The position numbers were made by a program, and so were the translations under genes. Of a stretch of 64,000 bases of DNA, positions 1 through 64,000 are shown one piece after another. The notes below the pieces were generated by a model. The model had not been told where the DNA came from, searched no databases, and worked only from the letters and a program-made list of their open reading frames with translations. Every line of letters begins with the position of its first letter. Position 1 is the stretch's first letter. This DNA is from Microbacterium lacticum. GTDB taxonomy: Bacteria; Actinomycetota; Actinomycetes; Actinomycetales; Microbacteriaceae. Where the stretch lies: positions 1 to 64,000 of the forward strand of contig NZ_VFPS01000004.1 of assembly GCF_006716815.1 (NCBI RefSeq). Reading direction: 5' to 3'.

Positions 1-2
1 AC

Positions 3-83
3 GTTGGAAGCGGTGCGGACTCTGGTGCCGAGGCTGACGTGGACTCTGGCTCCGACGTTGGAAGCGGGGCGGACTCTGGTGCC
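3..83 (+). repeat. 54-bp-spaced direct repeat coding a GSGADSGA motif in SbcC
   Basis: A 27-bp stretch at 3-29 recurs at 57-83 with one difference. It codes VGSGADSGA twice, separated by an acidic/serine stretch. This low-complexity insert sits between the N-terminal lobe and the first coil of SbcC and probably varies in length by slippage. Confidence 0.75.
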
Positions 84-2396
84 TATGGCGGCAGCGTGGA
101 CCCGGGTGCGGGCGATCTGTCGGCGCGCCGCGCGGCGCTGATCGTCGCGGTCAGCCGCGCCGACTACCGCATCGAGCAGGCCGCCGCCGTGCTCGCGAAC
201 GCCGAGGGGGCGCACCGCGACGCTCTCGCCGAGCACGGCGCGCTCGTCGAGCGCGACAAGCAGGGGCGTGAGCGCGCGGCCGTGCGCACGCGGCTCGCCG
301 AGCTCGAGGCACGAGCGCCCGAGCGCGCCGTCGAGCGTGAGCGCCTCGAGCGCGCCCGCGCCGCCGAGGCGCTGCGTGCGCCCATCGACGCCGTCGAGCG
401 CGCCGACACGCAGCGTCGTGCGGCCGAGGACGCGGCAGCTGGCGCGCTGGCGGAGTGGACGGCGTCGGGCGGCGAGGCATCCATCGACATCGCCGCTCGG
501 ATCGACGAACTCACCGCCGAGCTCGCGCGGTGGGAGGATGCGGGGGCGCTCGAGCGCGCGCAGGTGCCGCTGCTCGCCCGGCGCGACGCCGCCGCGGCCG
601 CCGTGGCCGATGCCGACGTGGCGCTTGCGCAGCTCGACGCGCAGCTCGCGCTCATTCCCGCCCAGGCCCGTGACCTCGACGATGCGATCGCTGAGGCGCG
701 CGCCGGCGCCGCCCGACAGGGCGACCTGCGCGTCCGCCGCGACGAGCTCGCCGTGCAGCACGCTGCGGCGGGCGAGGCTGCCGCGCTCGCCGAGCGCAGC
801 GCCGCCGCCGAACAGGAACACCACGCCGCGAGCATCGCCGCCGCCGCCGCGGCCGGCGCCGTCACCGAGCTGCTGCAGCGCCGCCTTGCGGGGCACGCGG
901 GGGAGCTCGCCGCTGCGCTCGTCGACGGCGAGCCCTGTGCCGTCTGCGGCGCGACCGCGCACCCCGCGCCCGCCACCGGGTCCGCCGAACCGGTCACCGA
1001 CGAGGATCTCAGCGCGGCCGAACAGGAGCGGGAGCGCGCGGGAGCCAGCGCCGTCGCCGCCGCCGACGCAGCGCGCGCCCTGCGGGATCAGCTCGCCGCC
1101 GCCCGTGCCCGGGCGGGCGGAAACGACCTTTCCTCGCTCGTCGACGCCCTGGCATCCGCGGAGTCCGACCTCAACGCCGCCGACGCCGCGGTGCGCGACC
1201 TCGAGCAGTTGATCGCGAAGCGCGCCGAGCTCGACGAGCTCACCGCCGCGGCGCAGCGCGAGCGGGCAGCGCGCGCCGACCAGCGCGGAGCCGACCGTGA
1301 GGAGCACGCCGCGGCGGCCGCCGAGGCGACACGCGCGGAGACAGTGATCGTCGCCGCACGCGGCGATCACGCCAGCGTCGCCGCTCGGATCGAGGCCGGC
1401 GCCGCCGAGCGGATGCGCGCGGAGCGCCTCGCCGACTCCCGCGCCGCACTCGCGGAGCGCCGGCGCGCCGAAGAGACGACGCGAGCCGACTGCGACGCAC
1501 GACTCGCGGGCAGCGGGTTCCCGACGATAGACGCGGCGCGGGCCGCGCTGCTGCCCGCCGCGGACGTCACCGATCTCGAGGAGCGGCTGGCCCGCGATGC
1601 CGCCGATCTCACCGCCACCCGCGCACGGCTGCTCGACCTCGAGGTCTCCGCGACCGGTGATGACGTCACCGCCGAGGCGCTCGCCGACTCGGCGGCGCGG
1701 CTCGCGAGTGCCGACACCGCGCGGAGCGCTGCGATCGCGGCCCTGCGCGGGGCGGAACTGGCCGCAGACGCGCTCCGCGACCTGTCGGAGCAGGTGGACG
1801 AGGCCGCCGCGCAGGTCGAGGAGATCGCCGATCGGGCGAGCGCCGTCACGCGCCTGGCCGACACCGTCGCCGGGCGCGCGCCGAACACGCTGAAGATGAA
1901 CCTCGAGACCTTCGTGCTCGCGGCGGAACTGGAAGAGATCGTGGCGGCGGCCAACGTGCGGCTGACGGAGATGTCGTCGGGCCGCTACACGCTGCACCAC
2001 TCCGACGCGCGGGCCGCGCGCGGGCGCGCGTCGGGGCTCGGCATCGAGGTGCTCGACGCGCACACCGGACGGCTCCGCAGCCCGCAATCGCTGTCCGGCG
2101 GCGAGACATTTCTCGCCTCGCTCGCTCTCGCCCTGGGGCTCGGCGAGGTCGTGACCTCACGCGCCGGTGGCATCCGGCTCGACACGCTCTTCGTCGACGA
2201 GGGGTTCGGGTCGCTCGACCCGGAGACCCTCGAGCTCGCGATGCGCACCCTCGACGAGCTGCGGGCGGGCGGGCGCACGGTCGGCGTCATCAGCCACGTC
2301 GAGGCGATGAAGGAGCAGCTGCCCGCGCAACTCGTCGTCGAGGCGACCCCGCAGGGCCCGAGCATCATCCGCCAGGCCGTCGCCGCCGACGCCTGA
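3..2396 (+). CDS. sbcC: SbcC, ATPase subunit of the SbcCD nuclease (5' end outside the window)
   Basis: SbcC pairs with the SbcD nuclease to cut hairpins and blocked DNA ends. The frame is open to the left edge of the window, so the Walker A lobe lies outside it. What is visible is a long Ala/Arg/Glu-rich coiled coil, a central zinc hook (CAVCGATAHP, a CxxC motif near the middle), a second coil, and the C-terminal ATPase lobe with the ABC signature SLSGGETFLASLALALG and Walker B LFVDEGFGSLD. About 785 residues are seen and the family is usually about 1000. At the window edge the protein has a Gly/Ser/Asp-rich repeat that is not typical of the coil. The GTG at 39 is only the first start-like codon in the frame, not the true start. 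Confidence 0.93.
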   Translation, partial: VGSGADSGAEADVDSGSDVGSGADSGAYGGSVDPGAGDLSARRAALIVAVSRADYRIEQAAAVLANAEGAHRDALAEHGALVERDKQGRERAAVRTRLAELEARAPERAVERERLERARAAEALRAPIDAVERADTQRRAAEDAAAGALAEWTASGGEASIDIAARIDELTAELARWEDAGALERAQVPLLARRDAAAAAVADADVALAQLDAQLALIPAQARDLDDAIAEARAGAARQGDLRVRRDELAVQHAAAGEAAALAERSAAAEQEHHAASIAAAAAAGAVTELLQRRLAGHAGELAAALVDGEPCAVCGATAHPAPATGSAEPVTDEDLSAAEQERERAGASAVAAADAARALRDQLAAARARAGGNDLSSLVDALASAESDLNAADAAVRDLEQLIAKRAELDELTAAAQRERAARADQRGADREEHAAAAAEATRAETVIVAARGDHASVAARIEAGAAERMRAERLADSRAALAERRRAEETTRADCDARLAGSGFPTIDAARAALLPAADVTDLEERLARDAADLTATRARLLDLEVSATGDDVTAEALADSAARLASADTARSAAIAALRGAELAADALRDLSEQVDEAAAQVEEIADRASAVTRLADTVAGRAPNTLKMNLETFVLAAELEEIVAAANVRLTEMSSGRYTLHHSDARAARGRASGLGIEVLDAHTGRLRSPQSLSGGETFLASLALALGLGEVVTSRAGGIRLDTLFVDEGFGSLDPETLELAMRTLDELRAGGRTVGVISHVEAMKEQLPAQLVVEATPQGPSIIRQAVAADA

Positions 2397-2440
2397 GCCC
2401 GGCACCCGCGCTCCGCCGCCGCGCCAGCTCGTGGCATCCG

Positions 2441-2499
2441 ACTTGTGGTCAGTTGTTGCGGGGTCGCGGCGGGGGACGCCGCCACGAGTGACCAGAAGT
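2441..2499. repeat. Palindrome between convergent genes (possible bidirectional terminator)
   Basis: ACTTGTGGTCA at 2441-2451 and TGACCAGAAGT at 2489-2499 form outer arms with one mismatch, and the pairing continues less perfectly inward to GCGG/CCGC. The element lies between the convergent sbcC and FUSC genes. There is no T-tract, so the terminator role is inferred from position. Confidence 0.5.
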
Positions 2500-2517
2500 T
2501 CGAGCCGAGGGCCGGGG

Positions 2518-3540
2518 TCAGGCCTCGGGGTGCGCGGCCAGGCCGTCGTGGATGCGTCGCAGGTCGACGAGGAGCGATCCGATCAGCATCCAGTGCGTCG
2601 GCGGCGCCGTGATCACCTCGAGCGGCCGGGTCAGCGCCGGCTCCTCGGCGGAGAGGTCGAGGTCGCCCGTCGACACCGCGAGGCGCAGATCGTGCGCGGC
2701 GCGGTGCAGCTGCTCGGCGATCGCCGTCGCGTAGCGGTCGCCCGCGATCGTGTCGTCGTAGTCGTCGACGAACGCGCGGGTCATCCCGGTCAGCTGCGTC
2801 GTGATCGCGAACAGGCGCCGCACATCGGTGCTGAGGGCCTCGACCTCCTCCGAGCTGCGACGGCGCCGCGGGTTCAACGCCAGCGACTCGTCTGCCTGCG
2901 TGATCGCCACCTCGGCCGCCGTCACCGAGCCGCGCAGCGCCCGCGCCTGCGCGAGCAGGTCGTCGAGCGACGCGGCGGTCTGCGGCTGCACCAGCGCGCT
3001 GCCCAACCGGTCGAGCGCGTCGGCGGTGTCGCCGGTCAGGATCGCGACCTGCTCGCGGGCCGGGCCGAGCGCGAGCGGCGGCACGATCGCGACGTTCACG
3101 ATCAGACCGATGACGGCGCCGATCGCCGTCTCGAGAATGCGATCGACCGCGTAACCCGGCGTCGCCGTGCCCAGAGCGAGCACGAGCATCGCGCTGATCG
3201 CCATCTGGTTCGCCGTGCCGGGAGTCGCGCGAAGCGCCCACGCGACGAGCAGCGCGCACGTCACCGCGAGCGCCACCGCCCAGAAACCCGAACCCAGCAG
3301 CAGTCCGATCGCCGAGGCGACGATCACCCCCGCGATCACCCCGACCGTCCGCTCGACACCGCGGCCGAACGACTGGCTGATGCTCGGCTGCACCGTCAGC
3401 AGCGCCGCGATCGCCGCGAACACCGGCGGCGGTCCCTCGACGAGCCAGCCCGCGATCAGCCACGCCGCCGCCGTCGCGACCGCCGACTTCACCACCTGCA
3501 GCAACGACGAGCGGCGCGCGGCGCGCAGCGACCAGTTCAT
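2518..3540 (-). CDS. FUSC / aromatic acid exporter-type inner membrane protein
   Basis: This is a 340-residue integral membrane protein. About six hydrophobic segments fill the first 180 residues (AAWLIAGWLV, VFAAIAALLTV, GVIAGVIVASAIGLLL, WAVALAVTCALLVAWAL, a segment around MAISAMLVLALG, and AIGAVIGLIVNVAIVPPLAL). A soluble helical domain of about 150 residues follows. The motif PPVFAAIAALLTVQPSISQSFGRG, quoted in part, is typical of the FUSC/ArAE family, whose members export aromatic or weak organic acids. The substrate here is unknown. A TAACGT hexamer at 3547-3552 lies 6 nt before the ATG and suggests a leaderless mRNA. It converges on sbcC. Confidence 0.8.
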   Translation of the reverse strand: MNWSLRAARRSSLLQVVKSAVATAAAWLIAGWLVEGPPPVFAAIAALLTVQPSISQSFGRGVERTVGVIAGVIVASAIGLLLGSGFWAVALAVTCALLVAWALRATPGTANQMAISAMLVLALGTATPGYAVDRILETAIGAVIGLIVNVAIVPPLALGPAREQVAILTGDTADALDRLGSALVQPQTAASLDDLLAQARALRGSVTAAEVAITQADESLALNPRRRRSSEEVEALSTDVRRLFAITTQLTGMTRAFVDDYDDTIAGDRYATAIAEQLHRAAHDLRLAVSTGDLDLSAEEPALTRPLEVITAPPTHWMLIGSLLVDLRRIHDGLAAHPEA

Positions 3541-3602
3541 GCCCTCACGTTACGCGGGCGGATCCCCGCCCAGCGCGCACGCACCGGCGGCCGCCCCACC
3601 GC

Positions 3603-4157
3603 TCAGACGCCGTAGCGGCTCCGGATCTCGGTGCGCAGCTGCGCGCTGCACGCGGCGACGGTGCTGCGCCAGTCGGTGATCGCATCGTCCTGCGCGCTGT
3701 CCGACACCGCCTTCAGCACCGTGATCGGCACGCCGAAGCGCTCCGCCACCCAGATGTAGGCGTAGGTCTCCATGTCGACGAGCGTCGCGCCGAGGGTGCG
3801 AATGGATGCCACGGCATCCGCGTCGTCGACGAAGTAGTCGCCCGTGGCGATCGTCACGGTGCCGCCGCCGGTCTCCACACGCGCCGGGAGCGACACGTGC
3901 TGCCCGGCGATGCCGTCGATGTCGGTGACGTCGTGCTGGATCGCCGCGGCGATCTCGTGCACGCCGGTGACCGAGGCATCCACCGAGCCCGCCGTGCCGA
4001 CCACGACGACCTCGTCGATGCCGCCGGCGTCGAGACGGCGGGTGAGGGCGTAGGCCGCCTGCAGCTTGCCCGGCCCGGTGACGAGCCGCTCGAACCCGTC
4101 GAGCGGGTCTTCGAAGGCGTCGAGTTCGGAGGCGAGGGCGGCGACGAGGAGCTTCAC
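3603..4157 (-). CDS. 5'-methylthioadenosine/S-adenosylhomocysteine nucleosidase-like protein
   Basis: A 184-residue member of the purine nucleoside phosphorylase/nucleosidase superfamily. It begins KLLVAALASELDAFED, where family members have a mxxxAAMxxEl motif. It carries VVVVGTAGSVD in the base/ribose pocket region and LVDMETYAYIWVAERFGVP, whose ME(T/S) is the ribose-binding glutamate signature, and SDSAQDD near the end, where an Asp is catalytic in MTAN. It is shorter than typical MtnN (about 230). The GTG at 4157 is chosen because homology begins there and GGAAG lies about 9 nt upstream. A longer open frame upstream is antisense to the next gene. A second, more canonical mtnN lies in the island at 27055, next to luxS. 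Confidence 0.75.
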   Translation of the reverse strand: MKLLVAALASELDAFEDPLDGFERLVTGPGKLQAAYALTRRLDAGGIDEVVVVGTAGSVDASVTGVHEIAAAIQHDVTDIDGIAGQHVSLPARVETGGGTVTIATGDYFVDDADAVASIRTLGATLVDMETYAYIWVAERFGVPITVLKAVSDSAQDDAITDWRSTVAACSAQLRTEIRSRYGV

Positions 4158-4334
4158 CCCCTCATTCTTCCATCCGCCGCGAGTGCTTCCCTCCGCCGCG
4201 GGGAGCCGCCTCGCCGCGACGTGCGCCGGTCGAGATCGGTTTCTCACGGCGCCCGGGGCGCGCGAGTGCGCTCCGTGGACCAAGATGAGGATGTCGGGTC
4301 TCGACGGACCCGTCCGCGTGGAGATCGGAGCGAC

Positions 4335-4934
4335 ATGACCCTGCAGACCGTTCCTCTGGACACCCCCGACGGTGTGACCGCCCGACTGGGCTGGGACCCG
4401 GCGACGAGTGTGCACGACCGCCGTCGCATCATCGCCAAAGAGCTCATCGCCGCCAAGCTCGGGTGCGAGCCCAAGGACATCCGCGTCGAGCGCGAACCTC
4501 CGCGCGGATTCGGGTACCACACGCGCCTGATCGCCTCGCGCGACGGCGAGGAGCTGCCGATCTCGATCGTCACCGCCAGCTATCGCGCGGCGACCGTCGT
4601 CGCGATCTGCGACCCGTCGCTCTCCGTCGGCATCGACATCCGCGACATGCACCCCGACGACGCCGACATCCGGCAGATGGGGCGCCACTCGCGACTGATC
4701 GACGAGTCGAACACCGAAGACCTGCTGCAGCACTGGGTGCGCGTGCAGGCCGTGCTCGAAGCCGACGGCCGCGGCGTGCGCGTCGCCCCCGACCGCGTGC
4801 ACCTCGACACCGGGCGCAACAAGGGCTGGATCCCCGACCGCAACATGAAGTACGAACTGGTCGACGCGTCACGCGACGGCTGGATCATCACGATCGCGGT
4901 CGGCCGCCCCGTCCCTCCGGCGACGCGCCCCTGA
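4335..4934 (+). CDS. 4'-phosphopantetheinyl transferase-like protein
   Basis: A 199-residue protein resembling the phosphopantetheinyl transferase superfamily. ISIVTASYRAATVVAICDP is followed by SVGIDIRDMHPDD, matching the family's vGiDiE metal-binding segment, and then HWVRVQAVLEADGRG sits where Sfp-type enzymes carry the W-x-x-KE-A motif. That Lys-Glu pair reads Val-Gln here, so a metal/CoA ligand expected in active enzymes appears to be missing. Such enzymes attach 4'-phosphopantetheine to carrier proteins. This copy may be divergent or may have another role. The ATG at 4335 follows GGAGCGAC. The preceding 177 bp hold no gene that I recognise. It ends 14 bp from the convergent nadE. Confidence 0.6.
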   Translation: MTLQTVPLDTPDGVTARLGWDPATSVHDRRRIIAKELIAAKLGCEPKDIRVEREPPRGFGYHTRLIASRDGEELPISIVTASYRAATVVAICDPSLSVGIDIRDMHPDDADIRQMGRHSRLIDESNTEDLLQHWVRVQAVLEADGRGVRVAPDRVHLDTGRNKGWIPDRNMKYELVDASRDGWIITIAVGRPVPPATRP

Positions 4935-4948
4935 CCCCCTGACCCGCC

Positions 4949-7027
4949 TCAGTCGACGAGGTCGGGGAACGCCTCGCGCAGCTCGGCGAGCCACACGGCG
5001 GCGTTGCCGTCCGACGGCGCGCGCCAATCGCCGCGCGGCGACAGCGACCCGGCCGCGAGCACCTTCGGTCCGTTCGGGATCGCCGTGCGCTTGAACTGCG
5101 CGAACCCGAAGAAGCGCTTCACGAACACCTGCAGCCAGCGCACGATCGCCGCGCGGTCGTAGGCGTAGCGGTCGGCGTCGGGGAATCCGGGCGGCCACGC
5201 GCCCGCCGTGGCATCCGACCACGCCTGCTCGGCGAGGAACGCGATCTTCGACGGGCGCAGTCCGTAGCGCAGCACGTGGAACAGCGCGAAGTCGTGCAGC
5301 GCGTAGGGGCCGATCGTGTCCTCGGTCGACTGCACCTTGCCGTCCTGTCCGGCGGGGACGAGTTCGGGGCTGATCTCCGTGTCGAGCACCGACTGCAGCA
5401 CGTCCTTCGCCTCCTGCGTCAGCGCGGCGCCGTCGTCCGGATGCGCGATGACCCAGCGGATCAGGTGCTGGATGAGCGTCTTCGGCACACCCGCGTTGAC
5501 CGCGTAGTGGCTCATCTGGTCGCCGACGCCGTACGTCGCCCACCCGAGCGCCAGCTCCGACAGGTCGGAGGTGCCGACGACGAAGCCGCCGTTCTGGTTC
5601 GCGAGGCGGAAGAGGAAGTCGGTGCGCGCCCCGGCCTGCACGTTCTCGAACGTCACGTCGTAGACGGGCTCGCCGTTCGCGTAGGGGTGCCCGATGCCCT
5701 TCAGCAGCTCGGTCGCCATCGGACGGATGTCGATGGTCGAGATCGTCGCGCCGATCGCCTCGGCGAGGGCGACCGCGTTGGATCTCGTGTGCTCGCTCGT
5801 CGCGAATCCGGGCATCGTGTAGGCGAGGATGTCGCTGCGCGGGCGCCCCATCCGGTCCATCGCGCGCGCGACGACGAGCAGGGCGTGGGTCGAGTCGAGC
5901 CCGCCCGAGACACCGATGACGGGCTTGGGTGACCCGATCGCACGCATCCGCTGCTCGAGCCCGGAGACCTGGATGCTGAACGCCTCGTAGCAGTCCTGGT
6001 CGAGGCGGGCGGGGTCGTCGGGCACGAACGGGAACCGGTCGAGGGGGCGGCGGAGGGTCGTCGTGGATGCCAGCGCCGAGGGCGGGTCCACGTGGAACGG
6101 GATGCGACGGACGGAGGCGGCGGCCTCCGCCTGCACCCGGTTGTCGTCGAACGTGCCCTGCCGCAGGCGGTCCTGCCGCAGCCGGTCGAGGTCGATGTCG
6201 GCGAGGGCGGTGCGCGGACCGTCGGGGAAGCGCTCCGTCTCGGCGAGGAGCGCCCCGGCCTCGTAGATCATCGTCTGCCCGTCCCACGACACGTCGTTCG
6301 TCGACTCGCCCTGGCCGGCCGCGGCGTAGACGTAGGCCGCGTTGCAGCGGAACGACTGCGACTTCGCGAGCAGATGCCGGTCGTCGGCGCGGGCGATCGT
6401 GATGGGGCTGCCGGAGAGGTTCAGCAGCACCGTCGCGCCGGCGAGCGCCGCGGTGGACGACGGCGGGATCGGCACCCACATGTCCTCGCACACCTCGGCG
6501 TGCACGACGAGACCGGGCACATCGGATGCCTCGAACACGAGATCCGTGCCGACCGGCACCTCTTCGCCGGACAGGGTCGTCGTGGCGGGGGCGCCCGCGC
6601 CCGACGCGTACCAGCGCGCCTCGTAGAACTCGCGATAGGTGGGGAGGTAGGTCTTCGGTGCGACGCCGAGCACGGCGCCGCGGTGGATGACCACGGCGCA
6701 GTTATACAGCCGTGCGCCCAGCTGCAGCGGCGCCCCGACCACCAGCAGGGTCCGCAGTGACCGCGAGGCGGTGACGACCTCGTCGATCGCCGCGCGAGCG
6801 GCGTCGAGAACGACGTCCTGCATCACGAGGTCGTCGATCGCGTAGCCGGTGAGGCACAGCTCGGGGAAGACCGCCACCGCCGCACCCTCGTCGTGCGCGG
6901 CGCGGGCCGCCGCGATGACGGCGGCGGCGTTGCGCGGCGGATCGGCGACGGCCACGGGGATCGTGCAGGCCGCGACGCGCGCGAAGCCGTGCCGGTAGAC
7001 GCTCTCGAACGGTAGCTGCTCGCTCAC
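4949..7027 (-). CDS. nadE: Glutamine-dependent NAD+ synthase
   Basis: The 692-residue protein makes NAD+ from deamido-NAD+, ATP and glutamine in the cytosol. Residues 1 to about 320 form a nitrilase-type amidase domain that releases ammonia (Glu in VFPELCLTGYAI, Lys in VAPKTYLPTYREFYE, Cys in VVHAEVCEDMWVP). Residues of about 330-680 form the synthetase domain with the ATP P-loop GVSGGLDSTHALLVV and SDLSELALGW. The length fits the long actinobacterial type (TB NadE about 680). A CAGACT hexamer sits 6 nt before the GTG, close to the leaderless pattern of neighbouring genes. Confidence 0.95.
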   Translation of the reverse strand: MSEQLPFESVYRHGFARVAACTIPVAVADPPRNAAAVIAAARAAHDEGAAVAVFPELCLTGYAIDDLVMQDVVLDAARAAIDEVVTASRSLRTLLVVGAPLQLGARLYNCAVVIHRGAVLGVAPKTYLPTYREFYEARWYASGAGAPATTTLSGEEVPVGTDLVFEASDVPGLVVHAEVCEDMWVPIPPSSTAALAGATVLLNLSGSPITIARADDRHLLAKSQSFRCNAAYVYAAAGQGESTNDVSWDGQTMIYEAGALLAETERFPDGPRTALADIDLDRLRQDRLRQGTFDDNRVQAEAAASVRRIPFHVDPPSALASTTTLRRPLDRFPFVPDDPARLDQDCYEAFSIQVSGLEQRMRAIGSPKPVIGVSGGLDSTHALLVVARAMDRMGRPRSDILAYTMPGFATSEHTRSNAVALAEAIGATISTIDIRPMATELLKGIGHPYANGEPVYDVTFENVQAGARTDFLFRLANQNGGFVVGTSDLSELALGWATYGVGDQMSHYAVNAGVPKTLIQHLIRWVIAHPDDGAALTQEAKDVLQSVLDTEISPELVPAGQDGKVQSTEDTIGPYALHDFALFHVLRYGLRPSKIAFLAEQAWSDATAGAWPPGFPDADRYAYDRAAIVRWLQVFVKRFFGFAQFKRTAIPNGPKVLAAGSLSPRGDWRAPSDGNAAVWLAELREAFPDLVD

Positions 7028-7121
7028 CTGCCCAGTCTGGCACCTCGTCTCGGGTGGCTGGGGCGGAGTCGACCGGGGCGACGTCCGAGCCCACGGCTAG
7101 GGTCGATCGCGGAAGGGTGAC

Positions 7122-10100
7122 ATGCGATACATCGAAGACAGCGGCGACGGCGCACGGATCGTCTGGAGCGCGAGCGACCTCAAGGCCGCCGCCGAGTGCG
7201 AGTTCGCGTGGCTGCGCGCCATCGACGCGAAGCTCGGCCGGCTGCCCGCCGTCGAAGAGCCCGAAGACCTCACCCTCGCCCGCGCCGGCCGCCTCGGCAC
7301 GCAGCACGAACTGCGTCAGCTCGAGGCCTATCGCGCGCAGTACCCCGGCCGCGTCGTCGAACTGCCCGAGACGCGGTCGTCGGATGCCCAGGGCATCGCC
7401 GCGGCCGTCGCCGCGACGAACGCGGCGCTCGGCGACCCCGACGTCGCGGTGATCTATCAGGCGGTGTTCGCGACCGACGAGTTCGTCGGCTTCGCCGACT
7501 TCTTGCTGCGAGAGACCGCGGAGGATTCGCCCGGCGGGGACGCTGACGCCGAGCCCGGTGCGTGGATCGTGCAGGACACGAAGCTCGCCCGCCATGCCCG
7601 GGTGACCGCGCTCATGCAGCTGGCGGCATACGTCGATCAGCTCGACCGCCTCGGCGTCCGTCGCAGCGACCGCGTCGAGCTGCTCCTCGGCGACGGCACG
7701 ACCTCGACGCACGAGGTGCGCGACCTCATGCCCGTCTTCCGCCTGCGCCGCGAGCGCCTGCGCGCCCTGATCGCCGACCGCGACCTCGCCGCCGGGGCCG
7801 AGGGCGAGCCGATCGCCTGGGGCGACGACCGCGGCGAGCTGCGCGTCGTCGCGTGCGGGCGCTGCGCGACGTGCGACGCCGAGGTCATCTCGCACCGCGA
7901 CCTGCTGCTCGTCGCGGGCATGCGACCCGTGCAGCGCGATCGGCTGCGCGCCGCAGGCATCCTCGCCATCGACGACCTCGCCGCCGCCCGCGAGGCGCCC
8001 GAGCGCATGTCGTGGGACACCTTCACGGGCCTGCGCACCCAGGCGCGCCTGCAGCTGGAGAGCCCCGCCGGCGGGATCGTCGCCCTGCTGCCCGCGTCAG
8101 CGCCCGCACCGGGGCCGGCACCCGACGAGGTCGCGGCAGTCGAGGTCGTGGCCGCCGAGAACGCTGTGGAGGCACCGGGCTCCGAAACGGTCGAGCTGCC
8201 GCCCGTGCCGACCTACGAGGTGGTGTTCCCGAAGGCGATCGGCGCGCTCCCGCGGCCCGATCGCGGCGACATCTTCTTCGATTTCGAGGGCGATCCGCTG
8301 TACACCGAGACGCCCCCGCCGGGCGGCCGGCCGCAGTGGGGGATCGACTATCTGTTCGGCTGGGTCGACGATCGAGAGCAGTACTCGGCGCTCTGGGCGC
8401 ACACGCACGCCGAAGAGCGCGCGGCGCTCGAGACGTTCCTCGACATCGTGATGCTGCGGCGCAAGACCCACCCCGGCATGCACATCTACCACTACGCGCC
8501 CTACGAGACGACGCATCTGCTGGCGATGGCCGCCACGTACGGCGTGCGCGAGGCGGAGGTCGACACGCTGCTGCGCGAGGGCGTGTTCGTCGATCTCTAC
8601 CCGATCGTCCGCCGGGCGCTGCGGGTCGGGTCGCGCTCGTACTCGATCAAGAAGCTCGAACCGCTCTACATGGGCGCCGAGGTGCGCACGAGCGACGTGC
8701 AGCGCGGCGACGACTCGATCGTGAACTACGTCGAGGCGCGCACCCTCGCGGATGCCGGCGACACGGCCGCCGCGCAGGCGGTGCTCGACGACCTCGCCGA
8801 CTACAACCGGTACGACTGCGTGTCGACGCGTCGCCTCCGCGACTGGCTCGTCGAGCGGGCGCGCGAGGCGAATCTCATGCCGTCGGCCGACATCGATGCG
8901 GCCGAGCGGCCCTACGAGCCGTCGCCGCGCGCCGAGGCGCTGAACCGGCTCGCGAACCGGGCGGCCGAAGCCGACCACGCCGACGAGCCGGCGGTCGCCG
9001 CGCTCCGGCTCGGCGCGGCTGCGATCGACTACTACCCCCGCGAGGCGAAGACCTTCTGGGCGACGCACTTCCTGCGGCTTCGCGAACCGGTGTCGATCTG
9101 GGAGGACACCCGCGACGTCGTCGTGTTCGACCACGACCGCTGCCGCGTGCTGACCGACTGGCACATCCCTGAAGGGGCACGGGTGCAGCGCCGGGTCGTG
9201 CAGCTGCGCGGCGACCTCGCCCCGGGCACGAAGCTCACGGCCGACTCGTCGGCGTACCTCGTGTACGAGCTGCCGGCGCCGTTCCCGATCGACACGAGCC
9301 CGCGCTGGATCCACGCGGCTCGCTCGGCGCGCATCGTCGACACGCTCGACGACGGTGTGATCCTCGAGGAGAACTCCATCGCCGGGTTCACCTGGCAGGA
9401 GTTGCCGATCGCGCTCACCCCGCCCGCGCCGCCCCAGGCCGGCAGCCAGCAGGCGGCGATCGACCGGTGGGCCGACGGCGTGATCGAGGCGGCGCCGACC
9501 GTGGCCGCGGAGTTCCCCCGCGACGCGGCTACCGACCTGCTGCTGCGCCGCGCGCCGCGCACCGCATCGGGCACGCTGCCGCGGTCGGCGGGCGACGACG
9601 TCGACGACATCGCCCGCGCCGTGCAGGAGCTCGATCACAGCTATCTCGCCGTGCAGGGCCCGCCCGGAACGGGCAAGACGTACGTCGGCTCGCACGTCGT
9701 CGCGCGGCTCGTCGCCGAGCGCGGATACAAGGTCGGCGTCGTCGCGCAGTCGCACGCCGTCGTCGAGAACATGCTCGAGCGGATCGTCGCCGCCGGGCTC
9801 CCCGCCGCGCGGGTCGCGAAGGCGCGGAAATCCGGCGCCTCCGGCGACGCGCCGTTCACGGTGATCGCGAAGGACGGCTACGCGGCGTTCGCCGACGAGC
9901 ATCCCGACGGGTACGTCATCGGCGGCACCGCGTGGGATCTCAGCCACCCCGGCCGGGTGGCGCGCGGCAGCCTCGACCTGCTCGTGATCGATGAGGCGGG
10001 GCAGTTCTCCCTGGCATCCACCATCGCCGTCTCGGTCGCCGCCGACCGGCTGCTGCTCCTCGGCGACCCGCAGCAGCTGCCACAGGTGAGTCAGGGCACC

Positions 10101-10784
10101 CACCCCGAGCCGGTCGACACGTCGGCGCTCGGCTGGATCATGGACGGCGCCGCCGTCATCCCCGACGACCGCGGCTACTTCCTCGCGCAGACCCGGCGCA
10201 TGCGCCCCGAGGTCGCCGAGCCCGTCTCGCAGCTCTCCTACGCCGGCCGCCTCGCGGCGCACCCGTCGACCTCCGCGCGGCACCTGGACGGCGTCGCTCC
10301 CGGGGTGATCCCCGTGCCGCTCTCGCACACGCGCAACGCGACGTCGTCGCCGGAGGAGGCGGACGCCGTCGTCGCGATCGTCGGCGACCTGCTCGCTCGG
10401 CCCTGGGTGGCGGGGGAAGGGGAGCCGCCGCGACCGCTCGTGCAGAGCGACCTCATCGTCGTGACGCCCTACAACGCGCAGCAGGTCGTCGTCGAAGAGG
10501 CGCTCGCCGCGGCGGGGTGGGGCGAGGTGCCCGTCGGCACGGTCGACAAGTTCCAGGGGCAGGAGGCCGCCGTCGCGATCGTCTCGCTCGCGGCCTCGTC
10601 GGGGCGCGATGCGCCGCGCGGACTCGAGTTCCTGCTGCTGCAGAACCGTCTCAACGTCGCCGTCTCACGGGCCGAGCACACCGCCTACGTCGTCTACAGC
10701 ACCGGCCTCCTCGACGACCTGCCCCGCACCCCCGAGGGCGTCGCCCGGCTGAGCGCGTTCGCCCGGCTGGTCGGTGCCGTGTGA
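7122..10784 (+). CDS. TM0106-family RecB-like nuclease fused to superfamily 1 helicase
   Basis: This is a 1220-residue two-part protein. The N-terminal half is a RecB-like/RNase H-like putative nuclease with a cysteine motif CGRCATCDAEV (possible metal or Fe-S site), DIFFDFEGDP and HYAPYETTHLLAMA. The C-terminal half is an Upf1-like SF1 helicase with Walker A QGPPGTGKTYVGSHVV, motif II LLVIDEAGQFSL, motif III LLLGDPQQLPQ, motif V VGTVDKFQGQEAAVAIVSL and motif VI RLNVAVSRAEH. The family is widespread in actinobacteria and is thought to act in nucleic acid repair or processing. Its substrate is not known. The ATG at 7122 follows GGAAGGGTGAC. Confidence 0.9.
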   Translation: MRYIEDSGDGARIVWSASDLKAAAECEFAWLRAIDAKLGRLPAVEEPEDLTLARAGRLGTQHELRQLEAYRAQYPGRVVELPETRSSDAQGIAAAVAATNAALGDPDVAVIYQAVFATDEFVGFADFLLRETAEDSPGGDADAEPGAWIVQDTKLARHARVTALMQLAAYVDQLDRLGVRRSDRVELLLGDGTTSTHEVRDLMPVFRLRRERLRALIADRDLAAGAEGEPIAWGDDRGELRVVACGRCATCDAEVISHRDLLLVAGMRPVQRDRLRAAGILAIDDLAAAREAPERMSWDTFTGLRTQARLQLESPAGGIVALLPASAPAPGPAPDEVAAVEVVAAENAVEAPGSETVELPPVPTYEVVFPKAIGALPRPDRGDIFFDFEGDPLYTETPPPGGRPQWGIDYLFGWVDDREQYSALWAHTHAEERAALETFLDIVMLRRKTHPGMHIYHYAPYETTHLLAMAATYGVREAEVDTLLREGVFVDLYPIVRRALRVGSRSYSIKKLEPLYMGAEVRTSDVQRGDDSIVNYVEARTLADAGDTAAAQAVLDDLADYNRYDCVSTRRLRDWLVERAREANLMPSADIDAAERPYEPSPRAEALNRLANRAAEADHADEPAVAALRLGAAAIDYYPREAKTFWATHFLRLREPVSIWEDTRDVVVFDHDRCRVLTDWHIPEGARVQRRVVQLRGDLAPGTKLTADSSAYLVYELPAPFPIDTSPRWIHAARSARIVDTLDDGVILEENSIAGFTWQELPIALTPPAPPQAGSQQAAIDRWADGVIEAAPTVAAEFPRDAATDLLLRRAPRTASGTLPRSAGDDVDDIARAVQELDHSYLAVQGPPGTGKTYVGSHVVARLVAERGYKVGVVAQSHAVVENMLERIVAAGLPAARVAKARKSGASGDAPFTVIAKDGYAAFADEHPDGYVIGGTAWDLSHPGRVARGSLDLLVIDEAGQFSLASTIAVSVAADRLLLLGDPQQLPQVSQGTHPEPVDTSALGWIMDGAAVIPDDRGYFLAQTRRMRPEVAEPVSQLSYAGRLAAHPSTSARHLDGVAPGVIPVPLSHTRNATSSPEEADAVVAIVGDLLARPWVAGEGEPPRPLVQSDLIVVTPYNAQQVVVEEALAAAGWGEVPVGTVDKFQGQEAAVAIVSLAASSGRDAPRGLEFLLLQNRLNVAVSRAEHTAYVVYSTGLLDDLPRTPEGVARLSAFARLVGAV

Positions 10785-10840
10785 GCGCCCCGTAGACTCG
10801 CGGCATCCGCCGGTTCGCGGGTGATGATGAGAGGGATGCC

Positions 10841-11140
10841 ATGGCCGATGACGCGCCCCGCCAGTTCGAGATCGACCTGCCGCCCGAGGTCGTTCCGGGC
10901 AGCTACGCCGATTTCGCGAACGTCTGGCACACGCCCGACGTCTTCGTGATGGACTTCGTCTCCCTCGCCCGCCCGCCGCAGGCGGCGACGGATGCCGAGG
11001 GCAACGCGGTCACCGTCGTCCCCGGCCGCGTCGTGCAGCGGGTGCGCATCCCTCCGCGGCAGGTGTTCGAGCTGGCGAAGGCGCTCACTCAGCAGCTGGA
11101 GTTCTGGGAGCAGGAGACGGGCCGCCGCACCGGCGCCTGA
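10841..11140 (+). CDS. DUF3467 family protein
   Basis: A 99-residue acidic protein with the DUF3467 pattern: [32 protein letters not shown], cited in pieces, a strand-rich middle, and [25 protein letters not shown] at the C-terminus. Its function is unknown. The ATG follows GAGAGGGATGCC. A TAGACT hexamer about 43 nt upstream is a possible -10. This is the last intact core gene before the island. Confidence 0.8.
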
Positions 11141-11182
11141 CGCACGCGGCGCGGGCGGAACGAGGCATCCATCGGGCGTGTA

Positions 11183-11222
11183 CTCGCCGAGGCGCCGCGC
11201 TTTCTCCTGCGGCGCCGGCGAG
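11183..11222. terminator. Strong hairpin downstream of the DUF3467 gene
   Basis: GGCGCCGC (11191-11198) and GCGGCGCC (11209-11216) pair perfectly around a 10-nt loop. The outer arms CTCGCC/GGCGAG extend the stem past a 2-nt bulge. It probably ends transcription of the 7122-11140 pair. No U-tract follows. Confidence 0.5.
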
Positions 11223-11354
11223 CGAAGGCGGTGACGACCATGGCAGACGATAGTCCGCGCGCCGCGGCGTCCGCAGCTCGCGTCTTCGCACGCTGAGCGC
11301 CGGTCCGTGGCGCATCGGCGCGCATCCCACCCGGGTGCGCGATCTTCCCGCGCG

Positions 11355-11571
11355 CCCGCGATCCGAAGGCCAGACCCGCCCGCATGGGGCCCACCGTGTG
11401 GGAGGAGGAGGGACCGATGCCGATGCGGAAGAGGTCGAAGACCGACAGGGGGTGCGGCGCGTCCGCGGCTGCGACCTGACCCGCGACGAGGGCGGCCGGG
11501 GTGGGTTGGTCGGCGCCGTGGTGCTCAGGGGTCTGCCGGTGGAGGGGCGCGGGATGCAGATCCATGGCCAC
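11355..11571 (-). pseudogene. sdaA: 5' fragment of L-serine dehydratase
   Basis: Residues 42-70 of this frame read [20 protein letters not shown] then PMRAGLAF, the conserved N-terminal signature of single-chain L-serine ammonia-lyase, which turns serine into pyruvate and ammonia. The match stops at about 11362. The rest of the roughly 450-residue enzyme, including the Fe-S cysteines, is absent before the DUF3467 gene. The gene was therefore cut to a stub, probably by the rearrangement that brought in the island. Confidence 0.7.
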
Positions 11572-11694
11572 CGTTGTGCCCCTCCCCGGGACTCAGTGAC
11601 GGGGGCGGTGGGGGCGGCGCAGCCGTGCAGAGCGGATCAGGGCGCACGGGGCCCGGGTCCTTGACGCGGCCGTGAGGAATGGGGCTCCGGCGGA

Positions 11695-12102
11695 TCAGGA
11701 TGCGTGGGGGTCCAGGAGTTCCTTCAACACGGTGGCCTCGGAGATGTCGGAGCGTTTCGCGGCGGTGAGCAGCGTGAGGGGACCGGCTGCTGCCCGTTGC
11801 CGCAGGTCCGCGAGCGCGTCGGCATGGTCGGGACCACGGAGCTCCTCCAGGTAGCGGCGGCGGAACTCCGGGTACTTCGCCGGATCGTGGGCGTACCACC
11901 GACGCAACTCGGGTGAGGGGGCGACCTGTTTGCACCACTCGTCCAGATGGGCGCGCACCTTGCTCATGCCGCGCGGCCACAGACGGTCCACCAGGACACG
12001 GTCCCCGTCAGCGGGGTCGGGGTCCTCGTAGATCCTGCGCACCCGGACCTGCGGCCGCTCCACGGCCTGGTCAACCTCTTCGGGTCCCCCCTGTTCCGAC
12101 AC
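11695..12102 (-). CDS. DUF488 (YeaO-like) family protein
   Basis: A 135-residue protein with the DUF488 signature DRVLVDRLWPRGMSK, then LDEWCKQVAPSPELRRWYAHDP and LTLLTAAKRSDISEATVLKELL. The biochemical role of the family is unclear, though members often sit in stress or mobile contexts. The GTG at 12102 is chosen because a purine-rich ribosome site (GGAGGGGGAGGGAC) precedes it directly. The longer frame upstream is low-complexity. It lies in the island, between the sdaA stub and the unknown gene at 12628. Confidence 0.85.
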   Translation of the reverse strand: MSEQGGPEEVDQAVERPQVRVRRIYEDPDPADGDRVLVDRLWPRGMSKVRAHLDEWCKQVAPSPELRRWYAHDPAKYPEFRRRYLEELRGPDHADALADLRQRAAAGPLTLLTAAKRSDISEATVLKELLDPHAS

Positions 12103-12299
12103 GTCCCTCCCCCTCCTTCTCCCGCCGAAGTCTGTCCTCTTTCTCGGCGAAGTCCGTCGTGCCACGGTCCCGGCGGTGTGGTGGACGGCATGCGACACGC
12201 GTTCTCCTGCCAGGACCGACGCTAGTCGTGTCGCGCTCCGTCCGGAAGTCTGCGCCGGGGGCAGCCCGGGGGCCGTCAGGGGGCAGCTCGGGGGCCGGC

Positions 12300-12425
12300 T
12301 CATCCCTGCGTCTGCAGGATCTCCCCCGTCGAGGTCGCGATCCTGTGTCCCACGCCGTCGACCACCACCTCGAAGGCATCTGTCCCGGGATCGGTGGGCA
12401 GGCACCCGCGGTAACGACGGTCACT
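12300..12425 (-). pseudogene. Protein-like fragment without a start codon
   Basis: The minus-strand frame ending at 12300 reads TDAFEVVVDGVGHRIATSTG and EILQTQG, which looks like a real protein C-terminus. An in-frame stop lies about 14 codons upstream of TDAF, with no ATG, GTG or TTG between. It is probably the tail of a lost gene. I do not recognise the family. Confidence 0.3.
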
Positions 12426-12446
12426 CTCGATTCATGGGCACAAGAA

Positions 12447-12605
12447 GTGGTTCGTGCGGAGCCATATGAGGCGGCCTTCCAGACGTTCGCGAGACTGGCC
12501 CAGATAGACCATCAGCTCACGACCTTGGAAGACGCAATTGAGAGAGTCGAGCTGCAAGTTGATGAGGCTATACAGCGCCTGATCGACGAGAGACGCGGCA
12601 AGTAA
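12447..12605 (+). CDS. Small helical protein or C-terminal fragment, unknown
   Basis: A 52-residue frame from the GTG at 12447, ending FARLAQIDHQLTTLEDAIER and VELQVDEAIQRLIDERRGK. The heptad pattern suggests a single amphipathic or coiled-coil helix. Codon use is less GC-biased than in core genes. There is no clear ribosome site, and the open frame continues upstream, so this may be the end of a deleted gene. Confidence 0.35.
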   Translation: MVRAEPYEAAFQTFARLAQIDHQLTTLEDAIERVELQVDEAIQRLIDERRGK

Positions 12606-12627
12606 GGGTCCGCAGCGGTGCTACCCG

Positions 12628-13377
12628 TCACATCATTGCGAGAGCTTGAAGGGCGCGGGCGACCGCGGCGTCGTGCTCGAATCGCTTCTGAGCGATCTGC
12701 CCCTTCCGTAGCTGCTTCCTCAGTTGCCCCTCGCTCGGCCACTGCTTCGCGCGTCCCTGCTCATAGATAGCCCACGCGTCAGCCGCGGCCATGGCTCGAT
12801 CTCCGCCAGATACTGCGGCGTTGATAGCCTCGACAATTGCTCTAGACGTGACTGTCGCTAGCCCTACCTCGATGGCATCTCCCCCGACGACGAGTTTGAC
12901 CGTCGAATAGGCCATTCCCGTCTTGGTGATTAGGGCTGCGCTGACCGCGTTCACGGGGATATCGAGGTCGCCTCCCACGCCGGCGTTGATTCCGGTCACG
13001 GCGGTGCTCAATCCCAGCGTCGCGACACCTAGGAATGCCTTCCACGCCGACACCCCACCGGTGGTGGAGATGAACAAGCGCGAAGTTGACACCCGCACCT
13101 TTGCGGGCTCTCCACCTCTCCCAATGGTGGAGACATTGAGGAGGACCCGCTCGACCGGAACAGCCGGACCGGGTTGCCGGACGGTTCTCGTCGATGGCAG
13201 CGTGGAGCCGCCCTGGTTCGTTGACCAGACCTCGTAGTACGCTCGCGCAGCTGTAGCGTCAGCCGCCAGCACCTCGGCCTGCTCGTCCGATATCTCGATC
13301 CCGATCAAGCTCCGAGCCGTGGAGTTCCGTAAGCACGCGAGAAACTGCTCGTACGACGTCCCCATTCGCCGCATCAT
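12628..13377 (-). CDS. Unknown 249-residue island protein
   Basis: I do not recognise this gene. It starts MMRRMGTSYEQFLACLRN, an alternative start being MGTSYEQ 12 nt inside. The N-terminal 60 residues look helical. The middle is glycine-rich with moderately hydrophobic runs (AWKAFLGVATLGLSTAVTGI, then a region around VNAVSAALITKTG). The C-terminus is basic and helical (QLRKQLRKGQIAQKRFEHD). The GC content is visibly lower than in core genes, which points to transfer. The upstream region, its likely promoter area, was split by the IS256 insertion at 13495. Confidence 0.6.
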   Translation of the reverse strand: MMRRMGTSYEQFLACLRNSTARSLIGIEISDEQAEVLAADATAARAYYEVWSTNQGGSTLPSTRTVRQPGPAVPVERVLLNVSTIGRGGEPAKVRVSTSRLFISTTGGVSAWKAFLGVATLGLSTAVTGINAGVGGDLDIPVNAVSAALITKTGMAYSTVKLVVGGDAIEVGLATVTSRAIVEAINAAVSGGDRAMAAADAWAIYEQGRAKQWPSEGQLRKQLRKGQIAQKRFEHDAAVARALQALAMM

Positions 13378-13494
13378 ATTGGCCCGGGCAGAGCCGTGCC
13401 AAAACTGTGTCCCGAAACGGATTCTCCCGCAACTAGGTTTCGATACGGGACACGATTACGGCCGCACTCACTCAGCTGATCGGGCACAGTGCCG

Positions 13495-13502
13495 CAAACG
13501 AT
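13495..13502. repeat. Left 8-bp target duplication of the IS256-family element
   Basis: CAAACGAT here is repeated exactly at 22702-22709. It flanks the outer element of the nest and matches the 8-bp duplication typical of IS256. Confidence 0.85.
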
Positions 13503-13874
13503 GGGTCTGTCCGATAAACGGTGTGTGGGGAGGCTTGACTCGCCCCGGCGTGTCCGGAGAGTGTTTTGCTGGTGTCAGCCGGCTTGTTCGACCGGTTCGT
13601 TGCGAGCGTAGTCGAGTTGTTCGACCTCGAGGGGCGTGAGGTCGTCGATGGAGCCGTGGGTGCGTTCGGTGTTGAACCACAGCACCCAGGAGGCAGTGGC
13701 GGCCTCGACTTGGTCGACGTCGCGCCAGGGCCCTTCGTGGTGGATCAGCTCGGACTTGTACAGGCCGATCTGCGACTCCGCGAGGGAGTTGTCGTACGCG
13801 TCGCCGACGGACCCGACGGACGGGTCGATGCCTTCGTCGATGAGCCGGTCGGTGAACGCGATCGACGTGTAGAC

Positions 13875-15322
13875 ACTGGGCTCAACCGGTGGAAGCAACA
13901 CCTGATCGGAGGGTGTTGTGGGACGACCGTCAGATTGGATGAAAGAAGTGACGGGGCGGGCGCCGATGCGTTCGCCCGGCCATCCCGGTCATCCGCGTGC
14001 AAGGGAACGTGAGTTCTGGGCAAAGATCAGCACCGGGCTACTCCCGACTGAGGCTGGGATCGCGCTCGGCGTGGCTCCTGTCGTCGGATCGCGTTGGTTC
14101 CGACAATCAGGCGGTATGACACCGTATTCGTGGCCAGCGCCGTCTGGCCGATATCTGTCGCTCGCTGAACGGGAAGAGATCGCGATCCTCCGCGCAACGG
14201 GCGTGGGGGTGCGCGGGATCGCCAGGGCCGTAGGCCGCAGCCCCTCGACGATTTCCCGAGAACTGCGCCGCAACGCCGCAACGCGAGGCGGCAAGCTCGA
14301 ATACCGCGCGTCGGTTGCGCAGTGGAAGGCGGAGCTGTTCGCGAGGAGACCGAAGGTCGCGAAACTGGTCGCGAATCCACGGCTGCGCGAGTACGTGCAA
14401 GACCGGCTTTCCGGGCAGATTCACCGCGCGGATGGGAGCGTGGCCGTTGGGCCGACCCCGCCGCGATGGACCGGGCAGAACAAGCCCCACCGGAAGGACC
14501 GGGGCTGGGTTCTCGGGTGGAGTCCGCAGCAGATCGCGAACCGGATCAAGCTCGACTTCCCCGATGATGACAGCATGCGCATCAGCCACGAGGCCATCTA
14601 CCAGGCGCTGTTCATCCAGAGCCGCGGAGCGCTCAAACGCGAGCTCATCCTGTGTCTGCGCACCGGGAGAGCACTGCGAATGCCCCGAGCCCGGTCCAAG
14701 CGGGTGCCATGGGCCCACGTGAGCGCTGACGTCCTGATCAGCGAACGGCCCGCGGAAGCCGAAGACCGGGCGATCCCTGGCCACCACGAGGGCGACCTCA
14801 TCATCGGCATCAACAGATCCGCGATCGGCACCGTCGTCGAACGGACCACAGGATTCACCACGCTGGTCCACCTGCCCCGCGAGCACGGATGGCGCGAACA
14901 ACCCATCGTCAAGAACGGCCCGGCGCTGTCCGGCTACGGAGCCCTCTCGATGAACAGGGCCCTCGCGACCGCGATGAACACGCTGCCCGCGGAACTCAAA
15001 CGCTCCCTGACCTGGGACCGCGGGAAAGAGATGTCCGCCCACGCTCAGTTCACCATCGACACCGGCCTGAAGGTCTACTTCGCCGACCCTCACAGCCCCT
15101 GGCAGCGAGGCACGAACGAGAACACGAACGGACTACTCAGGCAGTACTTCCCGAAGGGCACCGACCTCTCCCGCTGGACCCCAGACGACCTCGCCGCCGT
15201 CGCCCATGCCCTCAACACCCGACCACGCAAGCGCCTCGACTGGCGCACCCCTGCCGAAGCACTCAACGACCACCTAGCATTGCTGCAAACAAGCGGTGTT
15301 GCGACGACCAGTTGAATCCGCC
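13875..15322 (+). mobile_element. IS30-family element inserted in IS3 orfB
   Basis: The imperfect ends TCAACCGGTGGAAGCAACACC (13882-13902, first 20 shown by position) and its complement-like copy at 15295-15315 flank a complete transposase gene. GAC is duplicated at 13872-13874 and 15323-15325. Removing the element and one GAC restores the OrfB reading DAGS-VYTSI. This is the youngest insertion in its branch of the nest. Confidence 0.85.
13918..15315 (+). CDS. IS30-family transposase
   Basis: A complete 465-residue transposase. An N-terminal HTH (LSLAEREEIAILRATGVGVR and GIARAVGRSPSTISRELRRN) is followed by a DDE core with EGDLIIGINRSAIGTVVERT, LTWDRGKEMSAHAQFTIDTG and [20 protein letters not shown], where the D, D and E are visible. 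It ends next to the right inverted repeat. It appears intact and may be the source of mobility in the nest. A truncated relative lies at 24662. Confidence 0.93.
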   Translation: MGRPSDWMKEVTGRAPMRSPGHPGHPRAREREFWAKISTGLLPTEAGIALGVAPVVGSRWFRQSGGMTPYSWPAPSGRYLSLAEREEIAILRATGVGVRGIARAVGRSPSTISRELRRNAATRGGKLEYRASVAQWKAELFARRPKVAKLVANPRLREYVQDRLSGQIHRADGSVAVGPTPPRWTGQNKPHRKDRGWVLGWSPQQIANRIKLDFPDDDSMRISHEAIYQALFIQSRGALKRELILCLRTGRALRMPRARSKRVPWAHVSADVLISERPAEAEDRAIPGHHEGDLIIGINRSAIGTVVERTTGFTTLVHLPREHGWREQPIVKNGPALSGYGALSMNRALATAMNTLPAELKRSLTWDRGKEMSAHAQFTIDTGLKVYFADPHSPWQRGTNENTNGLLRQYFPKGTDLSRWTPDDLAAVAHALNTRPRKRLDWRTPAEALNDHLALLQTSGVATTS

Positions 15323-15953
15323 GACGCTGCCCGCATCCGTGTGGTGCGTCAGTCCGGTGAACGCGGTGACGCCTTCACGTCGGCGCGCCCATAGCGCCAT
15401 GTCGAGACAGTCCAGCACCAGCGGCGTCGTCATGCTCGTCGCGGCCCGCCATCCCAGGATGCGTCGGGAGTGCGCGTCGAACACGAACGCGACGTACACC
15501 CATCCGGACCACGTCCACACGTACGTGAAGTCCACGACCCACAGCTGGTTCGTGCGCAGCCGTGCGAAGTGGCGGTCAACGAGGTCGGCAGGTCTGGTCT
15601 GCCTCGGCTCCGTATCGACCGGACGCTTGCGTCTGCCGCGAACCACGCCAGCGATCCCCAACTCCCGCATGAGACGTTCGACCGTGCAGCGGGCGATGTC
15701 GTGCCCGTTGCGGCGCAACCGAAGCCACAGCTTGCGCGCGCCGAGGACCTGCGTTGCTCCTGCCACGTGGCCAGGATGATCGGCTTCCACCGCTCATCCG
15801 ACACCGCCCGAGGCGACTGGCCGCGCCCTCTGGCGTCGTAGTACGTCGATGGGGCGATCTTCACGCCATGCTGGGTCAGCACCGTGCAGATCGACTCGAC
15901 ACCCCATCGCAGCCCGCCGTCGGCGCGCTCCCTGTGCTCGTCGATGAAGACGA

Positions 15954-16277
15954 CTATCTCTTGTGTGGCCGGTCGAGTTCGGCCGCGAAGAAAGCTGATG
16001 CTGCCTTCAAGATCTCGTTCGCACGACGAAGCTCGGCGTTCTCACGCTTGAGGCGCTTGATCTCCACCGCTGCGTCGGTCGTGACGCCAGGCCGGTCGCC
16101 GGCATCGACTTGCTGGCGGCGAATCCAGGTGCGGATCGTCTCGGGCGATCCCACACCGAGCATCTGCGCCACCGCGCTCATCGCCTGATACTCGCTCGGA
16201 TAGTCGGATCGCACCTCGGCGACCATACGGACAGCGCGCTCACGAAGCTCACGCGGGTACTTACTGGGACGTCCCAT
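15954..16277 (-). CDS. IS3-family transposase OrfA
   Basis: The 107-residue OrfA has an HTH_Tnp_1 domain (MGRPSKYPRELRERAVRMVA, then SVAQMLGVGSPETIRTWIRR with the first residue approximate) and a leucine-zipper helix (EIKRLKRENAELRRANEILK). OrfB begins in the -1 frame near the OrfA stop, as is normal for IS3. Confidence 0.92.
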   Translation of the reverse strand: MGRPSKYPRELRERAVRMVAEVRSDYPSEYQAMSAVAQMLGVGSPETIRTWIRRQQVDAGDRPGVTTDAAVEIKRLKRENAELRRANEILKAASAFFAAELDRPHKR

Positions 16278-16404
16278 GAGACAGATCCTTCCAAGGAATC
16301 CTGTCTCCGGACACGCCGGGGCGAGTCAGCTGTTGCATGAATCCGGGGCGTGTCGCATGATTGGGTGACTCAGTTTCGTGTCTTGACCTGGGATAATCGG
16401 GGTT

Positions 16405-17784
16405 GTGGGGTACAACTTCGTTGGTGTTGATCGTGATCAGCCGTTCTTGTTGCCGCCGTCGCTGACGGACTGGCTGCCACCGGATCATCTGGCGTGGTTC
16501 GTGCTGGACGCGGTTGCGGAGCTGGATCTGTCGGAGTTCGTGAAGGCGTATCGGGCGGATGGTCGCGGCGGCGCGGCACATGACCCGTCGATGATGGCCG
16601 GGCTGCTGCTGTATGCGTACTGCACCGGGGTGGTGTCGTCCCGCAAGATCGAGGCTGCCTGCCAGGTCGATGTCGCGTTCCGTGTCATCGCTGGCAACTT
16701 GGTCCCCGATCACACCACGATCGCGAGGTTCCGCGCGACCCATGCGGACGCGTTGGCGGGTCTGTTCACGCAGGTGCTGGCGATGTGCGCCGAGGCGGGG
16801 CTGGTCAAGGTCGGCACGATCGCGGTCGATGGGACGAAGATCTCCGTGTCCGCGTCGCTGGATGCGAACAGGACGCGTGAGGCGATCATGAAGCAGGTCG
16901 AGGAACCGATCGCCGCCGCCGAGGCTGCCGACGCCGGCGAGGATGAGGTGTTCGGGGCGGGGGTGCGCGGTGACGAGGTCCCCGCCGATCTCCGCGACCG
17001 CACCAGCCGCCGCGCCCCGCTCGCGGCAGCGAAAGCGCGACTTGACGCGGTCGACGCGGCCCGCCAAGCCGAGTACGACGCACACCTCGCCGAGCGCGCG
17101 GCGAAGGAGCAGGCGGCGGGGAAGAAGCTGCGGGGACGCAAACCCAAGCACCCGGCGGAGAAGGCACCGAAGACGAACCCGCCGAAAGTGAACACGACCG
17201 ACCCAGAGTCACGGATGATGCCGATCCGCAACGGGTGGGTGCAGGGCTACAACGCGCAAGCGGTCGCGACCGAGTCGCAGATCATCATCGCGTGCGATGT
17301 CACCCAGGACACCGGCGACACCGCCCAGCTCACCCCGATGATCGCCGCCGCTGACCGAGAGCTAGACGCAGCCGGTGTCACCGAGCCCATCGGGGTCGTG
17401 CTCGGCGACGCCGGATACTGCACCGAAGCCGTCCTCGCCGGCCTGCCCGACGACGGGCCGGACTACTACCTCGCCGCACGCAACATGCGTCACGGGAAGC
17501 CCCGCGTCGGATCCCGCGGACGCCTGCCCGCGGGCGCGACGCTGATGGACAAGATGGACCGGAAGGTGTCCCGCAAGGCCGGACGGGTCCACTACGACAA
17601 ACGCAAGTGGATCATCGAGCCTGTCTTCGGTCAGATCAAGACCGGCAGAGGAATCCGCTCTTTCACCCGCCGCGGCTTCCACGCCGCGGCAGCCGAGTGG
17701 AAGCTCATCGCCGCGACCCACAACCTCCGCAAGCTCCACCGCCACCTGCTCGCCACAGCCGCCGCCCCGATCACTGCGATCTGA
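16405..17784 (+). CDS. IS1182-family transposase
   Basis: A complete 459-residue transposase. It has the family's N-terminal domain (DWLPPDHLAWFVLDAVAELD, ... PSMMAGLLLYAYCTGVVSSR), then VGTIAVDGTKISVSASLDAN with the first Asp, GVVLGDAGYCTEAVL with the second, and KWIIEPVFGQIKTGRGIRSF with the final Glu. A Lys/Ala-rich insert separates the first two blocks. The GTG at 16405 gives MGYNFVGVDRDQPFLLPPSL, the usual start. Confidence 0.9.
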   Translation: MGYNFVGVDRDQPFLLPPSLTDWLPPDHLAWFVLDAVAELDLSEFVKAYRADGRGGAAHDPSMMAGLLLYAYCTGVVSSRKIEAACQVDVAFRVIAGNLVPDHTTIARFRATHADALAGLFTQVLAMCAEAGLVKVGTIAVDGTKISVSASLDANRTREAIMKQVEEPIAAAEAADAGEDEVFGAGVRGDEVPADLRDRTSRRAPLAAAKARLDAVDAARQAEYDAHLAERAAKEQAAGKKLRGRKPKHPAEKAPKTNPPKVNTTDPESRMMPIRNGWVQGYNAQAVATESQIIIACDVTQDTGDTAQLTPMIAAADRELDAAGVTEPIGVVLGDAGYCTEAVLAGLPDDGPDYYLAARNMRHGKPRVGSRGRLPAGATLMDKMDRKVSRKAGRVHYDKRKWIIEPVFGQIKTGRGIRSFTRRGFHAAAAEWKLIAATHNLRKLHRHLLATAAAPITAI

Positions 17785-18520
17785 CCGGCCAACGCGGCGG
17801 AGCCAACGAGCTGACCGCGTCCAACACGCGTCCTCAACCAGCGCGCACGACGCTCATCGGCCCATCGAGACCGCCGCCCGCTCGAGCGTCGGGACCGACG
17901 CCCCACTGACCACACCACCCCGCCACACATTCACGCGACAGCCTCTGGGGTCCGGCGGTTTTCATTAGTAGGTGGTTCTCTCGAACCGTCCGGCGAAGGT
18001 GATCGCGAACGCGTTGAGCGCTGGCTTCCACCTGATCACCCAGCGTGCCCTGCCGCCGCCGGTGGGGTCAAGCGAGCGGGTCACGAGGTAGAGACACTTC
18101 AACGCGGCTTGCTCGTTCGGGAAGTGCCCGCGCGCCCGGACCGCCCTGCGGTATCGGGCGTTGATCGATTCGATCGCGTTCGTCGTGCAGATCACCCTCC
18201 GTATCTCGACGTCGTACTCGAGGAACGGCACGAACTCCGCCCAGCCGCTCTTCCAGAGCTGGATGATCGCCGGGTATCGCCCACCCCACTCGGCGGCGAA
18301 CTCTTCGAACCTGTCTTTCGCGGCCTGCTCGGACGGGGCCGTGTAGACCGGTCTGAGCGCCTTCACGATCGCGTCGCGGTGTTGGCGGCCGGCGTAGCGG
18401 AAGCTGTTGCGGATCAGGTGCACGATGCACTGCTGCACAACCGCCTGCTCCCACGTCGTGTTGATCGCTTCGGGGAGTCCCTTCAGCCCGTCGCAGACGC
18501 TATGCCGACATCGGCATAAC

Positions 18521-18609
18521 GTCTGTTATGCCGTGCTCGCGGTTATGCCGATGATGCTCGGGCGGTCCTGGTCAGCGGCGGTGGGCGGGCTCCGGTTGTC
18601 GGCATAATC
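18521..18609 (+). repeat. Left 89-bp inverted repeat of the RIT element
   Basis: It pairs with 21807-21895 at 85 of 89 positions. Inside it, TTATGCCGA and its complement TCGGCATAA occur as short inverted motifs, probably recombinase binding sites. Confidence 0.9.
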
Positions 18610-18660
18610 GTGTGATCCTGATCGGCTGGTCTTCTCAACTTGAGGAGACAGGAGTTGATC

Positions 18661-19887
18661 ATGGTCAGGATCGAGATCGAGGGACGCGGTGTGCTCATCG
18701 CCGGTCCACTGGAAGACATAGCCCGCCGGTTCGAGGACGAACTTGTCCGGCGGGGGTTCACGCGGAAGTCGCTGATGAACCAGTTGCGGCTGCTGGCCCA
18801 TCTGTCCCGGTGGCTGCAGGCGCGGGGCATCGCGGTGGGCGAGTTGACGGCGGGGCAGGTCGAGGTGTTCCTCGCTGAGCGGCGCCGCACCCACACGGGC
18901 CTGTTCTCGCGAAAGGCGCTTGGCCCGACGCTGGAATGGCTCGCCTACGAGGGCGTGATCCCGGCCGCGGCGACCATCGCGCCGACGGCTACGGATCCGG
19001 TGGAGTTGGTCGGGTTTGAGGGGTATCTGCGCGTTGAGCGTCACCTGGCGGCGTCCACGATCGCGGCAAACGTGGCCCGGGCGCGCAGGTTCCTCGCCGG
19101 GTATGCCCCGCCAGAAGGAGCGGTCGCGTTGACCGCGGCGGAGGTGACGCGGGCGCTATTGGACGAGGGCGTCACCCGTCGCCCGGTGTCGGTGAAGGCG
19201 TTCGGATACACGCTCCGGGCGCTGCTGAGGTTCTTCTTCATCACCGGTGTGACGAGTCACGACCTTTCGGCGGCGACGCTGGTGATCCGTTCCCCGCAAC
19301 CCTCCCGCCTTCCCGTCGGCGCGAGTCGCGACGAGGTGGCTGCACTCTTGGTCTCTTGCGACCGTGACACCAGCGCGGGACTGCGCGACCACGCGGTGCT
19401 CTTGCTCCTGGCCCACCTCGGGCTGCGTGCGATCGAGGTCGCCCGGCTCCGACTGGACGACCTCGACTGGCGCCGTGGCGAGATTCTCGTGCGGGGCAAG
19501 GGCAATCGTGACGAGCGGCTCCCGCTGCCCGCCGAGGTCGGTGAAGCGGTCGTCGCCTACCTGCAAGAGGCGCGCCCTGCCGGAGTCGGGTTCCGGGAGG
19601 TGTTCGCCGCCGACCGCGCGCCGCTTCGTCCCTTGACACGGGAAGCGGTCGGCGGGATCGTCGAACGCGCCTGCGACCGGGCGAGCCTGGCGAGGTTCGG
19701 GGCGCACCGGCTGCGGCACACCCTCGGCGAGCAGATGGTCGCCGCCGCGGTCCCGCTGGACGCGATCGGGCAAGTGCTGAGACACGAGACGGCGCTGACA
19801 ACCGCGGGCTACGCGCGCGTCGATGTCACGGCGCTGCGCGACCTGGCGCAACCCTGGCCCGCCATGACGGGCGGCGGTCGGTCATGA
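18661..19887 (+). CDS. RIT element tyrosine recombinase A
   Basis: A 408-residue tyrosine recombinase. The SAM-like N-terminal domain (about 1-190) is followed by a catalytic domain with Arg in LGLRAIEVARLRLDDLDW, Lys in RGKGNRDERLPLP, HRLRHTLGEQM (the H-x-x-R box), VLRHETALTT and the nucleophile in AGYARVD. The ATG at 18661 follows AGGAG at 6-nt spacing. Its stop overlaps the start of recombinase B (ATGA), so the trio is translationally coupled. Confidence 0.93.
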   Translation: MVRIEIEGRGVLIAGPLEDIARRFEDELVRRGFTRKSLMNQLRLLAHLSRWLQARGIAVGELTAGQVEVFLAERRRTHTGLFSRKALGPTLEWLAYEGVIPAAATIAPTATDPVELVGFEGYLRVERHLAASTIAANVARARRFLAGYAPPEGAVALTAAEVTRALLDEGVTRRPVSVKAFGYTLRALLRFFFITGVTSHDLSAATLVIRSPQPSRLPVGASRDEVAALLVSCDRDTSAGLRDHAVLLLLAHLGLRAIEVARLRLDDLDWRRGEILVRGKGNRDERLPLPAEVGEAVVAYLQEARPAGVGFREVFAADRAPLRPLTREAVGGIVERACDRASLARFGAHRLRHTLGEQMVAAAVPLDAIGQVLRHETALTTAGYARVDVTALRDLAQPWPAMTGGGRS

Positions 19888-20819
19888 TCGCCTGGGAAGC
19901 GCACGTCGATGACTACTTGCGGCTGCGCCGCCAGCTCGGATTCACCCTGGTCTGGGACGAGCACCTCCTCGGACAGTTCACGACGCACCTGAACGCCGCC
20001 GGGGCCAGGCTCCTGACGACGACGGCGATGATCGACTGGGCCGGTCTGCCTCGCCCCGACGGCGGGGCCGGAGCATCACGCGCGGCAGTGAGGATGAGGG
20101 CGGTGCGCTCGTTCGCCGCCTACATGCACGCCCTCGACCCAGCCCACGAGGTCCCGCCCGCGGCGGTGTTCTCGCACCAGACGCGACGGACCACGCCCTA
20201 CATCTACACGCCCGGCGAGATCACCGGTCTGCTGGAAGCGGCTGGCCGGCTGCGGCGATACGAGCGTTCGCGGATCTTCCCGGTCGTGTTCGGGCTCCTC
20301 GCGGCGACGGGCATGAGAGTCGGGGAACTCCTCGCGCTCGACGCCGACGAGGTCGACCTGGACGCCGGGATCATCACGGTCAGCCGCGGCAAGTCCCGCG
20401 ACCCCCGGCTCGTCCCCGTCCATGCCACGACAGCGGCGACGCTCACCGAGTATGCCGCCCGGCGCGCCGATCGCACGGCGCAGTCCGCGGCGTTCTTCAT
20501 TGATCACCGCGGCAGGCGGCTGTCTCGCTGCAACACGCAGTATGCGTTCGAGCGGGCCCGCGAGGCCGCTGGCCTGACCGCGGGCGGGGCCAGGCCGCGG
20601 ATGCACGATCTGCGGCACACGTTCGCGGTCACGACGCTGCTGGGCTGGTATCGCGAGGGGGCGGACGTCGCGGGCCTGCTGCCGAGGCTGTCGACCTACC
20701 TCGGCCACAGCAACCCGGCCAACACCTACTGGTATCTCACCACCGTCCCGGAGCTGCTCGCCCACGCCGCCCGCATGCTCAACATCGCGCAGCAGACGAC
20801 GCGGGAGGCGCGCACATGA
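19884..20819 (+). CDS. RIT element tyrosine recombinase B
   Basis: A 311-residue tyrosine recombinase. Visible catalytic features are GMRVGELLALDADEVDLDAG, HDLRHTFAVTTLLGW and LGHSNPANTYWYLT with the probable tyrosine nucleophile. It overlaps both neighbours by 4 bp. The fixed A-B-C order is typical of RIT elements. Confidence 0.92.
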   Translation: MIAWEAHVDDYLRLRRQLGFTLVWDEHLLGQFTTHLNAAGARLLTTTAMIDWAGLPRPDGGAGASRAAVRMRAVRSFAAYMHALDPAHEVPPAAVFSHQTRRTTPYIYTPGEITGLLEAAGRLRRYERSRIFPVVFGLLAATGMRVGELLALDADEVDLDAGIITVSRGKSRDPRLVPVHATTAATLTEYAARRADRTAQSAAFFIDHRGRRLSRCNTQYAFERAREAAGLTAGGARPRMHDLRHTFAVTTLLGWYREGADVAGLLPRLSTYLGHSNPANTYWYLTTVPELLAHAARMLNIAQQTTREART

Positions 20820-21808
20820 CCGCGTTCGCTCCGCTGCTGCAGGCGTTCTTCACCGACCGGCTCATCACTCAACGCCACGCCAGCGCGAACACAATCGCCG
20901 CCTACCGCGACACGTTCAGGCTCCTGCTCGCCTACCTTCACGAGCACACCGGGACGGCACCTGCGGGCCTGGACATCGGCGATCTCGACGCGACCCGAAT
21001 CGGCGGGTTCCTCAGTCATCTCGAACACGAGCGGGGCAACAGTCCCCGCACCCGCAACGCGAGGCTCGCAGCGATCCACTCACTGTTCTCCTACGCCGCA
21101 CTGCGGCATCCAGAGCACGCCGACACCATCGCCCGGGTCCTCGCGATCCCCGCCGCGAGAATCCAGCGCAACCTCGTCACCTGGCTCACCGACGCCGAGA
21201 CCACCGCGCTGCTGGACGCCTGCGACCAGACCACCCGCACCGGAAGACGCGACCACGCGATGTTCGCCCTCGCGATCCAGACCGGGCTGCGTGTCAGCGA
21301 GCTGACCGGGCTGAACCTCGCCGACATCCGCACCGGGACCGGCGCGCACGTCCACTGCCTCGGCAAGGGCCGTAAGGAACGCGCCACCCCGCTGCTGCCC
21401 GACACCATCGCGATCATGAACGCCTGGATCACCGAACGCGCCACCCCCGGCACGGAGCCGCTGTTCGCGACGACCACAGGCCGGCGCCTGAGCCGCGACG
21501 CGGTCGAAGCCAGGCTCCGCCACACCACCGCGGGAGCGGCCAAGTCCTGCCCGTCACTGACGGGAAAGAACGTCACCGTCCACACGCTGCGTCACACCGC
21601 AGCGATGCGGCTGCTGCACGCGGGCGTCGACGCGACCGTGATCGCGCTCTGGCTCGGGCACGAGAACGTCGCCACGACCAGCATCTACATCCACGCCGAC
21701 ATGACCATCAAGGAGCAAGCGATCGCGAAGACCACACCGGTCGGCACCAGCCCCAGCCCGCGCTACCAGCCCAGCGACACGCTCCTGGCGTTCCTCGACC
21801 GGCTCTGA
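20816..21808 (+). CDS. RIT element tyrosine recombinase C
   Basis: A 330-residue XerC/D-like recombinase with TGLRVSELTGLNLADI, CLGKGRKERATPLLPDT, VHTLRHTAAMRLLHAG, LGHENVATTSIYIHAD and a tyrosine in SIYIHAD. All five catalytic positions look intact. The stop codon overlaps the first base pairs of the right inverted repeat. Confidence 0.92.
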   Translation: MTAFAPLLQAFFTDRLITQRHASANTIAAYRDTFRLLLAYLHEHTGTAPAGLDIGDLDATRIGGFLSHLEHERGNSPRTRNARLAAIHSLFSYAALRHPEHADTIARVLAIPAARIQRNLVTWLTDAETTALLDACDQTTRTGRRDHAMFALAIQTGLRVSELTGLNLADIRTGTGAHVHCLGKGRKERATPLLPDTIAIMNAWITERATPGTEPLFATTTGRRLSRDAVEARLRHTTAGAAKSCPSLTGKNVTVHTLRHTAAMRLLHAGVDATVIALWLGHENVATTSIYIHADMTIKEQAIAKTTPVGTSPSPRYQPSDTLLAFLDRL

Positions 21809-21895
21809 TTATGCCGACAACCGCAGCCCGGCCACCGCCGCTGACCAGGACCGCCCGAGCATCATCGGCATAACCACGACCACGGCATAACAGAC
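21807..21895 (-). repeat. Right 89-bp inverted repeat of the RIT element
   Basis: Complement of 18521-18609 with four mismatches. It begins at the recombinase C stop codon and ends in CAGAC. Confidence 0.9.
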
Positions 21896-22701
21896 GGCGA
21901 TCAGGACATCCTCGACGCCACGGTTCTTCAGCTCCGTGAACACCTGCAGCCAGAACCTTGCGCCTTCGCCGCCATCACCGGCCCAGATCCCCAGGATCTC
22001 CCGTTCCCCGGCCGTGGTGACGCCCATCACGACGTAGAACGGGGTGTTGCGGACCTGCCCGTCGCGGACTTTGACGACGATCGCGTCGACGAAGATCACC
22101 GGGTAGAGCGCGTCCAACGGTCGCGCGGACCACTCCGCGAGCTCCCCGGCGACTTTCTCCGTGATCCGGCTGATGGTGTCCTTGGAGACCTTCGCCCCGT
22201 AGACCTCGTCGAAGTGCGCCGCGATCTCACCTGTCGTGAGCCCGCGGGACGAGAGGGAAAGCACGATCTGATCGATCCCCTCGAGGCGGCGTTTCCGTTT
22301 GGGGACGATGACCGGCTCGAACGACCCATCCCGATCCCTGGGGACCTCGATCTCCACCGGGCCGATCTCGGTCAACACCGTCTTGACCCGCGTCCCGTTG
22401 CGCATATTCGCGGCCGTCGGCGTCCCGCCGTGATCATGGCCGAGATGCTCGGTCAGCTCAGCGTTCAACGCCGTCTCGAGCACACTCTTGGTGAGCTGGT
22501 TCAGCAGCCCTCCCGGGCCCACCAGGCTCACGCCCTGTTCCTTCGCCTGCGCGAGCAACCGCTCCGCGAGGTCCTTCTGATCGATGATCTCCCCGGTCAC
22601 GGGATCAATCATCGTCTCGTCCAACATCTTGGTCGTGTCAGCCACGGCCATCTCCTTTCGGATCAGGCCGGACCCTCACACACCGTTATTCAGACAGTCC
22701 C

Positions 22702-22709
22702 CAAACGAT
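22702..22709. repeat. Right 8-bp target duplication of the IS256-family element
   Basis: CAAACGAT, identical to 13495-13502. Confidence 0.85.
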
Positions 22710-22762
22710 CAATTTCGGTCCGATGTGGATTCCTACAAGACGCACCGACCGACCCACCGCGC

Positions 22763-22783
22763 TTGACTCTGCCGTAACGTCAA
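22763..22783. promoter_or_regulatory. Palindromic operator-like site, MerR-type appearance
   Basis: TTGACTCTGCCGTAACGTCAA has TTGAC/GTCAA arms and a 19-bp gap toward a weak -10 region. This resembles promoters bound by MerR-type activators. No matching regulator or target remains beside it, so it may be a leftover of a lost gene. Confidence 0.35.
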
Positions 22784-22799
22784 CCGGAATGGTTATGAA

Positions 22800-23153
22800 C
22801 ATGAAGCCGTAGTGGGAGCGGAACAGCACCCAGCGTTCGTTCTCGTCGCGTAACCGGTCGCCGCCGTGGATGACCTGGACGACGGCGGAGGTGAGGTTGT
22901 CGTAGCGGATGTGGCGGGTGGGGATGCCGCCCAGGGCGTGGAAGGCCTCGATGTGTCCTTCGAGGAAGGCCTCCTGTCCGCCGGTCGGGTAGACGCGGTG
23001 GATGGCCTTGCCGGAGTGGGACAGGCGGTAGACGAACATGTGGCACTTGGTCTTGACGCCGTCGAGGATGACGTAGACCTCGCCGAAGTCGACCTCGGCC
23101 TCGGCGCCGGGGGCGTGGTCCTGCGGCACCATCGCTTCCACCCGGCGCATCAC
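22800..23153 (-). pseudogene. IS21-family IstA transposase, internal fragment
   Basis: The frame reads VPQDHAPGAEAEVDFGEVYV, HMFVYRLSHSGKAIHRVYPT, HIEAFHALGGIPTRHIRYDN and RDENERWVLFRSHYGFM, the central rve core of IS21 IstA. The N-terminal HTH and the C-terminal half are missing. The fragment ends 3 bp from the rclA stop codon on one side and runs into unrelated sequence on the other. Confidence 0.85.
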
Positions 23154-23156
23154 CGG

Positions 23157-24512
23157 TCAGGCCAGTGGCTCCAGGGTGCCGAGCACCTCGTTGAAGGCCT
23201 CGGTGCTGGACGGGTGGGTCCAGATCCCGTCGCGCAGGTCGGAGACCTTAGCGCCCAGCCGGATGGCCAGGGCGACCATGTTGACCAGCTCCTGGGAGTC
23301 GATGGAGAAGATCGTCGCGCCGAGGATCTCTTGGCTGTCGGCGTCGACGAACAGCTTGAACAGGCCGTGGGTCTCGCCGACGATCTTCGGCCGGGGCATG
23401 GCGGCGATCTTCGCCACCTCCTTCTTCGCCATCAGGACGTTGCGGCCGGACTTGCGGGCCTGGGTCTCGTCCATGCCCACCATCGACAGCGGCGGGGTGA
23501 TGAAGGTGGTGTTCGGCACCGCCACGCGGTCGCTGCGGCGGCGCGTGCCCTGGCCCATCACCGCGTCCCACACGATGCGGTTGTCGTCCAGCGAGATGTA
23601 GGTGAACTGCGGGCCGCCGTTGACGTCGCCCACCGCGTACACACCGGGGACGCTGGTCTGCAGCTGGTCGTCCACGACGACGAAGCCCCGCTCGTCCACC
23701 TCGATGCCGGCGGCCTCCAGGCCCAGCTCGCCGGTGACCGGCACGCGTCCGGCGGCCACCAGCACGGCGTCGGCCGCGAAATCGCCCTTGGTGGTGTGCA
23801 CCACGGCGTGTGTGCCGTCGTCGTCCAGCGACGTGGGCCGGACGCCCTGCTCGATGGTGACGCCCATGTCGAGCAGGGTCTGCCTCACGGCCTCGGCCAC
23901 GTCCCGGTCGACGCGGGGAAGGAACTCCTCGCCGCGGTCGAGGATGGTGACCTTGGAGCCGAAGTGGGTGAACATGCTAGCGAACTCCAGCCCAATGAAG
24001 CCGCCGCCCACGATCACCAGCCGTTCGGGCAGCGGGTCGATGTGCTGGATGGTGGTCGAGTCGAACACCCGCGGTGAGTCGAAGCCGGGCAGGTCGACGC
24101 GGCGCGAGGTCGCACCGGTGCCGATCACCACGGTCTCGCCGGTGAGCTCCACCTGGCCCTCGGCGGTGTCGACGACGACCGTCCGCGGGCCGGTGAACCG
24201 GGCGGTGCCGTCCACCAGGGTGACGCCCGGCTTCTCCAGCATCTGGTGGTTCGCGGCGTTGAGCGTGCCGATCAGCGCGTCGCGGCCGGCGACGGCGGTG
24301 CGGAAGAACTCCTGCGGGTCGTCGGAGTCGCGACGCTCCTCGGCCGAGACGACGAGGTCCTTGGTCGGCACGCAGCCGATGTTGATGCAGGTGCCGCCGT
24401 ACATCTCGGGCGAGCGCTCCACCAGCGCCACGGTCTTGCCGGCGGCCGCGAAGCGCCCCGCCAGGGTCTTGCCTGCCTTGCCCCAGCCGATCACCAGCAG
24501 GTCAACGTCCAT
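23157..24512 (-). CDS. rclA: RclA-type flavoprotein disulfide reductase (probable hypothiocyanous acid reductase)
   Basis: A 451-residue class I pyridine nucleotide-disulfide oxidoreductase. The FAD motif VIGWGKAGKTLAGRFAAAGK and the redox pair C42/C47 in MYGGTCINIGCVPTK are present, followed by the NAD(P)H motif IVGGGFIGLEFASMFTHFGS, QFTYISLDDNRIVWD and the C-terminal HPSSTEAFNEVLGTL. The phrases GKAGKTLA, MYGGTCINIGC and FTYISLDD match RclA, which protects E. coli from reactive chlorine species and reduces hypothiocyanous acid. It is less like mercuric reductase, because the extra C-terminal Cys pair is absent. The ATG has AAGGAG 7 nt upstream. It lies between IS21 and IS30 fragments, so it was probably acquired. 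Confidence 0.85.
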   Translation of the reverse strand: MDVDLLVIGWGKAGKTLAGRFAAAGKTVALVERSPEMYGGTCINIGCVPTKDLVVSAEERRDSDDPQEFFRTAVAGRDALIGTLNAANHQMLEKPGVTLVDGTARFTGPRTVVVDTAEGQVELTGETVVIGTGATSRRVDLPGFDSPRVFDSTTIQHIDPLPERLVIVGGGFIGLEFASMFTHFGSKVTILDRGEEFLPRVDRDVAEAVRQTLLDMGVTIEQGVRPTSLDDDGTHAVVHTTKGDFAADAVLVAAGRVPVTGELGLEAAGIEVDERGFVVVDDQLQTSVPGVYAVGDVNGGPQFTYISLDDNRIVWDAVMGQGTRRRSDRVAVPNTTFITPPLSMVGMDETQARKSGRNVLMAKKEVAKIAAMPRPKIVGETHGLFKLFVDADSQEILGATIFSIDSQELVNMVALAIRLGAKVSDLRDGIWTHPSSTEAFNEVLGTLEPLA

Positions 24513-24661
24513 CACAATTCTCCTTCGCGTAGGCACGCTCTCGCTCGCAACGCTCGCAATCCACGAGGTGCGGGATTTGCCGGTGGGCATCCTTCCAGCG
24601 GTACCGCTGAGATGGAAAGCCAACTGCTGACATCGCTCTGCTGGTCGGAGCCACGGCAGGT

Positions 24662-24971
24662 TCAACCGGTCGTCGCAACGCCGGCTTCTTCCAAGGATTG
24701 TAGTTGCTCTTCGAAGACCTCGGCCGGTGTTCTCCAGCCGAGGGTCTTGCGGGGGCGGCTGTTTAGGGTGTGGGCCACGGCTTCCAGATCTTCTGCTGTC
24801 CAGCGGGACAGGTCGGTGCCCTTGGGGAAGTACTGACGCAGCAGCCCGTTGGTGTTCTCGTTGCTGGGCCGCTGCCATGGGCTGTGGGGGTCAGCGAAGT
24901 AGACCTTCGTGCCGGTCTCCAGGGCGAAGGTGGCGTGAGCGGATAGTTCCTTGCCGCGGTCACGGGTACCG
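24662..24971 (-). pseudogene. IS30-family transposase, 3' fragment
   Basis: A frame without a start codon reads [59 protein letters not shown] and [20 protein letters not shown], the last third of an IS30 transposase. The end sequence near 24661 matches the terminal repeat type of the intact copy at 13875. The N-terminal two thirds are missing. The next bases up to 25255 hold no gene that I recognise. Confidence 0.85.
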
Positions 24972-25124
24972 GCTGGTTCTCCCGCGGCATCGGCCGAATG
25001 GAGGACAGTTGCGGAGCACGCGCTTCGAGAGCTCAGGCGGCTTCAGAAGAGGCCTCTGCACGTCGCGCAGGCGCTCAGCACGCTCGTTGGCGATCCTGCC
25101 ACGGGCGCTACCCGCCGATTGCGC

Positions 25125-25161
25125 GACATCGTGCACCGCTCGGTATCTCGTGCACGATGTC
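25125..25161. repeat. Perfect 12-bp inverted repeat
   Basis: GACATCGTGCAC and GTGCACGATGTC are separated by 13 bp. It lies downstream of the ParA-chimera stop codon and could be a terminator stem or an operator. No T-tract is seen. Confidence 0.5.
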
Positions 25162-25255
25162 AGTCGACGCCGCCGGTGGGAGTTCACCGACGGTGGTACG
25201 GCCGGCGCGGTGCGTGCTTCATTACAGCTCGCCCCCGCGCTCATCCGGGACATAC

Positions 25256-26278
25256 CTACGCCGGCGTCGAACGGCCAGCGTCCGTGTGAGACGTCGTATC
25301 CGAGTGAGAAGCAGTCATCGAAATCGACGTCACGCGACGCAGAGCCTGAAGATGTCGGCTCTGTCGTTCGGCAGAGTCGACCGCGGCGGCCACGGCGACC
25401 TGGCCGAACAGACCGAGCCGGGGCATCGCAATCCACGACGGGGCAAACACACTTCCCCAGACAATTGCCGCCCATATCCACTCCGCAGCCGCGGTCACCG
25501 TCCACGCGTAACCAGGCTGTTGACGCGCGACTGCAGTCATCATGAGCGGAATTACGGCTAGCAGCAGGGTCCCAAGCGCGGCCGGCAACGCGACACCTCG
25601 CCAAAGCCGTCGCGGACGCCGATACTGAGCGAGCACGGCAACGTGTAGCAGCACGAGCGCCACCACGCCCAATGCCGCGAAAACGACCATCCCGATCACA
25701 GTCGATCCGACTGAGGTCTCTGACGGCGCAGCGGCGTCCTCCGGCCGCTGCGACAACGCCAGCAAGAACCCCCCGAGCACCAAGATGACGATCGGCGCCA
25801 CAGCAGCACTGATGTACCAGGCCATCAATCGATTTGATGCCCCGCTACCCTCGTACAACGGAATAGCGCATCGACGGATGATGCGTGCCTCCTCGGACAG
25901 CACTGGCCGTCGTGCGGCTAACGCCTCCGCACGCTGGTCCAACTGCTTCTCACGCGCGGCCCGGCTGAACGGCATCAACTCGGGCACCGCGACCGCCACC
26001 GTAATGCAGAACACCGCCAAAGCGATGATGACGACGTCGGTGCCCGGCGGCACGATGCCCGAGATCTGAGAGTGCAGGTTCTTCACCGGAAGGCCGACGG
26101 TCGGAATCGTCCAGTCCGCAGCTTCGCTCCAGCGGAGTGCGGAGCCCTGGGGATCCGCGTCGATGATGAACACCTTCAGGTCCTGGGCCGCGAATGCTGC
26201 AGCGAGATGGCAGGTGGTCGTGGTCTTTCCCGTGCCGCCCTTCAGATTCGAGACGGCGATGATACGTGGCTTGGTCAT
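25256..26278 (-). CDS. Chimera: ParA N-terminus fused to a membrane protein
   Basis: This is a 340-residue frame made of two unrelated parts. Residues 1 to about 85 are a ParA/Soj ATPase start: [20 protein letters not shown], with the deviant Walker A, and [20 protein letters not shown]. The similarity stops at GTDVVII, just where ParA would continue into its D-x-P motif. The rest is a polytopic membrane protein with about five hydrophobic segments (around [69 protein letters not shown] and [13 protein letters not shown]) and a Ser/Thr-rich tail. I do not recognise the second part. It probably arose by in-frame recombination of a plasmid-type parA. Whether it is expressed is unknown. Confidence 0.65.
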
Positions 26279-26447
26279 GAAGCCAATTGGGGGTGTGGTC
26301 GGGGTCTGAATCCTCCGGTTTCGAGGAGGCTGCGGTGGATGTAGTTGTGGAGGTTGCGGATTCCCAGGGCGGAGCCGCGTAGGTGCTCGAGGCGACCGTT
26401 GAGGGCCTGGGTGGGGCCGCCGGCCGCGGAGGCGAGGGCGCGACCTA
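26275..26447 (-). pseudogene. ISL3-family transposase, 3' fragment
   Basis: The frame ends [20 protein letters not shown] and [20 protein letters not shown], the conserved ISL3 transposase C-terminus. Only about 55 residues remain. It overlaps the start codon of the ParA chimera and abuts luxS, so it marks a recombination joint. Confidence 0.85.
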
Positions 26448-26457
26448 GACTTCTGGC

Positions 26458-26922
26458 ATGAGCGAGCGCATGAACGTCGAGTCCTTCAACCTGGACCACC
26501 GCACCGTGGTCGCCCCCTATGTCCGCGTCGCCGACCGCAAGGAGCTGCCCGGAGGGGACGTGCTGGTCAAGTACGACGTCCGATTCACCCAACCCAATGT
26601 CGCCCACCTGGAGATGCCCGCCGTGCACTCCATCGAGCACCTCACCGCGGAACTCATGCGCAACCACACCGACCGGCTCGTCGACTTCTCACCCATGGGC
26701 TGCCAGACCGGCTTCTACGCCCTGGTGCTCGGGGTGGAGACCGAGGACTTCCTGCCGCTGCTGGAGCAGACCTTCCGCGACATCCTCTCCGCCACCTCGG
26801 TGCCCGCCGCCAACGAGGTCCAGTGCGGGTGGGGCGCCCACCACTCGTTGGAGGGAGCGCAGGAGGCCGTGCGCGACTTCCTCTCCCACCGCGCGGAGTG
26901 GGAGGACGTCACCGCCTCCTGA
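26458..26922 (+). CDS. luxS: S-ribosylhomocysteine lyase
   Basis: LuxS cleaves S-ribosylhomocysteine to homocysteine and DPD, the precursor of autoinducer-2. The 154-residue protein has the metal site HSIEHL (H57, H61), the catalytic cysteine in GCQTGFY (C82) and the third metal ligand in NEVQCGWG. The length is normal for the family. mtnN, the preceding enzyme in the same S-adenosylhomocysteine recycling route, follows 132 bp downstream. Core actinobacteria of this type usually recycle SAH through SahH, so this pair looks acquired. The ATG at 26458 is chosen. It directly follows the ISL3 remnant, so its original promoter may be lost. Confidence 0.95.
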
Positions 26923-27054
26923 GTGCCGGGGCGACCGCCTCCCCTCCTGTGGCGCCCGGCCTGCCCGAGTGGGGCCGCCCTCGGACCCTCCCGCGCCCAC
27001 CTCCCGCCGCACGACCCCACATCCCACCCCAGCCCCCGTACCCCGAGGAGTCCC

Positions 27055-27795
27055 ATGAGCGTCTGTCCGACCGCCCCCACCACCCGCGAGGGCGTGCGGG
27101 CCGTCATCCAGTGCGCCATGGACATCGAGGCAGGACCCTTCCTGGACGCACTGGGCCCGGATGCCCGCACCACTGCCATCGGGCAGGTGGAACGCCACCG
27201 CCAGACCTTCACCACGGGAACCCTGGACGGGTCCACGGTGCTGGTCGTCGTCTCCGGGATTGGTCTGGCCAACGCCGCCTCCGCCACCGCCCGCGCCCTG
27301 ATGATGGTCGATCCCGACGTGGTGATCGCCGCGGGCACCACGGGCGGACTTGCCCCGGACGTCGAGGTCGGAGACGTCGTGGTGGGGACCTCCACCACCT
27401 ACAACGACGCCGACGCGACGGCCTTCGGCTACGTGCGCGGCCAGATCCCGCGTATGCCCGTGGACCACCGCTCCCCGGAGTTGGCGGTGCTGAAGGCCGA
27501 GAACCTCTCCCGCCATGTCAGCCAGCGGGTGCGGGTCGGGCAGGTCGTGTCCGGGGACTCCTTCGTCACCGCCGCCAATGTCGGGTCCATGCGTGCGGAG
27601 TTTCCCCAGGCCCTGGCCACCGACATGGAGACCGCCGCCCTGGCCCAGGTCTGCTTCGGCGAGGGTGTCGGCTGGGTGTCGGTGCGCGCGGTGTCCGACC
27701 TGTGCGGTCCGCGCGCCGACCAGGACTTCCACATGGACTCCACGCGCGCCGCGCGCTTCAGTTACGAGGCCGTGCGCGCCTACCTCTCCATGTGA
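27055..27795 (+). CDS. mtnN: 5'-methylthioadenosine/S-adenosylhomocysteine nucleosidase
   Basis: A 246-residue nucleosidase that makes adenine plus S-ribosylhomocysteine (the LuxS substrate) or methylthioribose. It has AVIQCAMDIEAGPFL at the start with the ME/IE glutamate region, VVSGIGLANAASATARALMM, VIAAGTTGGLAPDVEVGDVV, TDMETAALAQVCFGEGV with the ribose-binding ME(T/S) motif, and VRAVSDLCG with the catalytic Asp. GAGGAGTCCC precedes the ATG. With luxS it forms the complete two-step SAH detoxification and AI-2 route. Confidence 0.92.
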   Translation: MSVCPTAPTTREGVRAVIQCAMDIEAGPFLDALGPDARTTAIGQVERHRQTFTTGTLDGSTVLVVVSGIGLANAASATARALMMVDPDVVIAAGTTGGLAPDVEVGDVVVGTSTTYNDADATAFGYVRGQIPRMPVDHRSPELAVLKAENLSRHVSQRVRVGQVVSGDSFVTAANVGSMRAEFPQALATDMETAALAQVCFGEGVGWVSVRAVSDLCGPRADQDFHMDSTRAARFSYEAVRAYLSM

Positions 27796-27869
27796 GGAGG
27801 GAGGACGGCCGGGAGACTGCGGGAGGAAGCCGCGGAGGGAGTTCGCGGAGGGAGTTCGCGGAGGGCGGC

Positions 27870-28378
27870 TCGCCGAGGAGGCATCCGCGGCCGCACGGGA
27901 CGTCCTGGTCGATTCCGCGGGGATCTCTGACGAGGAACACGGCAATCCGATCGACCCTCGCGCTGCCCGTGTGCTGCGCGAGGCCGGCCACCGTGTTCCT
28001 GACCACCGTGCTCGGCAGGTGAGTGCCGCAGAGCTGGACTCCTGGGACCTGGTCCTGGCGATGACCCGCCAGCACCTGCGGGCCCTGGAACGCCTGGCGG
28101 AACGCGTCGGGGTGGAGGTCATCCCCGATGCCCCCGGCGGGGAACGGGGTGTCGTGGACCTGCGGATGTACCGCTCCTACGATCCACTCCTGGGTGCAGC
28201 GGGCAGCACGGGAGACGCCGCGGCCCACCCGTCACGGGACATCCCCGCCGACTGGGACGTGCCCGACCCGTGGTACGGCGGTCACGAGGACTTCGTGGAG
28301 ACGCTGCATCTCATCGAGAGGGTGAGTCCCGCCCTCGTCGACCACCTCCGCGACCTGCGCGACGGGCCCCGCCCCTGA
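27870..28378 (+). pseudogene. Low molecular weight protein-tyrosine phosphatase lacking its P-loop
   Basis: The frame has VLVDSAGISDEEHGNPIDPR, LDSWDLVLAMTRQHLRALER, the acid motif DVPDPWYGGHEDF and LIERVSPALVDHL, so it is the C-terminal three quarters of an LMW phosphatase of the Wzb/Ptp type. The N-terminal C-x5-R-S P-loop is missing, so it cannot be catalytic. Just upstream, at 27835-27870, the unit GTTCGCGGAGGGA is tandemly repeated about three times, which may mark the deletion joint. Confidence 0.8.
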
Positions 28379-28977
28379 TGCCCGGTCGGCACATTCGCGC
28401 CAGCGCGACCCGTTCTCGGCGTCCCGCCTCCCGGCGCACTTCCCCCGGCCGCGGCTCCTCGCGGCGCAGGCCCTCGCGTCGGCGCAGGTCCGAGGGGGAC
28501 AGTGCCGCCTCCATCCTCACCAAGGCGGCCCAGGGCTGCGGCGTGAGCCCCAAGGCACTGTTGGTGATCCTGCAGAAGGAACAGGGTCTGGTCACGGCAT
28601 CCGGCCCCGCGCTGGTCCCCTCCCGCTACCGCTCCGCCATGGGCTACGCATGTCCCGACACTGCGACCTGCAACGATGACTTCAGCGGGTTCGCCCGCCA
28701 AGTCTGGTTCGCCGCCCACCAGTTCCGCGTCTACGAGGGCGATCCCGGCCACTTCAGCTTCCGGGCAGGTGAGACCAGGCCGGTGCTGTTCAACCCGGAT
28801 CCCGACTGCGGGTCACGGGTGGTCACCATGGAGAACCAGGCCACGGCGGGGCTCTACAACTACACGCCCTACCAGCCCGACGACGCTGCGCTGTCAGGCT
28901 CCGGCTCCAGCTGTTCGAGCGGGGGGAACCTCAACTTCTTCGCCTACTGGAAGGCCTGGTTCGGGGACACCCACTGA
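28378..28977 (+). pseudogene. C-terminal part of a secreted hemagglutinin-like actinobacterial protein
   Basis: From about residue 38 the frame reads ASILTKAAQGCGVSPKALLV, ILQKEQGLVTASGPALVPSR, AMGYACPDTATCNDDFSGFA, TMENQATAGLYNYTPYQPDD and NFFAYWKAWFG. This matches the conserved C-terminal module of secreted actinobacterial proteins annotated as hemagglutinin or lytic-transglycosylase-like. The signal peptide and N-terminal domain are replaced by an Arg/Ser-rich run, so it is most likely a fragment. It starts within the stop codon of the phosphatase fragment (TGATG). Confidence 0.6.
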
Positions 28978-29217
28978 GGGGTGGACGACCGACCGCGCGC
29001 GCGAACTCGGTGGTTCCTCCCCACACTGTAAGCCCACCCCGGAGCTCCCGGACAGCGCCGGGGGCCCCGGAGGACTCCTGCGGGTGACTCCAGCGCGGCC
29101 CACTGTGTCCCCGGGGCCCTCAGACGTGGGCGGGCGCGGGCCTGCCTGGCCGGGTCGCCTCCTCCAGCAGCTCCAGGACGTGGCGGTACTCCGAACCGGT
29201 CGCGCTCGCGGGCGCGC
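28978..29217. other. Island right edge, no gene seen
   Basis: High-GC, low-complexity sequence without a frame I can support. The core gene order resumes with upp directly after it, so the island boundary lies here or inside the preceding fragment. Confidence 0.4.
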
Positions 29218-29850
29218 TCAGACGGTGCCGTACAGCCGGTCTCCCGCGTCGCCGAGGCCGGGCACGATGTAGCCCTTCTCGTTGAGGCCCTCGTCGAGGG
29301 CGCCGAGCACGAGGGTCACGTCGCGGTCGCCGACCTGCTCCTGGATCTTCGCGACGCCCTCGGGGGCGGCGAGGATGCAGATCGCGGTGACGTCCTGTGC
29401 GCCGCGCGCGAAGAGGAAGTCGATGGCCGCGCCGAGCGAGCCGCCGGTGGCGAGCATCGGGTCGAGCACGAAGCACTGGCGGTCGCTGAGGTCTTCGGGC
29501 AGGCGCTCCGCGTACGTGTACGGCTGCAGGGTCTCTTCGTCGCGCGCCATGCCGAGGAAGCCGATCTCGGCGGTGGGGAGGAGCTTCACCATGCCGTCGA
29601 GCATGCCGAGCCCGGCGCGCAGGATCGGCACCACGAGGGGGCGCGGCTCCGAGATCCGCACGCCCGTCGTCGTGGTCACGGGGGTCTGGATCTCGATCTC
29701 CTCGACCCGCACGTTCCGGGTGGCCTCGTAGGCGAGGAGGGTCAGCAGCTCCTCGGTGAGCTGGCGGAACACCGGCGAGGGGGTGCGCTCGTCGCGCAGC
29801 ACCGTCAGCTTGTGGGTGATGAGGGGGTGATCGGCAACGTGCACGCGCAT
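29218..29850 (-). CDS. upp: Uracil phosphoribosyltransferase
   Basis: A 210-residue enzyme that salvages uracil to UMP with PRPP. It has [40 protein letters not shown], the PRPP loop [20 protein letters not shown] and the C-terminal [13 protein letters not shown] that binds uracil. Length and motifs are standard. TAGGCT at 29858-29863 lies 7 nt before the ATG, which suggests a leaderless transcript. It is divergent from tadA. Confidence 0.96.
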
Positions 29851-29958
29851 GGCATCCAGCCTACGGCGTCGGGGCGCCCCGACTCAGCCCTCGGGCTCCG
29901 GAGCGAGGTTCGGGCCGATCCGCCGATCCGGCGCTCGCCGCGCCTCTACGCTGGACCG

Positions 29959-30426
29959 GTGACCCTTCCGACGCCGCCCGCCGACGACGCGGCGATGGGC
30001 CGCGCCCTCGCGCTCGCCGCGGAGGCCGCCGTCGCCGGCGAGATCCCGGTCGGTGCCGTCGTGATGGATGCCTCGGGCACGCGCCTCGGCGAGGGACGCA
30101 ATCTGCGCGAAGAGACCCACGATCCCACCGCTCACGCCGAGATCGTCGCCCTGCGGGCAGCCGCGGAGTCGCTCGGCTCGTGGAACCTCGAGGGCTGCAC
30201 GCTCACCGTGACGCTCGAGCCCTGTGTGATGTGCGCGGGTGCGATCCTGCAGGCGCGCGTCGGCCGGGTGGTGTTCGGCGCCTGGGACGAGAAGGCCGGG
30301 GCGGCGGGCTCGGTCTACGACGTGCTGCGCGATCGGCGGCTGCCCGTGCGGGCCGAAGTCGTCGGCGGCGTGCGCGAAACCGAGTCTCAGGCGCTCCTGC
30401 GGGCCTTCTTCGACCCGCGCCGCTGA
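29959..30426 (+). CDS. tadA: tRNA-specific adenosine deaminase
   Basis: The 155-residue protein deaminates A34 to inosine in tRNA-Arg. The zinc/proton-shuttle motif THAEIVALRAAAE (H-A-E) and the second zinc motif EPCVMCAGAI (P-C-x-x-C) are present, with GAWDEKAGAAGSVYDVLRD typical of TadA. The GTG at 29959 is chosen over upstream starts because TACGCT lies 6 nt before it, the leaderless pattern, and homology begins there. Confidence 0.93.
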   Translation: MTLPTPPADDAAMGRALALAAEAAVAGEIPVGAVVMDASGTRLGEGRNLREETHDPTAHAEIVALRAAAESLGSWNLEGCTLTVTLEPCVMCAGAILQARVGRVVFGAWDEKAGAAGSVYDVLRDRRLPVRAEVVGGVRETESQALLRAFFDPRR

Positions 30427-30451
30427 CGCCGCGGCCTGGCCGGCGGGCTGC

Positions 30452-31564
30452 TCAGTCCGACGAGCTGAGGATGATGGTCTCGGTCGGCGGCGCCGGGTCG
30501 GCGGGCCGTCCGATGTAGCCGATCACCTCGAGCAGTGCGCGCCGGAACAGGGCCGGACGCTCGAGGTGCGGCGAGTGCCCGACGCCCTCCAGCACGACCT
30601 CCGTGACCGTGCCGCCGGCGGCACGGTAGGCGTCGAGCACGTCGCGGGTCTGCGACACCATCGGCTGCGCGGGGGCGATCTCCTCGCCCGGCCAGCCGGG
30701 GATCACGCCGATGGCGCCGAGGTGGTTGAGATCGAAGAACGAGGCATCCGAGACGATGGCATCCACGGTGCCGTGCACCCACAGCACCGGCGGCTTCACG
30801 GCGAGATCGACGATGCCCGAGGTGTTGAAGTAGCCCGGCGCCATCGTGTTGAGCACGCCGATCTTTCCGGCCGCGAACCCCGGCCAGTTTGGGCTCTCCA
30901 CGCCGTCGCCGGGGTAGTTGCCGACCGCCGTGGATGTCGTGTTCATCGACTCGACCCAGAGGTCTTCGTGCTCGCTCGTGTAGCCCGGTGCGACGTAGCC
31001 GGAGCGGAAGACGTTCCGGGGTGAGGTGGGGGCGTCGTCGGTGGTGTCGCGGTCGGTGAGTCGCTGCACGAAGTCGGCGTTCGCCCCGCCGGCTCCGGTG
31101 CCCGCGTCGTCGTCGGTGAGGCGTGAACCGTCGCGGCGCGTGCCGCCGAACCCGTAGGGCGAGACGGGGGCCTGCAGGGTGAGCGAGAGCGCCGGGTGGT
31201 CGAGCGCGTACTGCATGACGACGCCGCCGCCCATCGACCAGCCGACGAGGTGGGCCGTCTCGATGCCGAGCGCGACGAGGGTGGAGCGCACGTCGTCGCT
31301 GAAGTCGCGAACACCGCGGGTCGCGTCGACCGGCAGGCTCTCGGTCTCGCCGAACCCGCGCAGGTCGATCGCGATGACCCGCAGATCGCTCGGCAGATCC
31401 TGCATGAGCTCCTGCCAGAACAGGCTCGACGAGACGTTGCCGTGCACGAGCACGACCGTCTGCTCCGGCGCGGTGGCCGGGTCGTCGCCTGCCCGCTCGA
31501 GGATGTTCACGGTCAGCCGATCGGTGTCGATGAGGCGCGAGGTGATGCCGTCCAGGAGGGTCAT
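30452..31564 (-). CDS. Alpha/beta hydrolase
   Basis: A 370-residue alpha/beta hydrolase fold protein. The oxyanion strand is VVLVHGNVSSSLFWQELMQD, RGFGETESLP follows, the nucleophile elbow is GWSMGG, the acid is probably Asp in WVHGTVDAIVSD, and the histidine is in VGHSPHLERP. No signal peptide is seen. The substrate is unknown; the fold and motifs resemble haloalkane dehalogenase/epoxide hydrolase-like esterases. TAGGAT lies 6 nt before the ATG. It is divergent from proC. Confidence 0.85.
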   Translation of the reverse strand: MTLLDGITSRLIDTDRLTVNILERAGDDPATAPEQTVVLVHGNVSSSLFWQELMQDLPSDLRVIAIDLRGFGETESLPVDATRGVRDFSDDVRSTLVALGIETAHLVGWSMGGGVVMQYALDHPALSLTLQAPVSPYGFGGTRRDGSRLTDDDAGTGAGGANADFVQRLTDRDTTDDAPTSPRNVFRSGYVAPGYTSEHEDLWVESMNTTSTAVGNYPGDGVESPNWPGFAAGKIGVLNTMAPGYFNTSGIVDLAVKPPVLWVHGTVDAIVSDASFFDLNHLGAIGVIPGWPGEEIAPAQPMVSQTRDVLDAYRAAGGTVTEVVLEGVGHSPHLERPALFRRALLEVIGYIGRPADPAPPTETIILSSSD

Positions 31565-31637
31565 GACGGCATCCTACCCCCGCCCCCTAGGGACCTGAAT
31601 GGACTCTCAGTTAGCCGGGATCCGTAGGATGGATGCC

Positions 31638-32471
31638 ATGGCTCAGACCCTCCCCACGATCGCGATCCTCGGTGCCGGTTCGATGGGAGGAGCCATCGCG
31701 ACGGGGCTCGCCCGCTCCGGTCGCGCCCCCCGCGTGACCGTCACCAACCGCAGCGCCGCGAAGGCCGAGACCCTCGCCGGACTCGAGGGCGTGACCTCCG
31801 TCGCGCTGGCCGACGCCCCGGACGCCAACCTCGCCGCCGCCGCGGCTGCCGACATCGTGCTCGTCGGGGTGAAGCCGGTCATGGTGTCCGATCTGCTGCG
31901 CGAGATCGCGCCCGCGCTCCGGCCCGGAACGATCGTCGTGAGCCTCGCGGCCGGCGTCACCCTCGCGACCTTCGAGGCGATCGTCGGCGACGGGGTGCCC
32001 GTCGTGCGCGCGATGCCGAACACCCCCGCCGTCGTCGGGAAGGCGGTGACCGGCGTGTCGGCCGGCACCGCGGCATCCTCCGACGACGTCGCGCTCGTGC
32101 GCGCGCTGTTCGAGACGTGCGGCGTGGTGATCGAGGTGCCCGAGGCGCAGATCGACGCGCTGTCGTCGATCTCGGGGTCGGGGCCGGCGTACGTGTTCCT
32201 GCTGATCGAGGAGTTCACCGAGGCGGCGCGCGGCAAGGGTTTCAGCGATGCCGATGCGCGCCTCATGGCCGAGCAGACCTTCATCGGCGCCGCCGCGCTG
32301 CTGGATGCCACGGGGGAGGATCCGGCGGAGCTCCGCCGCAAGGTCACGAGCCCGAAGGGAACGACCGAGCGCGCCGTCGCGGTGCTGCAGGGCGCCAACC
32401 TCGCCGGGCTCTTCTCCGAGGCGACCGACGCCGCCGTCGCCCGCGCCAAGGAGCTCGCCGCCGGCGCCTGA
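31638..32471 (+). CDS. proC: Pyrroline-5-carboxylate reductase
   Basis: The enzyme makes the last step of proline synthesis, reducing pyrroline-5-carboxylate with NAD(P)H. The 277-residue protein has the Rossmann motif ILGAGSMGGAIATGLARSG, VRAMPNTPAVVGKAVTGVSA and the proline-binding signature SSISGSGPAYVFLLIEEFTE with a C-terminal TSPKGTTERAV. TAGGAT lies 7 nt before the ATG at 31638, so I prefer this to the ATG at 31629. Confidence 0.95.
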   Translation: MAQTLPTIAILGAGSMGGAIATGLARSGRAPRVTVTNRSAAKAETLAGLEGVTSVALADAPDANLAAAAAADIVLVGVKPVMVSDLLREIAPALRPGTIVVSLAAGVTLATFEAIVGDGVPVVRAMPNTPAVVGKAVTGVSAGTAASSDDVALVRALFETCGVVIEVPEAQIDALSSISGSGPAYVFLLIEEFTEAARGKGFSDADARLMAEQTFIGAAALLDATGEDPAELRRKVTSPKGTTERAVAVLQGANLAGLFSEATDAAVARAKELAAGA

Positions 32472-32495
32472 CTCTCCCCGCCCGGCCCCGAGCCC

Positions 32496-32568
32496 CGCGA
32501 GAAACCACCTCCCTCCCCGAGAAATCAGGTGTGCCGTGGTTTCTCGGGGGTGAAGTGGTTTCTCGGCG
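32496..32568. repeat. Long inverted repeat between convergent proC and trkA
   Basis: Arms 32496-32527 and 32535-32568 pair over about 30 bases. Each arm contains two copies of a GAGAAA(C/T)CA motif, with the complement TGGTTTCTC in the other. It is probably a bidirectional terminator or a nucleoid protein site. Confidence 0.6.
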
Positions 32569-32610
32569 TGAAGTCCCGACCCCGCGCGACCGCCCGGGCG
32601 GCGGCGCGGG

Positions 32611-33282
32611 TCAGCGATCGAGCGAGGCGAACCGCTCGATGTCGCTGCTGGTGCCCGCCACGATGATCAGGTCGTGGTTGGTGACCACGGTGTCCTCCTC
32701 CGCGTAGCGGAAGGGCTTGCCCGGGCTCTTCACCCCCACGATGGTCACGTTGTACTTCGAGCGCACGCCCGACTCTTTCAGGCTGATGCCGCGGATGAAC
32801 TTCGGCGGGTACATCTTCGCCAGCACGAAGTCGTCGTCGAAGCGGATGAAGTCGAGCATCCGCCCCGAGACGAGGTGCGCGACGCGCTCGCCGGCCTCGC
32901 GCTCCGGGTAGATCACGTGGTTCGCGCCGACGCGGGCGAGGATCTTGCCGTGGCTCTGCGAGACGGCCTTCGCCCAGATCTGCGGCACCTTCAGGTCGAC
33001 CAGGTTCGCCGTGATGAGAACGGATGCCTCGATCGACGACCCGACCGCGACGACCGCCACCTGGAAGTCCTGCGCCCCGATCTGCTTGAGCGCCTCGATG
33101 TTCCTGGCATCCGCCTGCACCGTGTGGGTGACCCGCTCCGACCACTTCTGCACGAGGTCGAGGTTCTCGTCGATCGCGAGCACCTCGCGGTCGAGGCGGT
33201 CGAGTTCGCCGGCGCACGCGGCACCGAAGCGGCCGAGGCCGATCACGAGGACGGGAGCGTCGCTCCTGAGTTGTTCAACCAC
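32611..33282 (-). CDS. trkA: TrkA-type potassium uptake regulator
   Basis: A 223-residue cytosolic subunit that gates the TrkH channel in response to nucleotides. The RCK_N domain has PVLVIGLGRFGAACAGELDR and the acidic IDENLDLVQKWSE at the second strand. The RCK_C domain spans about residues 135-223. GTG at 33282 is chosen; a TTG 12 nt upstream overlaps the trkH stop and is a possible alternative. It is downstream of and nearly overlapping trkH, so the two are co-transcribed. Confidence 0.92.
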   Translation of the reverse strand: MVEQLRSDAPVLVIGLGRFGAACAGELDRLDREVLAIDENLDLVQKWSERVTHTVQADARNIEALKQIGAQDFQVAVVAVGSSIEASVLITANLVDLKVPQIWAKAVSQSHGKILARVGANHVIYPEREAGERVAHLVSGRMLDFIRFDDDFVLAKMYPPKFIRGISLKESGVRSKYNVTIVGVKSPGKPFRYAEEDTVVTNHDLIIVAGTSSDIERFASLDR

Positions 33283-33290
33283 GGTGCTGC

Positions 33291-34733
33291 TCAACCAACG
33301 ATCGGCCTCTCGACGGGCAGCGAATAGTGCTGCGATCGGTTCGTCGCAGCCACCGCTGCGGCGAGAGTCACTGTACCAACGCGGCCCATGAACATCGTCA
33401 GCGCGAGCACGTACACGGCCGGATCGGGGAGGTTCGCTGTAAGCCCCGTCGACAGCCCCACGGTCGCGAATCCCGAGATCACGTCGAACAGCACGTCCTC
33501 GATCGGCGCTTTCGTGATCTGGCCGATCGTGATCGTCGAGATCGCGCAGATCGTGGCGCCCCACGCGACGACCGACAGCGCGACCCGCTGCACGTCGCTC
33601 GGGATGCGCCGACCGAATGCCTGCACGCTCGGGCGGCCCTTCGCCTCCGACCAGACAGCGAGCGCGAGCACCGCGAGCGTCGTCACCTTGATGCCGCCGG
33701 CCGTCGAGGCCGACCCGCCGCCGACGAACATCAGCATCGATCCGACGACCAGCGACGACCCGTTCAGCTGCGAGATGTCGATGATCGAGAAGCCTCCCGA
33801 GCGGGTCATCGCCGAGAGGAAGAATGCCTGGAAGGTGGTGTCCCAGGCATCCATGCTCCCGAACGTCTCGGGGTTGTCGTACTCGAGCAGGAGGAACGCG
33901 CCGGCGCCGACGAAGAAGAGGATCACCGTCGTGATGACGGTGAGCTTGGCGTGCAGCGACCACCGTCGCACGTGGAAGTGGTGACGCCACAGCGTGAAGA
34001 TGACGGGGAACCCGATCGACCCGAGGAACACGCCGATCATCAGCACGGTGAGGAAGAAGTAGTCGTGCGCGAACGGCGTGAGCCCACCGGCGTTGGGGGA
34101 GAACCCGGTGTTCGTGAACGCCATCGCTGAATAGAACGGCGCCTCCCACAGTGCCGTCACCGGGTCAACGCCATTGATCAGCAACGATGGATATAGCAGG
34201 ATCGCGAGCGCCGCCTCGATGACGAGGGTCGACAGTGCGACGGTCGACAGCAGCTGGCCCACCTCACCCAGGCGCACGGCCTGCCCCTCGTTGACCGGGC
34301 CGCCGTGGGCGCGCAGCGGGTTCGTGTCGGCCGCGGCGATGAGCTTCGCCCGCAGCCCGAGGCGCTTCGAGATGACGAGACCCAGAATGGATGCCAGGGT
34401 CAGGACACCGAGCGCGCCGACGTTCACCCCGATGTAGACGAGCACATGCCCGAACGGCGACCAGTGCGTCGCCATGTCGACGGTCGACAGGCCCGTCACG
34501 CAGATCGTCGAGACGGCGGTGAACAGGGCGTCGGCGAACGGCGTGCGGGTGCCGTCGGCCGATGCCGCCGGCAACGAGAACAGGGCCGTGAACAGCAGGA
34601 TGAGCGCGAGGAAGACGAGGACGGCGAACCGAGACGGCGAGGCCATCGCCAATTCGCGCAGTCCGTGACCGAAACGGGTGGCGGATGCGGCCAGGCGCCG
34701 CCCGGCGCGGACGACGACGGAGTCCTCCGCCAT
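33291..34733 (-). CDS. trkH: TrkH/KtrB-type potassium channel subunit
   Basis: A 480-residue membrane protein with four M1-P-M2 repeats. The selectivity-filter-like segments include DALFTAVSTICVTGLSTVDM, FYSAMAFTNTGFSPNAGGLT, FFLSAMTRSGGFSIIDISQL and VISGFATVGLSTGLTANLPD, each with the glycine of the filter. GAGGAGGCGGTC precedes the ATG, so this gene has a classical leader. With TrkA it forms the potassium uptake pair. Confidence 0.95.
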   Translation of the reverse strand: MAEDSVVVRAGRRLAASATRFGHGLRELAMASPSRFAVLVFLALILLFTALFSLPAASADGTRTPFADALFTAVSTICVTGLSTVDMATHWSPFGHVLVYIGVNVGALGVLTLASILGLVISKRLGLRAKLIAAADTNPLRAHGGPVNEGQAVRLGEVGQLLSTVALSTLVIEAALAILLYPSLLINGVDPVTALWEAPFYSAMAFTNTGFSPNAGGLTPFAHDYFFLTVLMIGVFLGSIGFPVIFTLWRHHFHVRRWSLHAKLTVITTVILFFVGAGAFLLLEYDNPETFGSMDAWDTTFQAFFLSAMTRSGGFSIIDISQLNGSSLVVGSMLMFVGGGSASTAGGIKVTTLAVLALAVWSEAKGRPSVQAFGRRIPSDVQRVALSVVAWGATICAISTITIGQITKAPIEDVLFDVISGFATVGLSTGLTANLPDPAVYVLALTMFMGRVGTVTLAAAVAATNRSQHYSLPVERPIVG

Positions 34734-34811
34734 GACCGCCTCCTCTCCTCGTTCGCTGCCGCTGGGTCGTTGTCATGGTACTCGGGCGGCGGCGCGGGCT
34801 AACCTAAGGGC

Positions 34812-35222
34812 ATGGCGGACATCTTCGACGTGATCGCCGACGGTACCCGTCGGGACATCCTGCAGCTTCTGCGCGAGCGAGCGGCCTCGGGCGAGCACGG
34901 CACGAGCGTCTCGCAGATCGTCAACCAGCTCGGTGTCAGCCAGCCGACCGTGTCGAAGCATCTGAAGGTGTTGCGCGAGGCGGAGCTCGTCTCGGTGCGC
35001 GAAGAGGGCCAGCATCGCTACTACAGCCTGTCGACCGCGCCGCTCGACGAGGTGGATGACTGGCTGGTCCCCTTCTTCGACGACGGCATCGCCGCCGCCG
35101 ACGCTGCGGCCGGCACCGGGCTGACCGACTCGGCCGCGGCTGCCGCCGACCTGGTGGGGCGCGCCGCGGCATCCACCAAGCACGCCTTCGAGAGTGTGCT
35201 GAAGAAGATCCCCGGCCGCTGA
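34812..35222 (+). CDS. ArsR-family winged-helix regulator
   Basis: A 136-residue regulator. DVIADGTRRDILQLLRE and the recognition helix SQIVNQLGVSQPTVSKHLKV with LVSVREEGQHRYYSL form the winged helix. The C-terminal Ala-rich tail of about 40 residues is longer than usual. No metal-binding Cys pair is seen, so it is probably not a metal sensor. TAACCT lies 6 nt before the ATG. It is divergent from trkH, which may be its target, but no operator could be assigned. Confidence 0.88.
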   Translation: MADIFDVIADGTRRDILQLLRERAASGEHGTSVSQIVNQLGVSQPTVSKHLKVLREAELVSVREEGQHRYYSLSTAPLDEVDDWLVPFFDDGIAAADAAAGTGLTDSAAAAADLVGRAAASTKHAFESVLKKIPGR

Positions 35223-35255
35223 ACCGGCACAGGTTCATCACAGCGTTCACATCGG

Positions 35256-35285
35256 TTTACACGCGTATCATCGGCCCCCTAGGCT
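35256..35285 (+). promoter_or_regulatory. Promoter of the BldC-type HTH gene
   Basis: TTTACA (35256-35261) and TAGGCT (35280-35285) are spaced by 18 bp, a good housekeeping sigma match, about 65 nt before the start codon. Confidence 0.55.
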
Positions 35286-35350
35286 GAGCAGGCGGCGCGG
35301 TCATGCGCCGCAGGACTCGGGGGAGTCCGGGATTCGGGGGATCAGAAGAC

Positions 35351-35542
35351 ATGGCAGAACTGTCGGACGTGCGCTTTCTCACCGTCGCCGAGGTGGCGGA
35401 ACTCATGCGGGTGTCGAAGATGACCGTCTACCGCCTCGTGCATTCGGGCGAGCTGCCGGCTGTGCGGTTCGGCCGCAGCTATCGCCTGCCCGAGACGGCC
35501 GTCACCGAGGCCCTGCAACGGCCTATCGCCGACGTCGGCTAG
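35351..35542 (+). CDS. BldC/excisionase-type HTH protein
   Basis: A 63-residue protein that is almost entirely a MerR-type winged helix: RFLTVAEVAELMRVSKMTVY then RLVHSGELPAVRFGRSYRLP. Proteins of this type include BldC-like developmental regulators and phage excisionases. Its place before the bS22 gene in core DNA favours a chromosomal regulator. The leader between promoter and start is GC-rich with a purine stretch. Confidence 0.85.
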   Translation: MAELSDVRFLTVAEVAELMRVSKMTVYRLVHSGELPAVRFGRSYRLPETAVTEALQRPIADVG

Positions 35543-35625
35543 ACTGTTCCGAGGGCATTTTTCGTGATGCCCGTTCCCGGGCGCGAAAGATCCGCGTCCA
35601 GACCCCTGACATAGTGAGGTTTTCC

Positions 35626-35724
35626 GTGGGTTCTGTCATCAAGAAGCGCCGCAAGCGCATGGCGAAGAAGAAGCACCGCAAGCTGCTTCGCAAGACTCGC
35701 CACCAGCGCCGCAACAAGAAGTGA
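35626..35724 (+). CDS. Ribosomal protein bS22 / AURKAIN-type basic peptide
   Basis: A 32-residue, very basic peptide, VGSVIKKRRKRMAKKKHRKL then LRKTRHQRRNKK. The sequence matches the small actinobacterial ribosomal protein bS22, often annotated AURKAIN-interacting or 30S ribosomal protein, which sits near the decoding region of the small subunit. It starts at GTG 35626 with GAGG 6 nt upstream and is followed by a clear terminator. Confidence 0.9.
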   Translation: MGSVIKKRRKRMAKKKHRKLLRKTRHQRRNKK

Positions 35725-35753
35725 GCGGCCCTGGATTCTGAGTAATCTGCACC

Positions 35754-35788
35754 GAGCGCCTGTCCGTCTGGACGGGCGCTTCGTGTTT
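35754..35788 (+). terminator. Terminator of the bS22 gene
   Basis: AGCGCC-GTCC pairs with GGAC-GGCGCT around GTCT, with single-base bulges, followed by TCGTGTTT. Confidence 0.75.
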
Positions 35789-35862
35789 CCGGCCCCGGTC
35801 GGTCCCCGACCCCGTCTTGGTCTCCGAGCCTGTCTTGGTCTCCGAGCCTGTCGAGGGGCAGG

Positions 35863-36171
35863 ATGGATGCCGTGACGACCCTCACACTCATCTCGAAGCC
35901 CGACTGCCACCTGTGCGACGTCGCACGCGAGATCGTCGACGTCGTCGTCGCCGAGTTGCCCGAGAACGACGTCGAGGTCGAGGAGGTCTCGATCCTCGAC
36001 GACGCGGCCCTGTACGACGCGTGGTGGGAGAAGATCCCGGTCGTGCTCATCGACGACCGTCTGCACGCGCATTGGCGGCTCGACGCGGCGCGACTGCGCG
36101 ACGCGCTGGCCGCGGCATCCACGGGCCCCGCGCCCGACACCACCCCAGCACCGGAGGAAGACCCCGCATGA
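35863..36171 (+). CDS. Glutaredoxin-family protein
   Basis: A 102-residue thioredoxin-fold protein with the redox motif KPDCHLCDVARE (C-x-x-C) after LTLISK, cis-proline segment EKIPVVLIDD and a disordered Pro/Glu tail. The family (DUF836/glutaredoxin 2-like) takes part in thiol-disulfide exchange. The start is ATG 35863 or GTG 35872. The stop overlaps the next ATG (ATGA). Confidence 0.85.
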   Translation: MDAVTTLTLISKPDCHLCDVAREIVDVVVAELPENDVEVEEVSILDDAALYDAWWEKIPVVLIDDRLHAHWRLDAARLRDALAAASTGPAPDTTPAPEEDPA

Positions 36172-36464
36172 TCCGTCACATCGTCGCCTGGCGCCTCGCC
36201 ACCGAAGACCCCGCCGAGAAGGCCGCGCAGGGCCGGAAGATCGCAGAGGACCTCCTCGCCCTGCAGGGTGTCGTGCCCTCGATCGAGGCGATCTCGGTCG
36301 GCCCCGACGTCGTCGGCGGCACGAACTGGGACGTCGCGCTCGTCGCCGACTTCGCCGATCAGGCGGCGCTCGAGGCCTATCAGACCCACCCGGACCACCA
36401 GGTCGTGGTCGCCTATGTGCGCTCGGTCGTCGCCGACCGAGTGGCCGTCGACTTCGAGATCTGA
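36168..36464 (+). CDS. Dabb (stress-responsive A/B barrel) domain protein
   Basis: A 98-residue ferredoxin-like dimeric barrel: MIRHIVAWRLATEDPAEKAA, LLALQGVVPSIEAISVGPDV and DFADQAALEAYQTHPDHQVV are the standard Dabb positions. It probably binds a small hydrophobic molecule; the ligand is unknown. It is translationally coupled to the glutaredoxin gene. Confidence 0.87.
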   Translation: MIRHIVAWRLATEDPAEKAAQGRKIAEDLLALQGVVPSIEAISVGPDVVGGTNWDVALVADFADQAALEAYQTHPDHQVVVAYVRSVVADRVAVDFEI

Positions 36465-36470
36465 CAGGGC

Positions 36471-38204
36471 TCAGCGGAAGTCGCGGTCGCTGAACTCGCC
36501 CGCGGGCGCCTCGTTGCCCCGCGCGGACTCGGCGGCGCGCAGCTCGACCCGGCGGATCTTGCCCGAGATCGTCTTCGGCAGCTCGTCGACGAACTCCAGG
36601 CGCCGCACCCGCTGGTAGGCCGAGAGGCGGGCCCGGGAGTGCGCGAAGACCTCGCGCGCGGCCTCACGGTGGTTTTCGGGTGCCTGGGCGGAGAGCCGCA
36701 CGTACGCCTTCGGCACGGCGAGCCGGACCGGGTCGGGGCTCGGCACGACTGCGGCCTCGGCGACAGCGGGGTGCTCGAGCAGCACCGACTCGAGTTCGAA
36801 CGGCGAGATCTTGTAGTCGGATGCTTTGAACACGTCGTCACGACGCCCGACGTACGTGAGGTTGCCGTCGTCGTCACGGCTCGCGATGTCGCCGGTGCGG
36901 TAGTAGCCGCCCTCGGTCGCGCGCGCCGTACGGTCGGGCGCGTCGTGGTACCCGTCCATGAGGCCGAGGATCGGGTGCGACAGGTCGAGGCAGATCTCGC
37001 CCTCGTCGTTCGTGACCTCGCCGGTGTCGGGGTCGAGCAGCACGACGGGGTATCCGGGCAGCGGTCGACCCATCGAGCCGTCCTTGACGATCTGCCCGGG
37101 GGAGTTGCCGATCGCGCAGGTCATCTCGGTCTGACCGTAACCGTCGCGGATCGTCGCGCCCCAGGCATCCCGCACCCGCGCGATGACCTCGGGGTTGAGC
37201 GGCTCACCGGCACCGAGCAGCTCGCGCGGCGGCTGCGTGAGCTGCGTCAGATCGGCCTGGATCAGCATGCGCCACACCGTCGGCGGGGCGCAGAAGGTCG
37301 TGACCTTGTGCGTGTCCATGACGTGCATGAGGGTCGCCGCATCGAAGCGGTCGTAGGTGTACACGAACACGGTCGCCTCGGCGAGGAAGGGGGAGAAGAA
37401 GTTGCTCCACGCGTGCTTGCCCCACCCGGGTGACGAGATGTTCATGTGCACGTCGCCCGGTCGGACGCCCAGCCACCACAGCGTCGAGAGGTGGCCGACC
37501 GGGTAGGACACGTGCGTGTGCCGCACGAGCTTGGGCGTCGCCGAGGTCGTGCCCGACGTGAAGTACAGCAGGTTCAGCTCGCCCGCGGGAGTGGGTCCGT
37601 CGGGCTCGAAGACGTCACCGGCCGCATCGGAATCGGCGAAGGAGATCCACCCGGATGCCTCGCCGACGGCGATGCGCAGCACCCCGGCATCCACGTCCGC
37701 CGCGCGGTCAGTCGCCTCAGCGGGCGCGATCATCGCCCGGGCGCCCGAGTGCGTCACGCGGTAGGCCAGGTCGTCGGCCGAGAGCAGCGTCGTCGTCGGG
37801 ATGGCAACGGCGCCGAGCTTTGTGAGCGCGAGCATCGTCTCCCACAGCTCGATCTGGTTGCCGAGCATGACGACGACGCGGTCGCCGCGGCGAAGTCCCC
37901 GCTCGCTGAGCCAGACGGCGACCTGATCGGAGCGCCGCGACAGCTCGCCGTACGTCCACGAGCGGGCGCCCAGGTCGGCGTCGATGATCGTGACGGCGGC
38001 GCGGTCGGGCTGCTCGCGCGCGACGACATCGAACCACTCCAGGGCGAAGTTGAACTCGTCGAGCTCGGGCCACGCGAACGCGGCGACGGCGCCGTCGTAG
38101 TCGTCGGCGTGGGCAAACAGCAGGTCGCGCGCGGCGCGCACCTTCTCGGTCGCGGCGGTGGCCGTGCGGCCGGCGGGGCGAGGGGGGAAGGGCTCGTGTG
38201 GCAC
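36471..38204 (-). CDS. AMP-forming acyl-CoA synthetase
   Basis: A 577-residue ANL-family ligase. The P-loop-like LLYFTSGTTSATPKLVRHTH, GYGQTEMTCAIGN, GYYRTGDIASRDDDGNLTYV and ASDYKISPFELES with the C-terminal catalytic Lys in LPKTISGKIRR are all present. The pattern fits acetyl-/medium-chain acyl-CoA synthetases. The substrate is not certain. TAGCCT lies 6 nt before the GTG. Confidence 0.88.
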   Translation of the reverse strand: MPHEPFPPRPAGRTATAATEKVRAARDLLFAHADDYDGAVAAFAWPELDEFNFALEWFDVVAREQPDRAAVTIIDADLGARSWTYGELSRRSDQVAVWLSERGLRRGDRVVVMLGNQIELWETMLALTKLGAVAIPTTTLLSADDLAYRVTHSGARAMIAPAEATDRAADVDAGVLRIAVGEASGWISFADSDAAGDVFEPDGPTPAGELNLLYFTSGTTSATPKLVRHTHVSYPVGHLSTLWWLGVRPGDVHMNISSPGWGKHAWSNFFSPFLAEATVFVYTYDRFDAATLMHVMDTHKVTTFCAPPTVWRMLIQADLTQLTQPPRELLGAGEPLNPEVIARVRDAWGATIRDGYGQTEMTCAIGNSPGQIVKDGSMGRPLPGYPVVLLDPDTGEVTNDEGEICLDLSHPILGLMDGYHDAPDRTARATEGGYYRTGDIASRDDDGNLTYVGRRDDVFKASDYKISPFELESVLLEHPAVAEAAVVPSPDPVRLAVPKAYVRLSAQAPENHREAAREVFAHSRARLSAYQRVRRLEFVDELPKTISGKIRRVELRAAESARGNEAPAGEFSDRDFR

Positions 38205-38408
38205 CCGCTCAGGCTATGCCCGCGGTCATGCCGGCTCGGGCATGACGGTGCCGCGCCGCGGTGAGGGTCAGCTCGTGACCTCGACGACCCGTGTCGGTGT
38301 ACAGCTCGAACTTCCCGGTGCTCGTCGTGCCCCTTCATCCCCGGAGGCGTGTGGGCGGACGCCAGCGCACGCTCACACGCGAGCCCTGGCCAGCCGGGTG
38401 CGGAAGAG

Positions 38409-38750
38409 TCAGCCGCGCAGTCGCGCGCGCAACGCGGTCAGGTCGCCGTCGGTGAGCCCCGCGGCGCGCAGGTAGTCGGCTCCTCGGCCGTAGGTGTCAC
38501 GGGCGCGAGTCGGGATGCACGTCGGGCGCCGAGTGCCGCTCCTGCTCGGTGCGGAAGTCGACGATCACCCCGATCGGGCTCGCCGCGAGCTCTTCGACTC
38601 CCGCGGGCGTCAGGCTGCTCAGCGCGTCGGAGCGGTAGAGCACGTCGGGCCGCGTCGATCCGCCTCCGCGAAGCGGGGTGCCGCCGGTGGCGCGGACGTT
38701 GTGCAGTCCGTCGAGCGTCGAGCGTCGAGCGTCGAGATCAGGCCGTCAGC
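38409..38750 (-). pseudogene. Tyrosine-protein phosphatase family gene with internal deletion
   Basis: The 5' part reads TLDGLHNVRATGGTPLRGGG and VLYRSDALSSLTPAGVEELA then VIVDFRTEQERHS, the N-terminal signature of actinobacterial tyrosine phosphatase-like proteins. The 3' part, in another frame, reads DTYGRGADYLRAAGLTDGDL and TALRARLRG, the C-terminal signature. The catalytic middle with HCxxGKDRT is missing. A GAGCGTC tandem repeat lies at 38719-38746. The 200 bp beyond toward 38205 hold no gene. Confidence 0.75.
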
Positions 38751-38778
38751 TTAGAGACGAGACCAGAGTGAGACGGCC

Positions 38779-40119
38779 TTAGGGGGCGAGACGGGTCGGG
38801 CCGCGGAAGAGGAAGGTGACCTCGCGGATCGAGTCCTGACCGAGCATCAGCATGAGCACGCGTGCGAGCCCCATGCCGAAGCCGCCGTGCGGCGGGATGC
38901 CGTAGCGGAAGAAGTCGAGGTAGTGCTCGAGGCCCTCGAGCGACAGACCCTTCTCGACCGCCTGCGCCTCGAGCACGTCGATCCGGTGCTCGCGCTGCGC
39001 GCCCGTCGTGATCTCGGTGCCGCGGAAGAGGAGGTCGTAGCTGCAGGTGAGGCCGGTCTCGGCGTCGCGCATGTGGTAGAACGGCCGGATCTCGGGGTGG
39101 TAGTCGGTGATGAACACGAACTGGTGCCCGTAGGTCTCCTGCACGTGCGCGGAGATCTGGCGCTCGCCCTCGGGGTCGAGGTCGCCATCGGTGCGCGGGA
39201 TGTCGTAGCCGCGGCCCTTCACGATCTCGCGGGCCTCGGCGAGCGGGATGCGCGGGAACGGGAGGCTCGGCACGACGACGTCGACGTCGAAGAGCTCCTT
39301 GATCTCGTCGGCGTGCTTGTCCTTGACGGCCTGGAAGGCGACCGCGAGCAGTTCCTCCTGCATCTGCGCGACGTCTTCGTACGAGTCGATCCACGACAGT
39401 TCGGCGTCGATCGAGGTGAACTCGGTCGCGTGGCGGCTCGTGAAGCTCGGGTCGGCGCGGAACACGTCGCCGATCTCGAACACCTTGCCGAAGCCGGCGG
39501 CCTGAGCCATCTGCTTGAAGTGCTGCGGGCTCTGCGCGAGGTAGGCCGTCTGGTCGCCGAAGTACTCCAGCGCGAAGAGCTCGGCGTTGCCCTCGGCGGG
39601 CGTCGACATCAGCTTGGGCGAGTGGATCTCGACGTAGTCGCGCTCGACCCAGTAGTTGCGCATCGCGTGCTCGAGCGTCGTCTGGATGCGGAAGATCAGG
39701 TTGTTGCGGCGCTGGCGCAGGTCGATGAAGCGCCAGTCCATGCGCTTGTCGAGGCCGCTGTCGGCCGCGATCGGGGTCTCGGGCAGGGCCGCGGCGGCGA
39801 TCTCGAGGCCGCCGATCTTGATCTCGACACCGCTGAGCTTGACGCGCTCGTCGTGCTTGAGGTCGCCCGTGACCGTCAGGAAGGTGCCGGTCGACAGTTC
39901 CGAGATGAGTGCGGTGAGCTCGAGCGCCGCAGCATCCTGCTCGGCGCCCTCCGGGTCGGGGCGGGTCGCGGGGTTCACGAGCTGCACGGCGCCGGTCTCA
40001 TCGCGCAGGATGACGAACTGCACCTTCTTCTGATCGCGGACGGTCTCGACCCATCCGGAGACGCGGACGGGTCCGTCTTCACGGGACTGCAGCTGGTTCA
40101 CGAGGGTGCGTTCGGTCAC
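38779..40119 (-). CDS. aspS: Aspartate-tRNA(Asp/Asn) ligase, archaeal-type (non-discriminating)
   Basis: A 446-residue class II synthetase. The OB domain has VRVSGWVETVRDQKKVQFVI. The catalytic domain has AYLAQSPQHFKQMAQAAGFG, VFRADPSFTSRHATEFTSID (motif 2) and GIPPHGGFGMGLARVLMLML (motif 3). It is much shorter than bacterial AspRS and lacks the GAD insert. Such enzymes charge both tRNA-Asp and tRNA-Asn, with GatCAB amidating the latter. TAGACT lies 8 nt before the GTG at 40119. Confidence 0.92.
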   Translation of the reverse strand: MTERTLVNQLQSREDGPVRVSGWVETVRDQKKVQFVILRDETGAVQLVNPATRPDPEGAEQDAAALELTALISELSTGTFLTVTGDLKHDERVKLSGVEIKIGGLEIAAAALPETPIAADSGLDKRMDWRFIDLRQRRNNLIFRIQTTLEHAMRNYWVERDYVEIHSPKLMSTPAEGNAELFALEYFGDQTAYLAQSPQHFKQMAQAAGFGKVFEIGDVFRADPSFTSRHATEFTSIDAELSWIDSYEDVAQMQEELLAVAFQAVKDKHADEIKELFDVDVVVPSLPFPRIPLAEAREIVKGRGYDIPRTDGDLDPEGERQISAHVQETYGHQFVFITDYHPEIRPFYHMRDAETGLTCSYDLLFRGTEITTGAQREHRIDVLEAQAVEKGLSLEGLEHYLDFFRYGIPPHGGFGMGLARVLMLMLGQDSIREVTFLFRGPTRLAP

Positions 40120-40240
40120 GAGGAGCCAGTCTACGCGGCGGGCGCCGTGCGCTCGGGGTGCGCGAGCTCTCAGTGGGGTGGCGCGCGGCCCCCGGCATCC
40201 GCTCAGGTTCTCGTCACCTTGTCCCCGTAGCGTCGCGGGC

Positions 40241-40909
40241 ATGACGACTCCCGACGGCTCCTGGTTGACCGCGCTCGTCGACGGAGTCGTCGGCCTCATG
40301 GATCTCATCGGGGCGCCGGGCGCCGGCATCGCGATCGCGCTCGAGAACCTCTTCCCCCCGCTGCCGAGCGAGGTGATCCTGCCGATGGCGGGGCTCGCCG
40401 CCGCGCGCGGGTCGTTCACGCTGTTCGAGGCGCTGTTCTGGACCACCGCCGGCTCGGTCGTCGGCGCGTTCGCCCTCTACGGCCTGGGCGCGCTGCTCGG
40501 CCTCGAGCGGCTGCGGACGATCGCGCGGCGCACCCCGCTGCTGCACGTCGAAGACGTCGACCGCACGGTCGCCTGGTTCTCCCGCCACGGCGGCAAGGCG
40601 GTGTTCTTCGGTCGGATGCTGCCGATCTTCCGGAGCCTCATCTCGATCCCCGCCGGCGTCGTGCGCATGCCGCTCTGGCGGTTCGGGCTGCTCACCCTCG
40701 CGGGGTCGCTCCTCTGGAACAGCGTCTTCGTGCTGTCGGGGTACCTCCTCGGCGAGCAGTGGCACATCGTCGAGGAGTACGCCGGCATCCTGCAGTACGT
40801 CGTCATCGCTGCGGCGGCGGCCGCCCTCGTCTGGTTCACCGTCACCCGCGTGCGCCAGCTGCGCGGTCGGCAGGGGCGCCGACGCGCTGTGGACAGCGAC
40901 CCCGCCTGA
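40241..40909 (+). CDS. DedA-family membrane protein
   Basis: A 222-residue DedA/SNARE-associated protein. IALENLFPPLPSEVILPMAG carries the acidic and proline motif, and FFGRMLPIFRSLISIPAGVV the conserved arginines, with several hydrophobic segments. The family moves undecaprenyl phosphate or phospholipids across the membrane and supports membrane potential homeostasis. TAGCGT lies 7 nt before the ATG. It is divergent from aspS. Confidence 0.93.
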   Translation: MTTPDGSWLTALVDGVVGLMDLIGAPGAGIAIALENLFPPLPSEVILPMAGLAAARGSFTLFEALFWTTAGSVVGAFALYGLGALLGLERLRTIARRTPLLHVEDVDRTVAWFSRHGGKAVFFGRMLPIFRSLISIPAGVVRMPLWRFGLLTLAGSLLWNSVFVLSGYLLGEQWHIVEEYAGILQYVVIAAAAAALVWFTVTRVRQLRGRQGRRRAVDSDPA

Positions 40910-40935
40910 GAGGCGCCGTGCACTAGCGTCGGAGC

Positions 40936-42591
40936 ATGACCCCCGCCGCCGGCGCCGGCATGCCGCTGCGCGACTACCGCATCCACCGCTACGTCAACGC
41001 GTTCTGCCCGCGCTGCCACGAGGAGGATCCCGACCGCCCGCTCTCCGAGGTGCGCCGGCTGTCGGGCTGGCTCGCCGACCGCGACGGCACCGTCTGGCTC
41101 GAACGCGGATGCCCCGACCACGGCCTGATCTCGACGCTCTACGACGAGTCGGCCGACCTGCTGCGCTATCTCGAGCAGTGGACCGCGCCCACGAAAGTGC
41201 ACGGGCCCGACACGACCGCGAACTTCAAGCCCGTGCCCTCGGCGTACGAGGACGGGCTGCCGCAGATGCAGACCCAGCACACGTGCATCCTGCTCGAAGA
41301 CCTCACCGACCACTGCAATCTGCGGTGCCCCACGTGCTTCGCCGAATCGACCCCCGCGGCGAGCGCGATCGCGCCGTTGGCCGAGGTGCTGGCATCCGTC
41401 GACGCGCGCCTCGCGAAAGAGAACCAGCGGATCGACGTGCTCATGCTCTCGGGCGGTGAGCCGACGCTCTACCCCTGGCTCGAGCAGCTGCTGGAGCAGC
41501 TGGTCGCACGCCCCATCGTTCGCATCCTGCTGAACTCGAACGGCCTGCGCATCGCGAACGACGACGCGTTCGTGCAGACGCTGAAGAAGCACCGCGAACG
41601 CGTCGAGGTCTACCTGCAGTACGACGGCGAGTCGGCCGAGGCATCCGCCTACCATCGCGGCGCCGACATCCGCCGCTTCAAGGAGCGCGCCCTAGAGCGT
41701 CTGTCGGATGCCGGGGTGTTCACGACGCTCACGATGACCGCCGCCCTCGGGGTCAACGACGGCGAGATCGGCGCCGTCATCCGCCGGGCGATGGCGACGC
41801 CGTACGTCGGCGGCGTGACGATCCAACCGGTCTTCGGCTCGGGGCGCTCCGCAGGCATCGACCCGAACGAGCGGCTCACCCACACGGGTGTGCTCGCGCG
41901 GCTCGGCCCGCAGACGAACGACCTCATGACCTGGCGCGACCTCACGGCGCTGCCCTGCAGCCACCCGCACTGCTGCTCGGTCGGCTACTTCCTGAAGGAC
42001 GACGGCGGCGAGTGGCGCTCGCTCGTCGGGCTCATCGGCCACGAGCGCCTGAAGGAGTTCCTCGACCTCAACCCCGACCTCCTCGCGAACCGGATCGCCG
42101 ACTCGAACGTCAACAAGGCGATCCGCGACGTCGTGAAGAGCTCGCTGCTCGACCTGCTGAGCGAGCAGTCGTCGCTCTCGCATCCGTCGATGAGCGACAT
42201 CTGGCGCGACATCTGCGTGAACTGCGACCTCGGCATCGGCACCCTCGCGACCCTCGCCGCCTCGAAGCTGCCCGGTCAGCATCAGCGGCTGCGCCGCATG
42301 CTCGCCGATCGCGTGCTGCGCGTCACCGTGAAGCCGTTCATGGACATCAACACGATGATCGAGGAGCGCCTCACGCAGTGCTGCGTGCACGTCGCGACCG
42401 TGAACGAAGAGACCTCCGTCCACCAGTGCGCGCCGTTCTGCGCTGTACAGGCGTGGGCGCCCCTCTCGCGCACACGCATCTCGACCGCGACCGGCAGCGC
42501 CGCCGCCCGTGCGGGAGGGGACGCGACAGGTGGCGCGACCAGCATCGGGTCCGGCGGCCGCCGACAGCTGCCCGTGACGGTGGCGACGTGA
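40936..42591 (+). CDS. Multi-cysteine radical SAM protein, tetraether/membrane-spanning lipid synthase-like
   Basis: A 551-residue protein. An N-terminal zinc- or rubredoxin-like part has C24-P-R-C27 and ERGCPDHG (C59). The radical SAM cluster is C127-x3-C131-x2-C134 in DHCNLRCPTCFAES, followed by MLSGGEPTLYPWL. The C-terminal part has further clusters (LPCSHPHCCSVGY, DICVNCDLG, TQCCVHVATV, HQCAPFCAVQ). This arrangement, CP-x-C...CxxHG then SAM core then extra cysteine clusters, resembles archaeal Tes (MJ0619-like) and bacterial membrane-spanning lipid synthases, which join lipid chains by C-C bonds. The actual substrate is unknown. TAGCGT lies 6 nt before the ATG. It overlaps the next gene (GTGA). 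Confidence 0.8.
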   Translation: MTPAAGAGMPLRDYRIHRYVNAFCPRCHEEDPDRPLSEVRRLSGWLADRDGTVWLERGCPDHGLISTLYDESADLLRYLEQWTAPTKVHGPDTTANFKPVPSAYEDGLPQMQTQHTCILLEDLTDHCNLRCPTCFAESTPAASAIAPLAEVLASVDARLAKENQRIDVLMLSGGEPTLYPWLEQLLEQLVARPIVRILLNSNGLRIANDDAFVQTLKKHRERVEVYLQYDGESAEASAYHRGADIRRFKERALERLSDAGVFTTLTMTAALGVNDGEIGAVIRRAMATPYVGGVTIQPVFGSGRSAGIDPNERLTHTGVLARLGPQTNDLMTWRDLTALPCSHPHCCSVGYFLKDDGGEWRSLVGLIGHERLKEFLDLNPDLLANRIADSNVNKAIRDVVKSSLLDLLSEQSSLSHPSMSDIWRDICVNCDLGIGTLATLAASKLPGQHQRLRRMLADRVLRVTVKPFMDINTMIEERLTQCCVHVATVNEETSVHQCAPFCAVQAWAPLSRTRISTATGSAAARAGGDATGGATSIGSGGRRQLPVTVAT

Positions 42592-42932
42592 GCGCCGCCG
42601 ACCTCTCGGGCGCGGACTACTCGCACCTCAACCGGCGCGATGAGACGGTGCCGGATGCAACGGCGCCCTACGATCCGCTGCGGCTGTGCGTCTTCACGAC
42701 GATCGCCCTCATCGCGTGCGTCGCGGGCCCGGTCGCGGTGCTCACGTTCGCGGCTGTGGCGATCGCCGGGTACGCGCGTGCCCGCCGGGCGGGACTGCTG
42801 CGCTCGCGCTGCAAGCTCGGTGACACCCGCAACGTGCTGATCTACCTTTGGACCGTCGCGGTGCTCGCCGCCGCGGCGACCCCGTTCTGGGTGCTGCTCT
42901 GGGTGCGCGTCCTCTCGCCGGGGAGCGCCTGA
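42588..42932 (+). CDS. Small two-span membrane protein
   Basis: A 114-residue protein with two hydrophobic segments (LCVFTTIALIACVAGPVAVL... and VLIYLWTVAVLAAAATPFWV) separated by an Arg-rich loop. Its N-terminus is polar. I do not recognise a family. The start codon overlaps the stop of the radical SAM gene, and the Lgt-like gene begins 3 bp after its stop, so the three are coupled. Confidence 0.75.
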   Translation: MSAADLSGADYSHLNRRDETVPDATAPYDPLRLCVFTTIALIACVAGPVAVLTFAAVAIAGYARARRAGLLRSRCKLGDTRNVLIYLWTVAVLAAAATPFWVLLWVRVLSPGSA

Positions 42933-42935
42933 GCG

Positions 42936-43769
42936 GTGTTCCCGACCCTCAACGATCTCGCACCGTGGCTGCCGGGCTGGGGCAGCCACGAGACCTTCGT
43001 CGCGCTCGGCCTCTGCGCCGCCGGGGTCGTGTTCCTGATCGAGAAACGGCGCCGCGGGGTGAGCGATCCCCGCATCCCCTACCTCGTCCTCGGCGCGCTC
43101 GCCGGGGCCGCGATCCTGTCGCGCCTCGGCACGTGGGCGCAGCACCTCGACCCGTCGAAGAACCTGAGCTTCGTCGACCAGCTCATCCACGGCAACGCCT
43201 CGATGCTCTCCGCGCTCGTCGGCGCGTGGCTCGGTGTGCACGTGGCCAAGCGCATCGTGCGCTACCCCGACCGCACGGGCGACCTGTTCGCCCCCGCGGT
43301 CGCCCTCGCGATGTGCATCGGGCGCATCGGATGCCTGTTGACCGAGCGTCCCGGCACGCCGACCGGTCAGGGCTGGGGCATCGTGTTGAGCCCCGACGCC
43401 GCCGCTCGCACCGGATCGCCCGCGGGCGTCCCGCTGCACCCGAGCTTCGTGTACGAGATCGCCTTTCACGCCGCCGCCTTCGCGCTGCTGTGGTTCTGGC
43501 TGCGTCACCGCCGCATCGCCGCGGGCGAGACGCTGACCCTCTACATCGCGGCGTACGGCGTCTTCCGCTTTCTCATCGAGTTCGTCCGCGGCAACGACAT
43601 CGCCTGGATGGGGTTCACCCGCCCGCAGCTCTTCCTCATGGTCACGATCCCGATCCTGCTCGCCCGCATCGCCGTCATGGCGCGCCGTGGGGCGTTCGGG
43701 CCGGGAATGCCGGCCGTCGAGGCATCCGTCGCCGATCAGAACAGGAGCCCCCGTGAGCAGCACGCCTGA
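42936..43769 (+). CDS. Lgt-like (prolipoprotein diacylglyceryl transferase family) membrane protein
   Basis: A 277-residue polytopic membrane protein. MCIGRIGCLLTERPGTPTGQ matches the Lgt GRxGNFxN...GxPT block but has Cys where Lgt has the Asn. LHPSFVYEIAFHAAAFALLW matches PSQLYE, and FRFLIEFVRGNDIAW matches RFxVEFxR. Lgt transfers diacylglycerol from phosphatidylglycerol to lipoproteins. With the altered key motif and the radical SAM neighbour, this one may act on another lipid acceptor. It may also be a diverged Lgt paralogue; a standard lgt is expected elsewhere in the genome. Confidence 0.75.
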   Translation: MFPTLNDLAPWLPGWGSHETFVALGLCAAGVVFLIEKRRRGVSDPRIPYLVLGALAGAAILSRLGTWAQHLDPSKNLSFVDQLIHGNASMLSALVGAWLGVHVAKRIVRYPDRTGDLFAPAVALAMCIGRIGCLLTERPGTPTGQGWGIVLSPDAAARTGSPAGVPLHPSFVYEIAFHAAAFALLWFWLRHRRIAAGETLTLYIAAYGVFRFLIEFVRGNDIAWMGFTRPQLFLMVTIPILLARIAVMARRGAFGPGMPAVEASVADQNRSPREQHA

Positions 43770-44331
43770 CGACCCCGAGCGCACCCCCGCCGACGAGCCC
43801 GCGCACGAGCAGCCCGTCGACCCGGCCATTGAGGGAGCGGCGGGACAGACCCCTGCAGCGCCGCCGCCGGGGGAGAACCCGACTCCGGCGGTGCCCCCCG
43901 CGCAGCCGCCGGCGTATCCGGCGGGGGCATATCCGCCCGGCGCGTATCCGCCTGGTGCGTCCGCGCCCGGCGCCTACCCTCCGGGTGCGTACCCGCCCGG
44001 CGCGTACCCTCCGGGGGCCTACCCTCCGGGTGCGTACGCGCAGTCGTACGCGCCGCCGCCACGCGGGTCGCAGCCGCTCGGCGTCGGTGCGGGCGCGGGA
44101 ATCGGGTGCGGCCTGCACTTCGTGGCGTTCTTCTTCGGGCTGCTGCTGCTGAGCGCCGGCGGCGGGTCGGGGATCGGGTTCTTCATCCCGTTCATGGTCA
44201 TCGCCGTCGGCGCGATCGTCATGATGTTCTTCCCGCAGACGCGCAAGCTCGCCACCGGGATGCTCATCATCGTCGCCGCGGCGTGGCTCATCGTGCTCGG
44301 TCCGTGCCTCGGGTTGGTGACGCAGTACTGA
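43753..44331 (+). CDS. YPPGA-repeat membrane protein
   Basis: A 192-residue protein. An acidic, Pro-rich head is followed by about nine near-identical YPPGA-type repeats (residues 60-98), then two hydrophobic segments (FVAFFFGLLLLSAGGG... and GMLIIVAAAWLIVLGPCLGL). The repeats are 15-bp DNA units. Proline-rich cytoplasmic heads of this kind are common in actinobacterial membrane proteins and may bind partners. The GTG at 43753 follows AGGAG and overlaps the Lgt-like gene by 17 bp. Confidence 0.8.
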   Translation: MSSTPDDPERTPADEPAHEQPVDPAIEGAAGQTPAAPPPGENPTPAVPPAQPPAYPAGAYPPGAYPPGASAPGAYPPGAYPPGAYPPGAYPPGAYAQSYAPPPRGSQPLGVGAGAGIGCGLHFVAFFFGLLLLSAGGGSGIGFFIPFMVIAVGAIVMMFFPQTRKLATGMLIIVAAAWLIVLGPCLGLVTQY

Positions 44332-44394
44332 GCGGGCGGGCGCCCGAGGCATCCACTCAGCCCGTCCACAACCGGCGCCCCGTAGACTTGACGG

Positions 44395-45024
44395 GTGCCC
44401 GCCGACCGCCTCCACCTCGTGCGCCACGGAGAGGTTCACAACCCCCAGCGCGTCCTGTACGGACGGCTGCCGAACTTCCGGCTGAGCGAGGACGGGCGAC
44501 GCATGGCGGCCGCCGCGGCGGAGTATGTGCAGGACCTCGGTCGCCCTGTCGCCGCTCTGTACGCCTCTCCGCTGCAGCGCACGCGCGAATCGTCCGAGCC
44601 GTTCACCGCGGCCTTCGGCCTCGACGCGATCATCGACGAACGCGTCATCGAGCCAACGAACGTGTTCGAAGGCAAGCGCATGCGACGCGCCCTCGCGAAC
44701 CCGGCGAACTGGCGCTACCTCAGCGATCCCTCGATCCCGAGCTGGGGCGAGCCCTACCTCGAAGTGGTGCAGCGGATGGATGCCGCGATGCGCGACGCCT
44801 GGGGTCAAGAGGACGGCGGGGACGTCGTGATCGTCTCGCACCAGCTGCCGATCTGGATCACGCACCTCGCCGTCGCTGGGCAGCCGCTGCGCCACGACCC
44901 GCGCAAGCGACGCTGCGCGCTGTCGAGCGTCACGAGCTTCGAGCGGCACGGCGACGAGTGGACCGAGGTCGACTACGCGGAACCGGCGACCACCGCCGGC
45001 AGCATCGACGTGGGAGCGGTGTGA
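44395..45024 (+). CDS. Histidine phosphatase (phosphoglycerate mutase family)
   Basis: A 209-residue branch-1 histidine phosphatase. The catalytic LHLVRHGEVHNPQ (R-H-G) is near the start, YASPLQRTRESSEPF has the second Arg, and VVIVSHQLPIW has the second His. The substrate is unknown. TAGACT lies 6 nt before the GTG. The stop overlaps the ATG of the TlpA-like gene, so it leads the cytochrome c biogenesis operon. Confidence 0.9.
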   Translation: MPADRLHLVRHGEVHNPQRVLYGRLPNFRLSEDGRRMAAAAAEYVQDLGRPVAALYASPLQRTRESSEPFTAAFGLDAIIDERVIEPTNVFEGKRMRRALANPANWRYLSDPSIPSWGEPYLEVVQRMDAAMRDAWGQEDGGDVVIVSHQLPIWITHLAVAGQPLRHDPRKRRCALSSVTSFERHGDEWTEVDYAEPATTAGSIDVGAV

Positions 45025-45623
45025 TGGGCCGCAGGATCTGGACCGGCATCGCCGCGGTCGCGCTCGCCGCGACCCTCACCGCCTGCACGAGCGCGAACGA
45101 CGACCTCGTCTCGCAGTACCAGCAGGGCGGCGGGCAGGGCTTCATCTCCGGTGACGGTCGCGTGCAGGAGATCCCCGTCGACCAGCGCGAGGCCGCCGTC
45201 GAGTTCTCCGGCACCGCCGTCGACGGCAGCACCGTGTCGAGCGCCGACTACGACGACACCGTGCTCGTGCTGAACTTCTGGTACGCCGGATGCGGACCGT
45301 GCCGTGCCGAGGCATCCACGCTGGAAGACACCTACCAGCAGGTCTCGCCGCAGGGAGCGCGCTTCCTCGGCGTGAACATCTACGACGGCCCCGAGCAGGC
45401 GACCGCCTTCGAGAAGACCTACGGCATCACCTACCCGTCGCTGATCGCGAAGGAAGACGCCGACCTCAAGCTCGCGTTCGCCGACTGGACGCCGCTGCAG
45501 TCGGTGCCCGTCACGCTCGTGCTCGATGCGCAGGGCCGCGTCGCCGCACGGTTCATCGGCCAGATCGAGAGCGGCTCGATCCTGCGCACCGTCATCGACG
45601 ACGTTCTCGCCGAGAAGTCGTGA
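45024..45623 (+). CDS. TlpA/ResA-like thiol-disulfide lipoprotein
   Basis: A 199-residue exported thioredoxin-like protein. The signal IWTGIAAVALAATLTACTSA has a lipobox with Cys 21. The redox motif is FWYAGCGPCRAEAS. VPVTLVLDAQGRVAARFIGQ is the cis-Pro and strand region. It reduces apocytochrome c cysteines in the exterior, receiving electrons from CcdA. It is followed by ccdA, resB and ccsB. Confidence 0.92.
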   Translation: MGRRIWTGIAAVALAATLTACTSANDDLVSQYQQGGGQGFISGDGRVQEIPVDQREAAVEFSGTAVDGSTVSSADYDDTVLVLNFWYAGCGPCRAEASTLEDTYQQVSPQGARFLGVNIYDGPEQATAFEKTYGITYPSLIAKEDADLKLAFADWTPLQSVPVTLVLDAQGRVAARFIGQIESGSILRTVIDDVLAEKS

Positions 45624-45633
45624 GGCTCGCGTC

Positions 45634-46431
45634 GTGAACGCCGGCTCCATCGTCTTCGACGGCGCGCTGTGGCTGGCGCTTCCCATCGCGATGCTCGCGG
45701 GGCTCATCTCCTTCCTCTCGCCGTGCGTGCTGCCGCTCGTGCCGGGCTATCTCGGATTCCTCGGCGGCGCCGCGGGCGCGACCGGCGGGACGACCACGGG
45801 GGTGGGTGGCGCGACCGCGGGTGCCGGCGGTGGGCGCACGGCGGCGCGGCGCGGCCGCGGCCGCCTGCTGCTGGGCGTCGTGCTCTTCATCGCCGGGTTC
45901 ACCGTCGTGTTCGTCGCGATGGGGGTGCTCGCCGGCTCGGTCGGGCGGTTCTTCATCCAGTACCAGGACCCGATCACGCGCGTGCTCGGCGTCGTCGTGA
46001 TCGTGATGGGCCTCGTCTTCCTCGGGGTGTTCGGGTTCGCCCAGCGCACCGTCAAGCCGCAGGTGCGCTCGAACCTCGGCCTCATCGGCGCGCCGCTCCT
46101 CGGCGTCGCGATGGGCATCGGCTGGGCCCCGTGCATCGGACCGACCTACACCGCGATCCTGTCCATCTCGCTGACCCAGGCCGACCCGTGGCGCGCCGTG
46201 GCGCTCGCCGTCGCCTACTCGCTCGGCCTCGGCATCCCGTTCGTGCTCCTCGCGGTCGGCTTCGGCTGGGCGACCCGCTCAGTCGCATTCCTCCGGCGGC
46301 ATATCCGCGCGGTCAACATCATCGGGGGCGTGCTGCTCGTGATCCTCGGCCTTCTCATGGTCACCGGCGTCTGGACCTCGGTCATGTCGCAGCTGCAGGG
46401 GGTGATCGGCAGTGTCGAGCTCCCTCTCTGA
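45634..46431 (+). CDS. ccdA: Cytochrome c biogenesis protein CcdA
   Basis: A 265-residue membrane protein with six or more spans. The redox cysteines are in FLSPCVLPLVPGYLGFLGG and GIGWAPCIGPTYTAILSISL. It moves reducing power from cytosolic thioredoxin to the TlpA-like protein. A Gly/Thr-rich loop of about 35 residues follows the first motif and is longer than usual. The GTG at 45634 is chosen; it is 10 bp downstream of the lipoprotein stop. Confidence 0.93.
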   Translation: MNAGSIVFDGALWLALPIAMLAGLISFLSPCVLPLVPGYLGFLGGAAGATGGTTTGVGGATAGAGGGRTAARRGRGRLLLGVVLFIAGFTVVFVAMGVLAGSVGRFFIQYQDPITRVLGVVVIVMGLVFLGVFGFAQRTVKPQVRSNLGLIGAPLLGVAMGIGWAPCIGPTYTAILSISLTQADPWRAVALAVAYSLGLGIPFVLLAVGFGWATRSVAFLRRHIRAVNIIGGVLLVILGLLMVTGVWTSVMSQLQGVIGSVELPL

Positions 46432-48211
46432 TCCGCTCCGGCCCGACGACCACGCCGACGGCGCGCCGCGCACCGGGCGTCCGACCGGTGACATCGCGCA
46501 GCCGCGGCTGGGCGTCGTCGGGTGGCTCCGCTGGGGCTGGCGGCAGCTGACCAGCATGCGCACGGCGCTCGTGCTGCTGCTGCTGCTCGCGATCGCCGCG
46601 ATCCCCGGATCGATCGTGCCGCAGCGCACCGCCGACCCCAACGGGGTCAGCCAGTACCGCACCGACAACCCCGATCTCTACCCGATCCTCGACCACCTGC
46701 AGCTGTTCGACGTGTACTCGTCGGCGTGGTTCTCGGCGATCTACATCCTGCTGTTCATCTCCCTGATCGGCTGCGTCATCCCGCGCACGACCCACCATTT
46801 GGGGGCGCTCCGCGCCCGGCCGCCGCGCACTCCCGTGCGCCTGTCGCGGCTCGACGACCACGCCGAGACGGTCCGTGCCGTGCCAGCGGGGAGGGATGCC
46901 TCCGACGAGGCATCCCACGCCGTCGACCTCGCGCAGCAGCAGCTGCGGAAGGCCGGCTACCGAGTCGAGCGGTACGACACGCCCGCCACGGCGAAGCGGC
47001 CCGCTGTCGCGTCGGTCTCGGCGGAGCGCGGCTACGCCCGCGAGACCGGCAACCTGATCTTCCACGGCGCGCTCGTCGGCGTGCTGCTCTCGGTCGGCAT
47101 CGGGGGAGGCCTGACCTACACGGGGCAGACCGTCATCGTCGAGGGCGACAGCTTCGTGAACTCCCTCGGCCTCGGCTACACCTCCTTCAACCCGGGCCGT
47201 TTCGTCGACACCGAGAGCCTTCCGCCCTACTCGCTCACCCTCGACAGCTTCGACGTGTCGTACGTGCCGGTCGGCGAGGCGGGGCAGGGCATGGCGGGCG
47301 ACTTCGCCGCGAACCTCACGACGCGCGAGCCCGGGCAGGACGCGAAGAAGCAGACCGTGCGGGTCAACCACCCGATCGACATGGCCGGCGACCGCGTCTA
47401 CCTGATGGGGAACGGCTACGCCCCGACCATCACGGTGCGAAACCCCGCGGGCGATGTGGTCTTCCGCGAAGACGTCGAGTTCCTGCCGCAGGACACGAAC
47501 ATGACCTCGCTCGGCGTCGTGAAGGTGCCCGACGGGCTGCCCGAGCAGATGGGGCTCGTCGGCTTCTTCTACCCGACCGCCGCGACGCTGCACTCGGGAG
47601 CGTTCACCTCGGCCTACCCGGCGCTCGCGAACCCGCTCCTCACCGTCGACGTCTACGTCGGCGACCTCGGCATCGACGACGGCACCCCGCGCAACGTCTA
47701 CGCCCTCGACACGAGCGGCATGACCCAGCTCACCGGACGCTCGATCGGCGTCGACTCGCTGAAGCTTGAGCCCGGGCAGACCGTCGACCTGCCGGACGGC
47801 CTCGGCACGATCACGTTCGACGACAACACCGCGACCGGCGGCGCGGAAACGGTGAAGCGCTACGTGTCGCTGTCGGTGCACCGCGACATCGGCGCTCCGT
47901 TCGTGCTGCTGTTCGCCGTGATCGCCCTGCTCGGCCTGCTCGCCGCACTCTTCGTGCCGCGCCGGCGCCTGTGGGTCAAGGCTGTGTCGACCGGGCCCGG
48001 CGAGCTCACGTTCGAGTACGCCGGCCTCGCGCGCGGTGAGGACCCCGCGATCGCCGTCGCGGTCGAGGGCCTGCAGCGCGAGCACCAGAGGGCGCTGGAT
48101 GCCGAGGGGTGGCCGGCGCAGGGATCCACCCCCACCGCGCCGTCGGACCCTGCTGCCACGCCGTCGTCGGCCTCGACGACGACCCCCGACGACGCGAACC
48201 TGCCCGCGTAG
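46412..48211 (+). CDS. resB: Cytochrome c biogenesis protein ResB
   Basis: A 599-residue membrane protein. An N-terminal pair of spans (LRWGWRQLTSMRTALVLLLL and WFSAIYILLFISLIGCVIPR), a third near residue 215, a large exterior domain and a last span near LLFAVIALLGLLAALFVPRR match ResB/Ccs1. With CcsB it exports heme and attaches it to apocytochrome c. Its start overlaps ccdA by 20 bp. Its TAG stop forms part of the TAGACT hexamer before ccsB. Confidence 0.94.
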   Translation: MSSSLSDPLRPDDHADGAPRTGRPTGDIAQPRLGVVGWLRWGWRQLTSMRTALVLLLLLAIAAIPGSIVPQRTADPNGVSQYRTDNPDLYPILDHLQLFDVYSSAWFSAIYILLFISLIGCVIPRTTHHLGALRARPPRTPVRLSRLDDHAETVRAVPAGRDASDEASHAVDLAQQQLRKAGYRVERYDTPATAKRPAVASVSAERGYARETGNLIFHGALVGVLLSVGIGGGLTYTGQTVIVEGDSFVNSLGLGYTSFNPGRFVDTESLPPYSLTLDSFDVSYVPVGEAGQGMAGDFAANLTTREPGQDAKKQTVRVNHPIDMAGDRVYLMGNGYAPTITVRNPAGDVVFREDVEFLPQDTNMTSLGVVKVPDGLPEQMGLVGFFYPTAATLHSGAFTSAYPALANPLLTVDVYVGDLGIDDGTPRNVYALDTSGMTQLTGRSIGVDSLKLEPGQTVDLPDGLGTITFDDNTATGGAETVKRYVSLSVHRDIGAPFVLLFAVIALLGLLAALFVPRRRLWVKAVSTGPGELTFEYAGLARGEDPAIAVAVEGLQREHQRALDAEGWPAQGSTPTAPSDPAATPSSASTTTPDDANLPA

Positions 48212-48221
48212 ACTGGACGCC

Positions 48222-49358
48222 ATGCCCGCCGCCGATTTCTCGCTCGACAGCGTCTCGGTCCTGCTCGTCTGGACGGCCATTGCGATCTACGCGCTCGCCT
48301 TCATCGCGTACGCCGTCGACCTCGCGCGCCGCTCCGACCTCGCTCTGCAGCAGAAAGACGCCGCGACGGATGCCGCGCGTTCGCGCGAACTCGTCGGTGC
48401 GGCCTCGGTCGCCGGCACCGGGGCGAGTGGTGCTGTGGCATCCGACGCCGGTGGCTCGGCCATCTCGCGCGTGCGCGCCGAAGAGGATGCCGCGGCGGTG
48501 AACCTCGCGGCGCGTCCGGGTGCGCGCCGCCGCTATCTGTGGGCGCGGATCGGCACGTCGCTGACGGTGCTCGGCTTCCTCTTCCACGTGGCCGCCGACA
48601 TCACTCGCGGCATCGCCGCGGGGCGCGTGCCGTGGTCGAACATGTACGAGTTCGCCCTCACCGGCACGATGCTCATCGTCGCCGTCTACCTCGTCGTGCT
48701 GCTGCGCTACGACCTGCGCTTCCTCGGCACCTTCATCACGGGCCTCGTGACCGTGCTGCTGGGCGCCACGGCCATCTGGTTCTACACCGTCGTCGTGCCG
48801 CTCTCCGACCCGCTGAAGAGCGTGTGGCTCGTCATCCACGTGTTCGTCGCATCGCTCGCGACGGCCCTGTTCGCCCTCGCGTTCGCGCTCTCGGTCATGC
48901 AATTGCTGCAGGCGCGGCGGGAGCGGCTCGCGATCGCAGCCGACGCGGTCGCCGCGGAGGAGCGGGATGCCGAGGCGTCCGTCGTCGCGGAGACGCCGGC
49001 GAACCCCGTGAGGACCGGCCCGCGCTTCCTGCGTACTTTGCCCTCCGCGGACGCCCTCGAATCCCTCGCCTACCGCTTCGCGATCATCGGCTTCATCTTC
49101 TGGACGTTCACGCTCATCGCGGGATCGATCTGGGCCAACGACGCCTGGGGACGGTACTGGGGCTTCGACACCAAGGAAGTCTGGACCTTCGTCATCTGGG
49201 TGCTCTACGCCGGGTACATCCACGCGCGCGCGACGCGCGGCTGGCGCGGCACCCGTTCGGCGTGGCTGTCGATCGTGGGATTCACGGCCGTGATGTTCAA
49301 CTTCACGATCGTGAACATGTTCTTCAAGGGGCTGCACGTCTACAGCGGCCTGAACTGA
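48222..49358 (+). CDS. ccsB: Cytochrome c biogenesis protein CcsB/ResC
   Basis: A 378-residue membrane protein of the heme handling family. The tryptophan-rich WWD-like motif is WANDAWGRYWGFDTKEVWTF, histidine ligands lie in FLFHVAADITRG and VIHVFVASLATALF, and there are about eight spans. ATG 48222 gives MPAADFSLDSVSV and lies 7 nt after TAGACT, so this gene may also have its own leaderless transcript. It ends the operon. Confidence 0.94.
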   Translation: MPAADFSLDSVSVLLVWTAIAIYALAFIAYAVDLARRSDLALQQKDAATDAARSRELVGAASVAGTGASGAVASDAGGSAISRVRAEEDAAAVNLAARPGARRRYLWARIGTSLTVLGFLFHVAADITRGIAAGRVPWSNMYEFALTGTMLIVAVYLVVLLRYDLRFLGTFITGLVTVLLGATAIWFYTVVVPLSDPLKSVWLVIHVFVASLATALFALAFALSVMQLLQARRERLAIAADAVAAEERDAEASVVAETPANPVRTGPRFLRTLPSADALESLAYRFAIIGFIFWTFTLIAGSIWANDAWGRYWGFDTKEVWTFVIWVLYAGYIHARATRGWRGTRSAWLSIVGFTAVMFNFTIVNMFFKGLHVYSGLN

Positions 49359-49387
49359 GGCACCCCGCGCCCCGCGCGCCCGTCCCC

Positions 49388-49448
49388 GCGCCACGAACCG
49401 GCATCCGCCACAGGTTTAACCTGCCGCGGATGCCGGTTTCTGTAGCGC
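49388..49448. repeat. 61-bp nested palindrome, copy 1
   Basis: Outer arms carry CCGGCATCCGC / GCGGATGCCGG with flanking GCGCCACG / TGTAGCGC. The inner arms are CAGGTT / AACCTG. It lies between the convergent ccsB and yhgE-like genes. Confidence 0.75.
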
Positions 49449-49513
49449 GCCGCGCGCCGCGCGCCGCGCGCTGCGGGCGCGTCGTGGCCGAGTGGGCTGT
49501 GGCGCGTGGCCAA

Positions 49514-49542
49514 GGCGCCAGTCACCGCATCCGCCACAGGTT
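49514..49542. repeat. Half copy of the 61-bp palindrome
   Basis: GCGCC...CGCATCCGCCACAGGTTT matches the left half of copy 1. The right half is missing. Confidence 0.6.
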
Positions 49543-49563
49543 TCGGCACCGCTGGCTGCTGCC

Positions 49564-49624
49564 GCGCCACGAATCAGCATCCGCTACAGGATTAACCTGG
49601 CGCGGATGCTGGTTTCTGTAGCGC
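49564..49624. repeat. 61-bp nested palindrome, copy 2
   Basis: Same length as copy 1. One arm pair has changed on both sides (CAGCATCCGC / GCGGATGCTG instead of CGGCATCCGC / GCGGATGCCG), a compensatory change. Confidence 0.75.
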
Positions 49625-49656
49625 CTACGGGAAGCCGCCGCCGCCGGCCGCGGTGG

Positions 49657-51642
49657 CTACGCCAGCGCGGGGGCGGGCTGCAGCAGCGTCGATGCCTTCG
49701 CCGTGCGGCGGCGCGCCACGGCGATGATGGTCACGACGACGGCGAGCGCGGCCCACACGATCAGGCCGGCGAGGCCCGCGCCGAGGCCTCCCGCCGAGGT
49801 GAGGGCAGAGAGCATCGCGGTGTACGACGGCGTCGTCGGCATGAGCCCGGCGATGGCGGAGAGGACGCCCGGCACCGTCGAGACGATGCCCGTCGCGACG
49901 GCCAGCACCCCGATGAGCGCCGAGATCCAGCGCCCGGCGCCGCCGAACACCGCCACGAGCGCCTGATTGACGGCGGCGAACGCGATGCCGGCGACGACCG
50001 CCACGCCGGCGAAGGTCCACCATGCGCCCCAGTCGTACCCGGCGGCGAACTGGACGACCGCTGCGACCAACAGACCCTGGACGGCGCCGATCGCGGCGGC
50101 GGGGGCGAGCGCGCGCAGCGCGAGCAGCCCCGACGACCGGCGCGAGCTGAGCGCGTACCGCGGCACCGCCTGCAGCGCGACGAACGAGCCGAGCGCGCCG
50201 AACCACAGCGCGAGCGTCGCGAGCAGCGGAATCGCCGATGCGCCGAACAGGTTCGTCGACGTCCCCTCGGCCTGCACGGGGTCCGCGACGACCGACGCGA
50301 GGTCGCTCGCCTGCTCATCGGTGTACGACGGCAGCGACGTGGATGCCTGGGTGAGCCCGTCGGCGAGCGACGCCGTACCCATGCTCAGCTGCGTCACACC
50401 GCCGGAGAGCTGCGTGGCACCGTCGGCGAGCTGCGTCGCGCCCGTCGAGAGCTGGCCTGCGCCCGAAGCGAGCCCGGTCGCGCCGGTCGCGGACGCGTCG
50501 ATGCCGTCGGCGATCGTGCCGAGCCCGGTCTGCAGCCCCGACGCGCCCGCCGTGAGCTGATCGATGCCCGCCGCGGTCTTGCCGAGCCCCTGCTGCACGC
50601 CGGCCGCGTACCCGGCCGAGTATCCGGCGTTCGTCGCGGCGTCCGTCACGCCGTCGGCGAGCTGCCCGAGCGCCAGGCATACCGCACCCTCCTCGGGCGT
50701 GGTCGGCGTCGCCGGCGGGATGCAGTTGTTCGCGGTGAGAAGCCCCTGGTAGGTGCCCGCCAGCTTCTGCGTCGACGTCGCCGCCGCATTCGCGTACGAG
50801 ACGTTCGTCGCCGCCGCTCCGCCGAGCGTGTCGGGGGCGGTCGCGGTCAGCTGCCCCGACACGGTGCCGAGCCCCGCCGCGAGCTGGCCGGCGCCGCCCG
50901 CGGACTGACGGGTGCCGTCGGCGAGCTGGGTGAGGCCGCCCGAGAGCTCCGTCGCCCCCTCGCCGAGCTGGGTGGCACCGCTCGCGAGCGCCGTCGCCCC
51001 GGCCGGGAGCTGCGCGGCGCCGGCGGAGGCCTGCGCGGCACCGTCGGCGAGCTGGTGGGCGCCGCTCGCCGCCTCGCCGAGTTTGTCGCCGAGCGTCGTG
51101 AACCCGAGAAAGACGTTCTCGAGGTAGGTGCTCGACAGCTGCTGACCGAGGACGGATGCCGCGGCCTGCGCCATCTGCGAGGTGATCGCGTCGTCGACGA
51201 TGAGGCTGTCGGGCGAGGTCTGCGTCGAGATCGTCGCCTTTTCGGGGGTCGTGCCCGAGCCGTCGGAGGCGTCCGCCGTCGAGGTCGCGGCGGCCGAGAA
51301 GTTCGCCGGGATCGTGATCACGGCGTCGTACGTACCGTCGGCGAGGCCCGCGGCAGCGTCGTCGGTGTTCGAGATCGTCCAGTCGAGGTTCGAGGGCAGA
51401 TCGTCCGACCCCTCGACGAGCCCGGCGGCGAGCTGCCGGCCGAGGGGCACGAGCTGCCCGTTCACCGTGACGGGCTCGTCGTTGTTCACGATCGCGGCGC
51501 GCATGCCGTCGAGGCGCTCGACCGGGTTGTAAAGGGCCGCGACGAGGATGCCCCCGATGACGACCGGCAGCAGCAGCACGCCGAGCAGGGTCAGCCAGGT
51601 CACGGGGCGGCGCGAACGTGCGCGCTCGAGGGGGAGGGTCAT
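49657..51642 (-). CDS. YhgE/Pip family membrane protein
   Basis: A 661-residue protein with one N-terminal span (VTWLTLLGVLLLPVVIGGIL), a long exterior region and about five C-terminal spans. The exterior part has repeated LADGATQLSGG-type units (about residues 180-400), typical of YhgE/Pip proteins, ESX-linked and ABC-2-like. Family members are linked to peptide or lipid export and phage infection. The ATG overlaps the MMPL stop (ATGA), so the two are coupled. Confidence 0.87.
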   Translation of the reverse strand: MTLPLERARSRRPVTWLTLLGVLLLPVVIGGILVAALYNPVERLDGMRAAIVNNDEPVTVNGQLVPLGRQLAAGLVEGSDDLPSNLDWTISNTDDAAAGLADGTYDAVITIPANFSAAATSTADASDGSGTTPEKATISTQTSPDSLIVDDAITSQMAQAAASVLGQQLSSTYLENVFLGFTTLGDKLGEAASGAHQLADGAAQASAGAAQLPAGATALASGATQLGEGATELSGGLTQLADGTRQSAGGAGQLAAGLGTVSGQLTATAPDTLGGAAATNVSYANAAATSTQKLAGTYQGLLTANNCIPPATPTTPEEGAVCLALGQLADGVTDAATNAGYSAGYAAGVQQGLGKTAAGIDQLTAGASGLQTGLGTIADGIDASATGATGLASGAGQLSTGATQLADGATQLSGGVTQLSMGTASLADGLTQASTSLPSYTDEQASDLASVVADPVQAEGTSTNLFGASAIPLLATLALWFGALGSFVALQAVPRYALSSRRSSGLLALRALAPAAAIGAVQGLLVAAVVQFAAGYDWGAWWTFAGVAVVAGIAFAAVNQALVAVFGGAGRWISALIGVLAVATGIVSTVPGVLSAIAGLMPTTPSYTAMLSALTSAGGLGAGLAGLIVWAALAVVVTIIAVARRRTAKASTLLQPAPALA

Positions 51643-54578
51643 GAGATCACCTGCGTGGACGAAGTCGTGGGCGACGAAGAGGAGAGGGATGCCGGGGCGG
51701 ATATCGCAACGGTGAGCGCGAGCGCGCGGACGCCCGGGCGCCGCGCGTCGGCGAGCAGATCGAGCGCGGCGCCCTCGCGGCGCGCCGAGGCGATGATCGT
51801 GAGCGGGCGTGGTGAACCGCCGCGACGGGAGCGAGACGAGGCGGCGCGCTCCGCCGCGTCGCGCAACAGTGCGGATGCCTGGTCGCGGTCGGCCCCCGTG
51901 AGCGTGTCGAGACCGTCGATCGCGACGAGCGTCGCCCGGCCCGAGAGCGCCCGGCGCAGTTCGCGCAGCGGGTCGGCGGCGCCGTCGAGGAGCGCGACGC
52001 CGACGTGCGCGCGCACCCACGCCGCGCGGCCGGGCAGCAGGTGCCCGGCGACCCGCAGTCGCCCGGCGCTCGGGTCGATGCGGCCCGCCACCATGAGGAC
52101 GAACGCGCGGGCGGCGCGGGCGTCGGCCGCGGTGACGACGAGCGTCTCGCCGTCGTCGAGTCGCACGCTCGCGCCCGCGAAGAGCTCGACGTCGCCGCTG
52201 CCGCGACCGCCGTCGACCGTTACGCCGACGCCGTCGGCGACGAGGGGCGCGGTGCAGCCTGGTTCGGGCCAGTCAGCGAGGGCGAGTTCCCGCTCGACGG
52301 CCTCGCCTTCGATGTCGAAGTGCGGCAGCACGCGGTCGAGCCAGAGAGGCATCCACCACGCCTTGTCGCCGAGGAGGGCCATGACGGCGGGGACGAGCGT
52401 CATGCGGACGACGAACGCGTCGACCGCGATGCCCACGGCGAGGCCCAGCGCGATGGGCTTGATCGCCGTGTCGCCTTCGGGCACGAACGCCGCGAAGACG
52501 GCGAACATGATGACGGCGGCCGCGGTCACGACGCGCGCCGAGGCGGTGAAGCCGCTGCGCACTGCGCCGATCGCGAGCGCCCGGGCGCTGTACGGCTCGC
52601 CGGATGCCTTCGCCGCGCGCCGCGCGTGCACGAAGTCTTCGCGCATGCGCGAGACGAGGAAGACCTCGTAGTCCATCGCGAGGCCGAACAGGACCCCCAT
52701 GAGGATGATCGGCATGAACGAGATCACCGGGCCCGTCCGCGTGACGTGCAGCGCGTCAGCGAACCAGCCCCACTCGAACACCGCGGCCACGACGCCGAAC
52801 GCCGCGAGGATCGACAGGAGGTAGCCGACCGTCGCCTTCAGCGGCACCCAGATCGAGCGGAACACGACCATCAGCAGGATGAACGAGAGCCCGACGACGA
52901 ACAGGCCGAACGGCAGCAGCGCCGCGCCGAGGCGGTCGGAGATGTCGATCGCGATCGCCGTGAACCCCGTGACCTTGAGGTCGACGCCATACTTCTCGAG
53001 CCATTCGTCGTGGTGCGAGCGCAGCTCCCGCACGAGGTCGGCGGTCGCCGGGTCGTCGGGTGCCGTCTCGGGGACGATCTGCACGAGCCCTGTGTCGGCG
53101 GTCTCGTTGGGCGTCGCGAGGGCGACCTCCTTGACGCCGGGAATCTGCTCGACCTCGGCCTTGAGGTCCGCCATGAGGCCCAGCGGGTCGGTCGAGGTGA
53201 CGATGGTGCCGGTGAGGATCAGCGGCCCGTTGGCGCCCGCGCCGAAGTGCTCGGCGGTGAGGTCGTACGTCTGCCGTGCCTCGCTCGAGGTGGGCTGCAT
53301 GCCGGCGTTCGGCAGGGCCAGCTGCAGGCTCGCCGCGGGGATCGCGACGACGCCGATCATCACGACGACCGCGATCGTCGTGATGATCGGGTGCCTCGTC
53401 ACGAGCATGACCCAGCGGTTCGTCCTCGGCGTCGAGCCTGTCGAGGCGGACACAGGGGCCGAGGCGGACTCGGTGGCCGCTGCCGTCGCGCCCGAGCGCC
53501 GCCGCCGGGGCACGGCGACGCCGCGCGAGAGGCCGTAGCCCCAGCCCGCGACGCGGGCCTTCGCGAAGCCGAGCAGGGCGGGGGTGAGCGTCACGGCGAC
53601 GAGCACGGCGACGGCGACGGCGACGGCCGCCGCGATGCCCATGGTCGTCAGGAACGGGATGCCGGCGAAGCCGAGGCCGATCAGGGCGATGAGCACGGTG
53701 ACGCCGGCGAAGACCACGGCCGAGCCGGCGGTGCCGGTCGCGCGCGCGGCCGACTCTTCGGGCTCGGTGCCCGCGCGCACCTGATCCTGATGTCGCGCCA
53801 CGATGAACAGGGCGTAGTCGATGCCGACGGCGAGCCCCAGCATGATCGCGAGCATCGGCGTCGTCGACGAGACGGTGGCGAACGCCGTCGACAGGAAGAT
53901 CAGGGTGATCGCGAGCGCCACGCCGATGAGGGCGCTGACCAGTGGGTACCAGGCGACGACGAGCGAGCGGAAGGTCACGATCAGCACGAACAGCGCCACG
54001 ATCACGCCGATCACCTCGACGAGTGAGAGGGCGGGCAGCGACGTCGAGAACAGGTCGCCGCCGACGACCACCTGCGAACCCGCGGGCAGGGCGCTCTGCA
54101 GGGTCGCCGACTCGTCCTCGAGTGCCGTCTTCGTGGCATCCGGCACGTCGGTCACGGTGCCCTCGAACTGCAGCCTCACGAGGGCCGCCTGAGCGTCGTC
54201 GGAGATGTTGCCGGTCACCATGTCGTCGTACGGGTCGGTGACGGCGATCACGCCGTCCAAAGCCTCGAGGCTCGTTACGGCGTCGGAGATCTCACTCCGG
54301 TACGGCTCGTCGTCGATGCGGTCGCCGGGGGCGGCCGCGACGACGTACTGCGCGCTCGTGCCGCTCGCCTGCGGGAACGTGCGGTTCAGGATCTGAAGGC
54401 CCTCTTCGCCCTCGGTGCCCGGGATCGAGAACGAGTTGTCGAACCCTTTGATGGCGCCGATGGCCATGCCGGCACCGACCGAGCCGCCGACCACGGCGAG
54501 CAGCAGCAGCCATCCGACGAGGACGCGCCACGGGTGGCGGTACGACCAGCGGCCGAGGGAGTACAGAAGTGTGGACAC
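51639..54578 (-). CDS. MMPL-family RND transporter with a C-terminal degenerate ATPase-like domain
   Basis: A 979-residue protein. Residues 1 to about 750 are an MMPL transporter with two sets of six spans and the exterior loops (SYRHPWRVLVGWLLLLAVVG, GLAVGIDYALFIVARHQDQV, FGLAMDYEVFLVSRMREDFV and GLAVGIAVDAFVVRMTLVPA). Such proteins export lipids. About 210 residues follow that look like an ABC ATPase fold (DDGETLVVTAADARAARAFV, AGRIDPSAGRLRVAGHLLPG, LVAIDGLDTLTGADRDQASA), but the Walker A and the Walker B Glu are absent. It is divergent from tetR with operator palindromes between them. Confidence 0.85.
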   Translation of the reverse strand: MSTLLYSLGRWSYRHPWRVLVGWLLLLAVVGGSVGAGMAIGAIKGFDNSFSIPGTEGEEGLQILNRTFPQASGTSAQYVVAAAPGDRIDDEPYRSEISDAVTSLEALDGVIAVTDPYDDMVTGNISDDAQAALVRLQFEGTVTDVPDATKTALEDESATLQSALPAGSQVVVGGDLFSTSLPALSLVEVIGVIVALFVLIVTFRSLVVAWYPLVSALIGVALAITLIFLSTAFATVSSTTPMLAIMLGLAVGIDYALFIVARHQDQVRAGTEPEESAARATGTAGSAVVFAGVTVLIALIGLGFAGIPFLTTMGIAAAVAVAVAVLVAVTLTPALLGFAKARVAGWGYGLSRGVAVPRRRRSGATAAATESASAPVSASTGSTPRTNRWVMLVTRHPIITTIAVVVMIGVVAIPAASLQLALPNAGMQPTSSEARQTYDLTAEHFGAGANGPLILTGTIVTSTDPLGLMADLKAEVEQIPGVKEVALATPNETADTGLVQIVPETAPDDPATADLVRELRSHHDEWLEKYGVDLKVTGFTAIAIDISDRLGAALLPFGLFVVGLSFILLMVVFRSIWVPLKATVGYLLSILAAFGVVAAVFEWGWFADALHVTRTGPVISFMPIILMGVLFGLAMDYEVFLVSRMREDFVHARRAAKASGEPYSARALAIGAVRSGFTASARVVTAAAVIMFAVFAAFVPEGDTAIKPIALGLAVGIAVDAFVVRMTLVPAVMALLGDKAWWMPLWLDRVLPHFDIEGEAVERELALADWPEPGCTAPLVADGVGVTVDGGRGSGDVELFAGASVRLDDGETLVVTAADARAARAFVLMVAGRIDPSAGRLRVAGHLLPGRAAWVRAHVGVALLDGAADPLRELRRALSGRATLVAIDGLDTLTGADRDQASALLRDAAERAASSRSRRGGSPRPLTIIASARREGAALDLLADARRPGVRALALTVAISAPASLSSSSPTTSSTQVIS

Positions 54579-54632
54579 GGGCGCTCCGAGACGAATACCA
54601 GGATCGGTATCGGGACGAGATCAGACGGCGTC

Positions 54633-54665
54633 GATACAGAACTGTATCCGATACACAGATGTATC
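54633..54665. promoter_or_regulatory. Two tandem TetR operator palindromes
   Basis: GATACAGAACTGTATC at 54633-54648 and GATACACAGATGTATC at 54650-54665 are both 16-bp palindromes, with centres 17 bp apart. They lie between the MMPL gene and tetR and probably serve both directions. Confidence 0.8.
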
Positions 54666-54739
54666 CTAAGAGCGTCGAGCGCCGACAGCCTGTGGAGTCG
54701 ATGTGAAGATGGGCGAGGCGATCGATACCGAGAGGAGAC

Positions 54740-55381
54740 GTGGTGAGCGACGTGACAACGCACGCCGGCAGCCGCCGTCGTGAGCAGACCCGGGCGCGCC
54801 TGCTCGCCGCCGCCCACGAGGTCTTCGCCGAGGTCGGCATGGATGCCGCGTCGGTCGAGATGATCTGCGAGCGCGCCGGCTTCACCCGCGGCGCGTTCTA
54901 CTCGAACTTCGCCTCGAAGAACGAGCTGTTCCTCGCCCTCATCACCCAGCTCGCCGAGGCGAAGCTCGACGAGGTCGCGGTCCGCGTGCGCGGGCTTCCC
55001 GCCGACGCGGTGTCGGACACGCGCAGCCTCGTGCGCCAGGTGGTCGGCGCGTCGCTCGGCGAGCGGATGGAGCCGCAGCTGATCAGCGAGATCCGCACGC
55101 AGGCCCTGCGCGACGCAATGCTCGCCGAGGCCTATCTCGCGTGGCAGGGCGCGATGCGCTCGCGCGTCGAGGGCATCATCGCGCACGTCGTGGATGCCTA
55201 CGGTCTGCGGCTGCGCCTGCCGATCGATGAGGCGGCCCAGCTGCTCGTCGACGTCTCGGACGACACCTGCACCCGCGCGACCATCGAGGGGCGGGGCGCC
55301 GCCGAGATCGCCGAACAGATGAACAGCCGGCTCGAGCGCCTCGTCGGCGTGCTCGTCGAGAACCCGCCCGCCGGCGGCTGA
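54740..55381 (+). CDS. TetR-family regulator of the MMPL/YhgE pair
   Basis: A 213-residue regulator. The HTH reads RREQTRARLLAAAHEVFAEV and FTRGAFYSNFASKNELFLAL, which is typical of TetR. The C-terminal ligand domain is all helical. Start is GTG at 54740, with GAGAGGAG upstream. The target is inferred from the divergent layout and the two palindromes. Confidence 0.93.
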   Translation: MVSDVTTHAGSRRREQTRARLLAAAHEVFAEVGMDAASVEMICERAGFTRGAFYSNFASKNELFLALITQLAEAKLDEVAVRVRGLPADAVSDTRSLVRQVVGASLGERMEPQLISEIRTQALRDAMLAEAYLAWQGAMRSRVEGIIAHVVDAYGLRLRLPIDEAAQLLVDVSDDTCTRATIEGRGAAEIAEQMNSRLERLVGVLVENPPAGG

Positions 55382-55390
55382 GCGCCGCGC

Positions 55391-56470
55391 TCAGCGCTGC
55401 GCGCGCGGCCGCGCGCGCAGGTACTGCACGGGCCAGGGCGCCGCCGCCGGCTCTCCCAGCTCGGTCGCCGCACGCAGGCCGAAGTGCGGGTCGCGCAGCC
55501 ATTCACGCGCCGCGAGGATCACGTCGGCCTCGCCTGCCTTGAGGATCGTCTCGGCCTGCGGGCCGGACGTGATCTCGCCGACGGCGCCGACCGCGACGCC
55601 CGCCGTGCGGCGCACCTCGGCCGCGAGCGGCACCTGGTAGCCGGGGCCCGTCGTGATCTGCTGGTGCGCGACGAGGCCGCCACTCGAGACGTCGAAGAAC
55701 ACCGCGCCACGTTCGGCCGCCCACCCGGCGACGGTCGCGGTCTGCGCGACGTCCCAGCCGCCGTCGGCCCAGTCGCTCGCCGAGAACCGCACCGTCACGG
55801 CCGCCTCCGGGGCCGCCGCGCGGACGGCGTCGACGACGCGCAGGAGCAGGCGGGCGCGGTTCTCGAGCGACCCGCCGTACTCGTCGGTGCGCAGGTTCGA
55901 CAGCGGCGAGAGGAACTGGTGCAGCAGATATCCGTGCGCGGCGTGCACCTCGAGCAGGGTGAACCCCGCCGCGACGGCCCGCGCCGCGGCCGCGGCGAAG
56001 GCATCCACCACCGCGTCGATGCCCGCGGCGTCGAGCGCGACGGGCTCGTCAAGCCCCTCGAAGGCGATCGCCGACGGGGCCACCGTCTGCCAGCCGCCGT
56101 CCGACGCCGGCACCGTGCCGCGTTTGCCGGTGAGCGGCGACCAGGTCGACGCCTTGCGGCCGGCGTGCGCGAGCTGGATGCCGGGGACGGCGCCGCGCGC
56201 GGCGATCGAGGCGGCGATCGGGGCCCAGGCATCCCGCTGCGCGTCGTTCCAGAGCCCCACGTCCTCGGGCGAGATGCGCCCCTCGGGCAGCACGGCGGTC
56301 GCCTCGGCGATAACGACGCCCGCCCCGCCCGACGCGAACTGCGCGAGGTGCACGTGGTGCCAGTCGTTCGGCACACCGTCGACAGCCGAGTACTGGCACA
56401 TCGGGGCGACCCACAGACGGTTGCGGACGGTCAGCCCGCCCAGCTCGATCGGCGTGAACAGCAGGTTCAT
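55391..56470 (-). CDS. Old yellow enzyme family NADH:flavin oxidoreductase (YqjM type)
   Basis: A 359-residue FMN TIM barrel: LFTPIELGGLTVRNRLWVAP, MCQYSAVDGVPNDWHHVHLA (Cys 26-type redox residue and His pair), GIQLAHAGRKAS, EVHAAHGYLLHQFLSPLSNL and REWLRDPHFGLRAA. It reduces activated C=C bonds in detoxification. No leaderless hexamer is obvious. It is convergent with tetR, 9 bp apart. Confidence 0.93.
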   Translation of the reverse strand: MNLLFTPIELGGLTVRNRLWVAPMCQYSAVDGVPNDWHHVHLAQFASGGAGVVIAEATAVLPEGRISPEDVGLWNDAQRDAWAPIAASIAARGAVPGIQLAHAGRKASTWSPLTGKRGTVPASDGGWQTVAPSAIAFEGLDEPVALDAAGIDAVVDAFAAAAARAVAAGFTLLEVHAAHGYLLHQFLSPLSNLRTDEYGGSLENRARLLLRVVDAVRAAAPEAAVTVRFSASDWADGGWDVAQTATVAGWAAERGAVFFDVSSGGLVAHQQITTGPGYQVPLAAEVRRTAGVAVGAVGEITSGPQAETILKAGEADVILAAREWLRDPHFGLRAATELGEPAAAPWPVQYLRARPRAQR

Positions 56471-56510
56471 CGGGGCCTTCCGGGGAGAGTGACGGGGGTA
56501 GGGTGACGGC

Positions 56511-57401
56511 ATGGCCATCGAGTGGAGCGCGGAACACGCGGCAGGCGTCCTCGAAAGGCCAACGGCCTCCGACGACAAGTATTCCCGTGGCGTGCTGGGC
56601 GTGCGAACGGGCTCGCAGCGCTACCCGGGCGCCGCCGTGCTCGGCGTCGAGGCCGCGCACCGCACGGGCCTCGGCATGGTGCGCTACCTCGGCGACGACC
56701 GCTCCACGGCGCTCGTCCTCGCCCGGCGCCCCGAGACGGTCACCGCGGACGGGCGGGTGCAGGCGTGGCTCGCCGGATCGGGGACGGATGCCTCGGAGCG
56801 CAGCTCCGCCGAGACGGCCGCCCTGCGCGAGGTGCTCGCGGGTGCGGTGCCCGTCGTCGCCGACGCCGGGGCGCTCGACCTCGTCGCCGACGTGCGCCGC
56901 GAGCTCCACGGTGACGACGGGGCCCCGCTCGTCGTGACGCCGCATGACCGCGAGCTCGCGCGCCTGCGGGAGGCGGCGGGGCTCGGCGTGATCGACCTCA
57001 CGGCGCCGGGCGCCGACCGTGTCGCGGCCGCCGTCGACACCGCGGAGGCCCTGAGGGTGACGGTGCTCTTGAAAGGTGCCCGCACGGTCGTCGCGACCCC
57101 AGAGGGCACGGTCCGCACAGTCGAGAGCCCGACGGCGTGGCTCGCCACGGCCGGCACGGGCGACGTGCTCGGCGGCATCCTCGGTGCTCTGGTCGCCGGC
57201 GCGGCCGGCCGGGCGGAGCGGGCGGCGGGCGGGGACGCGACGATCGGCACGGAGGAACTCGGTGTGCTCGCCGCGACCGCCGCGTTCGTGCACGGCCGGG
57301 CCGCAGCTGCCGCGTCGGCGCAGCGCGGCGGGGGACCCGTCACCGCCCTCGATGTGGCGGACGCCGTGGCATCCGTCGTCGGCGCCCTGCTCGGCGACTG
57401 A
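56511..57401 (+). CDS. nnrD: ADP-dependent NAD(P)H-hydrate dehydratase
   Basis: A 296-residue ribokinase-like enzyme that repairs NAD(P)HX. It has RTGSQRYPGAAVLGVEAAHR, LAGSGTDASERSS, VVADAGALDLVAD and the signature TAGTGDVLGGILGALVAGAA (TGDVL anion hole). It is the stand-alone dehydratase and no epimerase domain is fused. TAGGGT lies 6 nt before the ATG. Confidence 0.9.
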   Translation: MAIEWSAEHAAGVLERPTASDDKYSRGVLGVRTGSQRYPGAAVLGVEAAHRTGLGMVRYLGDDRSTALVLARRPETVTADGRVQAWLAGSGTDASERSSAETAALREVLAGAVPVVADAGALDLVADVRRELHGDDGAPLVVTPHDRELARLREAAGLGVIDLTAPGADRVAAAVDTAEALRVTVLLKGARTVVATPEGTVRTVESPTAWLATAGTGDVLGGILGALVAGAAGRAERAAGGDATIGTEELGVLAATAAFVHGRAAAAASAQRGGGPVTALDVADAVASVVGALLGD

Positions 57402-57451
57402 GCCCTCGCGCCGCCCCGTCCTCACGACACCCGCTCCGTAAGATGGGGAGG

Positions 57452-58690
57452 ATGTCGAGACGGGCTGCGCTGTGGGTCGCGTTCGTGCTCGTGCACGCGC
57501 TCATCCTCTGGCTCGGGTTCGCCTATCCGAACGAGCCGATGGGCGACGTCTACCGCGTGTACGAACCGTGGTCGCTGCAGGCGCTCGAGGGGCGCACCAT
57601 CGTCGGCATCACTGAGCCGTGGGTGTACCCGCAGCTGGCGCTCGTGCCGATGGTGCTCGCCCACGCGTTCGCCCCGATCGCGGGCTACATCGTCGGGTGG
57701 GGACTGCTCGTCACGGCACTCGACGCGGTCGCGTTCGCGGTGCTCGTCGGGCGTGGCGTGTCGGTCGGGCGCCGCACGGCGGCGTGGTGCTGGCTCGGGT
57801 TCATTGCGCTGCTCGGTCCCGTCGGCCTCTACCGGCTCGAGGCGGTCACCGTGGCGCTGTCGATCGTCGGATGCCTGTGGCTCGTCGGCCGCCCGTGGGC
57901 GGGATCGATGCTCCTCGCCGTCGCGACGTGGATGAAGGTGTGGCCCGCGGCGCTCCTGCTCGCCGCGGTGATCGCCGTGCGCTCGGTGCGGCGCGGCGGA
58001 GAGATCGTCGCCGGTGCGCTCGTCGTGAGCGCGCTGACCCTCATCGCGGTGGTCCTCGCCGGAGGCGCGGAAGACGCGCTCGGCTTCGTCGGCGAGCAGA
58101 CGACGCGCGGGCTGCAGGTCGAGTCGCCCGCAGCGATGCCCTACCTCTGGGGCGCCGTGATCGGTGCACCGGGATTCGAGGTCGCCTACTCGCGCGAGCT
58201 GCTCACGTTCCAGGTCGCCGGGCCGGCCGTCGACATCGTGGTGGCCGTCATGACCCCCGGCCTCATCGTCGCCATCGCGGGGGTCGCCGTGATCGGTGCC
58301 GTGAAGGCCGCGCGCGGGGTCTCGTTCGCCGCGCTGTTCCCGTCCCTGTCCCTCGCGCTTGTCGCCGGCTTCATCGCGCTCAACAAGGTCGGCTCGCCGC
58401 AGTACCTCGCCTGGCTCGTCCCGTCGATCGTCATCGGCATCGTGCTGCGGCGCCGGGTGTGGGCGGGGCCGGCGGCGCTCGCCCTCGTCGCCGCTGCGCT
58501 CACCCAGCTCGTCTACCCGCTCCTGTACGCCGGCATCCTCAGCCCGGAACCGGTCGCCGTCACGGTGCTGACCCTCCGGAACCTCGTCGTGTGGGCGCTG
58601 TTCGTGTGGATGGTGGTGCGCGTCGCACGGCTGCAGGCGCCGGTGCGGCGGCGGAGCCGGGTCGTGGATGCCGTGGCATCCGCCTGCTGA
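57452..58690 (+). CDS. GT87-type (DUF2029) membrane glycosyltransferase-like protein
   Basis: A 412-residue membrane protein with about ten spans. An early acidic motif GDVYRVYEPW and TEPWVYPQLALVPM, the later MKVWPAALLLAAV and LNKVGSPQYLAWLVPSIVIG are the pattern of GT87 mannosyltransferases that use polyprenyl-phosphate mannose in actinobacteria. The acceptor is unknown. TAAGAT lies 7 nt before the ATG. Confidence 0.75.
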   Translation: MSRRAALWVAFVLVHALILWLGFAYPNEPMGDVYRVYEPWSLQALEGRTIVGITEPWVYPQLALVPMVLAHAFAPIAGYIVGWGLLVTALDAVAFAVLVGRGVSVGRRTAAWCWLGFIALLGPVGLYRLEAVTVALSIVGCLWLVGRPWAGSMLLAVATWMKVWPAALLLAAVIAVRSVRRGGEIVAGALVVSALTLIAVVLAGGAEDALGFVGEQTTRGLQVESPAAMPYLWGAVIGAPGFEVAYSRELLTFQVAGPAVDIVVAVMTPGLIVAIAGVAVIGAVKAARGVSFAALFPSLSLALVAGFIALNKVGSPQYLAWLVPSIVIGIVLRRRVWAGPAALALVAAALTQLVYPLLYAGILSPEPVAVTVLTLRNLVVWALFVWMVVRVARLQAPVRRRSRVVDAVASAC

Positions 58691-58744
58691 CCGTCGTTCG
58701 CCGTCCCTCGCTCGTCTCACCCATCGATCACCCTGGAGGTCACC

Positions 58745-59098
58745 GTGCTCATCGCCTTCTCCGTCGCCCCGAGCGGCGCCCCGTCCGACCCCGAGCGTGC
58801 CGGCACCGCCAGCGAGAGCGCCGACGGCTCAGTGCACGACGCCGTCGCTGCCGCCGTCGCGGTCGTCCGCGCGTCGGGGCTGCCGCACCGCACGACCTCG
58901 ATGTTCACCGAGGTCGAGGGGGAGTGGGACGAGGTGTTCGCCGTCGTCAAATCTGCCACCGAGGCCGTGCTGCCGTTCGGGTCGCGGGTGTCGCTCGTGC
59001 TGAAAGCCGACATCCGCCCCGGGCGCACGGGCGAGATCGACGGCAAGATCGAGCGGCTCGAGCGGGCGCTCGGAGCAGGCGAGCCCGACGCGTCCTGA
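58745..59098 (+). CDS. MTH1187-family thiamine-binding protein
   Basis: A 117-residue ferredoxin-fold protein: MLIAFSVAPSGAPS, SVHDAVAAAVAVVRASGLPH, TTSMFTEVEGEWDEVFAVVK and RVSLVLKADIRPGRTGEIDG match the MTH1187/YkoF-like family that binds thiamine. GGAGG lies upstream of the GTG at 58745, so this gene uses a normal ribosome site. Confidence 0.87.
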   Translation: MLIAFSVAPSGAPSDPERAGTASESADGSVHDAVAAAVAVVRASGLPHRTTSMFTEVEGEWDEVFAVVKSATEAVLPFGSRVSLVLKADIRPGRTGEIDGKIERLERALGAGEPDAS

Positions 59099-59136
59099 CG
59101 CGCCGAGGCTCCCGAGGCCGCCGGTAGCATTGCCGG

Positions 59137-59853
59137 GTGGCCTCCTCGACCAGATCGAAGAGGACGGCGATGATGGCGCTCCTCTCTCTCGCCATCGGCT
59201 CCTTCGGCATCGGCATGACCGAGTTCGTCGTGATGGGCCTTCTGCCCCAGACCGCCACCGACCTCCTGCCGGCGCTCTCGGCCACCGATCCCGACACCGC
59301 GATCGCCCACACCGGCTGGCTCATCTCGCTCTACGCGCTCGGGGTCGTTGTCGGGGCGCCGACGATCTCGGCATCCGTCGCGAAGTACCCGCGCCACCGC
59401 GTCATGCTCGCGCTCGCCGCGGTGCTGACCCTCTTCAACGCACTCACGTTCGTCATGCCCACCTTCGAGCTCGTCGCGGTGTCGCGCTTTCTCGCGGGCC
59501 TGCCGCACGGCGCCTACTTCGGGATCGGCGCGCTCGCGGTCGCCGCGGTGCTCATCGCCCTGTTCGTCCCGGCGCACGCGGGCGACCCCGGGCGGACCCT
59601 CCGTGCCGAGCTCGGGGTGTTCCACATCCCCCAGGTGTGGCTGACGCTCGCGGTCGGGGCGATCGGCTTCGGCGGGTTCTTCGCCGCCTACAGCTACATC
59701 GCGTCGATCGTCACCGGGGTCGTCGGTGCGGCGCTCGCCGCCGCGGGGCTCGTCCTCGCCCTCGTCAGCTTCGGGGTCGAGCGCCGCACGAGCGTGCCGG
59801 GTGCGCCGGGTGCGCCGGGTGCGCTCACCGCGGCGGACGTCACCGCCGCCTGA
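59137..59853 (+). pseudogene. MFS transporter with two in-frame internal deletions
   Basis: The 238-residue frame starts like a DHA1-type sugar/drug efflux MFS (LSLAIGSFGIGMTEFVVMGL, LLPALSATDPDTAIAHTGWL, SRFLAGLPHGAYFGIGALAV). It then jumps from the fourth span to about the sixth (VAAVLIALFVPAHAG), skipping about 50 residues. Later it jumps from the seventh span (FFAAYSYIASIVTGVVG) to the end of the last one (AALAAAGLVLALVSFGVERR), skipping about 130. The frame is still open, so it may be translated but cannot fold as an MFS carrier. TAGCAT lies 6 nt before the GTG. It is convergent with metX, 2 bp apart. Confidence 0.75.
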
Positions 59854-59855
59854 GG

Positions 59856-61058
59856 TCAGCCCTCGAGCAGCCGCTCGAGGTGTCGGCCCACGGCATCGGT
59901 CTCGATGAGGAAGCCGTCGTGGCCGAAGTCGCTCGAGAGCACGACGGTCTCGGCGTCGATCGTCGAACGGATGCCGCGGAAGATGCGCTCCTGGCCGTCG
60001 ACGGGGAAGAGCCGGTCGCTGTCGATGCCGACGACGAGCGTTCGCGCGGTGACGCGTGCCAAGGCCTCCTCGACCCCGCCGCGGTCGCGGCCGACGTCGT
60101 GCGAGTTCATCGCCTCGACGAGAGTGAGGTAGCTGTTCGCGTCGAACCGGCGCGTGAACTTGTTGCCGTGGAAGTCGAGGTAGCTCTCCACGGCGAACCG
60201 CCCGCCGCCGCCGAGGGGGCTGACGCCCGACTGCCACGACCGCTGGAAGCGCAGGTTCAGCTCGACGGGGCTGCGGTAGTTCAGCAGCGCCATGCGGCGG
60301 GCGAGGGCGAGGCCCCGGTGCGGCCCCTCGCCGTCGGCGGCGTCGTAGTAGTCGCCGCCGCCGAAGTGCGGGTCGATGCGGATCGCTTCGAGCTGCACCG
60401 AGTTCAGCGCGATCTGGTCGGCGGTCGTGGTCGGGGGAGCGGCGAGCACGGCGAGACGTTCGACCCGGTCGGGCAGCCCCACGCCCCACTCGAGCGCGTG
60501 CATGCCGCCCATCGAGCCGCCGATGACCGCCGCCCATCGGTCGATGCCGAGCCCGTCGGCGAGCAGCGCCTGCGCGGCGACTTGATCGCGCACCGTGACG
60601 TAGGGGAAGCGCAGACCCCATTCGCGCCCGTCGGGGCCGATCGAGGCGGGCCCGGTCGAACCCTGGCATCCGCCGAGCATGTTCGGCGCGACGACGAACC
60701 AGCGGTCGGTGTCGATCGCGCAGCCCGGGCCCACGATGTCCTGCCACCAGCCGTCGGTGGCGTGCCCCGGGCCCGCCTCGCCGCGCACATGGCTGTCGCC
60801 CGTGAGGGCGTGGAGGACGAGCACGGCGTTGTCCCCGGCCGCGTTCAGCTCGCCCCAGGTCTCGTACGCGAGCCGCGCGAAGGGTAGCCGCTCGCCGTTC
60901 TCGGTGTGGAACGCCCCGAGCGGCGCGAACCGCCGGCCTCCGGCCGGGTCACCGTCGCGCCACGCCCCGCTCGCGGGCGGGCGGGCGCGCAGGAGGCGCG
61001 CGTCGGCCTCGGAGATCGGCGCCGACGGCACCGTGTCTTCAGAGGCCTGCCAGTCCAT
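59856..61058 (-). CDS. metX: Homoserine O-acetyltransferase
   Basis: A 400-residue alpha/beta hydrolase fold enzyme that activates homoserine with acetyl-CoA for methionine synthesis. The signature is AVLVLHALTGDSHVRG, WFVVAPNMLGGCQGSTGPAS, the nucleophile IGGSMGGMHALEWGVGLP, and the histidine in FGHDGFL. The ATG at 61058 is preferred over 61067 because a GAGAAT hexamer lies 7 nt before it. It is downstream of metY. Confidence 0.94.
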   Translation of the reverse strand: MDWQASEDTVPSAPISEADARLLRARPPASGAWRDGDPAGGRRFAPLGAFHTENGERLPFARLAYETWGELNAAGDNAVLVLHALTGDSHVRGEAGPGHATDGWWQDIVGPGCAIDTDRWFVVAPNMLGGCQGSTGPASIGPDGREWGLRFPYVTVRDQVAAQALLADGLGIDRWAAVIGGSMGGMHALEWGVGLPDRVERLAVLAAPPTTTADQIALNSVQLEAIRIDPHFGGGDYYDAADGEGPHRGLALARRMALLNYRSPVELNLRFQRSWQSGVSPLGGGGRFAVESYLDFHGNKFTRRFDANSYLTLVEAMNSHDVGRDRGGVEEALARVTARTLVVGIDSDRLFPVDGQERIFRGIRSTIDAETVVLSSDFGHDGFLIETDAVGRHLERLLEG

Positions 61059-61121
61059 GGCATCCATTCTCGCGGGTCCGCCGCGCCGGGTGAGTCGTGT
61101 TACGCCTCCGCGCGGGAACGG

Positions 61122-61201
61122 CACGACGGCGGAGCGTCGCCGAGACACGCGGGTGGCGGATGCCACGGGTCGGCGTGTCGGGCGGGATCTCCGCCGTCGT
61201 G
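61122..61201. repeat. Nested hairpin between metY and metX
   Basis: CACGACGGCGGAG (61122-61134) pairs with CTCCGCCGTCGTG (61189-61201). Inside, ACACGC/GCGTGT and GTGGC-GGAT-GCCAC form further stems. It may be an attenuator or processing signal. Confidence 0.5.
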
Positions 61202-61264
61202 TTCGGCGCGAACGCGACGGCTCGCGCGGAACGGCAGGTGCGTCAGGTGCCGCGGGATGCCGCG

Positions 61265-62587
61265 TCAGGCGCGGGCGGCCTCGGCGACCCGGCGCGCGGC
61301 GGCGAGGGCCTGCTCGAGGTCGGCCTTGAGGTCCTCGACGTTCTCGAGACCCACCGACAGGCGCACGAGGCCGGGCGTGACGCCGGTCGTGAGCTGCTGC
61401 TCGGGGGTGAGCTGCGAGTGCGTGGTGGATGCCGGGTGGATGACCAGCGAGCGCACGTCGCCGATGTTCGCGAGGTGGCTGAACAGCGTCAGCGAGTTGA
61501 CGAACTCGCGACCCGCCTCGACGCCGCCCTTGAGCTCGAACGAGAGCACCGCGCCGACGCCCTTCGGGGCGTAGCGGTTCGCGGCGGCGTACCACGGCGA
61601 GGTCGGCAGCCCCGAGTAGTTGACCGAGGCGATGTCGTCGTGGTTCTCGAGCCACTCGGCGATCTCCTGCGCGTTCTGCACGTGGCGCTCGATGCGGAGC
61701 GACAGCGTCTCGATGCCCTGGATGAGCAGCCACGCGCTCTGCGGCGAGATGGCGGCGCCCAGGTCGCGCAGCAGCTGCACGCGTGCCTTGATGACGTAGG
61801 CGAGCGGGTCGCCGACCGCCTGCGTGTACACGGCGCCGTGGTACGAGGGGTCGGGCGTGGTGAGGCCGGGGAAGCGCTCGGCGTGCTCGGTCCACGGGAA
61901 GGTGCCGCCGTCGACGATGACGCCGCCGATCACGGTGCCGTGGCCGCCGAGGAACTTCGTCGCCGAGTGCACGACGATGTCGGCGCCGTGCTCGAACGGG
62001 CGGATGAGGTACGGCGTCGCGATCGTGTTGTCGACGATGAGGGGCACGCCCGCCTCGTGGGCGACGTCGGCGACGGTGCGGATGTCGAGCACATTGATCT
62101 TCGGGTTGCCGATCGTCTCGGCGAAGAAGAGCTTCGTGTTCGGCTGTACGGCGCGGCGCCACTCCTCGGCGTCGTCCTGGTTCTCGACGAACGTCACGTC
62201 GATGCCGAGCTTGGCGAGCGTGTACTTGAAGAGGTTGTACGTGCCGCCGTAGATCGACGACGACGAGACGATGTGGTCGCCCGCTTGCGCGATGTTCAGC
62301 ACCGCGAAGGTCTCGGCCGCCTGGCCCGAGGCGACCAGCAGCGCACCCGTGCCGCCCTCGAGCGCGGCGACGCGCTGCTCGACGACATCCTGGGTGGGGT
62401 TCTGGATGCGGGTGTAGATGTTGCCGAACTCGGCGAGGGCGAAGAGGTTCGCGGCGTGGTCGGCGTTGTCGAAGACGTAGGAGGTCGTCTGGTAGATCGG
62501 GGTCGCGCGGGCCTTCGTGACCGGATCCGGCGCGGCACCGGCGTGGATCTGCGTGGTCTCGAAGCGCCAGTTCTCGGGTGCGGACAT
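61265..62587 (-). CDS. metY: O-acetylhomoserine sulfhydrylase
   Basis: A 440-residue PLP enzyme that makes homocysteine from O-acetylhomoserine and sulfide. ATPIYQTTSYVFDNADHAAN, EGGTGALLVASGQAAETFAV, the PLP lysine motif ADIVVHSATKFLGGHGTVIG and RLSVGLENVEDLKADLEQAL are present. Together with metX it forms direct sulfhydrylation. Upstream 62588-62756 has a 12-bp palindrome but no riboswitch that I can recognise. Confidence 0.95.
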   Translation of the reverse strand: MSAPENWRFETTQIHAGAAPDPVTKARATPIYQTTSYVFDNADHAANLFALAEFGNIYTRIQNPTQDVVEQRVAALEGGTGALLVASGQAAETFAVLNIAQAGDHIVSSSSIYGGTYNLFKYTLAKLGIDVTFVENQDDAEEWRRAVQPNTKLFFAETIGNPKINVLDIRTVADVAHEAGVPLIVDNTIATPYLIRPFEHGADIVVHSATKFLGGHGTVIGGVIVDGGTFPWTEHAERFPGLTTPDPSYHGAVYTQAVGDPLAYVIKARVQLLRDLGAAISPQSAWLLIQGIETLSLRIERHVQNAQEIAEWLENHDDIASVNYSGLPTSPWYAAANRYAPKGVGAVLSFELKGGVEAGREFVNSLTLFSHLANIGDVRSLVIHPASTTHSQLTPEQQLTTGVTPGLVRLSVGLENVEDLKADLEQALAAARRVAEAARA

Positions 62588-62684
62588 GTCGGGCTCCTGC
62601 GGGTGTTACGGGTGCGGCGCAGGCGGATGCCGGGGCCACGACCGAGAGTACGGTCCGGGCTCCGTGTCAACAACGACGCGGAAA

Positions 62685-62696
62685 TGTGACGTCACA
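62685..62696. promoter_or_regulatory. Palindrome upstream of metY
   Basis: TGTGACGTCACA is a perfect 12-bp palindrome about 98 bp before the metY start. It could bind a regulator. The spacing does not fit a standard CRP/GlxR site. Confidence 0.35.
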
Positions 62697-62756
62697 ATCG
62701 GGTTCTGCGCATTCTGGGTGGGGTGAGGCGCTCGGGCGTGGCGTGACGGGGTGAGG

Positions 62757-64000
62757 TGGGTCGAGGCCCGGAGGATCGGTAGCGACCAAGCAACCTGTTC
62801 GTCCGGAGACCTCGACCCGTGCCTGATGCTACGCGCTGCGCCGCCGCGCGCCCATGTTCTGCTGTCTACTGTGATCGCTGCGACCTGCTCGTCGGACTCG
62901 ACGGGCTCCGGGTGGCCGGGGTCGAGCGTCGCGGCGATGGCGTGCTCGTGATCGATGCCGAGTCGCCGCCGGGTCCGGTCGGCTGCCCTGAGTGCGGAGT
63001 GGTCGCGGAGTCGGCGGGACGGAAGGTGCTCGTTCTGACGGACGCCCCGATGGGCGGTACTCCGGTTCGGGTCCGGTGGCGCAAGCGCCGCTGGCGGTGT
63101 CGCCAGGACGGGTGCGGGGTGCGCTCATTCACGGAGCAGAACCCGGCCGTCGCGGCGGCGAACAAAGCGCTGACGGCTCGCGCGGTGGCGTGGGCGGTGG
63201 TGCAGATGCGCCGCGAGAACGCGTCAGTGCGCGGTGTCGCTCGGCAGCTGCGCGTCGCGTGGCCGCACGGTCTGGACGCACGTGGAGGCCGAGTTACAGC
63301 GCCGCGAGCAGGACCCTGGCCGGTTCGATGGCGTCGAGGTGCTCGGCGTGGACGAGCACCTGTGGCATCACGTGTCCACGAAGCCCGTCGCCGACGGCGG
63401 GCGCGGTCCGAAGGAGCTGACCGGGATGGTCGACCTGACCCGAGACGCCACGGGACGCGTGCGGGCGCGACTGCTGGACCTGGTGCCAGGTCGATCCTCG
63501 AAGGCGTACGCAGACTGGATCAAGGAGCGGGACGAGCAGTTCCGTGCCGGGGTGAAGATCGCAGCTCTTGACCCGTTCGCCGGCTACAAGAAGGCCCTCG
63601 ACGACGAACTCGACGACGCGACCGCGGTGCTGGACGCGTTCCACGTCGTCAAGCTCGGCACCGCCGCGGTTGATGACGTCCGTCGCCGCGTCCAGCAAGA
63701 CACCCTCGGACATCGCGGCCGCAAGGGAGATCCGCTCTACGGGATCCGCAACATCCTCCGCGCCGGACGGGAGCGCCTCACCGACAGGCAGCGGTCCCGG
63801 CTCGACGCGGCGTTCGCGACGAGAGAGGAGCACGTTGAAGTTGAAGTCGCCTGGCACGCCGCCCAGCAGCTCCGCGACGCCTACCGGCACCCCAACCTGG
63901 TCGAAGGGCACAAGATCGCCGAGAAGGTTCTCGAATCGTTCCCGTCCTGCCCGATCCCCGAAATCGCCCGCCTCGGCCGCACCCTCACCCAGTGGCGAGC
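62757..64000 (+). mobile_element. ISL3-family element, left part (runs past the window)
   Basis: The transposase begins at 62819. Upstream, GGGTCGAGG near 62758 is mirrored by CCTCGACCC just before the gene start. The left terminal repeat should lie in this region but was not pinned down. The right end is outside the window. Confidence 0.75.
62819..64000 (+). pseudogene. ISL3-family transposase, frameshifted and cut by the window edge
   Basis: The N-terminal zinc-ribbon part has CPECGVVAESAGRKVL and RVRWRKRRWRCRQDGCGVRS. The frame leaves at about 63263 (QLRVAWPHGL), and the proper sequence resumes one base on as GVEVLGVDEHLWHHVSTKPV, KIAALDPFAGYKKALDDELD, VLDAFHVVKLGTAAVDDVRR, the DDE core. 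One extra C in TGGCCGCACGG explains the shift; it could be a real mutation or a read error. A remnant of a related copy is at 26275. Confidence 0.85.

Follow-up and report, generated by a model that had tools for sequence, protein, structure and literature searches.

The archaeal tetraether lipid synthase GDGT-MAS (Tes) joins two lipid chains, and density in its crystal structure has been read as phosphatidic acid (PMC9433317). Two of its residues, Met439 and Tyr459, are fully conserved in 1000 archaeal GDGT-MAS homologues (PMC9433317). Homologues of the enzyme are also known to exist in bacteria (PMC9433317, PMC8941075). A second point of reference is Lgt, the prolipoprotein diacylglyceryl transferase. 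In the E. coli enzyme Tyr26 and Asn146 are essential (the N146A substitution abolishes function), as are Arg143, Arg239 and Gly154; this arginine pair reportedly holds the phosphate group of phosphatidylglycerol in position (PMC13251419). His103 is essential in E. coli and is not conserved outside Proteobacteria, and the Leptospira Lgt has cysteine at the position of Asn146 (PMC13251419). M. smegmatis has a second Lgt homologue, MSMEG_5408; it carries both Y26H and N146C, and its activity as an Lgt is presumed to be low (PMC13251419).

We have analyzed a window of 64,000 nucleotides from Microbacterium lacticum (i.e. positions 1 to 64,000 of contig NZ_VFPS01000004.1), in which relatives of both proteins are encoded close together. 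The features are as follows.

40936..42591, + strand: R, a 551-aa radical SAM protein assigned to the Tes/TrsS superfamily by sequence and fold, with an N-terminal CxxC...CxxH rubredoxin-type motif, a radical SAM CxxxCxxC motif and a C-terminal CC...C...PFC region
41242..41280, + strand: R residues 103-115, AYEDGLPQMQTQH, aligning with the [Fe4S4]N ligand stretch of GDGT-MAS, GCPYDCGLCPNH
42588..42932, + strand: T (TM2), small two-span membrane protein, 114 aa, its start overlapping the stop of R
42936..43769, + strand: L, Lgt-like membrane protein, 277 aa, with the Lgt fold and a match to Pfam LGT (E 3.9e-26)
43332..43334, + strand: codon for L Cys133, the position of the essential Asn146 of E. 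coli Lgt
43753..44331, + strand: Y (the 'YPPGA' gene), 192 aa, with a Pro/Tyr/Gly-rich N-terminus and a three-helix membrane domain
44305..44307, + strand: codon for Y Cys185 (LGPC), where the last predicted helix ends on the outer side

A sequence-only reading of this DNA had delineated the same four open reading frames, and all are confirmed at these coordinates. The spacing was also read correctly; R and T overlap by 4 bp, T and L are separated by 3 bp, and L and Y overlap by 17 bp with Y starting at the GTG at 43753. Two flanking genes were considered as additional members and rejected. Apart from the window, just three of 80 loci (L081, L082 and L157; the best 80 of 95 relatives) have the DedA/UptA-like gene (40106-40909) immediately next to R, and in L150 a copy lies farther off. 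The histidine phosphatase gene at 44395-45024 is a neighbor in just two of these best 80 of 95.

R is a full-length relative of GDGT-MAS/Tes. The sequence match to PDB 7tol extends over the full length with E 1.1e-33, and the predicted model of R superimposes on GDGT-MAS with Z 41.1 over 435 residues, whereas no other radical SAM fold exceeds Z 19.4. The model is of moderate quality, with a mean pLDDT of 71.8 and low stretches at several cysteine residues. Using Foldseek and VIA-align, 7tol/7tom was the top match, with none better. Comparison of a predicted structure with Tes had been proposed in the earlier reading, and the outcome places R outside unrelated radical SAM families. The motifs CPRC, CPDHG and CNLRCPTC are present as described there, followed by further groups of cysteine. 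Fourteen cysteine residues are invariant in 79/79 aligned relatives (alignment A2 comprises 39 of these 79 proteins). The rubredoxin-type site is formed by C24, C27, C59 and H62, each present in 79/79, in columns that match MJ0619.

By its sequence R is nevertheless not Tes proper, so that the earlier description of the protein as Tes-like holds for sequence, fold and the rubredoxin-type and C-terminal cysteine motifs, but not for the Tes-defining features. The cysteine ligands of [Fe4S4]N are missing from residues 103-115, while His115 is kept in 79/79. The triplet (C73, C77, C80) is absent from all 15 aligned rows of the R family, and present in 12 of 13 rows that belong neither to the family nor to the outgroup. 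Its loss is not unique to the family, since a TrsS-like row (L059) lacks it too. Met439 of GDGT-MAS is replaced by Lys466 in R (79/79) and Tyr459 by Val486 (78/79). The score against the NCBIfam Tes model NF045702 is 153 bits, below the curated cutoff of 450. The best NCBIfam model for R is that of TrsS (NF045646), at 195 bits with a cutoff of 490; two relatives of R score 192 and 202 bits. A tree was calculated from MJ0619, 15 of the 79 R-family proteins, 12 more distantly related ones and two outgroup rows. The R family does not group with the TrsS-like rows in this tree, with long branches that leave its placement unsure.

L is related to Lgt, as the sequence-only reading had recognized. 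It scores 92.3 bits against Pfam LGT (gathering score 24.9), and its fold matches E. coli Lgt (PDB 5azb) with Z 16.1 over 238 residues, compared with Z 6.5 for the next chain. Foldseek and VIA-align again gave no better match than 5azb. Scores against the two best NCBIfam Lgt models were 68.8 and 53.1, both below the cutoffs (334 and 118.9 respectively). The HPxxxYE and YxxxRxxxE motifs are common to L and E. coli Lgt, and Arg130, Arg211 and Gly140 of L correspond to Arg143, Arg239 and Gly154, each in 77/77 relatives. At the canonical GRxGN sequence L has GRIGC. This is the change from asparagine to cysteine that was noted previously, and both Cys133 (for Asn146) and His18 (for Tyr26) are found in 77/77. 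Asn149 is replaced by Thr136 in 75/77. The position of His103 is variable; it is His85 in the window, and over 77 rows it is Tyr in 24, Arg in 16, Phe in 16, His in 14, with others in the remainder. Alignment A1 contains 53 of the 77 L proteins. Cysteine at the position of Asn146 is not peculiar to this family, as other divergent Lgt proteins also have it, with more cysteine residues nearby. Since N146A prevents function of E. coli Lgt, it may be that L does not transfer a diacylglyceryl group at all. However, the fixed Arg130, Cys133, Glu137 and Arg211 suggest a working active site.

T has no match to Pfam or NCBIfam models above curated cutoffs. Its Cys34 and Cys75 are retained in 63/63 aligned relatives. 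No T was detected in 15 loci, not counting two that break off within R; 11 of these 15 are mycobacterial, and one of the 11 (L148) ends soon after R.

The fixed cysteine residues of T, the loss from L of two residues that E. coli Lgt cannot do without, the higher score of R with TrsS than with Tes and the missing N-terminal triplet of L059 are all consistent with a TrsS-like R whose substrate at the membrane is a small molecule or a metal/sulfur cofactor. L would then have lost transferase activity, and act with Y in transport or anchoring. Yet the TrsS and Tes scores are both far under their cutoffs, the tree keeps the R family apart from TrsS-like rows (subject to its long branches), and the fixed residues of L argue for an active enzyme. 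We consider this explanation improbable.

The conserved part of Y is a C-terminal three-helix domain with one cysteine. The sequence-only reading had identified a repeat membrane protein overlapping L; the gene is present, but the YPPGA repeat is not its functional part, as several relatives have short N-termini from which it is absent. The family drifts rapidly apart from three glycines, one arginine or lysine and the cysteine, which are near-fixed. The cysteine lies in a GxC context in 74/76 family members, and glycine is at -2 in 75/76. These fractions refer to all 76 sequences and not to alignment A3, which has 59 of them and omits, among others, two Y copies lacking GxC. We note that this cysteine at the membrane edge is a point missed by the earlier reading. 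Residue -1 is Pro in 40, Val in 11 and Ile in eight of the 76 sequences. Bacterial lipoproteins have the lipobox [LVI][ASTVI][GAS]C, which the context of the Y cysteine does not match. Lysine and arginine are rich in the loop between helices 2 and 3 (154 of 705 residues) and before helix 1 (78 of 763), and sparse in the loop between helices 1 and 2 (18 of 619, in 64 sequences) and after the cysteine (10 of 706, in 74 sequences). The cysteine end is therefore predicted to be outside the cell. Two copies of Y occur at six loci, which would suit a substrate. Homology between Y and T is not supported, with hhalign probabilities of just 1.7 and 0.4. Similarity between the mycobacterial and Microbacteriaceae Y proteins is weak (hhalign probability 26%, E 7e-4; HMM E 0.0015 to 3), so some of its members are assigned by position and motif. 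Mycobacterial members were included in the family seed, and the control for similarity was run without them; the Nocardia Y of L137 was unmatched in the comparison with Microbacteriaceae Y.

The presence beside R of small, fast-evolving proteins with fixed cysteine, sometimes in two copies, might also suggest that R modifies a peptide in Y or T (e.g. by a C-C or thioether link at cysteine) and that L lipidates the product. Indeed, the peptide maturases SuiB and SkfB are among the next-best structural matches of the R model. But R is far nearer to GDGT-MAS (Z 41 against at most 19). Moreover the cytoplasm is where radical SAM enzymes act, whereas the Y cysteine is predicted to be outside, and the Pro/Tyr-rich N-terminus is not conserved. 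Maturation of a peptide thus seems improbable to us also.

The four genes are a genuine, patchily inherited membrane module of actinobacteria. The invariance of the 14 R cysteines in 79/79 and of L Cys133 in 77/77 takes the cluster beyond chance. With E-value limits of 1e-15 for R, 1e-20 for L and 1e-4 for Y, the identical 17 of 297 genomes of the order hold both R and L. These lie about 1 kb or less apart in 16 of the 17; in the other (G551) they are on two short contigs. In a sample of 396 genomes of the phylum the identical 10 carry a close R (at least 56% identity) and a close L (at least 40%). Y matches were found in 14 of the 297, of which 13 are among the 17 with R and L and adjoin one or the other. 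At its limit Y was not detected in four of the 17 (G551, G567, G694 and G813), nor in six of 80 named loci uncut at that side (the best 80 of 95 relatives). The contigs of these best 80 of 95 were scanned with gene orders counted from matched domains, and the neighborhood recurs in other genera in shuffled order. A check of the four-gene order across Microbacteriaceae had been suggested; wherever the module occurs the order is kept, but few members have it, with a close R in two of 150 sampled genomes of the family. In the genus taken as Mycobacterium, R occurs in 23 of 78 sampled genomes, and it is found in named mycobacterial species. The distances of R and L are correlated (r 0.92), though shared descent would give the same.

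This linkage bears on the idea that L is a weak second diacylglyceryl transferase for ordinary lipoproteins, with unrelated passengers as neighbors. The presumed low activity of the M. smegmatis protein with Y26H and N146C would be in keeping with it (PMC13251419). The papers found that name MSMEG_5406 to 5410 report no gene order for them. However, R and L occur in exactly the same genomes of the order sample and stay linked when the gene order is shuffled, which is unlike passengers, and an intact canonical Lgt is encoded elsewhere in the M. lacticum genome. We regard this as very improbable indeed.

The module is probably lipid-modifying. Our preferred reading, which we put forward tentatively and at somewhat less than an even chance, is that the four genes together build an unusual glycerolipid structure; the linkage, folds and motifs were computed, and from these we infer the substrate and product. 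At the outer leaflet L would draw on phosphatidylglycerol or another phospholipid and, aided by its own Cys133, move a diacylglyceryl or acyl group onto the cysteine of Y. That the Y cysteine is the acceptor for L is plausible, if less likely than not. This cysteine is mostly preceded by Pro, Val or Ile, so cleavage by signal peptidase II is not expected; Y would remain in the membrane with its lipid close to the C-terminus. R would sit at the cytoplasmic face, perhaps held by T with its two fixed cysteines, abstract a hydrogen atom from a lipid chain at an unactivated carbon, and form a new bond there. As in GDGT-MAS this would most likely be a C-C bond between two chains, although we remain doubtful that R joins lipid chain to lipid chain. 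The product could be a modified or cross-linked lipid, either anchored on Y or passed on by it.

Alternatively a free membrane lipid might be the product, with R joining the acyl tails of two phospholipids in the manner of Mss or Tes, L supplying or moving the phospholipid and Y acting as an assembly factor, so that no protein is lipidated. Chain joining by the bacterial membrane-spanning lipid synthase Mss has been described for both ester and ether lipids (PMC13274423). The GDGT-MAS fold and full-length match of R would fit such a role, as would the arginine pair retained by L. But this leaves the near-fixed cysteine at the helix end of Y unexplained, and gives no reason for an Lgt-type protein as constant partner. 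Nor did we find a report of such lipids in Microbacterium in the accessible parts of the openly licensed literature. We think this unlikely, without dismissing it. Returning to a lipidated Y, the most specific form of the proposal is that L, as an Lgt paralog with an active-site cysteine, loads the Y cysteine with a glycerolipid whose tail is then joined by R to a phospholipid of the other leaflet. The protein would be held by a membrane-spanning lipid, which is a possible product; this complete scheme is a long shot. To our knowledge no protein anchor of this kind is known. If the scheme is true, ordinary actinobacteria, including some mycobacteria, would possess Tes-type chemistry.

We found no description of the four-gene module in the openly licensed literature. 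It provides one lineage of bacterial tetraether synthase homologs with a constant partner and a candidate acceptor residue; these, together with hosts that include named strains, open the role of the homolog to tests by gene deletion and mass spectrometry. A divergent Lgt (Y26H/N146C), previously read as a weak second copy, also gains a possible role from the module.

Archaeal GDGT-MAS/Tes (MJ0619, PDB 7tol/7tom) thus resembles R in full-length homology, fold and the CxxC...CxxH, CxxxCxxC and C-terminal CC...PFC motifs. R differs in lacking the [Fe4S4]N triplet, in Lys466 and Val486, in an additional CSHPHCC and CxxC, in its actinobacterial host and in the constant partner L. The TrsS (seleno)protein (NF045646) gives R its top NCBIfam score, and the TrsS-like L059 (470 bits) shares the absence of the N-terminal triplet; against this, R falls well below the cutoff and lies on a separate branch. 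Mss is similar by description, with a Tes-like structure and chain joining; it is paired with Ger, and the available text names no Lgt-like partner (PMC13274423). E. coli Lgt (5azb) shares with L the fold, the equivalents of Arg143, Arg239 and Gly154 and both sequence motifs, but differs at Tyr26, Asn146, Asn149 and the variable His103 position, L being under the NCBIfam Lgt cutoffs. MSMEG_5408 of M. smegmatis has both substitutions that are fixed in the L family (PMC13251419) and, judged by them, is probably a member of it.

The sequence-only reading had taken positions 40936 to 44331 as a candidate lipid-modifying cluster; its four open reading frames, the overlaps between them and their motifs were all borne out by an ORF check. 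The module comprises:

40936-42591, forward strand: R, a radical SAM protein of 551 aa
42588-42932, forward strand: T, a two-span membrane protein (TM2)
42936-43769, forward strand: L, an Lgt-like protein
43753-44331, forward strand: Y, the 'YPPGA' gene product, with a near-fixed cysteine (Cys185)

The window is the beginning of contig 4 of a 3.09 Mb genome. In R, Pfam Radical_SAM scores 63.5 bits and an HMPTM-type N-terminal zinc ribbon 42.6 bits (cutoff 27); L scores 92.3 bits with Pfam LGT (cutoff 24.9). Neither T nor Y matched a Pfam or NCBIfam family above its cutoff. The region 3′ of the module (44395-48211) holds a histidine phosphatase, followed by a TlpA/CcdA/ResB-type cytochrome c maturation set recognized by eye in the ORF list; the phosphatase adjoins the module in just two of the 80 named loci (i.e. 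the best 80 of 95 relatives).

R and L occur together. Among the 297 genomes of the order sample, R (E ≤1e-15) and L (E ≤1e-20) were each found in 17, and these are the same 17 genomes. In 16 of them about 1 kb or less separates the two genes, and in G551 they are on two separate contigs. In the phylum sample R was found in 23 of 396 genomes (E ≤1e-15), comprising ten at ≥56% identity, 12 distant (about 28-38%) and G352 with fragments only. L at ≥40% identity was present in exactly the ten genomes having R at ≥56%. Eleven further genomes, all of one family, gave L matches at 28-33%; those that could be read appear to be other Lgts. The R fragments of G352 (L060 and L065, C31:652-1165) contain a stop codon, and the phylum-sample L search found no close L in that genome; we read this copy as decaying or misassembled. 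L was detected by tblastn in 77 of the best 80 relatives, and in the other three (L127, L135 and L140) R sits at a contig end. The distances of R and L are correlated (r = 0.92, 77 rows), for which shared descent alone could also be a sufficient source.

The closest named relatives of R (among the best 80 of 95) are in Microbacterium, with 93% identity in M. paulum. R is 84-85% identical in Arthrobacter, Tersicoccus and Psychromicrobium loci, and merely 64% in G489, a genome of the window's own genus, where the order L, Y, R, T differs from that of the window. R was matched (E ≤0.001) in 29 of 150 genomes of the family sample, closely only in the window's own genome and G138 (86% identity), the remainder being partial matches at 25-39%. 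In the genus taken to be Mycobacterium R was found in 23 of 78 genomes (E ≤1e-100). This patchy distribution suggests that the module has moved as a unit by horizontal transfer. In G506, a distant actinobacterium, two different Tes/TrsS-superfamily proteins (L057 and L064) lie close by each other on one contig (C57).

Gene orders in the 80 named loci (best 80 of 95 relatives), counted from matched domains
R-T-L-Y: 45 loci, four of these with two Y
L-Y-R: 14 loci, one with two Y and one with T behind
L-R-T-Y: 7 loci
R-T-L: 4 loci
L-R-T: 4 loci
Other or incomplete: 6 loci

T was matched in 63 of these 80 loci and not in 17: L127 and L135, which are cut within R, and 15 others, 11 of them mycobacterial (among these L148, which ends soon after R). 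Y was matched in 69 loci. Of the 11 others, five (L081, L098, L117, L127 and L135) are truncated at the point where Y would lie or close to it, and Y was unmatched in the other six (L095, L132, L151, L152, L158 and L160). Y matched in 14 genomes of the order sample. Thirteen are among the 17 module genomes, where Y adjoins R or L, and the fourteenth match is partial and borderline (E 8e-5); four module genomes gave no match. A model of Y built from Microbacteriaceae only, searched against 8342 ORFs, matched at E ≤10 a further 40 ORFs from loci not used to train it, and by coordinates all 40 lie beside R, L or another Y. Its mycobacterial scores were weak (E 0.0015 to 3), and it matched no ORF in L137.

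The conserved part of Y is about 90 residues, and was compared in 76 sequences taken from the window and 69 named loci, six of which contribute two copies. Three helices are the rule, predicted by hydropathy count in 65 of the 76, and mean column identity is 30% in a 59-row subset. The cysteine is kept in 74 of 76 sequences and the glycine at -2 from it in 75; all 76 have a glycine in the first helix, and 75 have another near the start of the last helix. Lysine or arginine lies 21 residues ahead of the cysteine in 72 of the 74 sequences with GxC. Positive charges lie ahead of the first and last helices and are scarce in the loop joining helices 1 and 2 and past the cysteine. This distribution predicts that the cysteine is on the outer side of the membrane, the side on which Lgt acts. 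Measured against the lipobox consensus, its context is not a lipobox because the preceding residue is mostly Pro, Val or Ile, and there should be no cut by signal peptidase II at this position. The loci with two Y-type genes are L087, L110, L111, L128, L131 and L138; in L128 and L138 one copy lacks the GxC motif.

The best PDB relative of R is the archaeal tetraether lipid synthase GDGT-MAS (E 1.1e-33, aligned over R residues 17 to 502). The AlphaFold2 model of R is moderate (mean pLDDT 71.8, pTM 0.79), and superimposes on 7tom with Z 41.1 and rmsd 3.5 over 435 residues, against Z 19.4 for the best other radical SAM fold. Against NCBIfam models R scores 195 for TrsS, where the cutoff is 490, and 153 for Tes, where it is 450. 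All 79 rows share fourteen cysteines of R, and another two are kept in 77 of them. In the alignment the R family shares with GDGT-MAS the rubredoxin-type site, the radical SAM cysteines and the CC...PFC region, but lacks its [Fe4S4]N cysteine triplet, and Tes Met439 and Tyr459 become Lys and Val. PMC9433317 reports that GDGT-MAS M439A retains activity, so the change at Met439 says little by itself. In a tree of 15 of the 79 R family members, 12 distant relatives, MJ0619 and two outgroup rows, a long branch leads to a single clade of the R family (support 100/100), which is separate from MJ0619 and the TrsS-like rows and has no resolved sister group.

The model of L is good (mean pLDDT 90.3), and over 238 residues it matches E. 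coli Lgt with Z 16.1 and rmsd 4.4; the next chain has Z 6.5. Aligning L with the intact canonical Lgt that the window genome encodes outside the module (C1:707092-707853) related its residues to those of canonical Lgt. R143, R239, G154, Y235 and E243 are fixed in L as R130, R211, G140, Y207 and E215. By contrast, Y26 is replaced by H18 and N146 by C133 in 77 of 77 L rows. The H103 position is variable across the L family, and is His in the window. PMC13251419 reports that E. coli Lgt loses its activity when any one of Y26, H103, R143, N146, G154 and R239 is changed to alanine, and that the second Lgt of M. smegmatis, MSMEG_5408, carries Y26H and N146C. As this is the signature of the L family, we predict that R and Y adjoin MSMEG_5408. 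Two further Lgt homologues in the window genome look broken, one shortened (L163, C3:242538-242822, with transposase-like ORFs nearby by eye) and one that has lost its middle (L164/L165, C1:609963-610277). A second kind of N146C Lgt, with GRLGC and then further cysteines (NGCC), is found in one other actinobacterial family (L191, L195, L196, L198, L199 and L201); the phylum-sample R search found no close R in those genomes.

The computed side of our reading of the module consists of shared presence, folds, fixed residues and predicted topology. We propose that L would lipidate the Y cysteine, since an enzyme of the Lgt type requires an acceptor thiol where a helix ends on the outer side, and one near-fixed thiol is present in an otherwise drifting protein of the module. 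R would act on lipid chains, given that its nearest solved relative binds and joins such chains, and TM2 would dock R at the membrane.

No description of an actinobacterial system of this make-up was found in the openly licensed papers searched. The protein families of the module are already known. Bacterial Tes homologues are in print, as PMC9433317, PMC8941075 and PMC11868695 record; the last of these, whose data set includes 146 Actinobacteriota genomes, gives Mss homologues in 17 of them.
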